Shown here piece after piece: positions 1 through 64,000 of a stretch of DNA of 64,000 nucleotides. Location: contig NZ_JACNME010000003.1 in assembly GCF_014270065.1 (NCBI RefSeq), positions 310,001-374,000 of the forward strand, written 5' to 3'. The position numbers and the translations under genes were made by a program. A model generated the notes under the pieces. The model saw nothing but the letters and a program-made list of their open reading frames with translations, was not told where the DNA came from and did not search any database. Source of the DNA: Quadrisphaera sp. RL12-1S. Lineage in GTDB: Bacteria > Actinomycetota > Actinomycetes > Actinomycetales > Quadrisphaeraceae. The stretch's first letter is position 1, and every line of letters begins with the position of its first letter.

Positions 1-91
1 CCGTGCGCAGCATGTCGCCGGGGGTCTCGAAGCCGCGGGGCCGCTTGCCCGTCGACGGCGCGGGGCTCGGTGCCGCCACGTGCTCGCTCAC
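1..91 (-). CDS. N-terminal fragment of a DUF4245-like protein, cut by the window edge
   Basis: Only the first 30 codons are present, read leftward from a GTG at 91. They give a short polar tail followed by RPRGFETPGDMLR. This resembles the start of actinobacterial DUF4245 membrane proteins, where a basic stretch and a DM(V/L)R motif precede one transmembrane helix. In M. tuberculosis a protein of this family (Rv1100) lies next to glpX and fumarase, and fumarase is 2 kb away here. The helix and the C-terminal domain lie outside the window, so the assignment rests on a short motif plus context. Function of the family is unknown. Confidence 0.45.
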   Translation of the reverse strand, partial: MSEHVAAPSPAPSTGKRPRGFETPGDMLRT

Positions 92-192
92 GCTCCCATG
101 GTCGCACTCGGCGCGGAGGGGCCTCGGTGCTCAGCCGCTACAGTCCGCTCCCAGCGCTCGCAGGTGCGGGTGCCGGACAGGAGGGTCACCCC

Positions 193-1122
193 GTGAGCTC
201 GGTGCTCGTGATCGGCGAGGCGCTGGTCGACGTCGTCCACTCCTCGGACGGCGGGGTCCAGGAGTACCCGGGCGGCAGCCCGCTCAACGTCGCCATCGGC
301 CTGTCGCGGCTGGGCCGGTCCACGCAGCTGCTGGCGCACCTCGGCGACGACGCGCGCGGTGAGGCGGTGCTGGCGCACCTGCGGGCCTCCGGCGTGGAGG
401 TGGTCGAGGGCACCGTGCGCCCCGGCAGCACCTCCACCGCGCAGGCGACGCTGGCCGCCGACGGCTCGGCCTCCTACGTGTTCGACCTCACGTGGGAGCT
501 TCCCGAGGGCCCCGCGCTCGACGCCGCGCTGCCGCAGGACCCCGCGGCCGTGCACACGGGCTCCATCGGCTCCTGGTACGAGCCCGGCGCGGGGGCGGTG
601 AGCCGGCTGCTGCAGCGCTACCGCGCCACGGCCACCACCTCGTTCGACCCGAACGTGCGCCCGTCGCTCATGGCCGACCCGGCGCTGGTGCGGGAGCGCA
701 TCGACGCGCTGGTGGGGCACTGCGACGTGGTGAAGCTGTCCGACGAGGACGCCGAGTGGCTCCAGCCCGGTGGTGACCACGAGGCGCTGCTGGCGTCCTG
801 GCTGGAGCGCGGCGCGTCCCTGGCCGTCATGACGCGCGGCGCGCAGGGCCTCGTGGCCGTGGCCCGCAGCGGCCGCGCCGAGGTGCGCGCGCAGCGGGTG
901 CAGGTGGCGGACACCGTCGGTGCCGGCGACTCGGTGATGGCGGCGCTCATCGACGGCCTGGCCGAGCACGACCTGCTGGGCGCCGACCGGCGCGACGCGC
1001 TGCGCGCGATCTCCACCGACGACGTGCAGACGCTGCTCGCGCACGCCGCGCGCGTCGGGGCGATCACCGTCTCGCGCCCGGGCGCCGACCCGCCGTGGCG
1101 CCGCGAGCTGCTCGGCGTCTGA
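193..1122 (+). CDS. PfkB-family carbohydrate kinase (fructokinase-like)
   Basis: A 309-residue ribokinase/PfkB-family sugar kinase that should phosphorylate a free sugar, probably fructose, in the cytoplasm with ATP. The N-terminus has the VIGEALVDVV strand and the sugar-binding GGSPLNVAIGLSRLG motif. The C-terminal signature DTVGAGDS supplies the GAGD anion hole with catalytic Asp246. I chose GTG 193 because GGAGG lies about 8 bases upstream and the family motif begins four residues in. A TACAGT -10-like box at 139-144 gives a plausible promoter. The exact sugar cannot be read from sequence. A hairpin at 1146-1183 ends the unit. Confidence 0.85.
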   Translation: MSSVLVIGEALVDVVHSSDGGVQEYPGGSPLNVAIGLSRLGRSTQLLAHLGDDARGEAVLAHLRASGVEVVEGTVRPGSTSTAQATLAADGSASYVFDLTWELPEGPALDAALPQDPAAVHTGSIGSWYEPGAGAVSRLLQRYRATATTSFDPNVRPSLMADPALVRERIDALVGHCDVVKLSDEDAEWLQPGGDHEALLASWLERGASLAVMTRGAQGLVAVARSGRAEVRAQRVQVADTVGAGDSVMAALIDGLAEHDLLGADRRDALRAISTDDVQTLLAHAARVGAITVSRPGADPPWRRELLGV

Positions 1123-1145
1123 GGACGACGGCGGCGCAGGGCCGC

Positions 1146-1183
1146 ACCAGGGGCGTCCGTCGGTCACGACGGGCGCCCCTGGT
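1146..1183. terminator. Hairpin between sugar kinase and carbonic anhydrase genes
   Basis: Two 16-base arms (1146-1161 and 1168-1183) pair with a single mismatch around a 6-base loop. The hairpin sits 24 bases after the kinase stop, with no T-run, as is usual for GC-rich actinobacterial terminators. Confidence 0.65.
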
Positions 1184-1191
1184 CGCACCTG

Positions 1192-1893
1192 GTGCATCAT
1201 GCGGCCGTGCCCGTGCTGCCCCCCTCCGTGCGCCCCGACAGCCCGCCGCCCTCCGCGGGGCGGCCCTCCACCCCCGCGCAGGCGTGGACCGCCCTCGCCG
1301 AGGGCAACGAGCGGTTCGCGGTGGAGCGCAGCTCCGGCGCCGGCAGCGCCTCGCGCCGCGCCGAGCTGGTCACCGAGCAGCGGCCGTTCGCGCTGGTGGT
1401 GGGCTGCTCCGACTCGCGGGTCCCCGCGGAGTTCGTCTTCGACGCCGACCTGGGCGACCTGTTCGTGGTCCGCACGGCCGGGCACGTGGTGGACGCGGCC
1501 GTGCTGGGCTCGGTGGAGTACGGCGTGGAGGTGCTGGGCGTGCCGCTCGTCGTCGTCCTCGGCCACGAGCGGTGCGGCGCGGTGGCGGCGGCCCTCGACG
1601 CGCTGGACGGCGGGTCGGTGCCCGGCGGGTACGTGCGCGACATCGTGGAGCGCGTGGCCCCGAGCATCCTCGTGGCGCGCCAGGGCCGCGCTCGCGACGA
1701 CGACCCGGCCGCCGAGGCCGCCATCGTCGGCGCCTCGCACGTGCGCGCCACCGCGAGCCTGCTGTCGGAGCGCTCCGCGGTGCTGTCGCGGGCGGTGGCC
1801 GAGGGCCGCGCCGCCGTGGTCGGGGCGGCCTACGAGCTGGCCACCGGCCGGGTGAGCCTGCTCGAGGGCGCTGACGCCGTCTCCGCCTCCTGA
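1192..1893 (+). CDS. Beta-class carbonic anhydrase
   Basis: Interconverts CO2 and bicarbonate in the cytoplasm. From GTG 1192 the protein has 233 residues. It carries the CSDSRVPAE motif (Cys72 zinc ligand, Asp74-Arg76 dyad) and HERCG (His125 and Cys128, the other zinc ligands), so all key beta-class residues are present. The start is uncertain: GTG 1207 and 1213 are also in frame, none has a clear Shine-Dalgarno sequence, and a CATCAT box six bases before 1207 would suit leaderless translation there. Bicarbonate supply beside fumarase fits central carbon metabolism, but no operon link is shown. Confidence 0.9.
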
Positions 1894-1898
1894 CCAGC

Positions 1899-1915
1899 GC
1901 GCCCCGCGGGGGCGC
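1899..1915 (+). terminator. Short GC hairpin after carbonic anhydrase
   Basis: Perfect 7-bp arms GCGCCCC and GGGGCGC around a 3-base loop, five bases after the stop codon. Small and without a T-run, so only a plausible terminator. Confidence 0.4.
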
Positions 1916-1941
1916 AGCGCGCGCAGCCGCGCCGGGAGCCG

Positions 1942-1972
1942 CTGACGGCACCCGGCGCGGCTCTGCGACGAT
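1942..1972 (+). promoter_or_regulatory. Candidate leaderless promoter of fumarase
   Basis: CTGACG (1942-1947) and GACGAT (1967-1972) are spaced by 19 bases. The -10 box ends exactly seven bases before ATG 1980, and no Shine-Dalgarno sequence precedes that ATG. The -35 box lies in the loop of a perfect 12-bp inverted repeat (1925-1936, 1951-1962). Confidence 0.4.
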
Positions 1973-1979
1973 CGGTGCC

Positions 1980-3404
1980 ATGGCTGACGAGAAGGTCACG
2001 CAGGACGGCGCGGAGTACCGCATCGAGCACGACACCATGGGCGAGGTCCGCGTCCCCGCGGCCGCCCTGTGGCGCGCGCAGACGCAGCGCGCGGTCGAGA
2101 ACTTCCCCATCAGCGGCACCCCGCTGGAGCGCAGCCACATCGAGGCGCTCGCGCGGGTGAAGAAGGCCGCGGCCCTGGCCAACGCGGAGCTGGGCGTGCT
2201 CCCGCAGCCGGTGGCCGACGCCATCGCCGCCGCCGCGCAGGAGGTCGCCACCGGCGCCCACGACGACCAGTTCCCGGTGGACGTGTTCCAGACCGGGTCG
2301 GGCACCAGCTCCAACATGAACGCCAACGAGGTCATCGCCACCCTCGCCAGCCGCGCCCTCGGCGAGCCGGTGCACCCCAACGACCACGTCAACGCCTCCC
2401 AGTCCAGCAACGACGTGTTCCCCACGTCGGTGCACGTGGCCGCCACCTCCGCCGTCGTCAACGACCTGGTGCCCGCCCTGGAGGTGCTGGCCGCCTCCCT
2501 GGAGGCGAAGGCCACCGAGTTCGCGTCCGTGGTGAAGTCGGGCCGCACGCACCTCATGGACGCCACCCCGGTGACGCTGGGGCAGGAGTTCGGCGGCTAC
2601 GCCGCGGCGGTCCGCTACGGCGTGGAGCGCCTGCACGCGGTGCTGCCGCGCGTGGCGGAGGTGCCGCTGGGCGGCACCGCCGTCGGCACCGGCATCAACA
2701 CCCCCGCCGGGTTCCCGCAGCGGGTCATCGAGCTGCTCGCGCAGGACACCGGCCTGCCGCTGACCGAGGCGCGCGACCACTTCGAGGCGCAGTCGGCGCG
2801 CGACGGCCTGGTGGAGCTGTCCGGGCAGCTGAAGACCATCGCGGTCTCCCTGACGAAGGTCAACAACGACCTGCGCTGGATGGGCTCCGGCCCCAACACC
2901 GGCCTGGGCGAGCTGCGCATCCCCGACCTGCAGCCCGGCTCTTCGATCATGCCGGGCAAGGTCAACCCGGTCATCAACGAGGCCGTGCTCATGGTGTGCG
3001 CCCGCGTCATCGGCAACGACGCCACGGTCGCGTGGGCCGGCGCGTCCGGCGCCTTCGAGCTCAACGTGCAGATCCCGGTGATGGCCCTGGGCGTGCTCGA
3101 GAGCGCGCGCCTGCTCGCCAACGGCTCCCGCGTGCTGGCCACCAAGGTGGTCGACGGGCTCGAGGCCGACGTGGAGCAGGCCCGCCACTACGCCGAGGCC
3201 TCCCCCTCGATCGTCACCCCGCTCAACCGCGTCATCGGGTACGAGGCGGCGGCGAAGGTCGCCAAGCACGCCGTGGCCCAGGGCGTCACCGTGCGCCAGG
3301 CGGTGCTCGACCTCGGCTTCGTCGAGCGCGGCGAGGTCACCGAGGCCCAGCTCGACACCGCGCTCGACGTCATGTCGATGACGCGCCCGCCCTCGAAGGG
3401 CTGA
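1980..3404 (+). CDS. fumC: Class II fumarate hydratase
   Basis: Reversible hydration of fumarate to malate in the TCA cycle. The protein is 474 residues, normal for the family, and soluble. It carries the fumarase/aspartase signature [11 protein letters not shown] at about 320-330, which includes the catalytic serine loop. It also has [13 protein letters not shown] and the substrate-site segment [16 protein letters not shown], which points to fumarase rather than aspartase. ATG 1980 aligns with the usual N-terminus, and the start seems leaderless. Aspartase is the only realistic alternative. Synteny with phoH, uppS and mca downstream agrees with the fum gene of mycobacteria. Confidence 0.95.
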
Positions 3405-3449
3405 GCCGGCCGCGGACGGCGGGCTGGGCCGGGCCCCGCCGGGTCCGGC

Positions 3450-4496
3450 TCAGCTGCCGTCCGGGTACCAGACGGACACCCAGTCCACCTGGACCACCGC
3501 GTCGCGGGTGGTGTCCCAGCCCGGGCGCACGTAACCCTGCAGCACGAGGTGCAGGGGGTCGGTCGGGACGTCGGTGGAGCGCAGGAGCCGCACGCCGTCG
3601 AGGGAGTACGTGACGTCGGTGGCGGTCCAGTCGACCGTGGCGACGTGCCACTGCCCCCACCCCGCGGTGGTCTCCGCGCTGGCGCAGGGCACCTCGGGGT
3701 GGCCCGGGCAGTGGTGGTAGGCGCGCACCCCGCCGTCGAGGGCCCCCTCGGCGAAGTCCACCTCCCCCTGGTTCCACGCGTTGGCGTCGGGCCACAGCAG
3801 GAAGACGGCGTTGTAGCCGCTGGAGGGCGCCTCGCTGCGGAAGCGCACCGAGTAGCGGCCGCCGACGTGGCCGCCCCACCGGCCGTCCACCAGCGGGACG
3901 ATGCCGGAGACCAGCGGCACCCCGCCCTGCGTGCGCCAGCGCATCCGCAGCGCCCCGTCGGAGACCGAGAGCACGTCGTCGCTGTAGGCGCCGACCTTGA
4001 AGGTGTCGGGGAAGCCGTCGTAGGCGTGCCACCGCGCGCCGTAGGCGCTGGAGGAGAAGGAGCCCTCCGGCACGTCGGTGTCGAACCCGTCGGCGAAGAC
4101 CTGGTGCCAGCCGGGCAGGTCGCCCACGGGGAGCGGTGCATCCGCGGCCTGCGCCGAGCCGGCGGTGCTCGTGCGCACCCCGGAGCCGCCCGTGCCCTGC
4201 ACGGCCGCGGTCCACAGGGTGGCCGACGCTCCCGCCGTCCCGCCGGTCCCCTCGGTCGCCTCGGTCGCGTCGGTCCCGGCTGCCGCGGGGGCCGACGACG
4301 ACGACTGCGCGGCCGACGGGGCCGCGCCGCCGGCGGGGCTGCCGACCGCCGGGCCACCGGCCAGGTGGACGAGCGCTCCGGCTGCGCCCAGGGCCACGGC
4401 GCCGGCGACGACCGCCGTCCAGCGCCGCGCACCGCTCGAGAGCGGTCGGGCGCGGCGCAGCCGCGGGGGGCCGCTCTCCTCCGGCGTCGGGGTCAC
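3450..4496 (-). CDS. Secreted GH16-like endo-beta-glucanase
   Basis: A 348-residue exported protein. A basic N-terminus and one hydrophobic helix (about residues 26-50) are followed by an Ala/Ser/Thr linker. A C-terminal beta-jelly-roll of about 220 residues contains the GH16 catalytic motif E245-V-D-F-A-E250, giving both the nucleophile and the acid/base Glu. GH16 enzymes cut beta-1,3/1,4-glucans and related exopolysaccharides, so a role in trimming the polymer made by the neighbouring genes is likely. An upstream GTG at 4526 is in frame but lies inside the 4507-4570 hairpin, so I chose GTG 4496, just past it. The substrate is unknown. Confidence 0.75.
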   Translation of the reverse strand: MTPTPEESGPPRLRRARPLSSGARRWTAVVAGAVALGAAGALVHLAGGPAVGSPAGGAAPSAAQSSSSAPAAAGTDATEATEGTGGTAGASATLWTAAVQGTGGSGVRTSTAGSAQAADAPLPVGDLPGWHQVFADGFDTDVPEGSFSSSAYGARWHAYDGFPDTFKVGAYSDDVLSVSDGALRMRWRTQGGVPLVSGIVPLVDGRWGGHVGGRYSVRFRSEAPSSGYNAVFLLWPDANAWNQGEVDFAEGALDGGVRAYHHCPGHPEVPCASAETTAGWGQWHVATVDWTATDVTYSLDGVRLLRSTDVPTDPLHLVLQGYVRPGWDTTRDAVVQVDWVSVWYPDGS

Positions 4497-4506
4497 ACCA
4501 GTGCTT

Positions 4507-4570
4507 CGGCCCGCCGGCGGGGTCACCCGAGCCCGGGCTGGGCCCTTCGGGTGACCCCGCCGGCGGGCCG
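4507..4570 (-). terminator. Perfect 24-bp inverted repeat between GT2 and GH16 genes
   Basis: Arms 4507-4530 and 4547-4570 are exact reverse complements around a 16-base loop. Placed 19 bases after the GT2 stop on the same strand, it would act as a terminator or an RNA-stabilising hairpin. It runs up to the start of the GH16 gene. Confidence 0.65.
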
Positions 4571-4589
4571 GGGGACGAGAGGGGGCGGG

Positions 4590-5462
4590 TCAGGCCGCGA
4601 CGAGGTCGGTCGAGGCGAGGTCCACCTCGGCGGCGGCCGCGCCGAGGTCGACCGCGGCGCTGCGCGGGGCGGGGACCACAGCGGACACCGCGGCCTCGGC
4701 GGCGGCGACGTCGGCCTGGCGGGCGCGGGAGGCGCGGCGGCGCTCGTCGAAGATCGTGCCCAGCACGCGGAAGCCGTCGCGGAAGGTGTTGAGGTTGCTG
4801 ACCCCGAAGCGGCGCTCGGCCTCGAAGCTGGGCACCTCGGTGATCTTCTTGCCCGCCACGGCCACGCGGACGTTGATCATCGTCTCGATCTCGAAGCCGT
4901 CGCCCCACTGCGCCGCCGTGGTGCCGTGGGCGGTGGGCAGCGCGAACGCGGCCACGCAGTCGCGCCGGAAGGCGTTGTAGCCGTAGCAGAGGTCGCTGTA
5001 GCGGGAGCGGAACAGCACGTTGGTCAGGGCGTTGAGGCCCCAGTTGCCGGCACGGCGCAGGGCGGTGATGTCGTCGCTGCCGCCACCGGCGGTGAAGCGG
5101 GAGCCCTTCGCGTAGTCGGCACCGGCGTCCAGCGCGGCCGTGAAGTCGAGGATCTCGGCCGGGTCCATCGACCCGTCGGCGTCGATCATGACGATGTAGT
5201 CACCGGTGGCGGCCTCGAACCCGGCGGCCAGGGCGTTGCCCTTGCCCTTGCGGGTCTGGCGCACCACCACGCAGTCGGGGCGGACGGCGAGGGCCGCCTC
5301 GACGGTGCCGTCCACGCTGTTCGCGTCCACCAGGACCACCTCGGTGACCTGCTCCGGCAGGCGCTCGAGCACCCAGCCGACGTTGCGGGCCTCGTTCTTC
5401 GTCGGGATGACCACGGAGACGGTGGCGGTGGTGGCGGTGGTGGCGGCGGTGGTGGTGCTCAT
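4590..5462 (-). CDS. GT2 glycosyltransferase, polyprenol-phosphate mannose/glucose synthase-like
   Basis: A 290-residue GT-A fold enzyme. SVVIPTKNEARN (about 16-27) begins the nucleotide-binding domain, and D94-A-D96 is the metal-binding DXD. The layout matches dolichyl/undecaprenyl-phosphate sugar synthases, which move a sugar from NDP-sugar to a lipid carrier at the inner membrane face. No membrane segment is evident, so it is of the soluble or peripheral type. ATG 5462 fits the family start; the longer open frame upstream lacks similarity and spans the leader hairpin at 5517-5552. It begins the exopolysaccharide block read leftward. Donor and acceptor are unknown. Confidence 0.8.
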   Translation of the reverse strand: MSTTTAATTATTATVSVVIPTKNEARNVGWVLERLPEQVTEVVLVDANSVDGTVEAALAVRPDCVVVRQTRKGKGNALAAGFEAATGDYIVMIDADGSMDPAEILDFTAALDAGADYAKGSRFTAGGGSDDITALRRAGNWGLNALTNVLFRSRYSDLCYGYNAFRRDCVAAFALPTAHGTTAAQWGDGFEIETMINVRVAVAGKKITEVPSFEAERRFGVSNLNTFRDGFRVLGTIFDERRRASRARQADVAAAEAAVSAVVPAPRSAAVDLGAAAAEVDLASTDLVAA

Positions 5463-5801
5463 CGGTGACCCCCAGGACGTGCAGTTCCCCTCGGGTTCGG
5501 TTTCGCCACTCGCTCCCCCGATCCGCACGCGGCGACCAGTCCGCGGATCGGGATCCTCGCGTCTCCCGGCGGCCTCGTCGGCCGCTGGGTGAACACTCTC
5601 AGTGACGAACCGGTGGTCACAATGCGTGATGGAGAAGGTCACCCGGTCAGAGCAGAGGGTCACCAGACGTCGACGCAGAGGAGCCATGCCGCCGCCATCG
5701 GGGGCTGGCGCCGGCCGTACCGGCGACACAGGTGACGCAGCGTCAGGTGGAGGGCACAGCCGAGGGTGACCACGTGGTCCGCGGTGATCTCGCGGCCCGT
5801 C
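5463..5801. other. Leader and promoter region of the GT2 gene; no gene seen
   Basis: About 340 bases without a credible coding frame. It holds the leader hairpin at 5517-5552, an AT-richer stretch around 5590-5640 that could carry the GT2 promoter on the minus strand, and several copies of GGTGACC/GGTCACC (near 5636, 5657 and 5765). A quasi-palindrome GTGAC-N9-GTCAC lies near 5600-5620. Confidence 0.5.
5517..5552 (-). promoter_or_regulatory. 10-bp hairpin in the GT2 mRNA leader
   Basis: CCCGATCCGC (5517-5526) and GCGGATCGGG (5543-5552) are perfect complements, 55 bases before the GT2 start on the transcript. It may be an attenuator or a stabilising stem; no known riboswitch core is recognisable. 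Confidence 0.4.
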
Positions 5802-5856
5802 AGCGGTCGGCCAGCGGTCGGCCAGCGGCCGCTCAGCGGCCGGTCAGCGGTCGGAC
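5802..5856. repeat. Five tandem 11-bp repeats spanning the flippase stop codon
   Basis: Five consecutive 11-base units, two of them exactly AGCGGTCGGCC and the other three diverging by one to three bases. The array straddles the flippase stop (complement of 5844-5846). Because 11 is not a multiple of 3, gain or loss of units would alter the protein end. Confidence 0.8.
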
Positions 5857-7331
5857 GGGGCCAGCTGGCCGTCCGTGCCGCGCTGGGCGCGGCGCAGGGC
5901 CACCCACAGCCACGGCAGGCACGCGAGCGCGGCGGCGGTGCGGGCCACGACCCAGGCGGGGTCCTGCGGCAGGGCCGTGGTGGCCAGGGCGGCCGCCGTG
6001 CACGCGGCGACGAGCAGCCAGGTGGACAGCGGTGTGCGCGGCAGCGCGACGCGCCGCGGGAGCAGGACGCGCTGCACGAGGGCCTGCACGCTGAAGGCCA
6101 CCACGGTGGCCGCGGCGGCCCCCGCCAGCCCCCAGCGGGACACCACGGCCAGGTTGACGGCGGTGTTGACCACCGCGGCCAGCACCGCGGCCACGGCCAG
6201 CGGCCGGCTGCGGCGCACGGTGATGAGGGCCCTGGTGGTGGCCAGGGAGACGATGACGGGCAGCCCGGACAGGACCACGAGCGCCACGACCAGCAGGAGC
6301 CCCTCGGGCTCGAAGCTGGACGGCGCGAGGACGCGCAGCGCCAGCGGTGCTCCCAGCACCACGCCCAGGACGACCGGTGCGAAGAACCGCAGCAGGTGGT
6401 CGCGGCTGGCCGCGATGAGGGCCCACCGGCGCCGCTCGTCGCGCACCCCGGCGATCCGGGCCGCCCAGGCCTGGTCCAGGAGCACCGCGAGGGTCACGGC
6501 GAGGTAGCCGACGGTGTACGCCACCTGGTAGCGGCCGACCTCGGCGGAGCCCAGGAGCCGCTGCACCACGAGGCGGTCGCCGGCGTTGAGGACGAAGCCG
6601 GACAGGCCGCTGAGCATGAGCGGCAGGCCCATGACCACGGCGGAGCGCACGAGCCGGTGGTCGGCGACGCCGCGCAGGTCCGGGCGCACGGCCACCAGCC
6701 CGACCACCAGGGCCACCGCCTGCCCCACCACCACGCCCCAGGCGTACGACTGCGCGCTGCGCTCCAGCAGCAGCACCGCCGCCAGCCCCGCGGCCTGGCT
6801 GCCGAGCGTGGAGGTGACGCTGGCCGCGGTGAACGCGCGGAGGCGGTCCTGGGCGTTGAGCAGCGCGAGCACGAGGGAGGTCGCCGCCGTCGGGGCGGTC
6901 CACAGGACGGTGGCCAGCACCAGCGAGGTCGCGCTGCCGAAGCCGAGGGCGGGCGCCCACAGGGGTGCGGTGAGCCCGCTGAGCACGGCGGTGGTGGCCG
7001 ACAGCACCAAGCCCGCCCCCACGAGGCGCCGCGCGCCGCGGTCGTGGCCGTCCTCGGCGCGCTGGACCACCAGCGTCTGGTCGAGACCGGCGGTGGACAG
7101 CACCGCCAGGACCTGGTGGACGGCCAGGGCGCTGGCCATCAGTCCCAGCCCGGCGGGGCCCAGCAGGTGCGCCAGCAGGGGCGAGACGACGGCGGCGCTC
7201 ACCAGCGGCAGCGCGGCCACCAGGGCGTAGACGGCGCCCCTGCCGAACAGGTCGGGGCGCTGCGAGGGAGCCGCCGGTGCGGCGCCGGTGCCGGGGGCGG
7301 GCGGGCTGGCCGGCTCGACGACGGCGCTCAC
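5844..7331 (-). CDS. Polysaccharide flippase (Wzx/MurJ-like, MOP superfamily)
   Basis: A 495-residue protein with about 12-14 hydrophobic helices, spaced as in the polysaccharide-transport branch of the MOP superfamily. It should flip lipid-linked oligosaccharide across the membrane. I chose GTG 7331, ten bases after the stop of the small membrane gene, instead of a longer frame with a Trp-rich non-membrane leader. The last residues are encoded by an 11-bp tandem repeat. A second flippase lies at 60933, so the two loci may carry different repeat units. Confidence 0.8.
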   Translation of the reverse strand: MSAVVEPASPPAPGTGAAPAAPSQRPDLFGRGAVYALVAALPLVSAAVVSPLLAHLLGPAGLGLMASALAVHQVLAVLSTAGLDQTLVVQRAEDGHDRGARRLVGAGLVLSATTAVLSGLTAPLWAPALGFGSATSLVLATVLWTAPTAATSLVLALLNAQDRLRAFTAASVTSTLGSQAAGLAAVLLLERSAQSYAWGVVVGQAVALVVGLVAVRPDLRGVADHRLVRSAVVMGLPLMLSGLSGFVLNAGDRLVVQRLLGSAEVGRYQVAYTVGYLAVTLAVLLDQAWAARIAGVRDERRRWALIAASRDHLLRFFAPVVLGVVLGAPLALRVLAPSSFEPEGLLLVVALVVLSGLPVIVSLATTRALITVRRSRPLAVAAVLAAVVNTAVNLAVVSRWGLAGAAAATVVAFSVQALVQRVLLPRRVALPRTPLSTWLLVAACTAAALATTALPQDPAWVVARTAAALACLPWLWVALRRAQRGTDGQLAPSDR

Positions 7332-7341
7332 CGGGCGGTGC

Positions 7342-7560
7342 TCACGAGACGGCCGCCAGGAGGCGCACCAGCGTGGCCACCACGGCCACGGCCGCGGCAC
7401 CCGCGAGCGCCAGACCGAGCCCGCCGGGGCGGGAGGAGGTGGCGCCCCGGGACGTGCGCAGCTCGCGCAGCACCGAGGTGGTCACCACCAGGACCGCGGC
7501 CAGGCCCAGGGCGACCACGCTGACAGCGGTGCTGGGGCCGACGAGGGAGTGCAGGGTCAC
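7342..7560 (-). CDS. Small two-helix membrane protein in the polysaccharide operon
   Basis: 72 residues with two hydrophobic segments (about 10-30 and 50-68) joined by a basic loop, LRELRTSRGATSSRPGG. The GTG start at 7560 has GGAGG six bases upstream and overlaps the preceding stop as GTGA; its own stop is ten bases before the flippase start. Tight coupling on both sides suggests an accessory subunit of the export or polymerisation step. I do not recognise a family. Confidence 0.65.
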   Translation of the reverse strand: MTLHSLVGPSTAVSVVALGLAAVLVVTTSVLRELRTSRGATSSRPGGLGLALAGAAAVAVVATLVRLLAAVS

Positions 7561-10055
7561 GAGGTGCCTCCGGGCAGGTCGGTGCGGCGCAGCAGCTGGA
7601 CGTCGGGCTCGTCGACCTGGACCGCGTAGAGCCCGGAGGCCACCAGCTGCCGCTCGGCCTCGTCGAGCCACCCCGGCGGCTGCCCGTCGGCGTAGACGCC
7701 CTGGGCCTGCTGCGTGGGCGTGAGGAGGACGTAGTCGGGGCGCTGGGCGATGACGCAGGCCGCCGGCGCCTGCTCGCACGCCCCGGAGCCGTCGGTGGGC
7801 ACGCCCACCTCGACGTCGCCGTCCAGGGTGCGGGCGGTCATGAGGTAGGGGGCGTTGCCGAGCGAGGCCACTCGGGTGCCCGCGGGCGCGGTGGCCAGCA
7901 GGTGGTCGGCCACTGCCAGCTCGGCGGTGCTGGTGCGCTCGAAGGAGGCGTTCAGCCCGCGGGTGGTGGTGGCCGCGACGCCGAAGACCACCACGGCCAC
8001 CACGAGGACCCCCGTGGTGACCGGGCTCCGGCGCCGCGTGGCGCCGCTGCGGCCGGTGCGGCCCGCGGCCCCGCGGCGCTCGGTCAGCCGCTCACCACCA
8101 CGCCGACCGGTGCCGTGACCGGTGCGGCGGCCGGTGCGCGCGGTGGCCGGAGCACCGTCCCCGGCGCGAGGGGCGCGGGCCAGGGCCCGGGCCCGCAGGG
8201 CCACCACGAGGCGCACCAGCGCCTCGGCGGCCAGCGGTGCCAGCAGCGGCGTGGCCAGCAGGAAGCACCGGATGACCACCTCGCCGCCGTAGCTCTGCAC
8301 CGCCACGAGCCCGAACGGCAGGACGGCGAGGGCACCGACGAGCAGCGCACCGCGCCGGCCCCGCCGCAGCCACCAGCCGACGGCCGCCACGAGGGCCAGG
8401 GCCCCGGAGGTGGCGAGGCGGACCACCTGGCCGGCCTGGTGCAGCGGCACGTCGCCGACGCGAGCGGCGACGCCGCCCTCGACGGCCGCCGAGACCTGGC
8501 CGACGTCGCCGAGGAGGGAGGCGAGGTGCCCGGACCAGAAGCCCTCGGCCCCGAAGCTGAACCAGGCGGTGAAGCCGAGGCCCGCGACCAGCCACAGGGT
8601 GCGGAAGCGGGTGGCCCCGAGCGCCGTGACCACCACCAGGGCCCCGATGGCCACCAGCGGCGTGAGCTGGTGGGTGACGACCATGGCCAGCAGCACCAGC
8701 GCGAGCAGGGCCTCGGTGCCCCAGACCGCGGCGCGGGCGGTGCCGGCCGGCACGGCGGGCGTGGTGCGCCAGGCGCCCGCGAGCGCGCGCAGGCGCTGCC
8801 GCGCGGTGCCGGTGGCCGGGGCGGGCGCGACGGCCCGCCACCACCACAGGAGCACGGCCAGCACGGTGGTGAGCCACAGGACGGCCACCGCCTGGGGGGC
8901 GAAGTAGTCCTGCTGGTACCAGTCGCTGAGCACCACGAGGAAGAGCGCCAGCCAGGCGGTGACGGCGCGTCCCGTCACGGCGCGGGCGATGACGAACAGG
9001 GGCGCGAGCACGAGGGCGTCGAGGACGACGGGTGCCGGCGCCAGCAGCGCCGTCGCGTCGGGCAGGCCGCCCACGGCGACGACGTGGGAGGTGGCGGCGA
9101 AGAAGCCGGCCCAGCTCATGCGGGCGTCGAACGGCGGGGGCAGCACCCCGGTGGCGCTGATGAGGTCGGCGAAGCCGCGGTGCACCCACGCGGTGGGGGT
9201 GGACACCTCCCCGGTGGCGGCGCTGAGCAGCGACGTCTGCGAGACCACCACGAGCAGGAGGGCGGGGAGCAGCACCGCGGGGTCGGGTCGGCGTCCCAGG
9301 AGGCCGACGGCGACGACCGCGCCGGTCAGGGCGAAGCAGGCCAGCAGCGGCCAGCCGACGGCCTGCACCAGCCCGAGGTCACCGATGGCCGAGGTGTCGA
9401 GGGTGGCGGCCTGCAGCACGAAGAGGCCGGCGGCCAGGAGGGTCCCGGCCCAGCCGGCGAGCCGCCGGCGGACCCGGCTGCCGCTGGGGGTGCTGGGCAC
9501 CGGCAGCGCGTCGCGCAGGGCCGGGCGCACCCGCGCCAGCAGGTGGCGCAGCGCGCCGGGGGCGGGCGCGGGACGCCGTGCCGCAGCCACCACCGCGAGC
9601 GCGGCGGAGACCGCGAGCACCAGCGACTCGGTGACCAGGGGGTGCCAGGCCCCGGCCAGCAGGGTGGCGAGGGCGAGGGCGACGGTGACGGCGAGGGAGG
9701 TGCTGGTGGCCAGGGCGGCGCCCAGCGCCCGCCCCGAGGGGCGCAGCAGGAGCACCAGCGGCGTGCCGGGCAGGCAGAGCGCGGCCAGCGACGCCACGGC
9801 GGCGCGCAGGGGCAGCGGCGCGGCGGCGGCGGCCCAGGCCGGGGCGGCGGGGCCGCCGGCCCACGCGACCAGCGCGGTGGCCAGGCACAGGGCCAGGGTG
9901 CCGACGACGAGGGTGCGCTCGAGCAGGCCGCGGGCGGCGGAGGCGGAGGCCTCGGAGCCGGTGCCCGCGCCCGCGGGAGCTCCCTCAGTCGCCGTCGCCG
10001 CCAGGGTCTGCGGGGGTGAGACCGCCGGCACGGGACCGGGTGCGAGCGCGCTCAT
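7557..10055 (-). CDS. Large polytopic membrane protein, GT-C-like, in the polysaccharide operon
   Basis: 832 residues. A short Ala/Pro-rich cytoplasmic N-terminus precedes a dozen or more transmembrane helices. A basic Arg/Gly-rich cytoplasmic loop at roughly 625-665, one further helix, and a C-terminal extracytoplasmic domain of about 140 residues follow. The topology resembles GT-C glycosyltransferases or O-unit polymerases that use lipid-linked sugars outside the membrane, with SWAGFFAATSHVV and DWYQQDYFAPQA in extracytoplasmic loops. I cannot name a family or a catalytic Asp with confidence. ATG 10055 overlaps the upstream stop as ATGA. A role in transfer or polymerisation of the exopolysaccharide is inferred. 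Confidence 0.65.
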   Translation of the reverse strand: MSALAPGPVPAVSPPQTLAATATEGAPAGAGTGSEASASAARGLLERTLVVGTLALCLATALVAWAGGPAAPAWAAAAAPLPLRAAVASLAALCLPGTPLVLLLRPSGRALGAALATSTSLAVTVALALATLLAGAWHPLVTESLVLAVSAALAVVAAARRPAPAPGALRHLLARVRPALRDALPVPSTPSGSRVRRRLAGWAGTLLAAGLFVLQAATLDTSAIGDLGLVQAVGWPLLACFALTGAVVAVGLLGRRPDPAVLLPALLLVVVSQTSLLSAATGEVSTPTAWVHRGFADLISATGVLPPPFDARMSWAGFFAATSHVVAVGGLPDATALLAPAPVVLDALVLAPLFVIARAVTGRAVTAWLALFLVVLSDWYQQDYFAPQAVAVLWLTTVLAVLLWWWRAVAPAPATGTARQRLRALAGAWRTTPAVPAGTARAAVWGTEALLALVLLAMVVTHQLTPLVAIGALVVVTALGATRFRTLWLVAGLGFTAWFSFGAEGFWSGHLASLLGDVGQVSAAVEGGVAARVGDVPLHQAGQVVRLATSGALALVAAVGWWLRRGRRGALLVGALAVLPFGLVAVQSYGGEVVIRCFLLATPLLAPLAAEALVRLVVALRARALARAPRAGDGAPATARTGRRTGHGTGRRGGERLTERRGAAGRTGRSGATRRRSPVTTGVLVVAVVVFGVAATTTRGLNASFERTSTAELAVADHLLATAPAGTRVASLGNAPYLMTARTLDGDVEVGVPTDGSGACEQAPAACVIAQRPDYVLLTPTQQAQGVYADGQPPGWLDEAERQLVASGLYAVQVDEPDVQLLRRTDLPGGTS

Positions 10056-12193
10056 GCCCGCGCCACCGCCACGGGGCGGCCGCGCAGCCCGGAGCCGGCG
10101 TCCGGTGCGGCCGCCCCGACGGCGGCGCGCCGCTGGACCGCCGCGCGCCGGCTCTGCAGGTAGCGCACGGGACCCTCGAGATAGCCGACCAGCTCGTGGC
10201 CGACCAGCGCCAGCGGCATCTCGGCGGGCTTCTTGGCGTTCTTGGTGGAGGTCGGCGCCAGCAGGGTCCACACCCCGCGGGGCACGCAGCCCAGCACGTC
10301 GCGGGCGGGCCGCCCGCCCCCCAGCACGATCTTGGTGAGGACGGCGGCCATGCCCACGCCGTAGCCGCGCATCTGCGAGCGCAGCGCCTCGTAGGTGTCG
10401 CGGTGGAAGTGGCGCACCACGGCCGTGGGGCTGTACACCGCCACCCGCCCGTCGAGGAGCACGCGGCGGAAGACGTCGAGGTCCTCCCCGCCCTGGGCGG
10501 GGCTGCCGGCGCCGAGGGCCTCGTCGAAGCCGCCCAGGGCGCGCAGCGCGCCGGTCCGGAAGACCATGTTGTTGCCGCTGCCGACCTCCCCGGCCGTGTA
10601 GGGGAAGAAGGCCGACCGGTGTCCGGGCTCGCCCAGGCCGGCGGGCACCGGCACGCCCTCCACCGCCCAGGTGGTCTGCACGACGCCCTTGTCGAAGACG
10701 CCCGCCTTCTCGAACCAGTCCTGCGCGGCCGTGGCGACCTCCGCGGCGAGCACCCGACCGGTGACCAGCGCCACCACCCCGGAGGGGTCGCGGCGCAGGA
10801 CGGCGAGCAGCTCGGCGAGCCAGGTGGGGTCGGGCACCGCGTCGTCGTCGGTGTACGCCACCAGCGCCCCCCGGGCGGTGGCCAGGCCCGCGTTGCGGGC
10901 GGCGGACAGGCCCCGCACCGGCTGGGCCACCACGCGCAGGCGGGGGTCGGCGGCGAGGGCGGCTGCCGCGGGGTCGGCGAGCAGCGCGGTGACGCGTCCG
11001 GAGGCCGGGTCGTTGTCCACGAGCACCAGCTCCAGGTGCGGGTGGGTCTGCCCGAGCACGGCGGCGAGGGTGCCGATGAGGCGGGGGTCGCGTCCGAGCG
11101 TGCACACCACCACGCTGACCAGCTCGTCGGGTGCCACGCGGGCGTCCGGGGGCGACGCCGGGCGCGGGACGGCCGGCGTCGTCGTGCCGCGGCCCGGAGC
11201 CGCACCGCCCAGACCCTCCTCGCCGCCCGAGGCGGTCCTGCCGAGCGCGGCGCCGCGGCCGGCGAGGTACCCGGAGGCGGTGACGCCAAGACCCGCCACG
11301 AGGACCGCACCGCGAGCCAGCCCGCCGGCGTCGCCGCGGACCAGCGCGGCGGCCTCGCGGGCCACCGCGCGGGGCAGCACGCGGGCCACGTAGCCGCGCT
11401 CGCTGCTCAGGGCGGCCTCGGAGCCCGCGGCCCGGGCCACCTGCGCCTTGGAGCGGCCCTCGTGCCAGCAGCGGGAGAGCAGGTAGCGCAGGCGCTGGCG
11501 CGCGGCGGGGACGGTGTGGTCGACGGCGAAGGCGGTGGCGCGCGGCGAGCGGGCGCCCGGGATCTCGGCGCGCACCCGGATGCCCATGAGGGTCTCCTCG
11601 CAGCCCACCGGCAGCGTGCCGACGCGGCCGAGCTCGGTGGAGAAGCCCCCGGCCGCGGCCAGGGCCGTGCGCCGCACGGCCATGCAGGCGCCGATGGGGT
11701 TGCGGACGGGCTCGCCGTCGGCGGGGAGCCCCTCGTAGTCGCAGCCGACCACCCAGCCGAACTCGGCGGGGAACCAGCGCGGCGCCCGGCCGCCCTCCCA
11801 GGCGGCGTGGACGGCGCCCGCCACCACGGCGACCGCGGGGTCGGCCGCCACCGCGCGCAGGCCGGCGAGCCAGCCCGGGCGCGGCAGGGCGTCGTCGTCG
11901 AGGAAGACCAGCACCTCCGCGGACGTGGCGGCGACACCGGTGTTGCGGGCCCCGGACAGGCCGCGGGGTCCCGAGCTCTCGACCACGGTGACGCCCTCGG
12001 GCACGGTGAGGGCCAGCTCGGCGGCCAGCGCGGGAGCGTGGTCGACCACGAGGACCACCTCGTCGGCGGGACCGTCGCACTGCCGGCGGGCCTCGGCGAC
12101 GGCCGCGAGCACGGAGGCCGTGCGCAGCGGCGTGTAGGCGCAGACGACCACGGCGACGGTCGGGAGGGCCGTCGCGTCGGGGGCGTGGGTCAC
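10052..12193 (-). CDS. Two-domain GT2 glycosyltransferase
   Basis: 713 residues containing two GT-A modules in one chain. The first begins VAVVVCAYTPLR and has DDD at 99-101. The second begins near residue 354 with LVSVVVCTLGRD and has DDD at 449-451. Both keep the GLS(G/A)ARN motif, so both look active. A low-complexity Gly/Pro linker joins them. Such proteins usually add two successive sugars to a lipid-linked acceptor. GTG 12193 has GAGGAG at good spacing. It is the first gene of a four-gene coupled operon ending at 5844. Donors are unknown. Confidence 0.8.
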   Translation of the reverse strand: MTHAPDATALPTVAVVVCAYTPLRTASVLAAVAEARRQCDGPADEVVLVVDHAPALAAELALTVPEGVTVVESSGPRGLSGARNTGVAATSAEVLVFLDDDALPRPGWLAGLRAVAADPAVAVVAGAVHAAWEGGRAPRWFPAEFGWVVGCDYEGLPADGEPVRNPIGACMAVRRTALAAAGGFSTELGRVGTLPVGCEETLMGIRVRAEIPGARSPRATAFAVDHTVPAARQRLRYLLSRCWHEGRSKAQVARAAGSEAALSSERGYVARVLPRAVAREAAALVRGDAGGLARGAVLVAGLGVTASGYLAGRGAALGRTASGGEEGLGGAAPGRGTTTPAVPRPASPPDARVAPDELVSVVVCTLGRDPRLIGTLAAVLGQTHPHLELVLVDNDPASGRVTALLADPAAAALAADPRLRVVAQPVRGLSAARNAGLATARGALVAYTDDDAVPDPTWLAELLAVLRRDPSGVVALVTGRVLAAEVATAAQDWFEKAGVFDKGVVQTTWAVEGVPVPAGLGEPGHRSAFFPYTAGEVGSGNNMVFRTGALRALGGFDEALGAGSPAQGGEDLDVFRRVLLDGRVAVYSPTAVVRHFHRDTYEALRSQMRGYGVGMAAVLTKIVLGGGRPARDVLGCVPRGVWTLLAPTSTKNAKKPAEMPLALVGHELVGYLEGPVRYLQSRRAAVQRRAAVGAAAPDAGSGLRGRPVAVARA

Positions 12194-12326
12194 ACGAGCT
12201 CCTCGGGTCCTCGAGGAGGCCGCGCCGGTCGATCACCGGCGTCGTGACGACCGCCCTCCCCCGGTACTGCGGCAGACCGGGAGATCACCTGAACCCGCAG
12301 GGCCGGCGCGGGAGCCCCTCAGCGCG

Positions 12327-12533
12327 TCAACGACCCGATCGGCGCAAGAGCCGGACCACGCCGTCCAGTGCGCGCGCGACCTTGCCGGACTGGCGGGCGT
12401 ACCCCCCGGCGCGCCGGTCGACGAAGGCCTCGCAGTCGCACAGGGCGCAGTCCGCACCGCGGCGGTAGTGCTCGTGGGCGTCGCGCTGGTGCTCGCAGCG
12501 CGCGCAGGGGGCTGTCGTGCGGGCGTCGCTCAC
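12327..12533 (-). CDS. Small Cys-rich, zinc-ribbon-like protein
   Basis: 68 residues with Cys10-X2-Cys13 and Cys29-X2-Cys32-X-Cys34, several histidines between them, and a basic C-terminal tail (LRRSGR). The spacing suggests a small zinc-binding domain; the basic tail could contact nucleic acid or membrane. The GTG start at 12533 lacks a strong ribosome site. It stands alone between the polysaccharide operon and the lytic transglycosylase gene. I recognise no named family, and no function can be assigned. Confidence 0.6.
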   Translation of the reverse strand: MSDARTTAPCARCEHQRDAHEHYRRGADCALCDCEAFVDRRAGGYARQSGKVARALDGVVRLLRRSGR

Positions 12534-12601
12534 CGCTGCAACCTACGGCAGCGGTGGACCCTCCGGAGGCCGCTCGAGGGCCAGGCCGCCCGGGTGGCGG
12601 C

Positions 12602-13498
12602 TCAGTACCAGTCGTAGGACTGGCTGTGCGCCCAGGCGCCGCACGGCGTCCCGTAGGAGCTGGCGATGTAGTCCAGGCCCCACGCGATCTGCACGCGCGG
12701 GTCGGTCTGCCAGCCCGCGCCGTGGGAGGCCATCTTGTCCCCGGGCAGGGACTGCGGGATGCCGTACGCGTCGGAGGTCGGGTTGTCGGCGGACCACCGC
12801 CAGCCGGACTCCTTGGTCCAGAGGCGGTCCAGGCAGGAGAACTGCTCGGCGCCCCAGCCGTGCTGGGCGACCATCGGGACGGCCACGGCCCGCGGGTCGG
12901 CCTGGGCGGCGGCGAGCTGCGCGGCGGCCTCCTCGGCGGCGCGCTGGGCCTGCGCGGCGGCCACCGCCTCTCGGGCCTGGTCGGCCGACACCTGGGAGGC
13001 CGCGGCGGCGCGCGCGGCGTCCGCGTCGTCGGCGTCCGCCTGGACCACCAGCTCCTGCACCCGCTGCTGCGCCTGCGCGACCGGGTCGGAGGGGTCCGCG
13101 GGCTGGGGCTGGGCCGCCGGGGGCTGCGCCGCGTCGGGCTGGGCGGCGGCGAGGCGGTCCTCGCTGCGGCTGGCGGACCCGCCGCGCTCGCTCACCAGCT
13201 CGGCCTGCAGCGCGACGACGTCGGAGGACGGCTGCCCCGCCGCCGACGCCGGCTCCCCCGCGGCCGCGCCGGTGACCGATCCCGCCGAGCGCCACACCTG
13301 CGCCACCTGCTGCGCGACGAGGTCGCGGTGGGCGGCGGCAGCCGCCTCCTCCTTGGCCGGCCCGACCAGGGAACCGCCGGTCACGGTGAGCGCCACGGCT
13401 CCCGCGGCGGCCAGTCCCGCGGTGACGCGCAGCGGGACGGACGCCGGGCGTCGGGCCTCCTGCGCTCGGTGGGCACGACGACGGCGGGGCTGGGGCAC
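12602..13498 (-). CDS. Secreted lytic-transglycosylase-like cell-wall protein
   Basis: 298 residues. A very basic N-terminus and a hydrophobic signal segment (about 22-45) lead to a long Ala/Gln-rich helical region, probably coiled coil. A C-terminal domain of about 85 residues follows, with FSCLDRLWTKESGW, AYGIPQSLPG and QIAWGLDYI. This is the goose-lysozyme/SLT-type domain common in actinobacterial resuscitation and cell-wall proteins, with Glu of KES as the likely catalytic acid. It should cleave peptidoglycan glycan strands. GTG 13498 has GGAAGG upstream. A 15-base motif upstream (13716-13730) is shared with the CWB2-GH26 gene. Confidence 0.8.
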   Translation of the reverse strand: MPQPRRRRAHRAQEARRPASVPLRVTAGLAAAGAVALTVTGGSLVGPAKEEAAAAAHRDLVAQQVAQVWRSAGSVTGAAAGEPASAAGQPSSDVVALQAELVSERGGSASRSEDRLAAAQPDAAQPPAAQPQPADPSDPVAQAQQRVQELVVQADADDADAARAAAASQVSADQAREAVAAAQAQRAAEEAAAQLAAAQADPRAVAVPMVAQHGWGAEQFSCLDRLWTKESGWRWSADNPTSDAYGIPQSLPGDKMASHGAGWQTDPRVQIAWGLDYIASSYGTPCGAWAHSQSYDWY

Positions 13499-13753
13499 TC
13501 AGGACCTTCCGGGGGGCGCACCTCGCACGCGGCGCGCAGGAGTGCCCCGGGTGGTCCGCTGGGACCCGGGGGAAGAGCGGGCCTGGTGCGAGGACGCGGG
13601 GTCAGGGGGCCGGTGCCGGCGCGGTGGCAGGCAGGCTCCCGGGAGACCCGGAGCGCTGTCGTGGACCGACAGTGCCATCCGGGTGCCCGTTCTGTCCAGG
13701 TTCAACCACCCTCGCCCGTCCGGGTGACCGGGGCCGGGACGCAGGGTGACCTG
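13499..13753 (-). promoter_or_regulatory. Upstream region of the lytic transglycosylase gene
   Basis: About 255 bases without a gene. TTGAAC with a loosely matching CCGGAT 17 bases on, in the minus direction near 13680-13705, is a weak promoter candidate. The 15-base element CCGTCCGGGTGACCG at 13716-13730 is identical to one at 58183-58197. I looked for a cyclic di-AMP riboswitch, common before such genes, and did not see its conserved core. Confidence 0.4.
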
Positions 13754-13782
13754 CTCACCCCGCCCCGTGAGGACGGGGTGAG
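13754..13782 (-). terminator. Hairpin after phoH
   Basis: CTCACCCCG (13754-13762) pairs perfectly with CGGGGTGAG (13774-13782), seven bases beyond the phoH stop. Confidence 0.55.
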
Positions 13783-13789
13783 GGGTGCG

Positions 13790-15139
13790 TCACACCTCCA
13801 GGACGTCCATCATCTCGGTGACGAGGGCCGCTACCGGGGACCGCTCGGAGCGGGTCAGCGTGACGTGGCCGAACAGCGGGTGGCCCTTGAGCGCCTCGAT
13901 GACCGCGGCGACGCCGTCGTGGCGCCCCACGCGGAGGTTGTCGCGCTGGGCGACGTCGTGGGTGAGCACCACGCGCGAGTTCTGCCCGATGCGCGACAGC
14001 ACCGTCAGCAGCACGTTGCGCTCCAGGGACTGCGCCTCGTCCACCACGACGTACGCGTCGTGGAGGCTGCGACCGCGGATGTGGGTCAGGGGCAGCACCT
14101 CGAGCAGCCCGCGCGCCATGACCTCCTCCACCACGGCGGGGCTGACCAGCGCCCCGAGGGTGTCGAAGACGGCCTGGGCCCAGGGGTTCATCTTCTCGGC
14201 CTCGGAGCCCGGCAGGTAGCCCAGCTCCTGGCCCCCGACGGCGTACAGCGGCCGGAAGACCATGACCTTGCGGTGCTGGCGGCGCTCCATGACGGCCTCC
14301 AGCCCGGCGCACAGCGCCAGCGCCGACTTGCCGGTGCCGGCGCGGCCGCCCAGCGACACGATCCCCACCGACGGGTCCAGCAGCAGGTCGATGGCGATCC
14401 GCTGCTCGGCGCTGCGGCCGTGGACGCCGAAGACCTCGCGGTCGCCCTTGACCAGGTGCACCTGCTTGTCGGCGCCGACCCGGCCCAGGGCGGACCCGCG
14501 CGGCGAGAGCAGCACGAGGCCGGTGTGGCAGGGCAGGTCGCGCGCGGGCTCGAGGTCGAGCGAGCCGCCGTCGTACAGCTCCTGGACCTGCTCGGTGGTG
14601 GCGTCCACCTCCACCACACCGGTCCAGCCGGTGTCGACGGGTCCGGAGGCCACGTACTCCTCGGCGTCCAGCCCCACCGCGGAGGCCTTGACGCGCATGG
14701 GGAGGTCCTTGCTGACCACGGTGACGCGACGGCCCTCGGCGGCCAGGTTGGCGGCCACGGACAGGATGCGCGTGTCGGCGTCCCCGAGGCGGAAGCCGTC
14801 CGGCAGGCCCGCCGGGTCGGTGTGGTTGAGCTCCACCACCAGCGTGCCGCCGGCCTCGCCGACCGGCACCGGCGCGTCGAGCCGGCCGTGCTCGACGCGC
14901 AGGTCGTCCAGGAGGCGCAGGGCCGCGCGGGCGAAGTAGCCCAGCTCGCTGTGGTGGCGCTTGCCCTCCAGCTCGGTGATGACCACCACCGGCAGCACCA
15001 CCTCGTGCTCCGCGAAGCGCAGCAGGGCCTTGGGATCGGCCAGCAGCACGGAGGTGTCGAGCACGAAGGTCCGCACGGTCGGCGCCGTCGAGGGCACCGG
15101 CGAGGAGACGGACTGCTGGACGGCCGAAGCGTCGCTCAC
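13790..15139 (-). CDS. phoH: PIN-PhoH family ATPase
   Basis: 449 residues with two domains. The N-terminal PIN domain (about 20-150) begins [12 protein letters not shown], with the first metal-binding Asp. The C-terminal PhoH ATPase has Walker [12 protein letters not shown] at about 262-272 and Walker B VVDEAQ. PhoH2-type proteins couple RNA unwinding to PIN ribonuclease cleavage. GTG 15139 is supported by the TAGCGT box exactly seven bases upstream, giving a leaderless mRNA. The gene lies near fum, uppS and mca, as in M. tuberculosis. RNA target unknown. Confidence 0.92.
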
Positions 15140-15146
15140 GGAGCCG

Positions 15147-15152
15147 ACGCTA
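15147..15152 (-). promoter_or_regulatory. -10 box TAGCGT of leaderless phoH
   Basis: On the minus strand TAGCGT is followed by seven bases and the GTG start, so transcription should start at or next to the first base of the start codon. Confidence 0.55.
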
Positions 15153-15219
15153 ACCCCCGGGGCCGACAGCGCGCGGGAGGACGGCGAGGAACGCCCGCCC
15201 GGGTGAGGGTGCTGCACCG

Positions 15220-15241
15220 CCTCGGACGAGCCTCGGACGAG
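15220..15241. repeat. Tandem 11-bp repeat abutting the uppS stop codon
   Basis: CCTCGGACGAG occurs twice in tandem and a third partial copy runs into the stop codon of the prenyltransferase gene. Confidence 0.7.
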
Positions 15242-15243
15242 CC

Positions 15244-16098
15244 TCAGCTGCCGTAGCGGCGCTCGCGCTGCTCGTAGGCGCGCAGCGCCCGCAGGAAGTC
15301 GACCCTGCGGAAGTCCGGCCAGTAGGCCTCGCAGAAGTAGTACTCGCTGTGCGCGCTCTGCCACAGCAGGAAGCCCGACAGCCGCTGCTCGCCCGACGTG
15401 CGGATGACGAGGTCCGGGTCCGGCTGCCCCGCGGTGTAGAGGTGCTCGGCGATGTGCTCGACGTCGAGCACCTCCACCAGCTCCTCCAGGGTCGTGCCCC
15501 GCGCCGCGTGCTCGGACAGCAGGGAGCGGACGGCGTCGGCGATCTCGCGGCGACCGCCGTAGCCGACGGCCACGTTGACGTGCAGCCCGGCGTGGCTCGC
15601 GGTGGCCTTCGCGGCCTCCTCCACGGTGCAGCGCGTGCTGGCCGGCAGCAGGTCGAGCGCGCCCACGGGGTGGACGCGCCAGCGTCCGTCGCGGGCGAGC
15701 CGCTCCACCGTGTCCTCGATGATCGCCAGCAGCGGCTCCAGCTCGGCCGGGGGCCGGGTGAGGTTGTCGGTGGAGAGCATCCACAGCGTGACCACCTGCA
15801 CGCCCGCCTGCTCGCACCACTCGGTGAGCTCGAGCACCTTGTCCGCCCCGGCCTGGTGCCCCGAGCGGGTCTCGAACCCGGACGCCTTCGCCCAGCGGCG
15901 GTTGCCGTCGAGGATCACGCCCACGTGACGCGGGGCGCGCGCCGGGTCCACCGACGTGGCCAGCCGCCGCTCGTAGCCCCGCTCGAGCACCGCCCGGACC
16001 GGGGCCCGCAGCGCCCTCAGGCGCGGCGCGACCCACTGCCGAGCGCGCTGCGCCCCGAGGCGCGCGCGGGTGCGCACCCCGTGCTCCGCTGCGACCAC
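15244..16098 (-). CDS. uppS: Isoprenyl (cis-prenyl) diphosphate synthase
   Basis: 284 residues of the undecaprenyl diphosphate synthase family, which condenses isopentenyl diphosphate into Z-polyprenyl diphosphate, the precursor of cell-wall and polysaccharide lipid carriers. The sequence has [12 protein letters not shown] (catalytic Asp of the diphosphate site), NVAVGYGGR, and [19 protein letters not shown] near the C-terminus. GTG 16098 has AGGAGG seven bases upstream; a GTG at 16143 is less likely. Whether the product is C15, C50 or C55 cannot be read by eye. The position next to mca matches Rv1086 in mycobacteria. Confidence 0.92.
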
Positions 16099-16174
16099 GA
16101 CCGCCTCCTGTCCGACCGCGACGAGCCTAGGTGGTCCCCGCACGCGCGCTCACCCTGCGTGCTGCCCGGGGCCG

Positions 16175-16777
16175 TCAGTACAGGGACATCTTCTGGATGC
16201 TGACGGTGAAGCCGTGCTGGGTCTTGGCGTTCTCGCACGTCATACCGGTGTTCTTGTCGCTCTTGCACGTCAGCGGCTCCAGCGTGATCGACGAGCCCCA
16301 CTCCAGGGTGGGCGCCGTCTTGTCCGCGATGGTGTCGCCCACGCACAGGGGCGCCGCGTCTCCGCCGCCGACGCCCACGCTGCCGAACTTCCCGCCGCCC
16401 CCGCCCCAGGTCCCCGCGCAACCGCCCGGCGGCTCCGAGGCAGGCCACTGCTGCGTGACCAGGTCGCAGCGCGCGTACGGGTCGGCCCCCTGCACCGGGG
16501 AGAGGTAGCAGGAGATGTTGCCGGTGGGCGACCTGAAGGTGGTCATCGAGGTGACCACGGTGCTGGTGGGCGACCCGCTGGGCGCCGGTCCCGACGAGGA
16601 GGGCGCCGCTGGCGCCGCCGCGGCGCTCGCGGTGGCACCGCCCTGCGGCGCCTGGCCGCCGCTGCACCCGGCCAGCAGGCCGCCGACCAGCAGCGCTCCC
16701 CCGGCCATCGCGGCGGCCACCAGCGGCCGGCGGCGGCGGGAGAGGGGGCGAGGGGCGGTGCGGGCGGGCCTGGTCAC
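16175..16777 (-). CDS. Secreted lipoprotein with a DUF6636-like domain
   Basis: About 200 residues. An Arg-rich n-region and hydrophobic core end in the lipobox LLAGC (lipidated Cys38 counted from GTG 16777). An Ala/Ser/Pro linker and a Cys-containing domain follow, starting FRSPTGNISCYL, with YARCD and W further on. This FxSPxGNIxC pattern is typical of small actinobacterial exported proteins of unknown function. Six cysteines after the lipobox suggest disulfides outside the membrane. An upstream GTG at 16810 is possible, but 16777 leaves a normal signal peptide. Confidence 0.65.
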   Translation of the reverse strand: MTRPARTAPRPLSRRRRPLVAAAMAGGALLVGGLLAGCSGGQAPQGGATASAAAAPAAPSSSGPAPSGSPTSTVVTSMTTFRSPTGNISCYLSPVQGADPYARCDLVTQQWPASEPPGGCAGTWGGGGGKFGSVGVGGGDAAPLCVGDTIADKTAPTLEWGSSITLEPLTCKSDKNTGMTCENAKTQHGFTVSIQKMSLY

Positions 16778-16857
16778 CGTCCCATCGTGGGCCAGCGGGC
16801 AGCGCGGCACGGCGGGATCCGGTCATCTCCCGGCCCTGGCGCCGGGGAGCCGGGGGG

Positions 16858-17625
16858 TCACGAGCAGCTGCGCAGCACCAGGCCGGGACGCACGAGGTCG
16901 GGGTCGGCGCCCACCGCCGCGGTGTTCTGGGCGTACAGGGCGCGCCAGCGCGCGTCGACGGCGGCGGCGCTCGCCCCCTCCCCCAGCTGGGCCTCAGCGA
17001 GCGACCACAGGGAGTCGCCCGGGGCCACCACCAGCTCGCAGACGACGCCGGAGGCCTGCTCGCTCGGCAGCTGCGCCGGCGAAGCCGGCGGCACACCCGT
17101 CGACGACGCCGAGGGAGCGGGCTCGGAGGCAGGCCCCGACGCGGAGGCCGAGGGCGACGACGGTGACGACGACGCAGACGACGACGAGGAGGACGACGAC
17201 GGCGGGTCGCTGGGCGTCACCGCGGCCGTGGGCTCCGTCCCGCCGGCGGTCGCGCCGGCAGCGCCGGCGGCGTCGTCACCGCGGGCCAGCACCAGCACCA
17301 CGAGGGCGGGGGCGGCCGACAGCACGGCCAGCAGCACCAAGCCGGTGAGCGGCACGAGCGCCGCTCGCCCGGGCGTGGTGGAGGTGCTGGGGGCCCCGGC
17401 CACCGGGACGCGCACCACCACCTGCGGCGGCACCGGGGGGCGCAGCGCCGCGAGGCTGGCCAGCACCACGGCCGCCAGGAGGCCCACGACGGCCATCAGG
17501 CCGGTCAGCCGCAGCGCCAGCAGCCAGCCGCCGCTGAGCGCGTCGGCCCGCCAGGCGACCAGCGCGACGAGCACGAGCAGCGCCACCGCAGCACCTCCGG
17601 CGATGCGCCATGCCCGTGCGTCCAC
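16858..17625 (-). CDS. Membrane protein with C-terminal LysM domain
   Basis: 255 residues. Three hydrophobic helices in the first 120 residues are followed by a long Ser/Ala/Pro-rich linker and a LysM domain in the last 55 residues (VVAPGDSLWSLAEAQLG, then a helix and PGLVLR). LysM binds N-acetylglucosamine glycans, so the protein probably tethers the membrane to peptidoglycan. GTG 17625 is preferred because GGAGG stands five bases before it; a GTG at 17652 would add nine residues. Family members with three N-terminal helices often occur near cell-division or wall genes, but a specific role is unknown. Confidence 0.75.
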   Translation of the reverse strand: MDARAWRIAGGAAVALLVLVALVAWRADALSGGWLLALRLTGLMAVVGLLAAVVLASLAALRPPVPPQVVVRVPVAGAPSTSTTPGRAALVPLTGLVLLAVLSAAPALVVLVLARGDDAAGAAGATAGGTEPTAAVTPSDPPSSSSSSSSASSSPSSPSASASGPASEPAPSASSTGVPPASPAQLPSEQASGVVCELVVAPGDSLWSLAEAQLGEGASAAAVDARWRALYAQNTAAVGADPDLVRPGLVLRSCS

Positions 17626-17684
17626 GCCACCTCCGTGCTCACCACCGCTCACCCCGCCGGGCGGTGCCCGGCAGGGTCGTCACT

Positions 17685-18110
17685 CTAGGTGCGCGAGGAG
17701 CCCGAGGTGCCCGGTTCGTGCGGGTCTGCCCCGGGCCGGCGCGGCCCGTCCAGCCACTCACCCGGGACCACGTCGGGCCCCGGGGGCAGCCCCGCGCCGC
17801 GGCGCGCGTCGTCGTCGTCGCCCTCCGGAGCGTCGAGGGAGCGGTCGCGCAGCTGCTCCTCGCGGGCCCGGGCGGCGGCCTCCTCCACCGCGGCGCGGTG
17901 GCGGATCCGCCGCATGCGGTGCACGAGGTTGATGATGAGCAGGATCGAGACGAACACCACCGCGGCGGTGGCCAGGAAGCCGATGACGCCGGGCGTCACC
18001 GTGTTCGGGTCCAGCTGGCGCGGGCCCCCCGTGGGCGCGGGGACCGGGTTGGGCCCCAGGCCGCCCAGGAGCACGTCCCCGGTGAGCCGGGAGCCCAGGA
18101 GCGGGCTCAC
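17685..18110 (-). CDS. Small membrane protein coupled to mca
   Basis: 141 residues. A Pro/Gly-rich outside segment, one helix (about 38-60, [19 protein letters not shown]) and a basic, then acidic cytoplasmic tail. The GTG start overlaps the mca stop as GTGA, so the two are translated together. Mycobacteria keep a similar small membrane protein (Rv1081c) between greA and mca, which supports a conserved but unexplained partnership with mycothiol metabolism. Confidence 0.7.
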
Positions 18111-19027
18111 GCGGCGCTGCCGGCTGCCAGGTGCTCGCGGACCCCCGTGAACAGGTCGTCCTCGACGTCGCCGTCGACGCGCGCGGGCAGGGCCACGCGC
18201 GAGCGGGCCAGCTCGAAGTCCTCCGTCGGCCACAGCCGGGCCTCGAGGTCGCGGCCCGCGGCGAACCAGAAGCCGTCCGGGTCGATCTGGGTGGCGTGGG
18301 CGAGCAGGGCGGCGTCCCGCTGGGCGAAGAAGTCCGCGACCGGCACGCGCGTGGTGACCGGGCGCTCCTCGCGCTCCTCCCACCGCTTCATCCACTCCGT
18401 GTACGGAGACTCGCCGCGCTCGCGCAGGAGGTGCTCGTGGATGGCGAGGATCCGGCCGCGCGACATGGTGTTGTAGTAGAGCTTCAGCGGCTCCCAGGGC
18501 TCGCCCTCGCCGGGGTAGGCGCCGGGGTCGCCCGCGGCGTCGAACGCCGCCACCGAGACCTTGTGGCACATGATGTGGTCGGGGTGGGGGTAGCCGCCGT
18601 TCTCGTCGTACGTCGTCATGACGTGCGGCTTGAACCGGCGGACCAGGCGGACCAGGGCCTCGGCGGCCACGTGCACGGGCTCCAGGGCGAAGCAGCCGTC
18701 CGGCAGCGGCGGCAGCGGGTCGCCCTCGGGCAGGCCCGAGTCGACGAAGCCCAGCCACTCGTGCTGCACGCCGAGGGCGGCGGCGGCCGCGGCCATCTCC
18801 TCGCGGCGGACCTGGGAGATGTCGCGCAGGACGCGCGGGTCGTCGGCGAGCTGCGGGTTGAGGATCGAGCCGCGCTCACCGCCGGTGCAGCTGACCACCA
18901 GCACCTCGACGCCCTCGCTGACGTAGCGGGCGCAGGTGGCGGCGCCCTTGCTCGACTCGTCGTCGGGGTGGGCGTGGACGGCCATGAGCCGCAGCGGCTC
19001 GGCGTGGCGGGGCAGGGGACTGCTCAC
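18107..19027 (-). CDS. mca: Mycothiol S-conjugate amidase
   Basis: 306 residues of the LmbE/PIG-L zinc hydrolase fold. AHPDDE at 19-24 supplies a zinc His, the zinc/catalytic Asp pair and a Glu; GGYPHPDH supplies the third ligand. The C-terminal extension and position next to greA and DUF4307 favour Mca over MshB. Mca cleaves mycothiol S-conjugates to release mercapturic acids in detoxification. GTG 19027 has GGAGG upstream. That site lies in a small stem, GGAGG-TCA-CCTCC (19029-19041), which could mask it. The first gene of a two-gene unit. Confidence 0.9.
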
Positions 19028-19028
19028 A

Positions 19029-19041
19029 GGAGGTGACCTCC
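19029..19041. promoter_or_regulatory. 13-bp palindrome covering the mca ribosome-binding site
   Basis: GGAGGTGACCTCC is a perfect palindrome. In mca mRNA it places the Shine-Dalgarno sequence in a 5-bp stem with a 3-base loop; as DNA it could equally be an operator in the divergent mca/DUF4307 region. Confidence 0.4.
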
Positions 19042-19130
19042 GGGCGGGTGGGTGGGGGACAATCATCTCGCACGCCCGTCCCCGGCACCCGCCGCACCCG
19101 CCTCCCTCGTCCTCGCAGGAGCACCCGACC

Positions 19131-19538
19131 GTGACCAGCGCCCCGCAGTCCGCGCCCACCCGGCCCGCCGGCCGGTACGGGACGCGCGGCCCGCTGCGAC
19201 GGCGGCTGCGGCTGGTGGTCTCGGTGGTGCTGGGCCTCGCGCTGGCCGCGTGGGCGGTGTGGGCCGGCCTGGGCAGCGCCTCCTCGCACGTCCAGGCGTC
19301 CGAGCAGAGCTACCAGGTGGTGGACGACGCCACCACCGTCGTCGTCTTCAGCGTCGCCAAGCCGGCGGACGCGTCGGTCGTGTGCCGGGTGCAGGCGCTC
19401 AGCTCCACCGCCGCCGTGGTCGGCCTGCAGGAGGTCCCCGTCGGCGCCGCCGACGGCGCGGCGAGCGTCCACACGGTCACCGTGAAGACGCAGCAGAGGG
19501 CCGTCACGGGCGTCGTCGACGACTGCGTCCCCGCCTGA
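19131..19538 (+). CDS. DUF4307 family membrane-anchored protein
   Basis: 135 residues. An Arg-rich N-terminus, one helix (about 26-46), then an extracytoplasmic beta domain with [17 protein letters not shown] and VCRVQAL. This matches the DUF4307 family, found next to mca in many actinobacteria (Rv1083 in M. tuberculosis). GTG 19131 has AGGAG nine bases upstream. Divergent from mca across about 100 bases. Function unknown; partner of the mycothiol locus by context only. Confidence 0.8.
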
Positions 19539-19600
19539 GCACGCGGGCTGGCGCGCGAGGCCGCGCGCTCACCGCTGGTAACCTCGCCGTTTCTGCTCCC

Positions 19601-19640
19601 CGCCGACGCAGAGCCGACGCCGGCCGACGCCGGCCGACGC
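19601..19640. repeat. Four near-tandem copies of GCCGACGC upstream of greA
   Basis: GCCGACGC starts at 19602, 19613, 19623 and 19633, that is at 10-11-base steps, about one helical turn. They lie in the greA leader or promoter, just after a TAACCT box at 19579-19584. Confidence 0.6.
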
Positions 19641-19699
19641 GCCCGGCCATCGCCGTCCTGGTGGTGGAGCACAGCCCTGAGACCGACCGAGGAGGACCG

Positions 19700-20197
19700 G
19701 TGACCGACACCACGCCCGCCACCACCTGGCTGACGCAGGAGGCCTACGACCGCCTCCAGGCCGAGCACGCCCACCTGACCGGCCCGGGCCGGACCGAGAT
19801 CACCCAGCGCATCGACGCCGCCCGCCAGGAGGGCGACCTCAAGGAGAACGGCGGCTACCACGCCGCCAAGGACGAGCAGGGGAAGATGGAGGCCCGCATC
19901 CGCCAGCTCGAGCAGCTGCTGCGCGAGGCGCAGGTCGGCCAGGCCCCTGCCGCCGCGGACGGCGTGGTCGCCCCGGGCACCGTGGTCTCCGCCACCGTGA
20001 ACGGCAGCATGAAGATGCGCTTCCTGCTCGGCAGCCGCGAGGCCGTGGGCACCACCGACCTCGACGTGTACAGCGAGAAGTCGCCCATCGGCTCGGCGGT
20101 GCTGGGCAAGAAGAAGGGCGACTCGGCCAGCTACACCGCGCCGAACGGCAAGGAGCTCTCCGTGGTCGTGGACGACGTCGAGGCCTACGCCGGCTGA
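19700..20197 (+). CDS. greA: Transcription elongation factor GreA
   Basis: 165 residues. The N-terminal coiled coil has the tip sequence [17 protein letters not shown], keeping the acidic Asp and Glu that enter the RNA polymerase secondary channel and activate cleavage of backtracked RNA. The C-terminal FKBP-like domain ends near [17 protein letters not shown] 19700 has GAGGAGG at ideal spacing. Followed by a strong bidirectional terminator at 20213-20253. Confidence 0.95.
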
Positions 20198-20212
20198 CGC
20201 CCCCGCCGCACC

Positions 20213-20253
20213 CCAGAGGCGCCCCACCCCGCTCCGGGGTGGGGCGCCTCTGG
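20213..20253. terminator. Bidirectional terminator between greA and the ABC exporter
   Basis: Perfect 18-bp arms (20213-20230 and 20236-20253) around a 5-base loop, between two convergent genes. Confidence 0.8.
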
Positions 20254-20267
20254 CGTGGACGACGTGG

Positions 20268-21071
20268 TCAGCGAGCGGCAGACCGCTTGAACTGCCGCGT
20301 GGCCAGCGGCAGGAACACCGCCACGAGCACCACCGACCAGATCAGCGTGTAGAGGGCCGCGTGCTGCAGCGGCCACGCACCGGAGCCACCGCTCAGCGAC
20401 GGGTTGCCGAACAGGTCGCGGCTGGCCTGCGTCACCGCCGACACGGGGTTCCAGTCCGCGATGACGCGCAGCACCGCCGGGAAGTTGTTCGTGGGCACGA
20501 AGGTGTTGGCGATGAACGTGATCGGGAAGATCACGATGAAGCTGACGTTGTTGAACACCTCGGGGCTGCGCACCACGAGCCCGACCAGCGCCATGACCCA
20601 CGAGCAGGCGTACGCGAACAGGAGCAGGAGGGCGAAGCCCGCCAGCGCCTCCAGCGGCGAGGTGGTGATGCGCCAGCCGACCGCCAGGCCGGTCGCCGTC
20701 ATGATGAGGATGACGAGCACGTTGGTGACCACGTCGGAGCTGGTGCGGCCCACGAGCACCGCCGACGGCGCGATGGGCAGCGACCGGAACCTGTCGATGA
20801 TGCCCTTCTGCATGTCGTCGGCCAGGCCGCTGCCGGTCACCGTGGCTCCGAAGATCACGGTCTGGGCGAAGATGCCCGGCACGAGGAACTCCGCGTAGCT
20901 GGTCCCCGCGGGCACCGGGATGGCGCTGCCGAAGACGAAGACGAACAGCAGGATGAACATGATCGGCGAGATGAGCGTGCCGACCAGGAGGTCCGGCACG
21001 CGGCGCACCTTGATGAGGTTGCGCTGGGCGATGGTCGCCCCGTCGCTGATGGCCGACCCGAGTGCGCTCAC
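20268..21071 (-). CDS. ABC-2 type transporter permease (DrrB-like)
   Basis: 267 residues with six hydrophobic helices and the ABC-2 membrane family pattern, including the segment DMQKGIIDRFRSLPIAPSAVL typical of DrrB/NodJ-type exporters. It forms the channel for the ATPase encoded just upstream, with which it overlaps as GTGA. The cargo is unknown; relatives export antibiotics or lipids. Confidence 0.88.
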   Translation of the reverse strand: MSALGSAISDGATIAQRNLIKVRRVPDLLVGTLISPIMFILLFVFVFGSAIPVPAGTSYAEFLVPGIFAQTVIFGATVTGSGLADDMQKGIIDRFRSLPIAPSAVLVGRTSSDVVTNVLVILIMTATGLAVGWRITTSPLEALAGFALLLLFAYACSWVMALVGLVVRSPEVFNNVSFIVIFPITFIANTFVPTNNFPAVLRVIADWNPVSAVTQASRDLFGNPSLSGGSGAWPLQHAALYTLIWSVVLVAVFLPLATRQFKRSAAR

Positions 21072-22087
21072 GACCGCACCTCCACCTTCTGCTCGTCGGC
21101 CCCGGCGGCCTCGTCGGTGCGCTTGCCGGTGAGGGTCAGGAACACGTCGTCCATGGTCGGGCGGCGGGTGCCGGCGTCGGACAGGTGCACGCCGCGCTCC
21201 TCCAGCTGCGCCAGCAGCCGGACGAGCACCGCCGCGCCGCCCTCGACGGGCGCGGTGAGCCGCCGCGTGTGCTGCTCGACCTCCACCTCTCCCACGGCCA
21301 CGGCGGCCAGCAGGGAGCGGACGGTCTCGAGGTGGGCGGCGTCGTCGACGACGAGCTCCACCCGCTCCCCTCCGACCTGGGCCTTGAGCTGGTCGGAGGT
21401 GCCGCGGGCGATGGCGCGCCCGTGGTCGATGACCACGATGTCGTCCGCGAGCAGGTCGGCCTCCTCGAGGTACTGGGTGGTCAGCACCACCGTGGTGCCG
21501 CCGCGGACCATGCCCTGCAGCAGCTCCCACATGTCGGCGCGGCTGCGCGGGTCGAGCCCGGTGGTGGGCTCGTCCAGGAACAGCACCGGCGGGTGGTTGA
21601 CCAGCGCGCCGGCCAGGTCGAGCCGGCGCCGCATCCCGCCGGAGTAGCCCTTCACCGGGCGGTCCGCCGCGTCTGTGAGGCTGAACAGCTCCAGGAGCTC
21701 GCGGGCGCGCTCCGCCGCTCGCCGGCCCCCCTGGTGGTAGAGCTTGCCGACCATCCGCAGGTTCTCGAAGCCGGTGAGGTACTCGTCCACCGCGGCGTAC
21801 TGCCCCGAGACGCCGATCCTGCGCCGGACCTCCTGGGGGTCTCGCAGCACGTCCACCCCCGCCACGTGCGCCTCGCCGGCGTCGGGCGCGAGGAGCGTGG
21901 TGAGGATCCGCACCGTGGTGGTCTTGCCGGCGCCGTTGGGCCCGAGCAGGCCCAGCACGGTGCCCTCGGGCACGTCCAGGTCGACGCCGTCGAGGGCGCG
22001 CGTCACCCCGCCGCCCCGCCCCGGCTTCCCGTAGGTCTTCACCAGGCCCCTGGCCCGCACCGCGAGCCCCTGGCCGCCGCCCGTCAC
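21068..22087 (-). CDS. ABC transporter ATP-binding protein (DrrA-like)
   Basis: 339 residues. Walker A GPNGAGKTT at 49-57, signature YSGGMRRRLDLA, Walker B VLFLDEPTTGLD, and the C-terminal extension of daunorubicin-resistance-type ATPases ending near PTMDDVFLTLTG. It energises the DrrB-like permease. A TAGCGT box at 22112-22117 places the transcript start about 17 bases before GTG 22087. Confidence 0.9.
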   Translation of the reverse strand: MTGGGQGLAVRARGLVKTYGKPGRGGGVTRALDGVDLDVPEGTVLGLLGPNGAGKTTTVRILTTLLAPDAGEAHVAGVDVLRDPQEVRRRIGVSGQYAAVDEYLTGFENLRMVGKLYHQGGRRAAERARELLELFSLTDAADRPVKGYSGGMRRRLDLAGALVNHPPVLFLDEPTTGLDPRSRADMWELLQGMVRGGTTVVLTTQYLEEADLLADDIVVIDHGRAIARGTSDQLKAQVGGERVELVVDDAAHLETVRSLLAAVAVGEVEVEQHTRRLTAPVEGGAAVLVRLLAQLEERGVHLSDAGTRRPTMDDVFLTLTGKRTDEAAGADEQKVEVRS

Positions 22088-22111
22088 GTCCGCGTCCCCG
22101 TCACGAGCAGC

Positions 22112-22117
22112 ACGCTA
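22112..22117 (-). promoter_or_regulatory. -10 box of the ABC exporter operon
   Basis: TAGCGT on the minus strand, followed seven bases later by a GTG that is out of frame and quickly stopped. The true start at 22087 would then have a 17-base leader. Confidence 0.4.
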
Positions 22118-22156
22118 GGGGCGTCCACCGACACCCGGCGCCCCGGACGCGCCCGT

Positions 22157-23383
22157 TCAGCCGACGTGCACCTCGTAGCCGGCGCGGCGCAGCGCCGCCA
22201 CCACCCCCTCGGCGTGCGCGGGGCCCTGCGTCTGCAGGCGCAGGTCCACCTCGACCTCGTCCACCGCGGCGCGCTCGGAGGTCCGCCCGTGGCCCACGTC
22301 GCTGACGTCGGCCCCGACCTCCGCCACGAGCGCGAGCAGCGCCGCGAGCGCCCCCGGCCGGTCGGGCACGCGGCGCACGGTCAGGGTGAGGAAGCGCCCC
22401 GCGGCGGCCATGCCGTGGCGGATGACGCGCATGAGGAGCAGCGGGTCGACGTTGCCCCCGGAGACCACCACGCCCACGGGCGGCTCGAAGGCGGTGGGGT
22501 CGGCGAGCAGCGCGGCCACCCCCACCGCGCCCCCGGGCTCCACCACCAGCTTGGCCCGCTCGAGCATGAGCAGGAGCGCGCGGGAGACGTCCTCCTCGGT
22601 GACGGTGACGACGTCGGACGGCGAGAGCAGCGCCTGCACCACCCCGAAGGGCACGTCGCCGGGACGGGCGACGGCGATGCCGTCGGCCATGGTGGACATC
22701 CGCGCCAGCGGCACCGGGTGCCCGGCCGCCAGCGAGCCCGGCCACGCCGCGGCCTGCGCCGCCTGCACCCCCACCACGCGGACCCCGGGCGCGACGCCCG
22801 AGAGCGCGGCGGCCACCCCGGCGAGCAGCCCGCCGCCGCCCAGGCACACCAGCACCGTGCGCAGGCCAGCCACCTGCTCGGCCAGCTCCAGGCCCACCGT
22901 CCCCTGCCCGGCCACCACGTCGGGGTGGTCGAAGGGGTGCACGAGCACCGCCCCGGTGCGCTCGACGTGCTCGCGCGCGGCCACCAGGGCCTCGTCCACG
23001 GTGGTCCCGGCCAGCTCCACGCGGGCGCCGTAGCGGCCCGTCGCCTCGAGCTTGGGCAACGACGCCCCGACCGGCATGAACACGGTGGCGGGGGCGCCCA
23101 GCGCGCGGGCGGCGATCGCCACGCCCTGCGCGTGGTTGCCGGCGCTGGCGGCCACCAGGCCCCGCCGGAGCTCGGCGTCGGACAGGCGCGCCGCGCGGAC
23201 GTAGGCGCCGCGGACCTTGAACGACCCGCCGCGCTGGAGGTTCTCGCACTTGAGGTGGACCGGCCCGCCCACGAGGTCGCTGAGGGCCCGGCTGCGCACC
23301 ACCGGGGTGCGCCGGACCACCCCCTCGAGCAGCGGGCGCGCCGCCAGCACGTCCTGCGGCCCCACCGGCGGCACGAGCGTCAC
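22157..23383 (-). CDS. ilvA: Threonine dehydratase (threonine ammonia-lyase) with ACT domain
   Basis: 408 residues. Fold-type II PLP enzyme with SFKVRGA (Schiff-base Lys56) and the phosphate-binding CLGGGGLLAG. A C-terminal ACT domain (about 325-408) should bind an amino-acid effector. Converts threonine to 2-oxobutanoate, the entry to isoleucine synthesis or to degradation. The single short ACT domain resembles the catabolic or actinobacterial form, so biosynthetic versus degradative use is not settled. GTG 23383 stands five bases after the AI-2E gene stop, suggesting co-transcription. Confidence 0.88.
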   Translation of the reverse strand: MTLVPPVGPQDVLAARPLLEGVVRRTPVVRSRALSDLVGGPVHLKCENLQRGGSFKVRGAYVRAARLSDAELRRGLVAASAGNHAQGVAIAARALGAPATVFMPVGASLPKLEATGRYGARVELAGTTVDEALVAAREHVERTGAVLVHPFDHPDVVAGQGTVGLELAEQVAGLRTVLVCLGGGGLLAGVAAALSGVAPGVRVVGVQAAQAAAWPGSLAAGHPVPLARMSTMADGIAVARPGDVPFGVVQALLSPSDVVTVTEEDVSRALLLMLERAKLVVEPGGAVGVAALLADPTAFEPPVGVVVSGGNVDPLLLMRVIRHGMAAAGRFLTLTVRRVPDRPGALAALLALVAEVGADVSDVGHGRTSERAAVDEVEVDLRLQTQGPAHAEGVVAALRRAGYEVHVG

Positions 23384-23387
23384 CCGG

Positions 23388-24662
23388 TCACCGAGCGCCG
23401 TCGTCCCCGGCGCGCGCGTCCAGCCGCCCGGGAGCGGGCGGCTCGCCCTCCTCGCGGGCCTGGCGGGCGGCGACCTCGTCCGCGTCACGGCGCTCCGCGT
23501 CGGACGTGGCTTCCTCGCCCTCGCCCTCGTCGTCGTCGTGGAAGTGCTGGACGAGGCCCTTCGGCAGCGCCGCGTCGCCCCTCACCAGGTAGACGACCAC
23601 CGTGTTGGCCACGGCGATGATCGGGACGGCGAAGAGCACGCCGGGGATGCCGGCGAGGGTGGCGCCGGCGGCGATGGCCACGAAGACGGCCAGCGGGTGC
23701 ACCGAGACGGCCTTGCCCAGCAGGAACGGCTGCAGCACGTGGCTCTCGAGCTGCTGCACGAGCAGCACCACGCCGAGCATCAGCAGCGCCTTGACGGGAC
23801 CGACGGCCACCAGGCCCACGAGCACCGCGACGGCGCCCGTGACCACGGCGCCGACGATCGGCACGAACGCGCCGAGGAAGACGAGCACGGCCAGCGGCAC
23901 CGCCAGCGGGATGCCCAGGATGAACGCCCCCAGGCCGATCCCGACGGCGTCGACGGCCGCCACGATGATCGTGGCCCGCACGTAGGAGGTCAGCGTGACC
24001 CAGCCGCGGTGCATGGCGGCGTCGAACGGCGCCTCGGCGGGGGCCGGCAGCAGCCGCACCAGCCAGGACCAGACGCGGCGGCCGTCCCAGGTGAGGAAGA
24101 TCGTGAAGAAGAGCACGAGGAAGGACCCGGTGAGCACCGTGGCCGCCGTGCCGCCCACCGCCACGGCGCCGTTGACCAGCGACTGGCTGTTCTGCTGCAG
24201 CGCCGAGCGGGCCTGGGTGATGTAGTCGTTGATCTGGCCGCTCGACAGGCCCAGAGGGCCGTTGGACAGCCACGTCTGCAGCTGGGTGATGCCCTGGGAC
24301 GCGGACGCGGCGAGGTCGTCGAAGCCGGAGGCGATCTGGGTGACCACCAGCGTGAAGAGCCCGACGATGAGGGCGATGCCCAGCAGCAGGCTCACGAGGG
24401 TCGCGACGACGCGGGGCCACCCGTGCCGGTCGAGGAAGTCGACGAACGGCACGAGCAGCGCCACGAGCAGCAGCGCCACGAACAGCGCCGTGGTGAGCTC
24501 GGAGAAGTACGCCAGCACCTGCCCGAGCCCGTAGAGGACCGCGGCGACGACGACGATGCGCCACGCCCACGCCCCGGCCACGCGCACCGGGAACGGGACG
24601 GCGTCGGCCGCCTCCCGGTGCGGGCGCGGCGTGCGGGTCAGTCGGCTCTGGGTGGGAGGCAC
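23388..24662 (-). CDS. AI-2E/PerM family transporter
   Basis: 424 residues with about eight helices. The middle region has [18 protein letters not shown] and the conserved block [25 protein letters not shown], the hallmark of the AI-2E/PerM family. A 60-residue charged tail follows. Family members export signals or act as Na+/H+ antiporters; cargo here is unknown. Read with ilvA. Confidence 0.88.
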
Positions 24663-24684
24663 GCCCGCCAGTGTGGCGGGGCCG

Positions 24685-25857
24685 TCAGCCGAGTGCGCGG
24701 TCGAGGTCCCCGATCAGGTCGTCGAGGTCCTCGAGTCCCACGGACAGGCGAACCAGGTCGTCCGGGACCTCCAGCGCCGAGCCCGCCACCGACGCGTGCG
24801 TCATGGCGGCCGGGTGCTCGATGAGGGACTCCACGCCGCCGAGGGACTCGGCGAGGGTGAAGACCTGCGCGCGCTCGCACACCCGCAGCGCCTTCTCGCG
24901 CGAGCCCACGCGGAAGCTCACCATGCCGCCGCCGCGGCGCATCTGCTTCGCGGCGACGTCGTGGCCGGGGTGTCCGGCCAAGCCGGGGTGCAGCACCGTG
25001 GTGACGCCGGGGTGCTCGGACAGCCACGCCGCGACGGCCTCGGCGGAGTCGCAGTGGCGCTCCATCCGCACGGCCAGGGTCTTGAGCCCGCGCAGCACCA
25101 GCCACGCGTCGAACGGACCGGCGACGGCGCCCATGGCGTTCTGGTGGAAGCCGACGGCCTCGGCCACGGCCTCGAGGTGGTCGCCCTGGCCGACCACCAG
25201 CGCGCCGCCGACCACGTCGGAGTGGCCGCCGCAGTACTTGGTGGTCGAGTGGACGACGACGTCCGCGCCGAGGGACAGCGGCTGCTGCAGGTAGGGGGTG
25301 GCGAAGGTGTTGTCGACGGCGAGCAGCGCCCCGGCCTCGTGCGCGACGGCCGCGAGCGCGCCGATGTCGCCGACCGTCAGCAGCGGGTTGGTGGGCGTCT
25401 CGGCCCAGACGAGCTTGGTGCGGCCGGGCTGCACGGCGGCGGCCACGGCGTCGGCGTCGGAGATGTCGGCGGGGGTGTGCTCCACCCCCCAGCGGCCCAG
25501 CACGCGGGCGATGAGGCGGTAGGTGCCGCCGTAGGCGTCGTCGGGGACCACGACGTGGTCGCCCGGGGTCAGCACCGAGCGCAGCAGCGTGTCCTCGGCG
25601 GCCAGGCCGGAGGCGAACGCGTACGCGGAGCGACCGCCCTCCAGCGAGGCCAGGCACTCCTGGAGGGCGTCGCGGGTGGGGCTGGCGGAGCGGGAGTACT
25701 CGTAGCCCGAGCGCAGCCCGCCGACGCCGTCCTGCTTGTAGGTGGTGGACACGCTGATCGACGGGATGACCGCGCCGGTGCGCGGGTCGGGCTCGGAGCC
25801 CGCGTGGATCGCGCGCGTGGAGAAACCGCTGCCGGACCAGTCGTGCTGCTCGCTCAC
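24685..25857 (-). CDS. metB: Cystathionine gamma-synthase/gamma-lyase family PLP enzyme
   Basis: 390 residues of the Cys/Met metabolism PLP family. The Schiff-base lysine is Lys207 in [25 protein letters not shown] and [13 protein letters not shown] are also diagnostic. It either forms cystathionine from an activated homoserine plus Cys, or cleaves it. The nearby cystathionine beta-synthase gene favours a reverse-transsulfuration partner. GTG 25857 fits a leaderless start, with TAGCCT seven bases upstream. Synthase and lyase cannot be separated by eye. Confidence 0.88.
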
Positions 25858-25864
25858 GCGCCCG

Positions 25865-25870
25865 AGGCTA
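25865..25870 (-). promoter_or_regulatory. -10 box TAGCCT of leaderless metB-like gene
   Basis: Minus-strand TAGCCT, then CGGGCGC, then the GTG start: exactly seven bases between box and start codon, and no ribosome site. Confidence 0.55.
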
Positions 25871-25974
25871 CGGCCCCTGCGCCGTCGTCGTCCTCGGCGC
25901 CGGCCGCAGCGGGATGGATCGCGCGCGACGCGGCGTTGAGGAGAGCAGTACCCGAACGTCTGGAGGAACCGCGC

Positions 25975-26643
25975 ATGGCCCTGTTCGGCAGCTCGCTGAA
26001 GTCCCGCATGGTGACCCGCGAGGAGGCGCTGCCCGGCCGCGACGTCCGCCCGTACCCCGTCCCGACCCACCACGCGGTGCTCGGCACGCCGCTGGAGGGC
26101 CCGTGGCCCGAGGGCACCCAGGTGCTCTACGTGGCGATGGGCTGCTTCTGGGGCGCCGAGCGCACGTTCTGGCGCCAGCCGGGCGTCGTGACCACGTCGG
26201 TCGGCTACACGGGCGGCTTCACGCCCAACCCCTGGTACGAGGAGACCGTCACGGGGCGCACCGGCCACACCGAGGCCGTGATGGTGGCCTACGACCCGTC
26301 GCTGACCTCAGCGGAGGCGCTGCTCAAGGTGTTCTGGGAGTCGCACGACCCGTCCCAGGTGAACCGCCAGGGCAACGACGTCGGCACCACGTACCGCTCG
26401 GCGGTCTACTGGACCACCGAGGAGCAGCGCGAGGCGGTGGAGCGCACCAAGGCCGCGTTCGAGCCGAAGCTGCGCGAGGCCGGGTACGGCCCGGTGGCCA
26501 CGGAGCTGCGGTCCGCGGCGGACGCCGGCCCCTACTACCTCGCCGAGGACTACCACCAGCAGTACCTGCACAAGGTGCCGAACGGCTACTGCGGCCTGGG
26601 CGGCACGGGCGTGTCCTGCCCGGTGGGCGTCGTCGGCGCCTGA
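25975..26643 (+). CDS. msrA: Peptide-methionine (S)-S-oxide reductase
   Basis: 222 residues. Repairs oxidised methionine in proteins. It contains MGCFWGAE with catalytic Cys57, TGHTEAV, and a C-terminal [13 protein letters not shown] segment with the resolving cysteines. An extra 40-residue N-terminal part precedes the core, as in many actinobacterial MsrA proteins. ATG 25975 has TGGAGG at good spacing. Divergent from the Met/Cys PLP gene. Confidence 0.94.
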
Positions 26644-26658
26644 CCGCTCCGCTCTTCT

Positions 26659-26709
26659 GGCTCAGGGTGGCCCTGGTCCGGTCCGACCGGACCAGGGCCA
26701 CCCTGAGCC
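26659..26709. terminator. Perfect 25-bp palindrome ending at the methyltransferase start codon
   Basis: Arms 26659-26683 and 26685-26709 are exact complements with one base between them. It begins 15 bases after the msrA stop, so it is a likely terminator, but its last base touches ATG 26710. Confidence 0.75.
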
Positions 26710-27339
26710 ATGAGCACTGACCAGCCCGGGGACCAGCCCGGACACGACGTCGCCTGGTGGGACGCCAAGCACCGCGACCGCCCCGTCCACGACGACGTCG
26801 ACCCGTCCGTCCGCGCCGCCTGCGTCCCGCTGCAGCCCGCTCCCGGCGGCGCCGTCGACCTGGCCTGTGGCACCGGGCGCCACGCGCGCTGGCTCGCGCA
26901 CCGCGGCTGGGAGGTGACGGGCGTCGACTCCTCCCCCGGCGGCCTGGAGGTCGCGCAGCGCGCAGCGCAGGAGCAGGCCGTGGACCAGCGGTGCCGCTGG
27001 GTGGTCGCAGACGCCCGCGGCTGGCAGCCGGAGGCGCCGGTGGCGCTGGTGGTGGTGGCCCTCGTCGCCTTACCTCGGCTGGTGGAGCGCGCGGCGCAGT
27101 GGCTGGCTCCGGGTGGTCGCGTCGTCGTCGTCGGGCACGCCCTGGCCAACGCCTCCCGCGGTGTCGGGGGGCCGCGCGACGCCAGGCTCCTCCACGACGT
27201 CGCCGCCCTGCGCGAGCGGGCGCGGGACGCCGGGATGCGGGTCCGCCTCGCGGCGGAGGTGGAGCGCCCGGTGGTCTGGGACGACGACGAGCGACGGGTC
27301 CAGGTGGACGCCGTCCTCGTCGCGGACCGCCGCCCCTGA
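26710..27339 (+). CDS. Class I SAM-dependent methyltransferase
   Basis: 209 residues. The SAM-binding motif I is VDLACGTGRHARWLA (about 49-63), followed by VTGVDSSP (motif II) and a motif near VVADARGW. The substrate is unknown; short proteins of this kind often methylate metabolites or tellurite-like compounds. The start codon directly abuts a 25-bp palindrome, leaving no ribosome-binding site, so translation must be leaderless or start elsewhere. Codon 121 (27070-27072) is TTA, the only in-frame TTA I could find in this window, so expression may depend on a rare tRNA. Confidence 0.75.
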   Translation: MSTDQPGDQPGHDVAWWDAKHRDRPVHDDVDPSVRAACVPLQPAPGGAVDLACGTGRHARWLAHRGWEVTGVDSSPGGLEVAQRAAQEQAVDQRCRWVVADARGWQPEAPVALVVVALVALPRLVERAAQWLAPGGRVVVVGHALANASRGVGGPRDARLLHDVAALRERARDAGMRVRLAAEVERPVVWDDDERRVQVDAVLVADRRP

Positions 27340-27398
27340 GAGGTCCGGTCTCGCCGTCTGCGCGGCACGTGCGACGACCGCGGGCGGCGGGAGACGAC

Positions 27399-27432
27399 GA
27401 AGGCCCTGCACCTCAGCGGGTGCAGGGCCTTC
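27399..27432. terminator. Bidirectional terminator after the methyltransferase gene
   Basis: Perfect 14-bp arms (27399-27412, 27419-27432) with a 6-base loop, between convergent genes. Confidence 0.75.
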
Positions 27433-27468
27433 GGAGCGCGTCGGCGGCCCGGGGGCCGCCGCGCTGGC

Positions 27469-27639
27469 TCAGCGGTTGACCGCGGCCGGCGGGACGGAGG
27501 GCAGCACGACGCCCCAGCCGTCGTGGCTGCGGGGAGCCGGGCGGTGGGCGTAGCCGTCCCCGTCGATGACGCGGGCGAGCGCGTACAGGGCGCCGAGCGA
27601 GACGAGGGACAGGGCCAGGAGGAGCAGGAAGACCGTCAT
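27469..27639 (-). CDS. Small single-helix membrane protein divergent from the MocR regulator
   Basis: 56 residues: one N-terminal helix (FLLLLALSLVSLGALYALA) and a short polar tail, RPAPRSHDGWG. ATG 27639 has a weak GATGGA upstream. It is transcribed away from the MocR-type regulator, and an operator-like element lies in its promoter, so it is the probable regulatory target. Family not recognised. Confidence 0.6.
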   Translation of the reverse strand: MTVFLLLLALSLVSLGALYALARVIDGDGYAHRPAPRSHDGWGVVLPSVPPAAVNR

Positions 27640-27657
27640 GGATCCATCGTCGACCGT

Positions 27658-27701
27658 GATTGGCACGAATGCACCAGGCCAATCGAGAATCAGTGGCCTG
27701 G
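27658..27701. promoter_or_regulatory. Composite MocR operator, upstream copy
   Basis: Contains CCAATC-N9-TGGCCTGG (27679-27701). GATTGG (27658-27663) and CCAGGCCA (27674-27681) in inverted orientation form overlapping palindromes. It lies in the promoter of the small membrane gene. Confidence 0.55.
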
Positions 27702-27773
27702 ACTGCGCCGTTCGGGGACACGGCCGACTGACGAGAGTGACCTGGGACATCCGGAGCCCCTTCCGAGACCAGA

Positions 27774-27796
27774 CCAATCGTGGCAAGGTGGCCTGG
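27774..27796 (+). promoter_or_regulatory. Composite MocR operator, copy at the regulator start
   Basis: A second exact CCAATC-N9-TGGCCTGG, 95 bases from the first, covering the ribosome site and first start codon of the regulator gene. This arrangement suggests autoregulation. Confidence 0.55.
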
Positions 27797-27801
27797 TGTC
27801 G

Positions 27802-29271
27802 ATGACCACCGGGCCCCTCAGCACCGTGGGGGCGGGCACCTCGGCCACGTCCGCCGCCCGCCTCGCCGAGCTCATCGGACCCGGCACCCTCCACCCGCCC
27901 CTCTACACCAGCCTCGCGAGCGGCATCCAGGGCCTCGTGAGCGACGGGCGCCTCGGGGTGGGCGTGCGCCTGCCCGCTGAGCGCGAGCTCGCCCACGCAC
28001 TGGGCGTCAGCCGCGTCACCGTCTCGGCCGCCTACGGCAGGCTGCGCGAGGCCGGCTGGGCCGACGCGCTGCAGGGCTCCGGCACCTGGACGCAGCTGCC
28101 CGCCACGAGCGGCGTCGTCGCCGCGTGGGTGCCGGGCAGCGCGCGCGAGGGGGTGCTCGACCTCTCCTACGCCGCTCCCCCCGGCCCGCCCGAGGTCGCC
28201 GACGCCTACGCCCAGGCGCTGGCCGAGCTGCCCCGCCACCTCGGCGGCCACGGGTACGCCCCGCTGGGGCTGGGCGACCTGCGCGCCCGCATCGCCGCCC
28301 GCTACACCGCCCGCGGCCTGCCGACCACCCCCGAGCAGGTGCTCGTCACCTGCGGCGCCGGGGGCGCCGTCAGCTCGGCGCTGCGCACCGTGCTCGGAGC
28401 CGGGGACCGCCTCGTGGTGGAGCACCCGGTCTGGCCCAACGCCCTCGACGTCGCCCGCGAGCTGCGGGCGCGGCTCGTGCCGGTCCCCCGCGACCTCGCG
28501 TCCGGCCCCGGCTTCGTCACCGCGGCGCACCGCGCGGCGCGCCAGACCTCGGCGCGCGCGCTGTACGTCGTCCCCGACTTCTCCAACCCCACTGGCGCCA
28601 CGCTCACCGAGGGCGACCGCCGCTCGCTGCTCGTCTCCATGCAGCAGCAGGAGGTCACCGTGGTCGCGGACGAGGCCCTGGCGGACCTCGCCCTCGACGG
28701 CCAGGAGCCGCTCGCCCCGCTGGCCGCCCACGGCCGGCCCGGCACCGTGCTGAGCGCCGGGTCCATCAGCAAGGCGGTGTGGGCCGGCGTGCGCACCGGG
28801 TGGCTGCGCGCCGAGCCCGACGTCATCGCCCGCGCCGCCGCGGCCGCCTCCCGCGACCACGGGTCGTTCTCGCTGGTGGACCAGCTGGCCGCGTGCGCGC
28901 TGCTGGACTCCTACGACGGCATCGCCGCCCGCCGCCGCGTGCAGCTGCGCGCGCAGCGCGACGCGCTGGTCGCAGCGCTGCGCACCCACCTGCCCGACTG
29001 GGAGGTGCCGGTGCCGCCGGGCGGGCAGTCGCTGTGGTGCCACCTGCCCCCGGAGGTCTCCTCCTCGGTGCTGGTCGACACCGCCGAGCAGCTGGGCCTG
29101 CGGCTGGCCACCGGGTCCCGCTTCGGCGCCGGGCACGCCTTCGACGACCGGCTGCGGCTGCCCTTCACCGCCCCCGCGGCGGACCTCGAGCGCGCGGTGC
29201 AGTTGCTGGTGGAGGCCACCGGCGCCAGCGCCGGCCGCTCCCCCGCCGCTCCCCGTCGCCACCTCGTCTGA
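27802..29271 (+). CDS. MocR-family regulator (GntR helix-turn-helix fused to an aminotransferase domain)
   Basis: 489 residues. An N-terminal GntR winged helix (RLPAERELAHALGVSRVTVSAAYGRLREAG, within about 40-75) is fused to a fold-type I aminotransferase domain with PDFSNPTG and the PLP lysine in SISKAVWAGVRTGWL (about 324). MocR proteins sense PLP, vitamin B6 forms or amino-acid adducts and usually control an adjacent divergent gene. ATG 27802 has AAGGTGG ten bases upstream; GTG 27796 is an alternative. Duplicate operator-like motifs flank the divergent region. Confidence 0.88.
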   Translation: MTTGPLSTVGAGTSATSAARLAELIGPGTLHPPLYTSLASGIQGLVSDGRLGVGVRLPAERELAHALGVSRVTVSAAYGRLREAGWADALQGSGTWTQLPATSGVVAAWVPGSAREGVLDLSYAAPPGPPEVADAYAQALAELPRHLGGHGYAPLGLGDLRARIAARYTARGLPTTPEQVLVTCGAGGAVSSALRTVLGAGDRLVVEHPVWPNALDVARELRARLVPVPRDLASGPGFVTAAHRAARQTSARALYVVPDFSNPTGATLTEGDRRSLLVSMQQQEVTVVADEALADLALDGQEPLAPLAAHGRPGTVLSAGSISKAVWAGVRTGWLRAEPDVIARAAAAASRDHGSFSLVDQLAACALLDSYDGIAARRRVQLRAQRDALVAALRTHLPDWEVPVPPGGQSLWCHLPPEVSSSVLVDTAEQLGLRLATGSRFGAGHAFDDRLRLPFTAPAADLERAVQLLVEATGASAGRSPAAPRRHLV

Positions 29272-29277
29272 CCAGCA

Positions 29278-29313
29278 CCGACAGCAGCCCCGACAGCAGC
29301 ACCGACAGCAGCC
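29278..29313. repeat. Three tandem 12-bp repeats after the MocR gene
   Basis: CCGACAGCAGC(C/A) three times in a row, six bases after the stop codon of the regulator gene and before the DUF853 promoter. Confidence 0.75.
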
Positions 29314-29356
29314 CCTGGCCCCTCGGACGGCGGTGGCACGAGGACGACGACGGCGT

Positions 29357-29362
29357 TAGCGT
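29357..29362 (+). promoter_or_regulatory. -10 box TAGCGT of the leaderless DUF853 gene
   Basis: TAGCGT, seven bases, then GTG 29370; no Shine-Dalgarno sequence. Confidence 0.5.
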
Positions 29363-29369
29363 CCGCGCC

Positions 29370-30962
29370 GTGACCTCCTCTGCCGACGCCTTCGTCGCCG
29401 CGGTCCGCGACGCCTACGCCACCACCGGCCCGGCCGTGCAGCTCGGCGCGCTCGTCGTGGACGGCACCGCCCACCCCGACGCGCCCGTGCAGCTGCCGCT
29501 GTCCGTGCTCAACCGGCACGGCCTCGTGGCCGGCGCCACCGGCACGGGCAAGACCAAGACGCTGCAGCTGGTCGCCGAGCAGCTCAGCGCCCACGGCGTG
29601 CCGACGTTCCTCACCGACGTCAAGGGGGACCTGTCAGGCATCGCGCTGCCCGGCCAGGCGTCCGACCGGGTGACCTCGCGCGCCGCCGACGTCGGCCAGC
29701 AGTGGGCGCCCTCGGGCTGCCCCACCGAGCTGCTCGCGCTCGGCGGGATCGGCACCGGCGTGCCCGTGCGCGCCACCATCACGAGCTTCGGGCCGGCGCT
29801 GCTGGCGCGCGTGCTGGACCTGTCCGACGTCCAGGCCTCCTCCTTGGCGCTGGTCTTCCACTGGGCGGACAAGGCCGGGCTGCCGCTGCTCGACCTGGCG
29901 GACCTGCGCGCCGTCATCACCCACCTGGTCTCCCCCGAGGGCAAGGCCGACCTCGAGGGCCTGGGCGGTCTGAGCAAGCAGACCGCCGGGGTGCTGCTGC
30001 GCGAGCTGCTCGCCTTCGCCGACGGCGGCGCCGACGCCTTCTTCGGCGAGCCGGAGCTCGACGTCCACGACCTCCTGCGCACCGCGCCCGCCGCCGACGG
30101 CAGCGCCGGCGAGCGGGGCGTGGTCTCGTGCCTGGAGCTGCCCGCGGTGCAGGGCCGCCCGGCGCTGTTCAGCACCTTCCTGCTGTGGCTGCTCGCCGAG
30201 CTCTTCGAGGAGCTGCCCGAGGTCGGCGACCTCGACAAGCCGAAGCTCGTGTTCTTCTTCGACGAGGCGCACCTGCTCTTCACCGGCGCCAGCAAGGACT
30301 TCGTGGCGCAGGTGGCGCAGACGGTGCGGCTGGTGCGCTCCAAGGGCGTCGGGGTGGTGTTCGTGACGCAGAGCCCCACCGACCTGCCCAAGGAGGTGCT
30401 GGCCCAGCTCGGGTCTCGCGTGCAGCACGCGCTGCGAGCCTTCACCCCCGACGACGCCAAGGCGCTGCGCGCCACCGCCTCGACCTACCCGAAGAGCGAC
30501 CAGTACGACACCGAGACGCTGCTGACCAGCGTCGGCACCGGCGAGGCCGTCGTGACGGTGCTGTCGGAGAACGGCGTGCCCACGCCCGTGGCGTGGACCC
30601 GGCTGCGCGCCCCGCAGTCGCTCATGGCGCCGGCGCCGGAGGCCGAGCAGCAGCGGATCGTGGCCGCCTCATCGCTGCAGGCGGAGTACGGCACGCCGAT
30701 CGACAGGGACTCCGCCTACGAGCGCCTGACGCGCAAGACCGCGGCGCCGCCGCGCGGGGCCGGGCAGCCGGCGCCCTCGCCGTCGTCGTCCCCGGAGCCG
30801 GCCCGGGAGCCAGCACCGGCGCGGCGGGAGGCCGGACCGCAGGAGCGCTCGGTGGTGGAGCAGGTGCTCGGGTCGTCGGCGTTCCGCAGCTTCGCGCGGT
30901 CAGCGGCGTCGAGCCTGGGCCGGGAGATCACCCGGAGCCTGTTCGGCGTGCGCCGGCGCTGA
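29370..30962 (+). CDS. HerA-like DUF853 family ATPase (YjgR-like)
   Basis: 530 residues. Walker A GATGTGKTKT at 55-64, Walker B FFFDEAHLLF with Asp298-Glu299, and the FVTQSPTDLPKEVLAQLGSR block typical of HerA/VirB4-like DNA-pumping ATPases. DUF853 proteins are widespread; their function is not established, though a DNA-processing role is often proposed. The last 100 residues are a Pro/Ser-rich linker and a basic amphipathic tail. The stop codon lies in the loop of a terminator hairpin (30944-30976). Confidence 0.88.
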   Translation: MTSSADAFVAAVRDAYATTGPAVQLGALVVDGTAHPDAPVQLPLSVLNRHGLVAGATGTGKTKTLQLVAEQLSAHGVPTFLTDVKGDLSGIALPGQASDRVTSRAADVGQQWAPSGCPTELLALGGIGTGVPVRATITSFGPALLARVLDLSDVQASSLALVFHWADKAGLPLLDLADLRAVITHLVSPEGKADLEGLGGLSKQTAGVLLRELLAFADGGADAFFGEPELDVHDLLRTAPAADGSAGERGVVSCLELPAVQGRPALFSTFLLWLLAELFEELPEVGDLDKPKLVFFFDEAHLLFTGASKDFVAQVAQTVRLVRSKGVGVVFVTQSPTDLPKEVLAQLGSRVQHALRAFTPDDAKALRATASTYPKSDQYDTETLLTSVGTGEAVVTVLSENGVPTPVAWTRLRAPQSLMAPAPEAEQQRIVAASSLQAEYGTPIDRDSAYERLTRKTAAPPRGAGQPAPSPSSSPEPAREPAPARREAGPQERSVVEQVLGSSAFRSFARSAASSLGREITRSLFGVRRR

Positions 30963-30976
30963 GCCGGCGCACGCCG
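30944..30976. terminator. Terminator whose loop holds the DUF853 stop codon
   Basis: Perfect 14-bp arms (30944-30957, 30963-30976); the 5-base loop GCTGA contains the TGA stop at 30960-30962. Lies between convergent genes. Confidence 0.7.
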
Positions 30977-30983
30977 ACGGGCG

Positions 30984-32399
30984 TCAGCGGCGGCTGGCGA
31001 GGAAGGCGAGCAGGTCGGCGCGGGTGACCACGCCGGCGGGCTTGCCGTCCACGGCCACGAGCACGGCGCGGTGCAGGCGCAGGGTCTCGCGCAGGTCGGT
31101 GATGGGCTCCCCCGCGCCGACCAGCGGCAGCGGCTCGACCATGTGCTTGCTCACCGCGTCGGACAGCGAGGCCGCCCCGGAGAACACCGCCTCCAGCAGG
31201 CCCTCCTCGGTGACCGAGCCGGCCACCTCACCGGCCATGACCGGCGGCTCCGCGCCGACGACCGGCATCTGGGAGACCTGGTACTCGCGGAGGATCTCGA
31301 TGGCGTCGTGCACGGTCTCGGTGGGGTGGGTGTGCACGAGGTCGGGCAGCCGCCCGGACTTGCCGCGCAGCACGTCACCCGCCGTCGCTCCCCCGACGGC
31401 GGCGGTGCCGGGCGCATCGACGTCGAAGCCGTAGGAGCGCATCCACGCGTCGTTGTAGATCTTGCCGAGGTAGCCGCGGCCCGAGTCGGGCAGCAGGACG
31501 ACGACGACGGCGTCAGCCGGCAGGTCCTTCGCGATGCGCAGCGCGCCCACCACGGCCATGCCGCACGAGCCGCCGACGAGCAGCCCCTCCTCGCGGGCGA
31601 GGCGGCGCGTCATGGCGAACGCCTCGGCGTCGGAGACGGCGACCACCTCGTCGGGCACGGACGGGTCGTAGGCGGGGGGCCAGATGTCCTCCCCGACGCC
31701 CTCGACGAGGTAGGGGCGTCCGGTGCCCCCGGAGTAGACCGAGCCCTCGGGGTCGACGCCGACCACGCGCACGGGACGGGCGGTGCCGTCCTCGCCGAGG
31801 CGGTCGCGGCTGGCGTCCTTGAGGTAGCGGCCGGTGCCGGTGATGGTGCCGCCGGTGCCGACGCCCGCCACGAAGTGGGTCAGGCGGCCGTCGGTGTCCT
31901 TCCAGATCTCCGGGCCGGTGGAGGCGTAGTGGCTGGCCGGGCCCGCGGGGTTGGAGTACTGGTCGGGCTTCCACCCGCCCGGGGTCTCCGCGGCGATGCG
32001 GTCCGAGACGGAGTAGTAGCTCTCGGGGCTGTCGGGGGCCACGGCGGTCGGCGTGACGACCACCTCGGCGCCGTAGGCGCGCAGCACGTCGCGCTTCTCC
32101 ACGCCCACCTTGTCGGGGCAGACGAAGATGCAGCGGTAGCCCTTGCGCTGGGCGACCAGGGCCAGGCCCACCCCGGTGTTGCCGCTGGTCGGCTCGACGA
32201 TCGTGCCACCGGGCCGCAGCGCGCCGGAGCGCTCCGCCTCCTCGATCATCCGCTCGGCGATGCGGTCCTTCACGGAGCCACCGGGGTTGAGGTACTCGAC
32301 CTTCGCCAGCACGGTGGCGGCGATCCCCTCGGTGACGCGGTTCAGCTTGACCAGCGGCGTGCCGCCGATCAGGTCGACGATGCTCTCGGCGTACTGCAC
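30984..32399 (-). CDS. cbs: Cystathionine beta-synthase
   Basis: 471 residues. Condenses serine or O-acetylserine with homocysteine. NPGGSVKDR holds the PLP lysine (Lys44), PTSGNTGVGLA and GVGTGGTITG bind substrate and phosphate. Two CBS regulatory domains occupy the last 130 residues. GTG 32399 is preferred to ATG 32408: GGGAGG directly abuts that ATG but is nine bases from the GTG, and family members begin (M/V)QY. Pairs with the metB-like gene as in Rv1077-Rv1079. Confidence 0.93.
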   Translation of the reverse strand: MQYAESIVDLIGGTPLVKLNRVTEGIAATVLAKVEYLNPGGSVKDRIAERMIEEAERSGALRPGGTIVEPTSGNTGVGLALVAQRKGYRCIFVCPDKVGVEKRDVLRAYGAEVVVTPTAVAPDSPESYYSVSDRIAAETPGGWKPDQYSNPAGPASHYASTGPEIWKDTDGRLTHFVAGVGTGGTITGTGRYLKDASRDRLGEDGTARPVRVVGVDPEGSVYSGGTGRPYLVEGVGEDIWPPAYDPSVPDEVVAVSDAEAFAMTRRLAREEGLLVGGSCGMAVVGALRIAKDLPADAVVVVLLPDSGRGYLGKIYNDAWMRSYGFDVDAPGTAAVGGATAGDVLRGKSGRLPDLVHTHPTETVHDAIEILREYQVSQMPVVGAEPPVMAGEVAGSVTEEGLLEAVFSGAASLSDAVSKHMVEPLPLVGAGEPITDLRETLRLHRAVLVAVDGKPAGVVTRADLLAFLASRR

Positions 32400-32428
32400 G
32401 CCCGGCATCCTCCCATCCCGTCGGTGGG

Positions 32429-32752
32429 TCAGAGGGAGCGGCGCAGGGCCTCCAGCCGGTGGGCAGCGCGCTCCAGGGCGGCGGCGTCGCCGACGTCGAG
32501 CAGGTCGCGGCCGAGCACGGCCACCTGGTCGCCCAGGGCGCGGTCCTCCAGGACGGGGACGACGACGGGCACCCGCCCCTCCGCGGAGGCTGCCTCGTCC
32601 GCCAGCTCCTGCAGGACCGGGCGCACCGCGTCCGCTGGTGAGGGGCCGCCGCCGTCCGCGGGCCGGGACAGACGGGTCGGGCCGAGCGCCGCCAGGCGGG
32701 TCAGGACCCGCCCGAGCTCGCGCTCGGCCCGTTCGCGCGGTGCAGAGGTCAC
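32429..32752 (-). CDS. Hypothetical protein, 107 residues
   Basis: A predicted helical, soluble, charged protein rich in Ala, Leu and Arg, with no cysteine and no membrane helix. It stands on the same strand between the Bax-inhibitor gene and cbs, 29 bases before cbs. Codon use matches neighbours, with third positions almost all G or C. I recognise no family. The start (GTG 32752) is uncertain. Confidence 0.55.
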   Translation of the reverse strand: MTSAPRERAERELGRVLTRLAALGPTRLSRPADGGGPSPADAVRPVLQELADEAASAEGRVPVVVPVLEDRALGDQVAVLGRDLLDVGDAAALERAAHRLEALRRSL

Positions 32753-32763
32753 CGCATCATGCT

Positions 32764-32778
32764 GTCAGCACTGCTGAC
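32764..32778. promoter_or_regulatory. 15-bp palindrome upstream of the 107-residue protein
   Basis: GTCAGCA-C-TGCTGAC, twelve bases before the start codon and just after the Bax-inhibitor stop. Could be an operator or a small stem-loop. Confidence 0.35.
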
Positions 32779-32784
32779 CGCTGC

Positions 32785-33606
32785 TCAGTCCCCGGCCATC
32801 GAGCGGATGATCGACAGGATGCGCAGCAGCTCGACGTACAGCCAGACCAGCGTGACCGTGAGGCCGAACGCGGCCGTCCAGGCGTAGCGCTGCGGGATGC
32901 CGTTGCGCACGCCCTGCTCGATGAAGTCGAAGTCGAGCACCAGCGAGAGGGACGCGAGGACCGCGCCGATCGCCCCGACAGCCAGGCCCAGAGGGCCCGC
33001 CCACAGGTTCAGCCCGTTGCCGAACAGCGCGAAGATGAAGTTCACCAGGCAGAACACCGCGTAGCCGAGCACCGCTCCGATGAGGATCCGGCGGAACTTC
33101 GGCGTGGCCCGCACGGCACCGCTGCGGTACAGCACGAGCATCACGGCGAAGACCGCCACGGTGGCGATGACCGCCTGCAGCGCGACGCTGCTGCCCGCGT
33201 ACTGGACGTCGATGAACTTGCTGATGCCGCCGATGAAGAGCCCCTGCAGGGCGGCGTAGGCGAGGATCAGGACGGGGCTGGGCTCGCGCTTGAAGGAGTT
33301 GACCAGGCCCAGCACCAGGCCGCCCAGCGCTCCGACGATCATCAGGAGCGGGTTGCCGAGGAGGTAGCTCACCCCTGCGAGCACCACGACGGTGCCCAGC
33401 GTCATGCCGGCGCGCACCACGACGTCGTCGTAGGTCATCCGGCCGGTCTCGGCGGGGCCCGCCGAGGGGGCGGAGTACATCTCCTCGAGCGTCGGCTGGC
33501 CGTACGAGGCGGTGCTCGCGCCACCGCGGGGGGTGGCGTCGAAGCCCGCGTAGCCACCGCGCTTGAACTGCGGCGCGTTGCGCAGCGCCGGGTTGTTGCT
33601 CTCCAT
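32785..33606 (-). CDS. Bax inhibitor-1/YccA family membrane protein
   Basis: 273 residues. A polar N-terminal region of about 70 residues is followed by seven helices, ending in the conserved VLDFDFIEQGV block with paired Asp residues. BI-1 proteins are pH-gated Ca2+ leak channels or modulators of membrane proteases; the bacterial role is unclear. ATG 33606 has GGAAGGA six bases upstream. A TACCAT -10-like box lies at 33657-33662. Confidence 0.88.
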   Translation of the reverse strand: MESNNPALRNAPQFKRGGYAGFDATPRGGASTASYGQPTLEEMYSAPSAGPAETGRMTYDDVVVRAGMTLGTVVVLAGVSYLLGNPLLMIVGALGGLVLGLVNSFKREPSPVLILAYAALQGLFIGGISKFIDVQYAGSSVALQAVIATVAVFAVMLVLYRSGAVRATPKFRRILIGAVLGYAVFCLVNFIFALFGNGLNLWAGPLGLAVGAIGAVLASLSLVLDFDFIEQGVRNGIPQRYAWTAAFGLTVTLVWLYVELLRILSIIRSMAGD

Positions 33607-33747
33607 GCGCGTCCTTCCGAGGACTCGACACCGGCGGGCGCCGGTCTCGAGCCCCAATGGTAATGGATTGGTAAAGAACCGCGCGCAGGAGACGCGCCCG
33701 GACGGGCGCACGAGCGGTCCCCGCAGGAGCTGGGACGGCGTCACTGG

Positions 33748-33821
33748 TGCCCCCGGCGGGGTTCGAACCCGCACTGAGGCGCTTTTAAGGCGCCTGCCTC
33801 TGCCGGTTGGGCTACGGGGGC
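33748..33821 (-). tRNA. tRNA with UAA anticodon (Leu by anticodon) on a class I body
   Basis: A 74-nt cloverleaf plus encoded CCA (33745-33747). It has a perfect 7-bp acceptor stem, U8, A14, G18-G19, a 5-bp anticodon stem GGCGC/GCGCC with loop CTTAAAA, a 5-base variable loop TCAGT, and a T-arm GCGGG-TTCGAAC-CCCGC. The discriminator is A73. The anticodon TAA (complement of 33785-33787) would read UUA leucine codons. Bacterial tRNA-Leu normally has a long variable arm (class II), which is missing here, so the amino acid it carries is uncertain. Confidence 0.85.
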
Positions 33822-33845
33822 CGGCTGGTGGTGAGCGGCAGGACC

Positions 33846-33893
33846 ACGACGACGGCGGGGCCGGTGCGCGCGCACCGGCCCCGCCGTCGTCGT
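33846..33893 (-). terminator. Terminator of ndh
   Basis: A perfect 24-bp palindrome with no spacer bases, seven bases after the ndh stop on the minus strand. Confidence 0.75.
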
Positions 33894-33900
33894 CAGGTCC

Positions 33901-35304
33901 TCAGCTCTTGGACGGGGCCGGGTCGCCCACGGGGCGCGGCGCCGGCGGCTTGGCGCCGGCGGCCACGAAGTCCTCGCGGGGGTTGGCCTGGCGGCCGATG
34001 GCCACCATGTCGCGCGTGATGCCCATGCCCGACGCGGCCCAGCCGAGGGCGATGCGGACCTTCCGGTCCAGCGTGGGCATCGCGTAGAGGTGGTAGGCGC
34101 GGTGCATGACCCAGGCCGGGAAGCCCTTGACCTTCACGCCGAAGGTGTTGGCGACGCCCTTGCCGATGCCGAAGGAGGCGACCGTGCCGATGTACTTGTG
34201 GCGGTACTCGGTCAGGCCCTCGCCGCGCAGCGTGGCGACGACGTTGGCGGCCAGCACCTTGGACTCGCGCACGGCGTGCTGGGCGTTGGGCGCGCAGAAC
34301 TGGCCCGGCTCCTTGGTGAGGTCCGGCACGGCGCACGCGTCGCCGGCGCCCCAGGCGCCCTCGACGACGCCGTCGTCACCGGTCACGCGCAGGTCGGCGC
34401 GGACGGTGAGGCGGCCCAGCTTGTCCAGCGGGAGGCCGGTGGCGGCGAGCACGGGGTTGGACTTGATGCCTGCGGTCCACACGACGGTGTCGGTGTCGAA
34501 CTCGGTGCCGTCGGAGAGCACGGCGTGGCCGCCCTCGATCGACTTGAGCTGGGTGTCGAGGCGGATGTCGATGCCGCGCTCGCGCAGCTGCTGCAGCGAC
34601 CAGACGCTCATCTCGGGGCCGACCTCGGGCAGGATCCGCCCGAGCGCCTCGACCACGATGAACTTGACCTCGTCCTGGCTGATGCCGGAGTGGTCCTTCA
34701 CCGAGGCGCGGACCAGGTCCTCCAGCTCGGCCATGGCCTCGATGCCGGCGTAGCCGCCGCCGACGAAGACGAAGGTGAGCGCGCGCGCCTTGGCGGCCGG
34801 GTCGGTCATGACCGCGGCGGCGTCGAGGCGGTCGAGGATGTGGTCGCGGCAGGCCGTGGCCTCCTCGACGGACTTGAAGCCGATCGCCTGCTCCATGAGC
34901 CCGGGGATCGGGAAGGTGCGCGAGACGGCGCCCAGGCCGATGACCACCTGGTCGTAGGAGATCTCGACCTGCTCGCCCTCCTGGGGCTGCACGAAGGCGA
35001 CCTTGCGGGCCGGGTCCATGCCGGTCACGGTGCCGGTGACGACGTCGGCGCCCTTGAGCGCCTGGCGCAGGGAGACCACCACGTGGCGGGACTCGATGGA
35101 GCCGCCGGCCACCTCGGGCAGGAACGGCGCGTAGGTCATGTAGGGGCGCGGGTCGACGACGACGACCTGCGCCTCGCCGGGCTTGAGCTGCTTCAGCAGG
35201 TGGCGCGCCGTGAGCAGGCCCACGAAGCCCCCGCCGAGCAGCAGGATCCGGGGGCGTCCCGCCGCGGCGGGCACAGGGGACTCCAAGGAGGAGGGGGCGG
35301 TCAT
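33901..35304 (-). CDS. ndh: Type II NADH dehydrogenase
   Basis: 467 residues. Membrane-associated flavoprotein passing electrons from NADH to menaquinone without pumping protons. LLLGGGFVGLLTARHL is the FAD Rossmann motif, FVFVGGGYAGIEAMAEL the NAD motif, and WGAGDACAVPD the FAD-binding C-terminal motif. Length is typical. ATG 35304 is preceded by TAGATT at exactly seven bases and has no ribosome site, so the mRNA should be leaderless. Confidence 0.9.
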   Translation of the reverse strand: MTAPSSLESPVPAAAGRPRILLLGGGFVGLLTARHLLKQLKPGEAQVVVVDPRPYMTYAPFLPEVAGGSIESRHVVVSLRQALKGADVVTGTVTGMDPARKVAFVQPQEGEQVEISYDQVVIGLGAVSRTFPIPGLMEQAIGFKSVEEATACRDHILDRLDAAAVMTDPAAKARALTFVFVGGGYAGIEAMAELEDLVRASVKDHSGISQDEVKFIVVEALGRILPEVGPEMSVWSLQQLRERGIDIRLDTQLKSIEGGHAVLSDGTEFDTDTVVWTAGIKSNPVLAATGLPLDKLGRLTVRADLRVTGDDGVVEGAWGAGDACAVPDLTKEPGQFCAPNAQHAVRESKVLAANVVATLRGEGLTEYRHKYIGTVASFGIGKGVANTFGVKVKGFPAWVMHRAYHLYAMPTLDRKVRIALGWAASGMGITRDMVAIGRQANPREDFVAAGAKPPAPRPVGDPAPSKS

Positions 35305-35311
35305 GGGGCCA

Positions 35312-35317
35312 AATCTA
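35312..35317 (-). promoter_or_regulatory. -10 box TAGATT of leaderless ndh
   Basis: Minus-strand TAGATT, seven bases, ATG. A TTAGCA about 19 bases further up may be the -35 box. Confidence 0.55.
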
Positions 35318-35450
35318 GGGTTCTCCCGGGCGTGACTGCTAACGGGGCCACCAGACTCCGCCGTCAGGAGGCACCCGCCGGGGTGAGCACGAGATCGTCT
35401 CCTCCAGTCGGGTCGCGCGCGACCCGAAGCACACCGCGGTGCCCGCTGCG

Positions 35451-36350
35451 TCATCCGCACGGCCCAGCGCCGAGGCCCGCCAGCGCGGCCGCCAGGCCGA
35501 GCGCCTCGTCGAGCATCGCCTCCGTGAGCCTGCCCGTGGAGGTGTTCTGCTGGCTCACGTGGTAGCTGCCCACGAGGTGCACCGCACCGCTGCGGCGCCG
35601 GCCGCGCTCGTCGTCGTCGTCCTCCTCCGGGAGGGCCAGGACGGCGCGGGCGCCGTGCCCGAAGCGGGGCGCCGACCGCGGGACGGCCCACCCGAGGCGG
35701 CGGGCGCAGGCCAGCGAGGCGTCCCAGGCGATGCCGCCGAGCGCCAGCAGCACCAGGGGCCGCACGAGCTGGACCTCTCGGTCGAGCCACGGCGCGCAGG
35801 CGGCGCGCTCGTCGGGGGTGGGGAGGTTGTCGGGCGGGGCGCAGCGCACCGCCGCGGCGATGCGGACGCCGGTCAGGTGCTGGCCGTCTCCGGCGTGGTC
35901 GCTGCGCTGCTGGGCCGCGAGGCCCGCGCGGTGCAGGGCGGCGAAGATCCAGTCACCGGAGCGGTCGCCGGTGAAGACGCGCCCCGTGCGGTTGCCGCCG
36001 TGGGCGGCGGGCGCCAGGCCCACCACGAGCAGCGGCGCGTGCGGGTCTCCCCAGCCCGGGACCGGACGCCCCCAGTACGGCTGGTCGCGGTAGGCGCGCC
36101 GGCCGGTGGCGGCCACCTCCTCGCGCCAGGACACCAGGCGGGGGCAGGCGCGGCAGACCGAGACGCGGGCGTCGAGCTGGGCCGCGGTGCGCGCCGACGC
36201 AGCGGCCCGCAGCACGCCGGCCGGCGTGCGCGTGACGCGGGCGCCGGGACCCGCCGGGTCCTCGGGCCAGCCGGTGCCCGGAGCCACCGGCGACGTGGCC
36301 GGCAGCCCGGTCAGCGGGTGCGGGAGGAGCTCGGGGCGCTGCGGTGGCAC
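35451..36350 (-). CDS. Family 5 uracil-DNA glycosylase (UDGb)
   Basis: 299 residues. Removes uracil and related deaminated bases from DNA. Cys66 and Cys69 (VCRACP) begin the Fe-S ligand set. Motif A is GLAPAAHGGNRTGRVFTGD, and the C-terminal motif is SYHVSQQNTSTGRLT. The second residue after His is Val where Pro is usual (HPSQQ), a minor variation. An Asp/Glu-rich loop (about 235-240) is specific to this protein. Downstream of ndh on the same strand but about 100 bases apart. Confidence 0.88.
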   Translation of the reverse strand: MPPQRPELLPHPLTGLPATSPVAPGTGWPEDPAGPGARVTRTPAGVLRAAASARTAAQLDARVSVCRACPRLVSWREEVAATGRRAYRDQPYWGRPVPGWGDPHAPLLVVGLAPAAHGGNRTGRVFTGDRSGDWIFAALHRAGLAAQQRSDHAGDGQHLTGVRIAAAVRCAPPDNLPTPDERAACAPWLDREVQLVRPLVLLALGGIAWDASLACARRLGWAVPRSAPRFGHGARAVLALPEEDDDDERGRRRSGAVHLVGSYHVSQQNTSTGRLTEAMLDEALGLAAALAGLGAGPCG

Positions 36351-36379
36351 CGCCCCAGTGTGGGCGCCGGACGCCCCGG

Positions 36380-37480
36380 TCAGGGCTGCGCCGTGGGCGT
36401 CGGCTCGGGTGCGGACGGCGCCCCGGTGGCGCTGGCGTCAGGGCTGGGGACCTCGGTGGGCGTCGGGGTCGCGCCGGAGGTCAGCGAGGAGGTCGGCGAG
36501 GGGTTCGCGGCGGCGGTGCCGACGCCCAGCAGCGGCGGGAGCGTCGGCTCCGGGAGCGGTGGCGTGGTGGGCACCGCCCCCGCCGCCTGCGCCTGGGCGC
36601 GCAGCGGGTAGGTGTTCCAGCGGAGGGCGCCGTCCACGCCGACCGCGGGGACCAGCGGCGAAGGCTGCTGCCCGGACCAGTCGGCCCCGCTCCCCGTCGT
36701 CGTGGCGAGCGGCCGGCCGTAGTCGTCCAGCAGCTGCACACCGGTCAGGGGCCGGCCCTGCGCGTCGTAGGGGTAGATGTTCGTGACCACCTGCCCGTCG
36801 GACCACACGCCGTGCGAGGTGTCCGGACCGCTGTTCACGTACGAGCTGTCCACGTACACCGGCGGGGGGTTCGCGGCCGCGTAGGCGGCGAACGGCAGGA
36901 CGACGACGGCGAGCGCGTTGCCCGCCACGAGCAGCGTGCGCTGCCACTGCTCGGTCCAGCTGCGGCGCCCCAGCTCGAGGCTGACGGCGGCGGCGCCGAG
37001 CACCAGCAGCAGCGCCAGCAGGCCCTGGGCGCCGAGGAAGGAACCGATGACCCACCCACCGACGGCACCGCGCAGCACCCACCACGCGGGGCGCAGCTGC
37101 GCGCCGCGGTCGACGGCGCCGGGCCACCAGGGCCGGGCGCGCAGGGAACCGAGGATCCGCTCGCGGTCCTCCCGGAGCCCGTCCGCGGCCCGGCGCCAGA
37201 CGCCCCGGGCGGGCGGGCCGGGCAGCACACCGCTGCGGTCGGGCAGGCCGGCGGACGAGCGCAGCTCGTCGGCGTAGGCGCGGGGGCTGCCGAGCCTGTC
37301 GAGCAGCGGCGTGGAGGACTCGGCGGCCAGCTCGGCGAGGTCGGCCTCGAGGCCGCCGGTGAGCTCCTCGACCACCTCGACGGGCAGGTCGGCCAGCTCC
37401 GCGCGCACCGCGGCGGAGTACCCGCGCGCCTCGGCGGCGGGGTCGAGGCCGGGCGCGGGGACGGGCAGGGTGGTGCTCAT
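36380..37480 (-). CDS. HAAS/DUF1700-like membrane protein coupled to PadR
   Basis: 366 residues. The first 70 residues form the helical HAAS/DUF1700-like module (ELADLPVEVVEELTGGLEADL) found next to PadR regulators. Three hydrophobic segments follow, then an extracytoplasmic region and a Pro/Thr-rich tail. ATG 37480 overlaps the PadR stop as ATGA. Such pairs are thought to act as membrane signalling units whose synthesis is controlled by PadR; the ligand is unknown. Confidence 0.72.
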   Translation of the reverse strand: MSTTLPVPAPGLDPAAEARGYSAAVRAELADLPVEVVEELTGGLEADLAELAAESSTPLLDRLGSPRAYADELRSSAGLPDRSGVLPGPPARGVWRRAADGLREDRERILGSLRARPWWPGAVDRGAQLRPAWWVLRGAVGGWVIGSFLGAQGLLALLLVLGAAAVSLELGRRSWTEQWQRTLLVAGNALAVVVLPFAAYAAANPPPVYVDSSYVNSGPDTSHGVWSDGQVVTNIYPYDAQGRPLTGVQLLDDYGRPLATTTGSGADWSGQQPSPLVPAVGVDGALRWNTYPLRAQAQAAGAVPTTPPLPEPTLPPLLGVGTAAANPSPTSSLTSGATPTPTEVPSPDASATGAPSAPEPTPTAQP

Positions 37481-37809
37481 CGGGGGTCCCCCTCGGGCGC
37501 GAGCAGGTGGTCGACGGTCTCGCTGAACGCGCGCCAGCTCTTGCGCTGGGCCTCGAGCAGCTCCCGGCCGCGGGGGTTGATGCCGTAGTACTTGCGGTGG
37601 GGTCCCTCCTCGGAGGGCACCACGTAGCTGCTCAGCGCGCCGGCGGCGTACAGACGCCGCAGCGTGCCGTAGACGGAGGCGTCGCCGACGTCCTCCAGAC
37701 CGGCGCCGCGCAGGCGCCGCACGACGTCGTAGCCGTAGCCGTCGTCGTCCTCGACCACGGCGAGCACGGCCGCGTCGAGCACCCCCTTGAGGAGCTGCGT
37801 GGTGTCCAC
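37477..37809 (-). CDS. PadR-family transcriptional regulator
   Basis: 110 residues. Winged helix with LLKGVLDAAVLAVV, YGYDVVRRL, SVYGTLRRLYAAG and the wing RKYYGINPRG, followed by a short C-terminal dimerisation helix (PadR-s2 type). GTG 37809 is chosen because TAGTGT lies exactly seven bases upstream, a leaderless start; GTG 37818 would place the promoter too close. An imperfect inverted repeat (TAGTGCGC-TTC-GCGCAGTA) adjoins the -10 box and is a possible autoregulatory operator. Confidence 0.85.
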   Translation of the reverse strand: MDTTQLLKGVLDAAVLAVVEDDDGYGYDVVRRLRGAGLEDVGDASVYGTLRRLYAAGALSSYVVPSEEGPHRKYYGINPRGRELLEAQRKSWRAFSETVDHLLAPEGDPR

Positions 37810-37816
37810 GCGCCGC

Positions 37817-37822
37817 ACACTA
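37817..37822 (-). promoter_or_regulatory. -10 box TAGTGT of leaderless padR
   Basis: Minus-strand TAGTGT, seven bases, GTG. The box adjoins an inverted repeat just upstream. Confidence 0.55.
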
Positions 37823-37904
37823 CTGCGCGAAGCGCACTACCATCCAGAGCGCCACACCGGTGATCTCCATCGCGTGGGCGCCACGCTGGTCACCGGGTGG
37901 TCCT

Positions 37905-37931
37905 GTGCCCGCTGGGTGGCGTGGTGCCCGG
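37905..37931 (+). repeat. 27-bp repeat upstream of the DUF559 gene
   Basis: Matches the reverse complement of 39166-39192 at 25 of 27 bases, so the DUF559 gene is flanked by inverted copies. A third copy lies at 39124-39150. Confidence 0.7.
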
Positions 37932-38100
37932 CTCCACGGGCCAGGGGCGGGCAGGAGGCCACCCGGTGGGCGTCAGCCCACCCGGTCCGTGGGAGGCCGA
38001 GACGGCCGTCGTCCGCCCACAGGTGGCTCCGGACCCGCCGCCGTCCACAGGGACGCGGACGCGGCCCGTCAGCGCCGGCCGGCACCGGCACGCTCCAGCG

Positions 38101-39111
38101 ATGAGGTCCCAGGTGCCGGCGGTCCTGCGGGCGGCGGGCGGGGTGAGCACGTGGTCCGCGCTGGCCGCCGCCACGAGCGACAGCGCCGTCAACCGAGCCG
38201 TCGTCTCCGGCGCCGCGGTGCTGGGCCTGCCCGGCGTGCTGCTGCTGCCCGACGTCGCCGACGACGACGCCGCCCGGCGGCGCGCGGCGCTCGCCTACGC
38301 CGGTGACGGCGCGCTGCTCAGCCACACCACCGCACTGCGGGTGCACGGGCTCCCGCTACCGGCGCCAGACCCCGTCGTGCACGTGGTGGTGCCCCACCGG
38401 CGCCAGCGCAGGACGGCGCGGGAGCACCCCGTCGCCGTGGTCGTGCACCGGAGCCGGAGCCGCCCGCCGTCGACGGTGCGCGGTGGCGACCCGGTGGTGG
38501 CCCTGGAGACGGCGGTGGTGCAGAGCTGGCCGCTGCTGCGGGGCTCCGACCAGCGCGCCCCGGCCCTCGTGGCCGTCCGGCGGCGTCTCACCACGGCGAC
38601 GGCGCTCCGCGAGGAGCTCCAGCGGCGCCGGGTCCTCGCGCAGCGCCCGGCACTGCTGCGGCTCGTGGAGGCCATCGCCGACGGGTGCCGCAGCGAGCTG
38701 GAGCTGTGGGGGTACGAGCAGGTCTTCACCGGCCAGGACTTCGCGGAGCTCAGGCGCCAGGTGGAGGTGGTCGTGGACGGGCGTCTGGCGGTGCTGGACT
38801 GCTACGACCCGCGCGCGGCGCTCGCCATCGAGCTCGACGGGCGGCAGTACCACGACTCCCCCCGCGACCGGGAGCGAGACGCCGAGCGCGACGTGAGGCT
38901 GGCCAGCGTCGGCATCCAGACCGTGAGGTTCTCGCACCGCCGGCTCACCCGGTCACCGGAGGAGTGCCGCCGTGAGGCCCTGCGCACCCAGGAGACCCGC
39001 AGGGCGCAGCTGGCAGGACGTCCGAGGCCCCTCGTCGTCGAGGTCCCCGGACGGGCGGGTGGGGCGCCCCGGCTGCGGCTCGCGCTGCCCGCGGCGGCAC
39101 CCGGCGCGTGA
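38101..39111 (+). CDS. AbiEi-like winged-helix protein with DUF559 endonuclease-like domain
   Basis: 336 residues. The N-terminus (MRSQVPAVLRAAGGV to about 60) is like the winged helix of type IV antitoxin AbiEi proteins. The last 100 residues are DUF559, a Vsr/PD-(D/E)XK nuclease fold: RRQVEVVVDGRLAVLDCY, AIELDGRQYHDSPRDRERD, VGIQTVRFSHRRL. The E-L-D and following basic residues fit the active site. Such proteins are common in actinobacteria, scattered, and of unknown function; a DNA repair or defence role is a guess. Flanking inverted repeats suggest mobility. Confidence 0.72.
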   Translation: MRSQVPAVLRAAGGVSTWSALAAATSDSAVNRAVVSGAAVLGLPGVLLLPDVADDDAARRRAALAYAGDGALLSHTTALRVHGLPLPAPDPVVHVVVPHRRQRRTAREHPVAVVVHRSRSRPPSTVRGGDPVVALETAVVQSWPLLRGSDQRAPALVAVRRRLTTATALREELQRRRVLAQRPALLRLVEAIADGCRSELELWGYEQVFTGQDFAELRRQVEVVVDGRLAVLDCYDPRAALAIELDGRQYHDSPRDRERDAERDVRLASVGIQTVRFSHRRLTRSPEECRREALRTQETRRAQLAGRPRPLVVEVPGRAGGAPRLRLALPAAAPGA

Positions 39112-39123
39112 ACGGGTGCGCTG

Positions 39124-39192
39124 GCGCCCGCTGGGTGCGCTGCTGCCCGGGCCCAGCCCCTCCGGCCGGGCACCAGGACACCCAGCGGGCAC
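39124..39192. repeat. Inverted pair of 27-bp repeats after the DUF559 gene
   Basis: Copies at 39124-39150 (plus) and 39166-39192 (minus) of the consensus G(T/C)GCCCGCTGGGTG-N3-TG(G/C)TGCCCGG. Together they form a long imperfect hairpin around a 15-base loop, which can also terminate the convergent genes. Confidence 0.7.
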
Positions 39193-39233
39193 GAGCCGAC
39201 CCAGCGGTCAGCGCAGGAGATCGCCGCAGGAGG

Positions 39234-40085
39234 TCAGTACAGGAAGAGCGGGAACCACTCCCGCGTGTGGGCGTGCACCAGCACCATGAAGAGGATCGCG
39301 TCGAAGGTCAGGTGCACCGCCACGACGTAGCTGAGCGACCGCGTCGTCGCGAAGGTGTACCCCTGGACCAGCGCGAACGGGAAGACCAGCAGCGGCCCCC
39401 ACTCGCGGAACCCCAGCTCGTGCAGGAACGACGTGAACAGCACGGCCTGCAGCAGGTTGGCCAGCCACACCGGGTGGTGGCGGCGCAGCAGCGTGAACAC
39501 CGTGCAGATGAAGAACAGCTCGTCCCAGACGCCGAGCGCGTTCGTGCCCAGGAACAGCCGCCCCAGCTCACCGGGGGTCCGCGCGGCCGGCCAGTTCTCG
39601 TAGACGCCGCTCGTGATGAGGTAGAACGGCAGGGCGGTCCACCCGAGCACGACGACGGCGGCCAGCCACCACCACTCGAAGCGGTTCCACCGGCGCCCGG
39701 TGCCCACCGGGAAGGTGATCGCGTGGTCGCGGAAGACCCACCGCGAGAGGGCGTAGGGCGCCCCGACGGCCACGACCATCGCCGCGCCCATGGTGGTCAT
39801 GTGCTCCCACGAGGTGTCCGTGGTGACCGGCACGAGGCTCATGGCGCCCAGGCCGAGCGCGGCCAGCAGGTGGTCGCGCCCGTAGGAGGACCGCTCGCGC
39901 CGTCCCACCAGGGCGGCGACGACGACGCCGGCCGCGAGCACCGCCCAGCCGCCGGGCCGGACCTCCAGGGCGAAGAGCAGCACGCCCGAGACCACCAGCA
40001 GCGCCGACGCCGCCAGCCGCGCCCCGCCGCCCGGTCGGACCGGGTCAGGAGCGGCCTCGGCGGGACCCGCCGCCGTCGTCGTCAC
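39234..40085 (-). CDS. CPBP-like intramembrane protein
   Basis: 283 residues, about eight helices. The C-terminal half has the CPBP/Abi layout: ELFF in helix 5, FTSFLHELGF (FxxxH-like), and HLTFD (HxxxD). The classic first motif EExxxR is reduced to DELFFIC, so metalloprotease activity is doubtful. CPBP proteins process prenylated or peptide substrates in membranes. GTG 40085 overlaps the ppx stop as GTGA, so it is translated with exopolyphosphatase. Confidence 0.65.
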   Translation of the reverse strand: MTTTAAGPAEAAPDPVRPGGGARLAASALLVVSGVLLFALEVRPGGWAVLAAGVVVAALVGRRERSSYGRDHLLAALGLGAMSLVPVTTDTSWEHMTTMGAAMVVAVGAPYALSRWVFRDHAITFPVGTGRRWNRFEWWWLAAVVVLGWTALPFYLITSGVYENWPAARTPGELGRLFLGTNALGVWDELFFICTVFTLLRRHHPVWLANLLQAVLFTSFLHELGFREWGPLLVFPFALVQGYTFATTRSLSYVVAVHLTFDAILFMVLVHAHTREWFPLFLY

Positions 40086-41089
40086 GCAGGGGCACCCGCC
40101 GCGCGGCGGGCCAGCGCGAGGGCGGTGCCGTCGAGGATGTCGTGCTCGCTGGTGCGGACCTCGGCGACACCGGCGCAGGCGGCCACCCGGCGCACCACCT
40201 CGCGCCACACGAGCGCGCCCGCGCCGATGACGTCCACCCGGCCGGGGTGCATGTACGGCAGGGCCGCCCGCTGCTCCCGGGGCATGGCCACCAGGTCGTC
40301 GCAGGCGGCGACGACGTCCGCCACGGGGAGCACGGACCCGTGGATCCGCGCGGAGTCGTAGGTGGGCAGGCCCAGCGCGTGCGCGGTGACGGTGGTGACC
40401 GTCCCGGCCACGCCCACCAGCGAGCGGGCCTCCTCCAGCGGCACGGCGGCCGCGGCGACGCCGAGGGCGGAGTGCACGTCGGCCACCAGGGCCTCCACCT
40501 GGGCGGGCGTCGGCGGGTCGGACAGCGCGTGACGCTCGTGCAGGCGCACGCAGCCGACGTCCACCGAGCGCGCCGCCTGCACGTCGCGCTCCCCCAGCAC
40601 CAGCTCCGTGGAGCCGCCGCCCAGGTCGCACACGAGGTGCGGGCCGGCCACGCCGGCGCCGGTGAGCTCGCCGGTGGCGCCGAGGAAGCTCAGCGAGGCC
40701 TCCTCCGCGCCGGTGATGACCTCCGGTGCCACGCCCAGCAGCTGGCGGACGCCGTCGACGAGGAGGTGGGCGTTGCGGGCGTCGCGGCTGGCGGAGGTCG
40801 CCACGAACCGCACGTGGTCGGCGTCCCGGGGCACGCCGTGCTCGACCAGCAGGTCCCTCACCCGCGCGGTCTCGGCCAGCGTGCGCTCCAGCGCCTCCGC
40901 CGCGAACTCGCCCGTGGAGTCGACGCCCTGCCCGAGCCGCACCACCTCCATGGTGCGCACGACGTCCGCCAGGGACCGGGGGGCGCCGCTGGCGTCGAAC
41001 GACACGTCGGCCACCAGCAGGCGCAGGGAGTTGGTGCCGCAGTCGATCGCGGCCACGCGCGCTGTCCGGGTCTCTTCCACGGGCGCCAT
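40082..41089 (-). CDS. ppx: Exopolyphosphatase/guanosine pentaphosphatase (Ppx/GppA)
   Basis: 335 residues of the ASKHA phosphotransferase fold: AAIDCGTNSLRLLVAD (phosphate 1), FVATSASRDARN, DLGGGSTELVLG (phosphate 2), and AGTVTTVTAHAL. It hydrolyses polyphosphate ends and/or pppGpp. ATG 41089 directly abuts GGGAGG, so GTG 41080, nine bases from it, may be the true start. In M. tuberculosis a ppx gene follows eno, ftsB-like and DUF501 genes; here that order is split by 9 kb. Confidence 0.9.
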   Translation of the reverse strand: MAPVEETRTARVAAIDCGTNSLRLLVADVSFDASGAPRSLADVVRTMEVVRLGQGVDSTGEFAAEALERTLAETARVRDLLVEHGVPRDADHVRFVATSASRDARNAHLLVDGVRQLLGVAPEVITGAEEASLSFLGATGELTGAGVAGPHLVCDLGGGSTELVLGERDVQAARSVDVGCVRLHERHALSDPPTPAQVEALVADVHSALGVAAAAVPLEEARSLVGVAGTVTTVTAHALGLPTYDSARIHGSVLPVADVVAACDDLVAMPREQRAALPYMHPGRVDVIGAGALVWREVVRRVAACAGVAEVRTSEHDILDGTALALARRAAGAPA

Positions 41090-41104
41090 CCTCCCGGACC
41101 CGCC

Positions 41105-41110
41105 TAGCCT
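41105..41110 (+). promoter_or_regulatory. -10 box TAGCCT of the leaderless oxidoreductase gene
   Basis: TAGCCT, CGAGCGC, GTG: seven bases between box and start codon. Confidence 0.55.
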
Positions 41111-41117
41111 CGAGCGC

Positions 41118-42674
41118 GTGAGCACCTCGGACGACCGGCGACGCGCGAGCCGCCCCCAGGACGGCGAGGTCGACGTCGTCGTCGTCGGAGCAGGTCCGAA
41201 CGGACTGTCAGCAGCGGTGGTGCTGGCCAGCGCGGGCCTGCGGGTGCAGGTGCACGAGCAGGCGGCGCAGCCCGGTGGCGGCACGCGGACGGTGGAGAGC
41301 ACGCTGCCGGGGTTCCGGCACGACCACTGCTCGATCGCCCACCCCGCCGGGGCCGCGAGCCCGTTCTTCGACGCCTTCGACCTGGGCGCCTCCGGGGTGG
41401 AGTGGCTGCAGCCGCAGACGCCCTTCGGCCACCCCCTCGACGGCGGCCGCGCCGCGCTGGCCCACCGCGACCTGGAGCGCACGGCCGACGGGCTGGGCCG
41501 CGACGGCGCCGCGTGGCGGTCGCTGCTGGGGCCGCTGGTCGAGCGATCGCACGAGGTGGTCTCGCTGACGCAGTCCGACCTGCGGACGTTCCCGGGGGTC
41601 CCGCGCTCCGCCGGCGCCGCCGCGGGCACCGCCGCCACGGCGGTGCGCCTCGGCCTGCGGGCGCTGGAGCAGGGCAGCCCCGCGTGGGACCTGCGGTTCC
41701 GCACCGACGAGGCGCCCGCGCTCCTGACGGGCGCGTCCGCGCACAACATCGGCGACCCGCGCGACCTGTCGTCGGCGGGCGCCGGCCTGTACCTGGCAGC
41801 GATGGCGCACGCCGGCGGCTGGCCCGTGGCGCGCGGCGGCAGCCAGGCGCTGGCGGACGCGCTGGTCGCCGAGCTCGAGCGCCTCGGCGGCTCCGTGGTG
41901 CTCGGCCACCGGGTGCACGACCTGTCCGAGCTGCCCCGGGCGCGCGCCCTGCTGCTCGACCTCACGCCGAGCGGTCTGCTCGACGTCGCCGGTGACCGGC
42001 TGCCGCCGTCGGTGGCGGCGCAGCTGCGGCGCTACCGCTACGGCGGCGCGGTCTGCAAGGTCGACTACGCGCTGTCGGGTCCCGTGCCGTGGACCGCCCC
42101 CGGGCTGGCCGAGGCGGGCACGCTGCACCTCGGCGGCACGCGCGCGGAGGTGCGCGCCGTCGAGCGGGAGGTGCGCGCCGGCCGCCACCCGCGCCGGCCG
42201 TTCTGCATCGTCGTCCAGCCCGGTGTGGTGGACCCCACGCGCGCCCCGGCGGGCCGGCACACGCTGTGGACGTACGCGCACGCCCCGCGCGGCTCGCGCC
42301 GCGACCTCGAGCCGGAGGTGACCGCGCAGCTGGAGCGCTTCGCGCCGGGGTTCCGCGACCTGGTGCTCGCCAGCACGACGACGACGGCCGCCGAGCTGGG
42401 CGCGGAGAACCCGAGCATCCCCGGCGGCGACGTCGCGGCCGGGGCCGTCACGCCGTGGCAGCTGGTGATGCGCCCGCTGCCGCGGTGGGACCCGTACCGG
42501 GTGCCGGGGCTCGACGGCACCTACCTCTGCGGCGCAGCGACGCCGCCCGGGCCGGCCGTGCACGGCATGAACGGCGTGCACGCCGCGCGGCGGGTGCTGC
42601 GGCAGCGCTTCGGCGACCGCCGCGACCCGCTCGACCTGGTCCGCGCCGCCCGCGCCCCCCTCACCCGTCCGTGA
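41118..42674 (+). CDS. FAD-dependent oxidoreductase, phytoene desaturase-like (CrtI family)
   Basis: 518 residues. The FAD dinucleotide-binding motif VVVVGAGPNGLSAAVVLASAG is followed by GGGTRT, and the C-terminus ends GTYLCGAATPPGPAVHGMNG, the FAD-sealing motif of the COG1233 phytoene dehydrogenase-like group. No other carotenoid gene is nearby, so the substrate could be any polyene or amine. Divergent from ppx. Its stop codon lies in a 17-bp repeat shared with the kinase gene ending at 49871. Confidence 0.83.
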   Translation: MSTSDDRRRASRPQDGEVDVVVVGAGPNGLSAAVVLASAGLRVQVHEQAAQPGGGTRTVESTLPGFRHDHCSIAHPAGAASPFFDAFDLGASGVEWLQPQTPFGHPLDGGRAALAHRDLERTADGLGRDGAAWRSLLGPLVERSHEVVSLTQSDLRTFPGVPRSAGAAAGTAATAVRLGLRALEQGSPAWDLRFRTDEAPALLTGASAHNIGDPRDLSSAGAGLYLAAMAHAGGWPVARGGSQALADALVAELERLGGSVVLGHRVHDLSELPRARALLLDLTPSGLLDVAGDRLPPSVAAQLRRYRYGGAVCKVDYALSGPVPWTAPGLAEAGTLHLGGTRAEVRAVEREVRAGRHPRRPFCIVVQPGVVDPTRAPAGRHTLWTYAHAPRGSRRDLEPEVTAQLERFAPGFRDLVLASTTTTAAELGAENPSIPGGDVAAGAVTPWQLVMRPLPRWDPYRVPGLDGTYLCGAATPPGPAVHGMNGVHAARRVLRQRFGDRRDPLDLVRAARAPLTRP

Positions 42675-42680
42675 TCATGG
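42664..42680 (+). repeat. 17-bp direct repeat, left copy, over a stop codon
   Basis: CCCGTCCGTGATCATGG, identical to 49861-49877. Both copies contain the TGA stop of the gene they end (oxidoreductase here, histidine kinase there). A one-mismatch copy lacking the first base lies at 49894-49909. Confidence 0.8.
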
Positions 42681-42692
42681 GCGAGGGACGGG

Positions 42693-44774
42693 TCAGGAGG
42701 GGGCGCCGACCGCCTCGGCGGGGACGGCGCTGGGCAGCAGCACCCGCGCGGTCGTCCCCGTCTCCGGGGTGGACGCGATGACCAGCTGACCGCCGTGGTG
42801 CTCCACCAGCGAGCGGGCGATGGTCAGCCCGAGGCCGGCGCCCGGCACCGCGAGCGCCGTGGCGTTGCTGGCGCGGAAGAAGCGCGTGAACAGGCCCCCC
42901 TGCTCGGCCAGCGGGATGCCGATGCCGGTGTCCACCACCTCCACGAGGCAGTGGGGCCCGTCGCGCAGCACGCGCACGAGGACGGACCCGCCGGCCGGCG
43001 TGAACTTCACCGCGTTGGAGACCAGGCCCGCGAGCGCGCGACCGAGCGAGGCCGGGTCACCCGTGACCCGCAGGGCGCCGACCAGCTCGGCGTCGAGGTC
43101 GACGTCCACCTCCAGGTGCACGCCCGAGGCGGTGGCCGGGCCGCGGTGGGAGTCCACCACCTCCCGCACCAGGTCGCCGACGGCGACGGGCTCGTGGACG
43201 CCGCGCGGGGCGCCGTCCTCGATGTGGGACAGGGCGAGGAGGTCCTCGATGAGCACGCGCAGGCGCACGGTGTTGCGCTCGACCACGGCGAGCATGCGGT
43301 CGACGCCGTCGTCGAGGTCCCCGGCTCCTCCCTCGCGGAGCATCTCCACGTAGCCGGCGATGCTGGTCAGCGGGGTGCGCAGCTCGTGGGAGACGGTGGC
43401 GAGGAACGTGGACTTGCGCACGTCCAGCTCGCGCAGCTGCTCCACGAGCGCCTCGGAGCCGGCCAGCAGCCGGGTCACCACCACGGCCCGGCCGAGGTCG
43501 GAGGCCACCGAGCGCAGCAGGTCGACCTCCTCGTCGGTCCAGGTGCGCGGACCGTCGTGGGTGAAGACCGTCAGCGCCCCGACGGCGGCCTCACCGGCGC
43601 CCACGGGCACCAGCAGCACGGCGGTGGCGCCGGTGCGCTCGGCGAAGTCGACGGTGGCGGGCTCGGCGGAACCGCTGGCCACGAGGGCGGCCAGGTCGGT
43701 GACGGAGAAGTGGGCGTCGGCCTCCCAGACCCGCTGGAGCCAGTCCGGCAGGGCCTCGGCGACGTCACCGACGTCCTCCACCACGGGCGGTGCGCCCTCA
43801 CGGGCCCAGCTGCCCTGCAGCGGGGCCATCGCCGCGCCGGTGGGCCGGCTGGCCTGGTGGGCCCGACCGCCGGTGCCGCCGCGCGGGCCCCAGGGGGCTC
43901 CCTGGGCGCCGTCGACGAGCCGCACCCACGCCCGGTCCACGCCGAGGCCCTCCCCCAGCACCCGCAGGGCCTCGGCGAGCGAGCCCTGCGGGTCGATCGG
44001 GTCGCGGGCGAGCCGGCCCACCTCGCTGGCGAGGCTGCGGAGCGCGGCGGAGCGCTCGGCGGCGGTGCGGGTGCGGGCCCCCTCGTCGGCGAGGGCGTTG
44101 ACCCACCGGGCGACGGCACGCACCTCGGCCGGGCCGCGCCCGCTGTCGGCGCGGCGGGCGTGGTCACCGGAGGTGAGCGCCCCCAGCACGGCGGCGACGT
44201 CGGCCAGGGGCGCCACGAGCCCGCGGCGCACGCGGACGGCGAGGAGCAGCGTGAGGGCCAGAGCGCCCGCGAGGACCAGGCCGACGACGACGAGGGAGGT
44301 GTCGCGCACGCGCGCCTGCTGCTCCCGCAGGTCCGTCTGCTCGGCCGCCACGCCCTCGACGAGCGCCTGGTGGGCGGCGAGCAGGTCGCTCGGTGCGCCG
44401 GAGGTCTCGGCGGAGGGCGGTGCGGAGGGCGGTGCGGAGGGCGGTGCGCGGTGGACCCACGCCTGGGCGGCCGCCACCTCGCGCTCGACGGCCCGCTGCT
44501 CGGCGTCGGTGCGGGCCAGCGCCCGCAGCTGCCCACCCAGGGCCGAGACCTGGGCCGCCTGCGCCGCGGCGCCCTCGGAGGCCCCCGCGTCGGAGGCCGC
44601 CACCACCAGGGCGGTGCTCGTCTGGGCGAGGTCGTCGAGGCGGGCGGCGGCGGCGTGGCGGACGTCGCTCAGCAGCAGCGCCGCGGCTCCGGCCCCGGCG
44701 AGCAGCACCAGCAGGACCACGAGCAGCGCGAGCCAGCCGCGCAGGCCCACGGCGAGCGGCTGCGCGCCCCTCAC
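42693..44774 (-). CDS. Membrane sensor histidine kinase with GAF domain
   Basis: 693 residues. Two N-terminal helices (about 10-30 and 150-172) flank an extracellular helical sensor with a PPSA four-residue repeat. HAMP (about 172-235), GAF (about 240-430), HisKA with SHELRTPLTS (His463), and HATPase_c with N, G1 (VDTGIGIP) and G2 (GAGLGL) boxes follow. All catalytic motifs are intact. GTG 44774 overlaps the synthase stop as GTGA. Last gene of the receiver-HEAT-GT2-kinase operon, so it probably phosphorylates the receiver at 47595. Confidence 0.85.
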   Translation of the reverse strand: MRGAQPLAVGLRGWLALLVVLLVLLAGAGAAALLLSDVRHAAAARLDDLAQTSTALVVAASDAGASEGAAAQAAQVSALGGQLRALARTDAEQRAVEREVAAAQAWVHRAPPSAPPSAPPSAETSGAPSDLLAAHQALVEGVAAEQTDLREQQARVRDTSLVVVGLVLAGALALTLLLAVRVRRGLVAPLADVAAVLGALTSGDHARRADSGRGPAEVRAVARWVNALADEGARTRTAAERSAALRSLASEVGRLARDPIDPQGSLAEALRVLGEGLGVDRAWVRLVDGAQGAPWGPRGGTGGRAHQASRPTGAAMAPLQGSWAREGAPPVVEDVGDVAEALPDWLQRVWEADAHFSVTDLAALVASGSAEPATVDFAERTGATAVLLVPVGAGEAAVGALTVFTHDGPRTWTDEEVDLLRSVASDLGRAVVVTRLLAGSEALVEQLRELDVRKSTFLATVSHELRTPLTSIAGYVEMLREGGAGDLDDGVDRMLAVVERNTVRLRVLIEDLLALSHIEDGAPRGVHEPVAVGDLVREVVDSHRGPATASGVHLEVDVDLDAELVGALRVTGDPASLGRALAGLVSNAVKFTPAGGSVLVRVLRDGPHCLVEVVDTGIGIPLAEQGGLFTRFFRASNATALAVPGAGLGLTIARSLVEHHGGQLVIASTPETGTTARVLLPSAVPAEAVGAPS

Positions 44775-46375
44775 CGCCGGGCTCCGGTCAGCGGTCTGCC
44801 GGACCCGCGGGTGTCGGGCAGCTCCACCACACCGGTAGCCGCACCGGGTCGCGGACCGGCGGCGAGGCCTTGGCGGTCCATCGAGCCCCACACCTGCTGC
44901 TGCCCGCGCAGCAGGGACCACAGCCCCTGCACGCGCCACAGCGCCGTCAGCTGGCGGTGCCCGGCGTTCTCCAGCACGGAGGCCGCCAGGCCCCGGGCCA
45001 GGTCGCGCCAGCGCTGGGAGCGGTGGAAGGAGAGCTCCTCCACCAGCAGCGCCGCCACGGTGACCATGACCGCGTAGCCGTAGCAGAGCACCATGAGCAG
45101 CAGCGCCGCCCTCCAGGGCACCAGTCCGAAGGCCACCGCCAGCGGCGTGAGCACCACGCCCAGCAGCTCGATGACCGGGGCCACCAGCTCGAAGAGCACG
45201 TAGTACGGCAGCGCCAGCAGGCCGATGCGCCCGTACCGGGGGTTGCCGATCATGCCGCGGTGGCGCCACAGCGTCTCCGCCAGGCCCCGCTGCCAGCGGC
45301 GGCGCTGGCGGGCCAGCACGGCAGGCGTGGCGGGCACCTCGGTCCAGCTGGCGGGCTCGGGCACGAACACCACGCGGTGCTCGCGGCCGGCGTCGCGCAG
45401 GTGCCGGTGCAGGCGCACCGTCAGCTCGAAGTCCTCACCGATGCACGTGGGGTCCAGCCCGCCGACCTCCACGAGCACGTCGCGGCGGTACATGCCGAAC
45501 GCGCCGGAGATGAGCACCAGCGAGCCGAGCCTCGACCAGCCGGCACGCCCCACGCAGAAGGCCCGCAGGTACTCCACCACCTGGAAGCGGGCGGTCCAGC
45601 CGCGCGGCATCCGCACGTCCGCCACGCGGCCACCGACCAGGGCGGAGCCGTTGACGGCGCGCACGGCGCCGCCGGTGGCCACCACGCGGACCGGGTCGTC
45701 GGCGAACGGCCGCGACACGGTGAGCAGCGCGTCCGGGTCGAGCACGGAGTCGGCGTCGGTGATGCAGACCAGCTCGTGGCGCGCGGCGTTGATGCCGGCG
45801 TTGACGGCGTCCGCGCGGCCGCCGTTGTCCTTGCGGACCACCACCAGCGGCGCGCGCCCGCCGCGGGGCACGTGCACGCTGCGGACGGCGCCGCGCACGG
45901 GCACGTCCCGCGGGAGGCTGCGGGGCACCTCGACCAGGTCGAAGGCCTCGCGCAGCAGCGCGAACGTGGCGTCGGTGGAGCCGTCGTCGACGACGACGAC
46001 CTCGTGGCGCGGGTGGCGCAGCGCGAGCATGGCGCTCACCGACCCGACCACGGAGGCCTCCTCGTCGAACGCCGGCACCACCACGGACACCGACTGCGTC
46101 AGCGGCGAGGCGCTGGCGTCCTCCACGCCGCGGAAGCGCCCGCGGCGCAGGTAGCGGCCCATGTCCGCGCCGGCCAGGCCGATGAGCACGAGGTAGCTGG
46201 AGTTGATGGCCAGCACGTACAGCAGCACCGGCAGGCCGAGCAGCTGCACGAGCACCACCACCGTGCCGCGCACGGTGCCGCCGAGCAGCTCGGCGTGGGC
46301 CTGGACGCCGGCGGTGCCCACCGCCTCGAGGGCCGCCTGCGCGGCGGCCCCCACCTCGGGCCACAGCCCGCTCAC
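44771..46375 (-). CDS. Processive GT2 polysaccharide synthase
   Basis: 534 residues. An N-terminal helix pair, then a cytosolic GT-A domain with VVVDDGSTD (about 128), CITDADS (about 205), IGEDFE (about 312) and QRRRWQRG (about 360), the D,D,D,Q(Q/R)xRW set of processive synthases such as cellulose, hyaluronan and poly-GlcNAc synthases. At least three or four helices follow to form the export channel. No PilZ domain is present, so cyclic-di-GMP control is not evident; the coupled receiver and HEAT protein are the likely regulators. Polymer unknown. Overlaps both neighbours as GTGA. Confidence 0.85.
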   Translation of the reverse strand: MSGLWPEVGAAAQAALEAVGTAGVQAHAELLGGTVRGTVVVLVQLLGLPVLLYVLAINSSYLVLIGLAGADMGRYLRRGRFRGVEDASASPLTQSVSVVVPAFDEEASVVGSVSAMLALRHPRHEVVVVDDGSTDATFALLREAFDLVEVPRSLPRDVPVRGAVRSVHVPRGGRAPLVVVRKDNGGRADAVNAGINAARHELVCITDADSVLDPDALLTVSRPFADDPVRVVATGGAVRAVNGSALVGGRVADVRMPRGWTARFQVVEYLRAFCVGRAGWSRLGSLVLISGAFGMYRRDVLVEVGGLDPTCIGEDFELTVRLHRHLRDAGREHRVVFVPEPASWTEVPATPAVLARQRRRWQRGLAETLWRHRGMIGNPRYGRIGLLALPYYVLFELVAPVIELLGVVLTPLAVAFGLVPWRAALLLMVLCYGYAVMVTVAALLVEELSFHRSQRWRDLARGLAASVLENAGHRQLTALWRVQGLWSLLRGQQQVWGSMDRQGLAAGPRPGAATGVVELPDTRGSGRPLTGARR

Positions 46376-47598
46376 GCGCCGGCCCCCACGAGCGCACCGG
46401 CACCCGCGGGCGCGGCGGCCGCGGCGTCCCGCGCCGCGGCGTCGGCGCGGACGGACCCGACCTCCGCGGCGGAGGCCGCGGGCAGCACCTCGGCGAGCTC
46501 CGCGCAGACCAGCACCTCGTGGGCGCGGGCCACGGCCTGCGGCGAGCCGCCGGCGGACTGCCCGGCCACCTGCGCCAGCACCCTCGCGCCGGGGGCTCCC
46601 AGGGCGAGCAGGGCCGCCGCGGCGGCGGCGGCGAGGTGGGCGTCGCGGTCGTCCAGGAGCCCCCACAGGCAGCGCAGCGCGGTGGGGTCGCCCACCTCGC
46701 CGAGGGCCACCGCCGCGGCGCGGCGCACCGAGGCGGCGCTGGAGGGGCTGGTCGCGGCGCGCAGGGCGGAGGCCGACGTGGGCGCGCCGAGGCGGCCCAG
46801 GGCCGTGGCCGCGCGGGCGCGCACCGCGTCGGAGCCGTCGCGCAGCACGAGGTCCTCCAGGTCACCGGCGGCGGCGCTGGCGCCCAGGCGGCCCAGCACC
46901 TCGGCCGCCGTCAGCCGCACCAGGGCGCTCGGGTCGGACAGGGCGGTGCGCAGGGCGCCCGTCGCCGGGGCCCCGAGCAGCAGCAGCGAGCGGGCCACCA
47001 CGTCCGGCGGTGCGGCGGGGCGCTCCCCCGCCAGGGCGGCGAGCAGCGCCTGCGCGGCCCGGCCCGTGGCGTCGTCCTCGAGCACCCCCACGGCACCGGG
47101 AGCACCGGCGCGGCCCAGGGCCCGCGCCGCCACGAGCCGCACCTCGGCGTCGTCGTCGTGCAGCAGCGCGGCCAGCTCCGGCACCGCCGGGGCGTACGCG
47201 GCGGCACCGAGCAGCTCCGCCGCGGTGGCGCGGCGCACGGCGCTGCGGGCGTGCAGCCCCGCCCGCTCCCGCGTGATGACCCCGCGGACGGCGAGCAGCT
47301 CCACCAGCAGCCGCTGGCCATCACCGCGCACCTTGCCCAGCACCAGGAGCACGGCCGGCTCCACGGTGCGCCACGCGGCGGCGTCCAGGGCGGTGAGGGC
47401 GTCAGCGGCCGCGGTGGCCTCCTCCCCCTCCCCCACGGCCACCTCGAGGATGAGGGGGCGCAGCGGCTCGGCGACGGCGCGCCGGCGCGCCTCGCGGCGC
47501 GCCCGCAGCCCGCGGACGGCGGCGATCGCCAGCGCCAGCCCCAGCACCAGCGCGGAGACGAGCACCAGCCCGGCGACGACGACGGCGAGGAAGGTCAC
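46372..47598 (-). CDS. Membrane-anchored HEAT-repeat protein
   Basis: 408 residues. One N-terminal helix (LAVVVAGLVLVSALVLGLALAI) anchors a cytoplasmic domain of about nine HEAT repeats, for example VPELAALLHDDDAEVRLVAARALG and later LRTALSDPSALVRLTAAEVLG. HEAT arrays are protein-binding scaffolds. Lying between a receiver gene and a synthase gene, with GTGA overlaps to both, it is a candidate adaptor through which the receiver controls the synthase. No enzymatic motif is seen. Confidence 0.8.
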   Translation of the reverse strand: MTFLAVVVAGLVLVSALVLGLALAIAAVRGLRARREARRRAVAEPLRPLILEVAVGEGEEATAAADALTALDAAAWRTVEPAVLLVLGKVRGDGQRLLVELLAVRGVITRERAGLHARSAVRRATAAELLGAAAYAPAVPELAALLHDDDAEVRLVAARALGRAGAPGAVGVLEDDATGRAAQALLAALAGERPAAPPDVVARSLLLLGAPATGALRTALSDPSALVRLTAAEVLGRLGASAAAGDLEDLVLRDGSDAVRARAATALGRLGAPTSASALRAATSPSSAASVRRAAAVALGEVGDPTALRCLWGLLDDRDAHLAAAAAAALLALGAPGARVLAQVAGQSAGGSPQAVARAHEVLVCAELAEVLPAASAAEVGSVRADAAARDAAAAAPAGAGALVGAGA

Positions 47599-47969
47599 GG
47601 CCGCGCCCGTCCCAGCACGGCCTGCACGCGGCTGACCAGCTCGCGGGGGCTGAAGGGCTTGACCACGTAGTCGTCGGCACCGGCGGCGAAGCCGCTGGCC
47701 ACGTCCTGGTCCTGCGCGCGCGCCGTGAGCATGATGACCGGCAGCGCGGCGGTGACGGGGCTGCGGCGCAGCTCGGCGCAGACGTCCAGACCCGACAGCC
47801 CCGGCATCATGAGGTCGAGCACCACGATGTCCACGCCGCCGGCGCGGGCGGCGTCCAGCGCCGCGGCGCCGTCGGGCGCAGAGCGCACCTCGTAGCCGGC
47901 CTGCGTGAGCTTGAAGGCGACGAGCTCGCGGATGTCGAGGTCGTCGTCAGCGACGAGGACGGTGGTCAT
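47595..47969 (-). CDS. Single-domain response regulator
   Basis: 124 residues, receiver only. The acidic pair Asp8-Asp9, phosphoacceptor Asp52 in VVLDLMMPG, Thr in MLTARA and the conserved lysine in YVVKPFSP are all present. No output domain, so it must act by protein contact, most likely with the HEAT protein encoded next. ATG 47969 has GGAGG six bases upstream. First gene of the operon, driven by the promoter at 48055-48081. Confidence 0.92.
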   Translation of the reverse strand: MTTVLVADDDLDIRELVAFKLTQAGYEVRSAPDGAAALDAARAGGVDIVVLDLMMPGLSGLDVCAELRRSPVTAALPVIMLTARAQDQDVASGFAAGADDYVVKPFSPRELVSRVQAVLGRARP

Positions 47970-48001
47970 GGTGCCTCCGGTCTGGGGCGGGCCTGCGGGC
48001 T

Positions 48002-48034
48002 GCTGGCGGGGTGCTGGCGGGGTGCTGGCGGGGT
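48002..48034. repeat. Three tandem 11-bp repeats in the receiver gene leader
   Basis: GCTGGCGGGGT three times without variation, between the predicted promoter and the ribosome-binding site of the receiver gene. Confidence 0.8.
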
Positions 48035-48054
48035 GCTGCGGCGTCTGGACCGGC

Positions 48055-48081
48055 ATCGGCAGCGCACCCCGCCGCCTTGAG
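48055..48081 (-). promoter_or_regulatory. Motility-sigma-type promoter of the receiver-synthase operon
   Basis: Minus strand CTCAAG (complement of 48076-48081), 15 bases, GCCGAT (complement of 48055-48060). This resembles sigma-28/FliA-type promoters, whose -10 element is GCCGA-rich, not the housekeeping consensus. Confidence 0.5.
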
Positions 48082-48194
48082 CCGATCGGGTGACGGGCCG
48101 GCTTCCGCGGCCGGCCGGTGGTGCCCCGGCGCGCCGCGTTCCACCGGGGGACGCTCCGGGGGGACGCTGGGTGACCCGATCGGCTCAAGGCGGC
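48071..48194. repeat. Perfect 21-bp inverted repeat holding both divergent -35 boxes
   Basis: Arms 48071-48091 and 48174-48194 are exact complements, separated by 82 bases. Each arm contains CTCAAG preceded by ACCCGATCGG when read toward its own gene. Confidence 0.9.
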
Positions 48195-48210
48195 CGCGCC
48201 AGGCGCCGAA
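48184..48210 (+). promoter_or_regulatory. Motility-sigma-type promoter of the divergent histidine kinase
   Basis: CTCAAG (48184-48189), 15 bases, GCCGAA (48205-48210), the mirror image of the minus-strand promoter. GTG 48258 follows after about 40 leader bases. Confidence 0.5.
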
Positions 48211-48257
48211 CAGGGGTGAGGACGGCCGCGCCCGCGGCCCGCGCAGGAGGTCTCCCC

Positions 48258-49871
48258 GTGTCCAGCAGCCCGGTCGAGCAGGAGGCCGCGCAGGCCGCCC
48301 CGCCCGCGCCGGACGCCGCCGACGCCCCCCGCGCCGCGCTCCTGCGTCGCGTGCGCGCGGCCACCGGCTGGCCGTGGGCGTCCCTGGAGCTGGCCGAGCA
48401 CCTGCTGCCGACGTCCCTGGGCGCCCTGGCGGCCGAGCGCGGGACCGCCGTGCACCTGCCCGACGCCGCGGACGCCTCCGCAGCCCCGGACCTGGCCGGC
48501 AACCCCTGGGTGGACGGCCGCATCGCGCGCACCCGCGCGCTCGCGGCGGTGCCGGTGACCGGTCCCGGCGGCGACCTGCTCGGCGTGCTGGTCGCCCGCG
48601 ACGACGCCCCGCACGCGCCGAGCGCGGAGCGGGAGCAGGCCCTGGCCGACCTCGCGGCCCTGGCCGCGGGAGCGGTGATGGCCCACCGCCAGTCCCGCGC
48701 GCTGGGCGGTCTCGCCGCGGCGGTCGCGGCGGCGGACCAGCGCGTGGCGCTCGCCCAGGCAGGTCTGGCGGACCGGCACGACCTGCTCGAGGCGGTGCTC
48801 GACACCGCGGATGTCGGCGTGGTCGCGCTGGACGCCAGTGGGCGGGTGAGCGTGCTGAGCCCCCTCGTGCGCGCGTGGGCGGGGCTGCCCGACCACCTCG
48901 AGGCGGGTGCCGCGGCCCGCGCGGCCACCACCGCGCTGTGCGCGGACGCGGCCGGCACCGTGCTGTCCGCGGTCCGCGGGCCCCTGCTCGAGGGGCTCGC
49001 GGCCGGTGGCGAGTCCGAGTCCGAGGTCGTGTTCGCCAGCGCCGCGGGGGCGGTGGTGACGTGCGTGTGCCGGACCCGGGTGCTGACCACCGCCACCGGC
49101 GCGCGCGCCGGCGTGGTCGCGTCCCTGACCGACGTCACCGCCGAGCGCGCGGCGCGGGCCGAGCTGGAGCGGTCCAACGCGGAGCTGGAGGCCTTCGCCG
49201 GCATCGCCGCGCACGACCTGCGCTCCCCCCTCACCGTGGTCGACGGCTACCTGGAGGTCCTCGAGGACGACGCCGCCGCCCGCGGCGACGCGCGCGCCGT
49301 CGGCTGGGCGACCACCGCCCGGCGCAGCGCCGGCCGCATGGCCTCCCTGCTGCAGGGGCTGCTCGCGTACGCCACGGCCGGGGCCCCCGAGACCGCCCCG
49401 CGCCAGCAGGTGCCGCTGAGACCGCTGCTGGAGGCGGTGCTGGCGGACCTGGCCGTCCCCGAGCGCGCCGTGGTCGAGCTGCCGGACGCCTCCCCCGTGC
49501 TCGTGGGAGACCCGGTGCAGCTGCACCAGCTGCTGAGCAACCTCGTGGGCAACGCCCTCAAGTTCACCCGCGCCGGCGAGCCCGCAGTGGTGGTGTGCGG
49601 TGCCTCGGAGCTGCCGGGCGCCTGGGAGCTGGTGGTGGCCGACCACGGCCCCGGTGTCCCGCCCGACCAGCGCGGCGCCGTGTTCCGCGCCTTCGAGCGG
49701 GGGTCGCACCGCAGCGGCGCCGCCGCGGGGCGGCAGCACGGCCGGGTGGAGGGTCACGGTCTGGGGCTGGCCACCGCCGCGCGCATCGTCGCCCGGCACG
49801 GCGGCCGGATCACCCTCGACGAGACCCCCGGTGGCGGCCTCACCGTGCGGGTCCGGCTCCCCCGTCCGTGA
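48258..49871 (+). CDS. Cytoplasmic sensor histidine kinase with GAF and PAS domains
   Basis: 537 residues, no membrane helix. GAF-like (about 35-150), PAS-like (about 178-290), HisKA with AAHDLRSPLT (His319) and HATPase_c with DHGPGVP and GHGLGLATA boxes. GTG 48258 has CAGGAGG at seven bases. Divergent from the receiver operon with a mirror-image promoter, so it should be co-expressed and may signal to the same orphan receiver. The stop codon lies in the right copy of the 17-bp repeat. Confidence 0.83.
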   Translation: MSSSPVEQEAAQAAPPAPDAADAPRAALLRRVRAATGWPWASLELAEHLLPTSLGALAAERGTAVHLPDAADASAAPDLAGNPWVDGRIARTRALAAVPVTGPGGDLLGVLVARDDAPHAPSAEREQALADLAALAAGAVMAHRQSRALGGLAAAVAAADQRVALAQAGLADRHDLLEAVLDTADVGVVALDASGRVSVLSPLVRAWAGLPDHLEAGAAARAATTALCADAAGTVLSAVRGPLLEGLAAGGESESEVVFASAAGAVVTCVCRTRVLTTATGARAGVVASLTDVTAERAARAELERSNAELEAFAGIAAHDLRSPLTVVDGYLEVLEDDAAARGDARAVGWATTARRSAGRMASLLQGLLAYATAGAPETAPRQQVPLRPLLEAVLADLAVPERAVVELPDASPVLVGDPVQLHQLLSNLVGNALKFTRAGEPAVVVCGASELPGAWELVVADHGPGVPPDQRGAVFRAFERGSHRSGAAAGRQHGRVEGHGLGLATAARIVARHGGRITLDETPGGGLTVRVRLPRP

Positions 49872-49877
49872 TCATGG
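49861..49877 (+). repeat. 17-bp direct repeat, right copy, over a stop codon
   Basis: Identical to 42664-42680. It brackets the 7.2-kb kinase/synthase cassette together with the left copy. Confidence 0.8.
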
Positions 49878-49898
49878 ACCTCCGAAGCACTGTCCGTT

Positions 49899-49958
49899 CG
49901 TGATCATGGGCTTCCGGAACAGCTGCCTCGAGCACGGTTCCGGAATTCAACGATCACG
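49899..49958. terminator. Nested hairpin between histidine kinase and DUF501 genes
   Basis: Inner perfect 9-bp arms TTCCGGAAC/GTTCCGGAA (49912-49920, 49937-49945) and outer CGTGATC/GATCACG (49899-49905, 49952-49958). It includes most of the third, diverged copy of the repeat at 49894-49909. Confidence 0.6.
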
Positions 49959-49977
49959 GCAGGGGCGCTCGAGCCCG

Positions 49978-50520
49978 TCAGGCGCAGGGGCCCTCGGCCC
50001 ACCACTCGCCGAGCGCCTCACGCACCTCGTCGCCCAGCGGGTTGGTGCCCGGGCCGGCCGCCAGGGCGTGCCCCAGCAGCGCGTGGAGGCACTTCACCCG
50101 CGAGGGCATCCCCCCGGCCGAGACCCCGGCGATCTCGGGGACCTCCCCCAGCTGCGCCTCCAGCACCGCGCGCCTCGCGAGGTAGTCCTCGTGCGCCGCC
50201 CGGTAGGACGCCGCGAGCTCGTCGTCGTCCTCGAGGCGCGCCGCCATCTCCCGCATGAGGCCGGAGGCCTCCAGGGTGCCGACCAGCGACGCCGCCCTCG
50301 GGCACGTCAGGTAGAAGGTGGTGGGGAACGGCGTGCCGTCCTCCAGGCGCGGCGCGGTGGCCACGACGTCGGGACGCCCGCACGGACAGCGGTGCGCGGT
50401 GCTGGCGGCGCCCCGCGGGGGCCTGCCGAGCTGGCGCCGCACGGCCTCCCGGTCCTGCTCGGACAGCCCCGCCGGCTCCGGTGCCGCGGGCTGCCCGCCC
50501 GGCACCTCCAGGCCGCTCAC
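49978..50520 (-). CDS. DUF501 family protein
   Basis: 180 residues. The diagnostic block GRPPRGAASTAHRCPCG, then PRLEDGTPFPTTFYLTCPRA, is present, with CPCG possibly binding metal. The family is conserved between septum-formation initiator and ppx genes in actinobacteria (Rv1025). GTG 50520 overlaps the stop of the FtsB-like gene as GTGA. Function unknown; a link to cell division is suggested by context only. Confidence 0.88.
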   Translation of the reverse strand: MSGLEVPGGQPAAPEPAGLSEQDREAVRRQLGRPPRGAASTAHRCPCGRPDVVATAPRLEDGTPFPTTFYLTCPRAASLVGTLEASGLMREMAARLEDDDELAASYRAAHEDYLARRAVLEAQLGEVPEIAGVSAGGMPSRVKCLHALLGHALAAGPGTNPLGDEVREALGEWWAEGPCA

Positions 50521-51155
50521 GGCGCCGCCGGGGTGGTCGGGGCCGACGGGGTCACCTGCGGCGCCGCACCGGTCGGCGAGGCGATGTCCGCCGGGGTGAC
50601 CGACGGCGTCGGCGCGGCCGCGCCGCCGTCCAGGCCCAGCCCGGAGCGCACGCGGTCGAGCAGCGAGGTCGGACCGGGCGTGGCGGTGGCCGTCGGCGAG
50701 ACGGCCGCCGAGCTGGGCGCCGGGGACGGCGCGCCGAGGACGGCGTAGCCGGTCTCGCCCGGCAGCACGTACCCGAAGCGGGCGCGCGCCTGGGCGGTGG
50801 CGTAGGCGGGGTCGTCCCAGCGGGCGGACTCGGCCTGCAGGGCCGCCACCCGCTGCTCGCGCGCGGTGATGTCGTCCTGCAGGGCGCTGAGCTCGGAGCG
50901 CTGCTCCGCGTAGGCGCGCACCGGGCCGAGCAGCGACGCGGCCGCCACGAGGCCCACGGCCACCAGCGCCGCACCGCGGGCGGTGAGGCCGCGCGCCCGC
51001 CCGGTGGTGTCCGGGTCGGTGGTGCGCGGGCGCGCCGCGGGCGCGGGGCGGCTGCTCACGGGCTCGCCGGGGGCGCGGCCGGGACGGCGGCGCAGCCGGA
51101 CGCCGGGTCGGCTGCCGGCTGCCGCGCTCCGGGAGGAGGGTCTGGCGGGGGCCAC
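50517..51155 (-). CDS. Septum formation initiator, FtsB/DivIC-like
   Basis: 212 residues. A long basic cytoplasmic N-terminus, one helix (about 75-95), a coiled coil (EQRSELSALQDDITAREQRV) and the conserved ARFGYVLPGETGY motif of FtsB/DivIC, followed by a Pro/Thr-rich tail. It should join the divisome with FtsQ and FtsL. Start GTG 51155 is uncertain because GGAGG is only about two bases away. Lies after eno as in Rv1024. Confidence 0.88.
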   Translation of the reverse strand: MAPARPSSRSAAAGSRPGVRLRRRPGRAPGEPVSSRPAPAARPRTTDPDTTGRARGLTARGAALVAVGLVAAASLLGPVRAYAEQRSELSALQDDITAREQRVAALQAESARWDDPAYATAQARARFGYVLPGETGYAVLGAPSPAPSSAAVSPTATATPGPTSLLDRVRSGLGLDGGAAAPTPSVTPADIASPTGAAPQVTPSAPTTPAAP

Positions 51156-51238
51156 GCCCTCCAGTCTCTCAGCCGCGCGGGCATGCCGGCGGCAGGTCGG
51201 TGCCCCCGCGCGGGGTGGGCACCGCCCAGCACGGGCGA

Positions 51239-51271
51239 GGCCCCCGGGAGCGCGGTGCGCTCCCGGGGGCC
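51239..51271 (-). terminator. Terminator of enolase
   Basis: Perfect 15-bp arms (51239-51253, 51257-51271) with a 3-base loop, 20 bases after the eno stop. Confidence 0.8.
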
Positions 51272-51291
51272 CCGTCAGGGCCGGTGCTGCC

Positions 51292-54715
<3,424 letters not shown>

Positions 54716-54842
54716 TCGTCGCCCCCCTGGTCGATGGTGTTGTCCGCGCCAGGCTCCTTCGCCGACCCGCTGTGGCCACCGCAGAGTCTGGACGCCCGCA
54801 CCGGCCCCCGTCCAGCCGATCGTGGAGAAAACAGGCCCGAAA

Positions 54843-54875
54843 GGGTGGAACGGGCGCTCTCCGCCCGTTCCACCC
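54843..54875 (-). terminator. Terminator after the Wzz-like gene
   Basis: Perfect 14-bp arms (54843-54856, 54862-54875), 5-base loop, six bases beyond the stop, upstream of the priming transferase. Confidence 0.75.
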
Positions 54876-54881
54876 GCCCGG

Positions 54882-56528
54882 TCAGGACTTGCTCGGCTCG
54901 GCCGGCGCGAGCCCGGCGGAACCGCCCGCCTTCTGCGGCGGAGGAGTGCTCGAGGACGTCCGCGGCGCGGACGGCGCGGCCGGCCGGAGCGCGGCTGGGG
55001 CGGGCCCCTCTCCGACGGCGGGACCCGCCGCCGGGGTGCTGGCGCCGGCCCCGCTGCGCGGTGCGCGCGACCTGCGGCCCTTCTGCGTCACGACGACGCC
55101 GTCGAGGGAGCGGCCGGCCACCGACAGGCGGTCCTGCAGCTCGTCCCACGAGGCGGACAGCTGCGCGGCCGGGCGGTCCGAGCGCACCACCGCGACGGAC
55201 GTGGCGGCGGCCCCCAGCACGGCGAAGGCTCGCGGGCTGCGGGCCAGCGGACCGGCGGCGACCACCACGAGGTCGTGCTGGGCGGACAGGCCGTCCAGCA
55301 CCTCGCCGAGGGAGTCGCCGTGCAGCAGGCCGGCGTCCAGGACGCCCAGCGAGGCGCGCCCCGGCAGGTGCGACAGCGCCGGGACGGGCGCCAGCGCGCC
55401 CGGGGGCAGCGAGCTGCCGGTGGCGCGGGCCGTCAGCGGCGCCGGCGCCACGGGCAGACCGCTCGCGTGCACCAGACCGGCCTCGTCGTCGGCCGGTGCC
55501 AGGACCAGCACCGAGCGACCGTCGCGGGCGGCCGCGGCGGCCAGGGCGAGGGACACCTCGGCGGTCGCGTCACCGGTCTGCAGGCCGGTGACCAGCACCG
55601 GGCCCTTCGGCCGGCCGGCGGAGAGGTACTTCAGCGACACCAGCGGGGCCAGAGCCTCGGCGACCGGCTGGTCGCGGCGGCCCGTGACCGGCACGACGCC
55701 GAGCAGCGGGACGCCGGAGCCGCGCACGAGGCCCTCGACGTCCTCGCGGGAGCGGCCGCGGCGCCAGATGGCCACGGCGCTGGCGACGAGCGCGGCGAGG
55801 ACGGCGCCGATGAAGCCGTTGCGGGCCGGCTTGGGCTCGGTGGGCGAGGTGGGCGCCACGGCGGCGTCGACCGAGGCCACGTTGTCGCCGTAGGCGGCGG
55901 CGCGGCTCTGGATGAGGCCGGCCTGCTGCGCGCCGGTGGAGTTGACCTGGCGCACCGCGGTGGCGGCGTTGGCGTCCCCGGCGGGCGCCCCGGCCGCTGC
56001 GGCCTCGGCGGCGGCCTGGGTGGCCTTGGTGTTGTTCTCGACGGCGCTGGTGGCCTGGGTGGTCACCTGGGCCTTGATGGCCGCGCGGTACGCCGAGACC
56101 ACGGCGTTCGCGCGGGCCGCGGCCTGGTCACCGGTGGTGCCGGTGGCCGTGACGGTGAAGGCGTCGCTGGCCGTGGCCGGAGCCACCTTGACGTCGTCGA
56201 AGAGCTCGGCGGCGGTGGCGCTGACGCCCTGGGCCTTGGCGGCCTCGGACATCACCGCGGTCGAGGTCGCCACGGCCACCTGGTTGGCCAGGAAGCGCTC
56301 CGGGTCACCGCCGTTCTGCTGGTCGCCCAGCGCGCTGAACGGCTGGGTGCTCTGCAGCACCACGGTGGACTGGGCCTCGTAGCTCTTGGGGGTGAGCAGG
56401 CTCAGCTCCCAGGCGGCCACGCCAACCACCACGACGGCGATGACGATCCACTTCCACGACCTCCTGAGCGCGGAGAAGACCACGGAACGACCCGCCGGCT
56501 CGTCGGCCCTCGGCTCCAGCTCCGACAT
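54882..56528 (-). CDS. Polysaccharide co-polymerase (Wzz-like) fused to a degenerate BY-kinase-like domain
   Basis: 548 residues. Helices at about 25-45 and 238-258 flank an extracytoplasmic coiled-coil Wzz domain. The cytoplasmic half looks like a bacterial tyrosine kinase/ParA fold, but the P-loop reads GLQTGDATAEVS instead of PGEGKST, so the ATP-binding Lys and Ser are lost. The C-terminal tail is Pro/Ala/Ser-rich without a tyrosine cluster. It probably sets chain length without kinase activity. ATG 56528 has AGGAG five to nine bases upstream. Confidence 0.8.
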   Translation of the reverse strand: MSELEPRADEPAGRSVVFSALRRSWKWIVIAVVVVGVAAWELSLLTPKSYEAQSTVVLQSTQPFSALGDQQNGGDPERFLANQVAVATSTAVMSEAAKAQGVSATAAELFDDVKVAPATASDAFTVTATGTTGDQAAARANAVVSAYRAAIKAQVTTQATSAVENNTKATQAAAEAAAAGAPAGDANAATAVRQVNSTGAQQAGLIQSRAAAYGDNVASVDAAVAPTSPTEPKPARNGFIGAVLAALVASAVAIWRRGRSREDVEGLVRGSGVPLLGVVPVTGRRDQPVAEALAPLVSLKYLSAGRPKGPVLVTGLQTGDATAEVSLALAAAAARDGRSVLVLAPADDEAGLVHASGLPVAPAPLTARATGSSLPPGALAPVPALSHLPGRASLGVLDAGLLHGDSLGEVLDGLSAQHDLVVVAAGPLARSPRAFAVLGAAATSVAVVRSDRPAAQLSASWDELQDRLSVAGRSLDGVVVTQKGRRSRAPRSGAGASTPAAGPAVGEGPAPAALRPAAPSAPRTSSSTPPPQKAGGSAGLAPAEPSKS

Positions 56529-56773
56529 GCTTCTCCTACCCATCGACGACGCGGACATGGAAGAACGGTGCCGGAGGGGTTCCCGGCTCCACAGGTGCAG
56601 TTGATCCAGCAGGGTGAACGCGAGCTGCACGGCCACCCGTGTGCCCGCCGTTCCCAGCCCAGGCGCAGGTCAGCGGACTACACCGCCCTCCGAGCGACCT
56701 CCGCGCCGGCTGTGGGGCTCCTGCGAGTCCGCAGGGTGCGCAGGCTCGGTGGCGGAGGTGCCCGGTTCCGAGC

Positions 56774-57928
56774 CTACTCCCGGACGGGCCCCCGGCCGAG
56801 CGCGTCGACGGCCGCGGTGAGCGGCGCCACGGCCGCGCGCCAGCTGTGGTCGGTGCCCACCGCGTGCGCCCCGGCCGCGCCCAGCGCCGCTGCGCGCTCG
56901 GGGTCGAGCAGCAGGTCGGCCACCTCGCGGGCGAGGTCGGCGGGGTCGTCGGCCACCAGCACGCCGCGACCCACCAGGTCCTCCAGGCCCTCCGCGCCCA
57001 CGGTCGTGGCGACCAGCGGACGGGCCGCGGCGAGCGCCTCGAGGATCTTCAGGCGCGACCCGCCGCCGGCGAGCAGCGGGGCGACGGCCACGCGCGTGGC
57101 CGAGTACCAGGGCTCCAGGCTGTCGACGGTGCCGGTGACCACCACGGACTCCCCCGCCAGTGCCTGCACCGCGGGCGCGGGGTTGCGCCCCACCAGCTGC
57201 AGCCGCGCCTGCGGGACCCGCTGGAGCACCAGGGGCCAGACCTCGCGGGTGAACCAGACCGCGGCCTCGACGTTGGGGGTCCAGCTCATGAGGGCCACGA
57301 AGCTCACCACCGGGTCCACCGCCGGCGGCAGCGGGGCCGGCTCGTCCCAGGCGTTGGGGACGACGACGACGCGCTCGTGGCGCGCGACCCGCGCCAGCGC
57401 CTGCTCGTCGACGGCGCTGGTGACCGCGACGACGTCCGCGTGGCGCCCGGCCTCGACGCGGCGCAGCGCGCGGGCCTCGACGGCCCAGACGAGCTTCTTG
57501 AGGCCCGTCGTCGTGGCGGCCACCCGCTGCGCGAGCACCGACTCCACGTTGTGCATGTCGAGCACGCGCACCGCTCCGCGCAGGCGCCGCGCGAGCGGCA
57601 GCAGCTGCACGTGCTCCACCACGAGGAGGTCGGCGGCGGGCAGCGACAGCGCGAGGCGCTCCAGGGCGCGGTCGTAGAAGCGCGCCGAGCTCAGCGACCC
57701 GCTGCGGGCCAGCCCGAGCGCCAGGTCCACCGGGTGGCGCCGCCAGGGCGCGGTGACCACCTCGAAGCCCTGCGCGCGCAGCCCCGCGGCGTCCTCGTCG
57801 GCGCCGCTGAAGGCCACCACGGTGACGGGTCCGCGCTCGAGCAGCGCCCGGCACACGCCGAGGGTGCGCCGCTTGTCACCGCTGTTCGGCGGCCACGGCA
57901 GGAACTTGGCGACGACGGTGCTGCGCAG
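56774..57928 (-). CDS. GT4 glycosyltransferase with probable CTG start
   Basis: 384 residues. GT-B fold: VVAKFLPWPPNSGDKRR at the N-terminus, MHNVESVLAQR, and the donor site GGGSRLKILEALAAARPLVAT. It transfers a sugar to the growing lipid-linked repeat unit. No ATG or GTG lies near the expected start; GAGGAG is five bases before a CTG at 57928, which gives LRSTVVAKFL, matching family starts, so I propose CTG initiation. The leader carries 10-bp tandem repeats. Divergent from the CWB2-GH26 gene. Confidence 0.82.
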   Translation of the reverse strand: MRSTVVAKFLPWPPNSGDKRRTLGVCRALLERGPVTVVAFSGADEDAAGLRAQGFEVVTAPWRRHPVDLALGLARSGSLSSARFYDRALERLALSLPAADLLVVEHVQLLPLARRLRGAVRVLDMHNVESVLAQRVAATTTGLKKLVWAVEARALRRVEAGRHADVVAVTSAVDEQALARVARHERVVVVPNAWDEPAPLPPAVDPVVSFVALMSWTPNVEAAVWFTREVWPLVLQRVPQARLQLVGRNPAPAVQALAGESVVVTGTVDSLEPWYSATRVAVAPLLAGGGSRLKILEALAAARPLVATTVGAEGLEDLVGRGVLVADDPADLAREVADLLLDPERAAALGAAGAHAVGTDHSWRAAVAPLTAAVDALGRGPVRE

Positions 57929-57950
57929 GATCGCTCCTCGGTCGGGGTGG

Positions 57951-58000
57951 TGCGGGGCCGTGCTGGGTGGTGCTGGGTGGTGCTGGGTGGTGCGGGGTGG
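57951..58000. repeat. Five 10-bp tandem repeats in the GT4 leader
   Basis: Consecutive decamers, three exactly TGCTGGGTGG and two variants, at one helical turn per unit, 23 bases before the proposed CTG start on the minus strand. Confidence 0.85.
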
Positions 58001-58316
58001 TGCTGGTCCTCCCCCAGGGTGGCGCACTCCCCCGGACCGCCGCTCGCCTACACCACGGACGGAGCACGAGCGGGTCCGACGCGCCGAGCGATCACGGCCG
58101 ATTTCGTGCGCGTTGGTCCGTTTTCGCCCGCGACCACCCTCGGTGCGTCCACGATGGCGCTGCGCCACCGGTTCGGGCTCCTCCGTCCGGGTGACCGACA
58201 CCGTGGTCGCACAAGTGCCGACGCCGCACCGCCGACGTCTTGCACGACCGGGCAGCTCGGACGGCGCGCCCGGAACGGCCCCGGCCGCTCCTGCCACCGA
58301 AGCACCTGGAGACCGC
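58001..58316 (+). promoter_or_regulatory. Upstream region of the CWB2-GH26 gene; no gene seen
   Basis: About 315 bases, including an AT-richer stretch around 58095-58130 likely to hold the promoter and the 15-base element CCGTCCGGGTGACCG (58183-58197) shared with the lytic transglycosylase gene. No convincing coding frame. Confidence 0.45.
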
Positions 58317-60782
58317 ATGTCGACGCACCGCGCTGATGGAGCCACCGGCCGCCGCGCCCGACCCCCGCGCCGGCGCCGCCGCCTGGCCTGGGCCTCCGCG
58401 GTGTCGCTGACCGTCGCCACGGCCGTCGCCGCCACCCTCGTGACGCACGGCGGGGGCGACCTGCCCGGGGTGGCCGGTGTCGTCGGCGCGGCCACCGGCG
58501 CCGTCAACTCCGACGCCGGCAGCGGCCTGCCCGCCGTCGGGACGCTCGGCGCCACCGAGCAGGTGGCCGTGGTCACCACCGACAACGGCGTCAAGCGCGT
58601 CACCGGTGACGACCGCGTGGCCACCGCCATCGCCGTCTCCCGGGACAGGTTCCCCTCCGGCTTCCCGACCGCGGTGCTGGCCAGCGCGGACGACTTCGCC
58701 GACGCCCTGGCGGGCTCGGCCCTGGCCGACGCCGTCGGCGCGCCGCTGCTGCTGAGCGGGCGCGCGGGCCTCGACCCACGCGTCGCGGCCGAGCTGCGCG
58801 ACCACCTGGCGAAGGGCGGCTCGGTCTACGTGCTGGGCGGGCCGAAGGCCCTGGCCCCGGCCACCGACGACGCCGTCACCGCCTCCGGCGGCGAGCCGGT
58901 GCGCCTGGCCGGCAAGGACCGCTACGCCACCGCCGCCGTCATCGCCTCGCAGGTGGCGGAGGAGAGCCCGACCGGGCAGTGCGACGCGCTGCTCGTGACC
59001 GGCCAGAGCTTCCCCGACGGTGCGGCCGCCTCCGGCGTGGTCACCGCGCACCGCCCCCTGCTCTACACGATGGGCGACGCGATGCCGTTCGCCACGCGCG
59101 CCGCCCTGGCCGCCTGCACGAAGGCCGGCAGCACCGCCACCGCCGTCGGCGGTCCCGCGGCGAAGGCCGCCCAGTCGGCCGACCTCCCCGCCGGCGTGGA
59201 GCTGGAGTCCGTGGTGGGCAAGGACCGCTTCGAGACCTCCGCCAAGCTCATGCAGCTGGCCGTCTCCGGCGAGCAGGCCGCGGCCGCGAAGGTCGAGACC
59301 ACGCGCGACGCCGAGGCCGGCGACGCCTCCGAGCTCGCCGACGACGACGCCCCCGCGGACGGCGGCCAGGCGCCCGCCGCCGCCTCGCCGTCGGCGTCCG
59401 CGTCGTCGTCGTCCTCCCCGTCCTCCTCCGCCTCGGCGTCCGCGTCGGACCCGGGCCAGCAGGACGCGCAGTACGCCGCCTCGGTGCGCGCCGACGCCAG
59501 CACCGGTCCCGTGGTGCTGGCCAGCGGCGCGGACTACGCGGACGCGCTCGTCGGCGGCACCTACCACCGCCCGGTGCTGCTCACCGAGGCGAGCACGCTG
59601 CCCGACTCGGTGGCCGACGCCATCCACGCCGCGTCCTCGGACGTGCGGGGGGTGCTCGTGGTGGGCGGTCAGCGCGCGGTGTCCGACGTCACCGCCGACG
59701 ACGCCGCCCAGATCGCCTCCGGCGTCGCCCCGGCCGCGGTGAAGGCCAAGCGCCCCGCGGCGTCGCCGTCGGCGAGCGCCACGGCCAGCCCGTCGAGCAG
59801 CGCGAGCCCGTCGACCAGCTCGGCGGGCACCCCGTCCGCCAGCGCGCCCGCCGGAGCGCCCGCCGGTGCGGGCGGTGGCGGCGGCGGCGCGATCACCGGC
59901 GCCGGTGCCGGCCAGTGGTTCTCCGGCGCCTCCGGCACCGGCGTCAGCGACGGGAGCTTCGCCAAGTGGCGCGGCAGCGACCTCGGCATCGTGGGCACCT
60001 GGTCGGACAACAACTCCGCGATGGTGGAGGCCTGGGCCATGCAGCCGGGCCAGGAGTTCGGCTCCTGGCAGGGCAACATCGACATCGCGGTCGGGGCCAT
60101 CGGCGGCGGCGAGACGTGGCAGGCGGCCTCCACCGGCGCCTACGACGCCCGCTGGCGCCAGTCGCTCACCAAGATGAAGACGCTGTGGGGCAACAAGCCC
60201 GGCACGGTCTACATCCGCTTCGCCCACGAGATGAACGGCAACTGGTACGACTGGAGCGTCAACTCCGGCAACAAGGACGCGTTCGTGGCCAGCTGGAAGC
60301 GCTACCGCGCGCTGCAGCAGGAGATCTTCCCCAAGTCCAAGCTGGTCTTCTCGGTGAACCGCGAGTCGGTGAACTCCGGGTTCAACTGGACGCAGTCGTT
60401 CCCGGGCAAGCAGTACGTGGACGTCCTGGGCGTCGACTACTACAACCAGTACCCCTACGCAGCGAACCTGCAGGACTTCAACGGCGCGCTCGGCGCCAAG
60501 GACGGCTACGGCGCCCCGAAGGGCCTGCAGGCCCACCTCGACTTCGCCAGGAGCGTCGGGCTGCCGCTGTCGGTCAACGAGTGGTCGGGCATCTCCGAGA
60601 ACGGAGACTCCCCCGGCTTCATCCAGGGCATGCACGACTTCTTCGCCAAGAACGCCGGCTCCGGCCCGGGCCAGCTGCTCTACGAGGTGCAGTTCAACTG
60701 CGACATGGGCGGCGGCAAGTTCATGCTCTACAAGGGCGGGAACATGCCCCAGTCCGCGGCCATGTACCAGAAGCTCTTCTGA
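58317..60782 (+). CDS. Secreted cell-wall-binding (CWB2) protein with GH26-like glycanase domain
   Basis: 821 residues. A basic signal peptide (to about 45) is followed by cell-wall-binding type 2 repeats, recognised by DRVATAIAVS, DRYATAAVIASQ and DRFETSAKLM and their ADALAGSALA partners. They are interrupted by an acidic/Ser-rich linker (about 325-380). A second Ser/Pro/Gly linker leads to a GH26-like barrel with FAHEMNGNWYDW (acid/base Glu638) and VNEWSGI (candidate nucleophile Glu755). Likely a wall-attached beta-mannanase-type or exopolysaccharide hydrolase acting on the polymer made here. ATG 58317 has GGAG upstream. Confidence 0.83.
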   Translation: MSTHRADGATGRRARPPRRRRRLAWASAVSLTVATAVAATLVTHGGGDLPGVAGVVGAATGAVNSDAGSGLPAVGTLGATEQVAVVTTDNGVKRVTGDDRVATAIAVSRDRFPSGFPTAVLASADDFADALAGSALADAVGAPLLLSGRAGLDPRVAAELRDHLAKGGSVYVLGGPKALAPATDDAVTASGGEPVRLAGKDRYATAAVIASQVAEESPTGQCDALLVTGQSFPDGAAASGVVTAHRPLLYTMGDAMPFATRAALAACTKAGSTATAVGGPAAKAAQSADLPAGVELESVVGKDRFETSAKLMQLAVSGEQAAAAKVETTRDAEAGDASELADDDAPADGGQAPAAASPSASASSSSSPSSSASASASDPGQQDAQYAASVRADASTGPVVLASGADYADALVGGTYHRPVLLTEASTLPDSVADAIHAASSDVRGVLVVGGQRAVSDVTADDAAQIASGVAPAAVKAKRPAASPSASATASPSSSASPSTSSAGTPSASAPAGAPAGAGGGGGGAITGAGAGQWFSGASGTGVSDGSFAKWRGSDLGIVGTWSDNNSAMVEAWAMQPGQEFGSWQGNIDIAVGAIGGGETWQAASTGAYDARWRQSLTKMKTLWGNKPGTVYIRFAHEMNGNWYDWSVNSGNKDAFVASWKRYRALQQEIFPKSKLVFSVNRESVNSGFNWTQSFPGKQYVDVLGVDYYNQYPYAANLQDFNGALGAKDGYGAPKGLQAHLDFARSVGLPLSVNEWSGISENGDSPGFIQGMHDFFAKNAGSGPGQLLYEVQFNCDMGGGKFMLYKGGNMPQSAAMYQKLF

Positions 60783-60843
60783 GCCCGCTGACCCGCCGCT
60801 GACCTGCACCTGAGCGGCTCCGCGGGAGCCGCTGGGCCGCCTG

Positions 60844-60886
60844 GGCGACGCCCCCCGACCGGACCACCCGGTCGGGGGGCGTCGCC
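60844..60886 (+). terminator. Terminator after the CWB2-GH26 gene
   Basis: Perfect 19-bp arms (60844-60862, 60868-60886) with a 5-base loop. Confidence 0.85.
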
Positions 60887-60932
60887 GTGCGCACCGCCGC
60901 GGGCACCCGGGTGCCGCAGGTACCGTCCTGCG

Positions 60933-62240
60933 GTGACCTCCCCCACCCCTCCGCTCGTGGTGCCGCCCACGCGCCGCCAGCAGGTGGTCAAGCTGCTCGG
61001 CCGCGCCGGCTGGACCACCGGCGACCAGGTGCTGGTCAGCCTCACCAACATGGCGCTGAGCGTGCTGGTCGCACGCTCGCTGAGCCAGGAGGGCTGGGGC
61101 GCCTTCTCGGTGGCCTTCGCCGTGTACTCGCTCGTCATCGGTGGCAGCCGGGCGCTGATCAACCAGCCGCTCGTCGTCCGCTACACCGGCGAGGGCGACG
61201 ACCGCTTCTTCGAAGCAGCTCGTGCCAGTGCAGGAGCCGGCATCCTCCTCGGCGCCGCCGCGGGCCTCGTGACCGCCGTCGTGGGGCTGCTCACCACCGG
61301 CGTCTCCGGTCTGTCCCTCATCGTCATCGGCATCCTCCTGCCCGGCCTGCTCCTCCAGGACCTGTGGCGGCTCGCCTTCATCGCCGAAGGACGTCCGGCT
61401 CGCTCCGTCAGCATCGACGCCGTCTGGGCTGTGACCCAGCTCGCCGTCGCGGCGGCCATCATCGCCACGGGCAACGCCAGCGCCACGGCGCTCCTGCTCG
61501 CCTGGGGCCTCACCGCTCTGCTCTCCGGCCTCGTCGGAGGACGCCTGTTCGGAGGTGGCCCACGACTGCGCTCGGCGCTGCCGTGGATGGCCCAGCAGAA
61601 GGACCTGGTCAAGTATTACCTGGCCAGCTTCCTGTCCGTCCTCGGCGCGAACCAGGCGACCATCCTGCTCATCGGAGCGATCGGGTCGCCGGTCATCGTC
61701 GGCGAGCTGCGGGGCGCGCAGGTCGTGCTGGGACCGCTCAACCTCATCGGGTACGCGCTCGCGGCGTTCGCCACTCCCGAGATCGCTCGGCGCAACCTCA
61801 GGGGCCGCAAGGCGCTAGCGGTGGGTCTCGCCCTCTCGGCGGTCATGGTGATTGCTCAGCTCGGCTACGGCCTGGTCATGCTCTCGATCCCCAACAGCTG
61901 GGGAGAGCTCGCCTTCAAAGCCAACTGGGACGGTGCCCGCGGGGTGCTGGGCGCCTCACTGGTCGGCCTCGTGGCCATCGGCGCGGGCTTCGGGGCGAGC
62001 ACTCTGCTGGTGGCCCTGGGCTTCGCCAAGCAGACCTTCTGGACCAACCTCGTGCTCGGTCCGGCCCTCATGGGCTTCGGGCTGCTGGGCCTGCACCTTG
62101 GTGGCGCGTACGGCGCGGCCCTGGGGCTGTCGCTGGCCCAGTGCGTGGTCACACCCATTCAGTGGATCATGGTGATCCGCCTGATGCGCCGGCACGGCTC
62201 GGGCGACGACCTCGCCGCTTCCGAGGCCGCCACCGCCTGA
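60933..62240 (+). CDS. Oligosaccharide flippase (Wzx-like)
   Basis: 435 residues with about 12 helices of the polysaccharide-transport MOP family. It should flip the lipid-linked repeat unit for polymerisation. GTG 60933 has no ribosome site but follows TACCGT by six bases, so it may be leaderless. Codon use in the first two thirds (GAA, GCA, GCT, CGT, AGT) is less GC-biased than in all neighbours, which suggests more recent acquisition of this specificity gene. Differs clearly from the flippase at 5844. Confidence 0.82.
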   Translation: MTSPTPPLVVPPTRRQQVVKLLGRAGWTTGDQVLVSLTNMALSVLVARSLSQEGWGAFSVAFAVYSLVIGGSRALINQPLVVRYTGEGDDRFFEAARASAGAGILLGAAAGLVTAVVGLLTTGVSGLSLIVIGILLPGLLLQDLWRLAFIAEGRPARSVSIDAVWAVTQLAVAAAIIATGNASATALLLAWGLTALLSGLVGGRLFGGGPRLRSALPWMAQQKDLVKYYLASFLSVLGANQATILLIGAIGSPVIVGELRGAQVVLGPLNLIGYALAAFATPEIARRNLRGRKALAVGLALSAVMVIAQLGYGLVMLSIPNSWGELAFKANWDGARGVLGASLVGLVAIGAGFGASTLLVALGFAKQTFWTNLVLGPALMGFGLLGLHLGGAYGAALGLSLAQCVVTPIQWIMVIRLMRRHGSGDDLAASEAATA

Positions 62241-62617
62241 GCCGCCCCCGCCCCCCCGGGCAGGGGCGCGCGCCGACCAGCGTCGACCACCAGACCGGCC
62301 CCCCTCGTGACCCTGTGCTCTGCGCACGCCGCAGCGTCAGGTCCTCCCGGAGCGCCAGGCTCCTGAGGCCACGACCGGTCCCCCGGACCTCACGGTGCGG
62401 GCGGACCTGGCGCTGGCACCCTGCCCGCCTGCCGCCCCGCACGCGAGCCCCCGGACCTCCGTGCCGCACCCCCGCCCGGCAGGTGACCACGGTCAGGTGC
62501 GGACGCACCGGCCCAGCGCGCCCGGACGCAGCTGACCGCGGTCACCTCCGGAGGTGACCGCGGTCAGCTGCGTCGAGGGGCCGGGCCGCGCGGGGGCGCG
62601 CGGGGCCGCTCAGCGGG
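62241..62617. other. Repeat-bearing intergenic region between convergent Wzx and Wzy-like genes
   Basis: About 377 bases without a credible gene. It holds the 50-base palindrome at 62525-62574 and a related 20-base segment, GGTGACCACGGTCAGGTGCG, near 62481-62500 that matches a palindrome arm at 18 of 20 bases. Confidence 0.55.
62525..62574. terminator. Perfect 50-base palindrome
   Basis: 25-bp arms with no spacer, centred on CCTCC/GGAGG. Between convergent genes, so a bidirectional terminator is the simplest reading. Confidence 0.65.
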
Positions 62618-63994
62618 TCACGACGACGACGGCGCGAGCTCGGCCGGTGGCGCGCTGCGCGCCTGCTGCCGGCGCAGCACCACCCGGCGCACCACGTCAC
62701 CGCCGCCGATGCTGGAGAGCAGCCACACGAGGTAGGCCGTCTGCGGCTGCAGCAGCGCTCCGGAGAGCACCAGCACCATGGCCAGCATCGCCACCGGCAG
62801 CACGGGCAGCGGAGCCCGGTCGAGCACGGCGAGCACGAGGAACAGCAGGACGAGGCCGCCGGCGATGAGCCCGTACTCGAAGAACAGCTTGGGGATGACG
62901 CCGTAGAGCACGTCGTCGCCCCCGCCGTAGCGGTTGGAGGCCAGCAGGCGCTCGGTCATGCCGGCACCGGCACCGACGACGTTGCGCTGGGTCTCGGCCG
63001 CGAGGCCGCGCAGCACCTCGGTGTACGGCGAGACGAAGCGCGCGTAGCCGCTGGAGCCGGGCTCGGACAGCTCGTCCCGCCGGCTGAGCAGCGTGTCCGC
63101 CACGGGGGTCGCGAAGACCACCAGCACGCCGATGGCGCCGGCCAGCAGGTGCGCGGGCCGGACCAGCTTGGGGGCGCGGGCGAGCACCACGAGGCCGCCG
63201 ACGGCCAGCAGCACGACGCCCGTGCCGGACACCGCGGAGGCGACGCCGGCGAGCAGCACCGCCTGCTTCCACGCGCGGGCGCCGATGACCAGCCCCACGA
63301 GCACCGCCAGCGCCGCGTACTGCGAGAGGAAGGACGGCTCCAGCAGCACGAACGCGTTGGCCTTGCGGATGGGGTTGCCGTACCCGAGGGGGTTGTCGAA
63401 GTTGTAGAAGGGCACGATCCAGCCGGTGGGCACCCAGTCCTTGAGGTAGTCCGTGAAGCTCCACACCCCGACGACCTGGCTGACGAACTGCACCACGCCG
63501 ACCACGGACAGCACGAGCATCGTGCCGACGAAGGCCCGGGCCGCCGCCACCACGACGTCGCGGCCGGCCCGGCCGCCGGTGCTGAGCACCCACGGCAGGT
63601 AGACCACCACCAGCAGCAGGTACGAGGTCAGCGAGAAGTCCAGGCCGGCGATCGCGACGTAGGCGGTGGTGGCCAGGGTGGCCCCGACGGCCAGGAGGTA
63701 CAGCTCCCCGCGGAGCCTGTCGATGCGGAGCACGCCGCGGAAGAGCATCACCGCGGAGAACGCGTAGGCGAGCGGGATGCCCACCGAGATCGCGACGTCC
63801 TGGCCCGCCGGCACGCCGATGCGGTTGGTGAGCACGAGCAGCACCGTGAAGACGCTGACGATGCGCAGGTCCGTGCGGGTGGGACGGACCTCGTCGACGG
63901 GGTGCAGGTGGGGCGCGGCGTCCTCGGACCGGGTTGGGCGCGCGGCCGCCGGGCCCCGCACGGCCCGGGCCAGCGCCGCCGCGGTGGCGCTCAC
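62618..63994 (-). CDS. O-antigen ligase/Wzy-like polymerase membrane protein
   Basis: 458 residues, about 11-12 helices with one large extracytoplasmic loop (about 300-350, DELSEPGSSGYARFVSP and GAGAGMTERLL). The layout matches the Wzy/WaaL superfamily, which joins lipid-linked repeat units outside the membrane. Polar residues in the loop are where catalytic Arg/His usually lie. GTG 63994 is six bases from the window end, so a longer N-terminus cannot be excluded. Confidence 0.75.
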   Translation of the reverse strand: MSATAAALARAVRGPAAARPTRSEDAAPHLHPVDEVRPTRTDLRIVSVFTVLLVLTNRIGVPAGQDVAISVGIPLAYAFSAVMLFRGVLRIDRLRGELYLLAVGATLATTAYVAIAGLDFSLTSYLLLVVVYLPWVLSTGGRAGRDVVVAAARAFVGTMLVLSVVGVVQFVSQVVGVWSFTDYLKDWVPTGWIVPFYNFDNPLGYGNPIRKANAFVLLEPSFLSQYAALAVLVGLVIGARAWKQAVLLAGVASAVSGTGVVLLAVGGLVVLARAPKLVRPAHLLAGAIGVLVVFATPVADTLLSRRDELSEPGSSGYARFVSPYTEVLRGLAAETQRNVVGAGAGMTERLLASNRYGGGDDVLYGVIPKLFFEYGLIAGGLVLLFLVLAVLDRAPLPVLPVAMLAMVLVLSGALLQPQTAYLVWLLSSIGGGDVVRRVVLRRQQARSAPPAELAPSSS

Positions 63995-64000
63995 GCGGCG

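Follow-up and report, generated by a model that had tools for sequence, protein, structure and literature searches.

A predicted divergent promoter pair and its genes

The window, a stretch of 64,000 nucleotides corresponding to C3:310001-374000 of a Quadrisphaera genome (4.62 Mb, 27 contigs), derives from an actinobacterium with coccoid cells. It contains a minus-strand operon that encodes a response regulator, a HEAT-repeat protein, a glycosyltransferase and a histidine kinase, the gene ends of which overlap, and a plus-strand histidine kinase gene. A pair of predicted promoters, embedded in an inverted repeat, sits between these two units:

42693..44774, minus strand, GAF-containing sensor histidine kinase, at the end of the minus operon
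44771..46375, minus strand, glycosyltransferase family 2 (GT2), with weak sequence similarity to hyaluronan synthase among others
46372..47598, minus strand, HEAT-repeat protein, its start overlapping the 3′ end of the response regulator gene
47595..47969, minus strand, single-domain response regulator (receiver only; PF00072, E 4e-31), first gene of the minus operon
near 48045-48049, minus strand, predicted transcript start on the response-regulator side
48081-48055, minus strand, predicted promoter of the response-regulator operon, CTCAAGGCGGCGGGGTGCGCTGCCGAT (−35 CTCAAG 48081-48076, N15, −10 GCCGAT 48060-48055)
48071..48091, left arm of the 21-bp inverted repeat
48174..48194, right arm of the 21-bp inverted repeat
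48184-48210, plus strand, predicted promoter of the histidine kinase gene, CTCAAGGCGGCCGCGCCAGGCGCCGAA (−35 CTCAAG 48184-48189, N15, −10 GCCGAA 48205-48210)
near 48217, plus strand, predicted transcript start on the kinase side
48258..49871, plus strand, divergent histidine kinase (HisKA and HATPase; GAF below cut-off), AGGAGG followed by a GTG start

A sequence-only reading of this DNA had reported CTCAAG-N15-GCCGA(T/A) divergently on both strands, and when the sequence was re-read both the coordinates and the N15 spacing proved correct. The same reading had placed the two −35 boxes within perfect 21-bp arms with 82 bases between them, which was confirmed by a repeat search: the longest exact inverted repeat at the promoter pair is 21 nt, ACCCGATCGGCTCAAGGCGGC, and its arms are separated by 82 nt. 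The window contains two exact CTCAAG-N15-GCCGA(T/A) matches, compared with none in 100 dinucleotide shuffles.

The response regulator, HEAT and GT2 genes (42693-47969) form an operon that is widely conserved in Actinobacteria, often with a histidine kinase downstream. The GT2 glycosyltransferase was matched at E values up to 2e-140 in 39 of 78 loci (Quadrisphaera loci included), 36 of which also carry the regulator gene; the genomes G004, G005 and G007 gave no strong glycosyltransferase match. Going by the domains only, one might guess that the module serves surface polysaccharide during a swimming stage. Within the leader of the response-regulator operon, at 47995-48038, an 11-bp tandem repeat is present in about four copies; it was not seen in the aligned relatives.

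Genomic copies of the motif and candidate sigma factors

Across the genome, CTCAAG-N15-GCCGA(T/A) occurs exactly at 18 sites (both strands), compared with none for a reversed-pattern control, and freeing the last base raises the number of exact sites to 31. Allowing one mismatch gives 381 sites vs 174 for the control; as this excess is only about two-fold, the strict pattern is the informative form and the relaxed matches are largely background. Contig C14 carries a flagellar/chemotaxis cluster, in which Pfam matches identify flhA (PF00771), flagellin (PF00669), FlgD, FliM, FlgN, CheB and MCP genes, and contains six intergenic CTCAAG-N15-GCCGA sites, located as follows:

11 nt upstream of flhA
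95 nt upstream of flgB
11 nt upstream of a glycosyltransferase gene
11 nt upstream of a gene without a Pfam match
309 nt from the next called gene start
77 nt upstream of a FliA-like sigma factor gene (GCCGAC form)

The flagellin, flgN, cheB and MCP genes of C14 have related, late-type promoters of the form TCA-N16/17-GCCGAT. Eleven exact sites outside C14 and the window were inspected, and in nine cases a called gene begins 9 to 126 nt downstream, the targets including genes for an MCP, for EAL and GGDEF proteins, for a T2SSE (PilT-like) ATPase and, by eye, for an NlpC/P60-like protein; one site (L031) falls inside a called gene, and for another (L032) the distance to the next start is 202 nt. 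Further copies at flagellar or chemotaxis genes, for which the sequence-only reading had proposed a genome scan, were thus found at flhA, flgB and MCP genes, and in the GCCGAC form at the fliA-like gene. The promoter pair most likely belongs to a regulon of flagellar, chemotaxis, PilT-like and c-di-GMP genes.

The two promoters are retained to different extents in relatives. On the response-regulator side CTCAAG-N15-GCCGATG is kept in all six genus genomes, with the spacer letters diverged, and on the kinase side CTCAAG-N15-GCCGA is kept in five of the six, having been lost in G008. In G003, from another genus of the family, both sides have weaker elements (TTCAGG-N14-GCCGAC and GTCAAG-N15-GCCGAT). 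In G001 two neighbouring regulator genes are preceded by CTCAAG-N15-GCCGA, in G006 TCA-N16/17-GCCGAT stands 557 nt before the regulator, ahead of an apparent other receiver gene, and the G002 contig ends short of the response-regulator promoter region. It is hardly credible that the motifs reflect chance in GC-rich DNA, or are remnants without promoter use. The merely two-fold one-mismatch excess over the control could be read in that way, but the exact pattern gives 18 sites against none in the control and none in the window shuffles, and it is conserved across six genomes despite the diverged spacers.

To extend the comparison, 260 nt upstream of the regulator gene was scored with a matrix built from 11 hand-chosen sites of the Quadrisphaera flagellar cluster; in G001 and G006, where the operon has two regulators, the promoters lie beyond this range. 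At least 12 bits was reached in seven of nine family loci. The accompanying flhA search took 30 of the loci L205-L244 plus G105; it left out L205, L206, L229 and L233 (Quadrisphaera kin), together with L220, L227, L230, L235, L240 and L244 (partial, same genome, or remote), among which L227 and L240 do carry a regulator gene. Outside the family, 5 of 13 flhA-positive vs 1 of 18 flhA-negative genomes reached at least 12 bits (Fisher one-sided 0.034), and 7 of 13 vs 3 of 18 reached at least 9 bits (0.036); a rank test on all outside-family scores was not significant (0.11). Judged by these comparisons, the link between the response-regulator promoter and motility is firm within the genus and only suggestive outside it.

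Two sigma factors are candidates for reading these promoters. A FliA-like gene lies inside the C14 flagellar cluster, its best NCBIfam match being FliA/WhiG with 165.5 bits, short of the 189.6 cut-off, while the WhiG orthologue is encoded on C18 (416 bits against the NCBIfam WhiG equivalog, cut-off 343), flanked by what appear by eye to be recombinase and RpsB genes. When the C18 sigma factor was compared by sequence with PDB chains, 6pfj and 6pfv (titled RNA polymerase sigma factor) came nearest, which we take to be Streptomyces WhiG with RsiG, and a chain named WhiG (7lq4) also matches. The published motif of RsiG, a c-di-GMP anti-sigma factor, had no match in 0.56 Mb of loci from this genome (overlaps counted), at most one-eighth of the genome. 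The view that a motility-type sigma factor drives both units, advanced from the window sequence, is supported by the genome copies, by the presence of the fliA-like gene (below the NCBIfam cut-off) and of the WhiG orthologue elsewhere, and by conservation in the genus. Taken as promoters, the pair are ordinary members of the sigma-28 class, the sigma factor most likely being FliA and/or WhiG.

Separating FliA from WhiG through genomes that lack one of them fails. A FliA-like match of the C14 kind was not found in G012 or G001 and is a fragment in G002; these three assemblies comprise 180 to 610 contigs and flhA is present in 13 of 13 family genomes, and therefore absence of FliA from the three is not established. 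With regard to known systems, the WhiG of Rubrobacter radiotolerans, for which control of type IV pili and dgc/pde genes has been suggested, was studied with the flagellar consensus TAAA / GCCGATAA (PMC8325347). In the accessible text of that study the targets resemble those described here in their GCCGAT-type −10, a flagellar-clade sigma factor and a regulon that reaches a pilus-type ATPase and GGDEF/EAL proteins. They differ in that the −35 is TAAA there and CTCAAG in Quadrisphaera (PMC8325347), where the flagellar cluster and an operator-like box at the −35 are added.

A box abutting the −35 element

Immediately upstream of CTCAAG, both window promoters have ACCCGATCGG. Similar sites are known from Streptomyces, in which BldM homodimers bind TCACcCgnncGgGTGA and, in S. 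venezuelae, BldM-WhiI heterodimers bind TGnnCCGnnCGGGTGA, footprinted in vitro, at Group II targets (PMC4125116). Two such boxes were identified in the window:

48078..48093, minus strand, BldM-WhiI-type box TCACCCGATCGGCTCA, overlapping the −35, no mismatch to the reversed Group II consensus TCACCCGnnCGGnnCA
48172..48187, plus strand, BldM-WhiI-type box TGACCCGATCGGCTCA, overlapping the kinase-side −35, one mismatch

The fixed upstream positions match reversed TGnnCCGnnCGGGTGA at 10 of 10 on the response-regulator side and 9 of 10 on the kinase side, and only these ten are independent evidence since the last CA of the site comes from the −35. When the consensus was searched with two mismatches the window was not enriched (25 observed vs 23.9 expected); the box signal resides in a near-exact match at a fixed place.

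The composite element, TCACCCGnnCGG abutting CTCAAG, is present at early flagellar promoters of the Quadrisphaera genome and missing from late ones. Exact ACCCGNNCGGCTCAAG has six genome copies, all with GCCGA at N15, which comprise the two window promoters, flhA, the flagellar-cluster glycosyltransferase gene, the fliA-like gene and, at C1:369816, a transglutaminase-like gene for which no role in motility is known. Variants occur at flgB, where the box is one base farther from the −35, at fliM (TCCCCCG box, CTCAAC and GCCGAC, N15 kept) and at flgD (GTCGAT, N15 kept). The ten fixed positions of TCACCCGnnCGG, at an offset of 0 or 1, were scored at 19 of the 31 CTCAAG-N15-GCCGA sites of this genome. 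Scores of at least 9 of 10 were obtained at four of six flagellar-cluster sites, the other two scoring 3 and 7, at both window sites and at one of 11 others; at offset 0 the background amounts to 118 of 526,878 positions with a score of at least 9 (the sites themselves included). Six relatives have 31 intergenic CTCAA(G/C)-N15-(G/A)CCGA sites in their flagellar regions, and 15 of these score at least 9. It is the operator-like box abutting the −35, unnoticed in the sequence-only reading, that ties the promoter pair to the early flagellar promoters.

The same box, abutting each −35, explains the inverted repeat. Of the 21 arm bases, 16 are one composite element, ACCCGNNCGG plus CTCAAG, that recurs at flagellar promoters, and the remaining bases, GCGGC, are not conserved; on these grounds the repeat is interpreted as the unit of box and −35 occurring twice, in divergent orientation. 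Perfect 21-bp arms with 82 bp between them, as seen in this genome, could also mean that the repeat itself is the functional unit, through looping, a cruciform or a shared operator for both units, a reading to which we give very little credence. Arm identity shrinks in G010 and G009, the kinase-side arm of G011 and G012 has no box although its −35 and −10 are retained, conservation is limited to box and −35, and single copies stand at flagellar promoters. The repeat as a functional unit was rejected on this decay in relatives. The response-regulator-side box matches all ten positions in six of six genus genomes, whereas the kinase-side box scores 9 in G000, 9 in G009, 8 in G010, 5 in G011 and 4 in G012; with G008, which has no site there, the kinase-side box is gone in three of the six.

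The box could alternatively be an extended recognition element of the FliA or WhiG holoenzyme, contacted by sigma region 4 or the alpha-CTD, with no separate regulator. Its nearly fixed position in this genome, 0 or 1 bp from the −35, is consistent with such an element, which we nevertheless consider improbable on several grounds. Ten of the 11 non-flagellar CTCAAG-N15-GCCGA sites (at MCP, GGDEF, EAL, PilT-like and other genes) score no more than 6 of 10, the late-type promoters of the cluster have no CACCCGnnCGG within 60 nt, and the box agrees with a regulator site that was footprinted independently (PMC4125116). In addition, the box stands 31-34 nt from some −35 elements in G004 and G006, which favours a separable regulator site, and some early promoters have a second half-site, with at least six of seven bases matching, inside the spacer.

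The distant boxes were observed in G004 (L176), where CACCCGnnCGG lies 31-34 nt upstream of the −35 at four flagellin genes, and in G006 (L178 or L179), where it has the same placement at a fliD-like promoter. Because these flagellin and fliD-like promoters have a distant box, the division between early and late genes is weakened: the early-only rule holds in the Quadrisphaera genome and not strictly in relatives. The second half-site, TCACCCG, lies at +10 from CTCAA in the spacer between −35 and −10, about two helical turns after the box. It occurs at C14 flgB and fliM, at two more promoters of that cluster (L018 and L019), and in the flagellar regions of G009, G010, G011 and G004, 22 bp downstream of the first half-site (23 at flgB), and the window pair is without it. 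This placement suggests that a second dimer may bind at some early flagellar promoters.

Within the class, the full composite was found in 5 of 394 genomes (6, 4, 1, 1 and 1 sites) and the reversed control in none. In L181 (G023) and L184 (G224), from two other families, it lies by eye upstream of a PilT-like gene (342 and 161 nt, respectively). One other genome has it 73 nt upstream of a response regulator gene, further sites precede other genes, and one of the four composite sites in G040 is inside a called gene. Elsewhere in the window, an intergenic sequence at 12333-12348, ACCCGATCGGCGCAAG, is one mismatch from the composite of box and −35 and has no GCCGA −10 at N15.

BldM-like and WhiI-like regulators and the proposed mechanism

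The genome has 25 GerE-domain matches, and the proteins of 24 of these loci were compared with a BldM reference sequence not drawn from a database; the L286 protein was not among them and, by eye, its sequence does not look closer to that reference. The L289 protein is BldM-like, with 65.8% identity over 202 aa to the reference sequence, compared with 39.5% for the next best GerE protein by score. No curated BldM model is among the best 25 of its 82 NCBIfam matches, and no PDB chain named BldM or WhiI matched L289 at E values up to 1e-10. The L291 protein is WhiI-like: its receiver has neither the pocket Lys nor one of the paired Asp residues and has Glu in the phospho-Asp column. The L291 gene adjoins DUF3000 and HemE-like genes, a neighbourhood that we assume to be the Streptomyces whiI gene order, and the tentative WhiI identity is based on the receiver features together with this gene order. 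The published WhiI receiver likewise is missing the conserved Lys and one paired Asp (PMC4125116). Among the best 25 NCBIfam matches of each, the BldM-like and WhiI-like proteins hit generic response-regulator models below cut-off.

Both genes have sigma-28-like elements upstream. About 50 nt before the BldM-like gene (L289:2161-2136, minus strand; G000:C1 near 229 kb) is CTCAGG-N14-GCCGAT, and by eye GTCAAG-N15-CCCGAT precedes the WhiI-like minus-strand gene starting at 2088 of L291 (G000:C4 near 147 kb), with a BldM-type palindrome, GCACCCGGCCGGGTGC, between this element and the start codon.

The mechanism that we favour, and regard as probable, is that the sigma-28-class promoter pair would be co-activated by a BldM/WhiI-type regulator, so that the module is switched on with the early flagellar genes. 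A FliA or WhiG holoenzyme would read both window promoters, and the BldM-like regulator, either by itself or paired in a BldM-WhiI-like heterodimer, would bind the box TCACCCGnnCGGnnCA. With its centre some 4 nt ahead of the −35, at roughly −37, the dimer may contact polymerase and co-activate, the bound regulator acting as an activator rather than as a repressor. The response regulator, HEAT protein, glycosyltransferase and two histidine kinases would then be co-expressed with the early flagellar genes. Because the last CA of the site comes from the −35, the box alone does not separate the heterodimer from a BldM homodimer, for which it is a poor palindrome, or from another NarL-type regulator. 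That the reader of the box is such a different NarL/LuxR-type response regulator, a GerE protein other than BldM or WhiI, is unlikely; in its favour, the genome has 25 GerE-domain matches and the family favours similar inverted sites. It is countered by one protein being far nearer to the BldM reference than the rest, recognition helix included, and by the box containing the whole published BldM half-site TCACCCG (PMC4125116).

The Quadrisphaera arrangement resembles that at Streptomyces Group II targets in that reversed TGnnCCGnnCGGGTGA matches the box, BldM-like and WhiI-like proteins are encoded, and the whiI-like gene is preceded by a WhiG-type promoter (PMC4125116). In contrast to the Group II sites described in that source, the Quadrisphaera site overlaps a sigma-28-type −35, the genes are flagellar and polysaccharide-signalling ones and the host is non-mycelial. 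Furthermore, the promoter in front of the bldM-like gene is sigma-28-like, in contrast to the BldN-dependent one of Streptomyces bldM (PMC4125116). The aer promoter of E. coli is likewise a sigma-28 promoter that relies on an upstream-bound activator, although in the available part of that report the activator is CRP, centred at −49.5, and not a NarL-type site near −37 (estimated) that overlaps the −35 (PMC2859248). In Actinoplanes missouriensis a FliA-family sigma factor and TcrA control sporangium and zoospore genes, and the system is comparable in pairing actinobacterial FliA-family sigma factors with an orphan response regulator (PMC12691653). The TcrA box is described there as a direct repeat, GCA(A/C)CCG-n4-GCA(A/C)CCG, while the Quadrisphaera box is inverted (PMC12691653); considered as the upstream element, it was rejected on seeing, by eye, inverted CCG-nn-CGG and no GCA(A/C)CCG direct repeat.

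What appears to be new, on the sequence comparisons made here, is that flagellar genes in a non-mycelial actinobacterium combine two fused elements, a sigma-28-type promoter and a BldM/WhiI-type box; no literature link of BldM or WhiI with flagellar genes was found in the titles and abstract openings among the matches listed. In the accessible text of an earlier study, WhiI is held to be absent from simple motile species and the role of developmental genes in Kineococcus is left open (PMC4255298). The Quadrisphaera data make the question of what such genes do in simple motile species testable, and the locus together with the flagellar cluster offers a concrete answer of that kind, namely the box fused to early flagellar and polysaccharide-signalling promoters. 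It is conceivable, and we put it forward tentatively as a proposal that may well not hold, that BldM/WhiI and a FliA or WhiG sigma factor co-activate early flagellar genes in Quadrisphaera, and perhaps in other motile actinobacterial cocci, with bldM and whiI being themselves sigma-28-driven in a feed-forward loop. If true, this would explain what sporulation genes do in simple cocci, and the cascade that governs sporulation in Streptomyces would have arisen by co-opting an older circuit for motility and dispersal. The data suggest that swimming, surface-sugar signalling and sporulation have old control machinery in common.

Several of the remaining GerE proteins occur in clusters, at L298 and L303-L305 on C20 and at L302 and L306 on C17, and have degenerate or shortened receiver-like parts. 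These clusters are perhaps lineage-specific paralogues.
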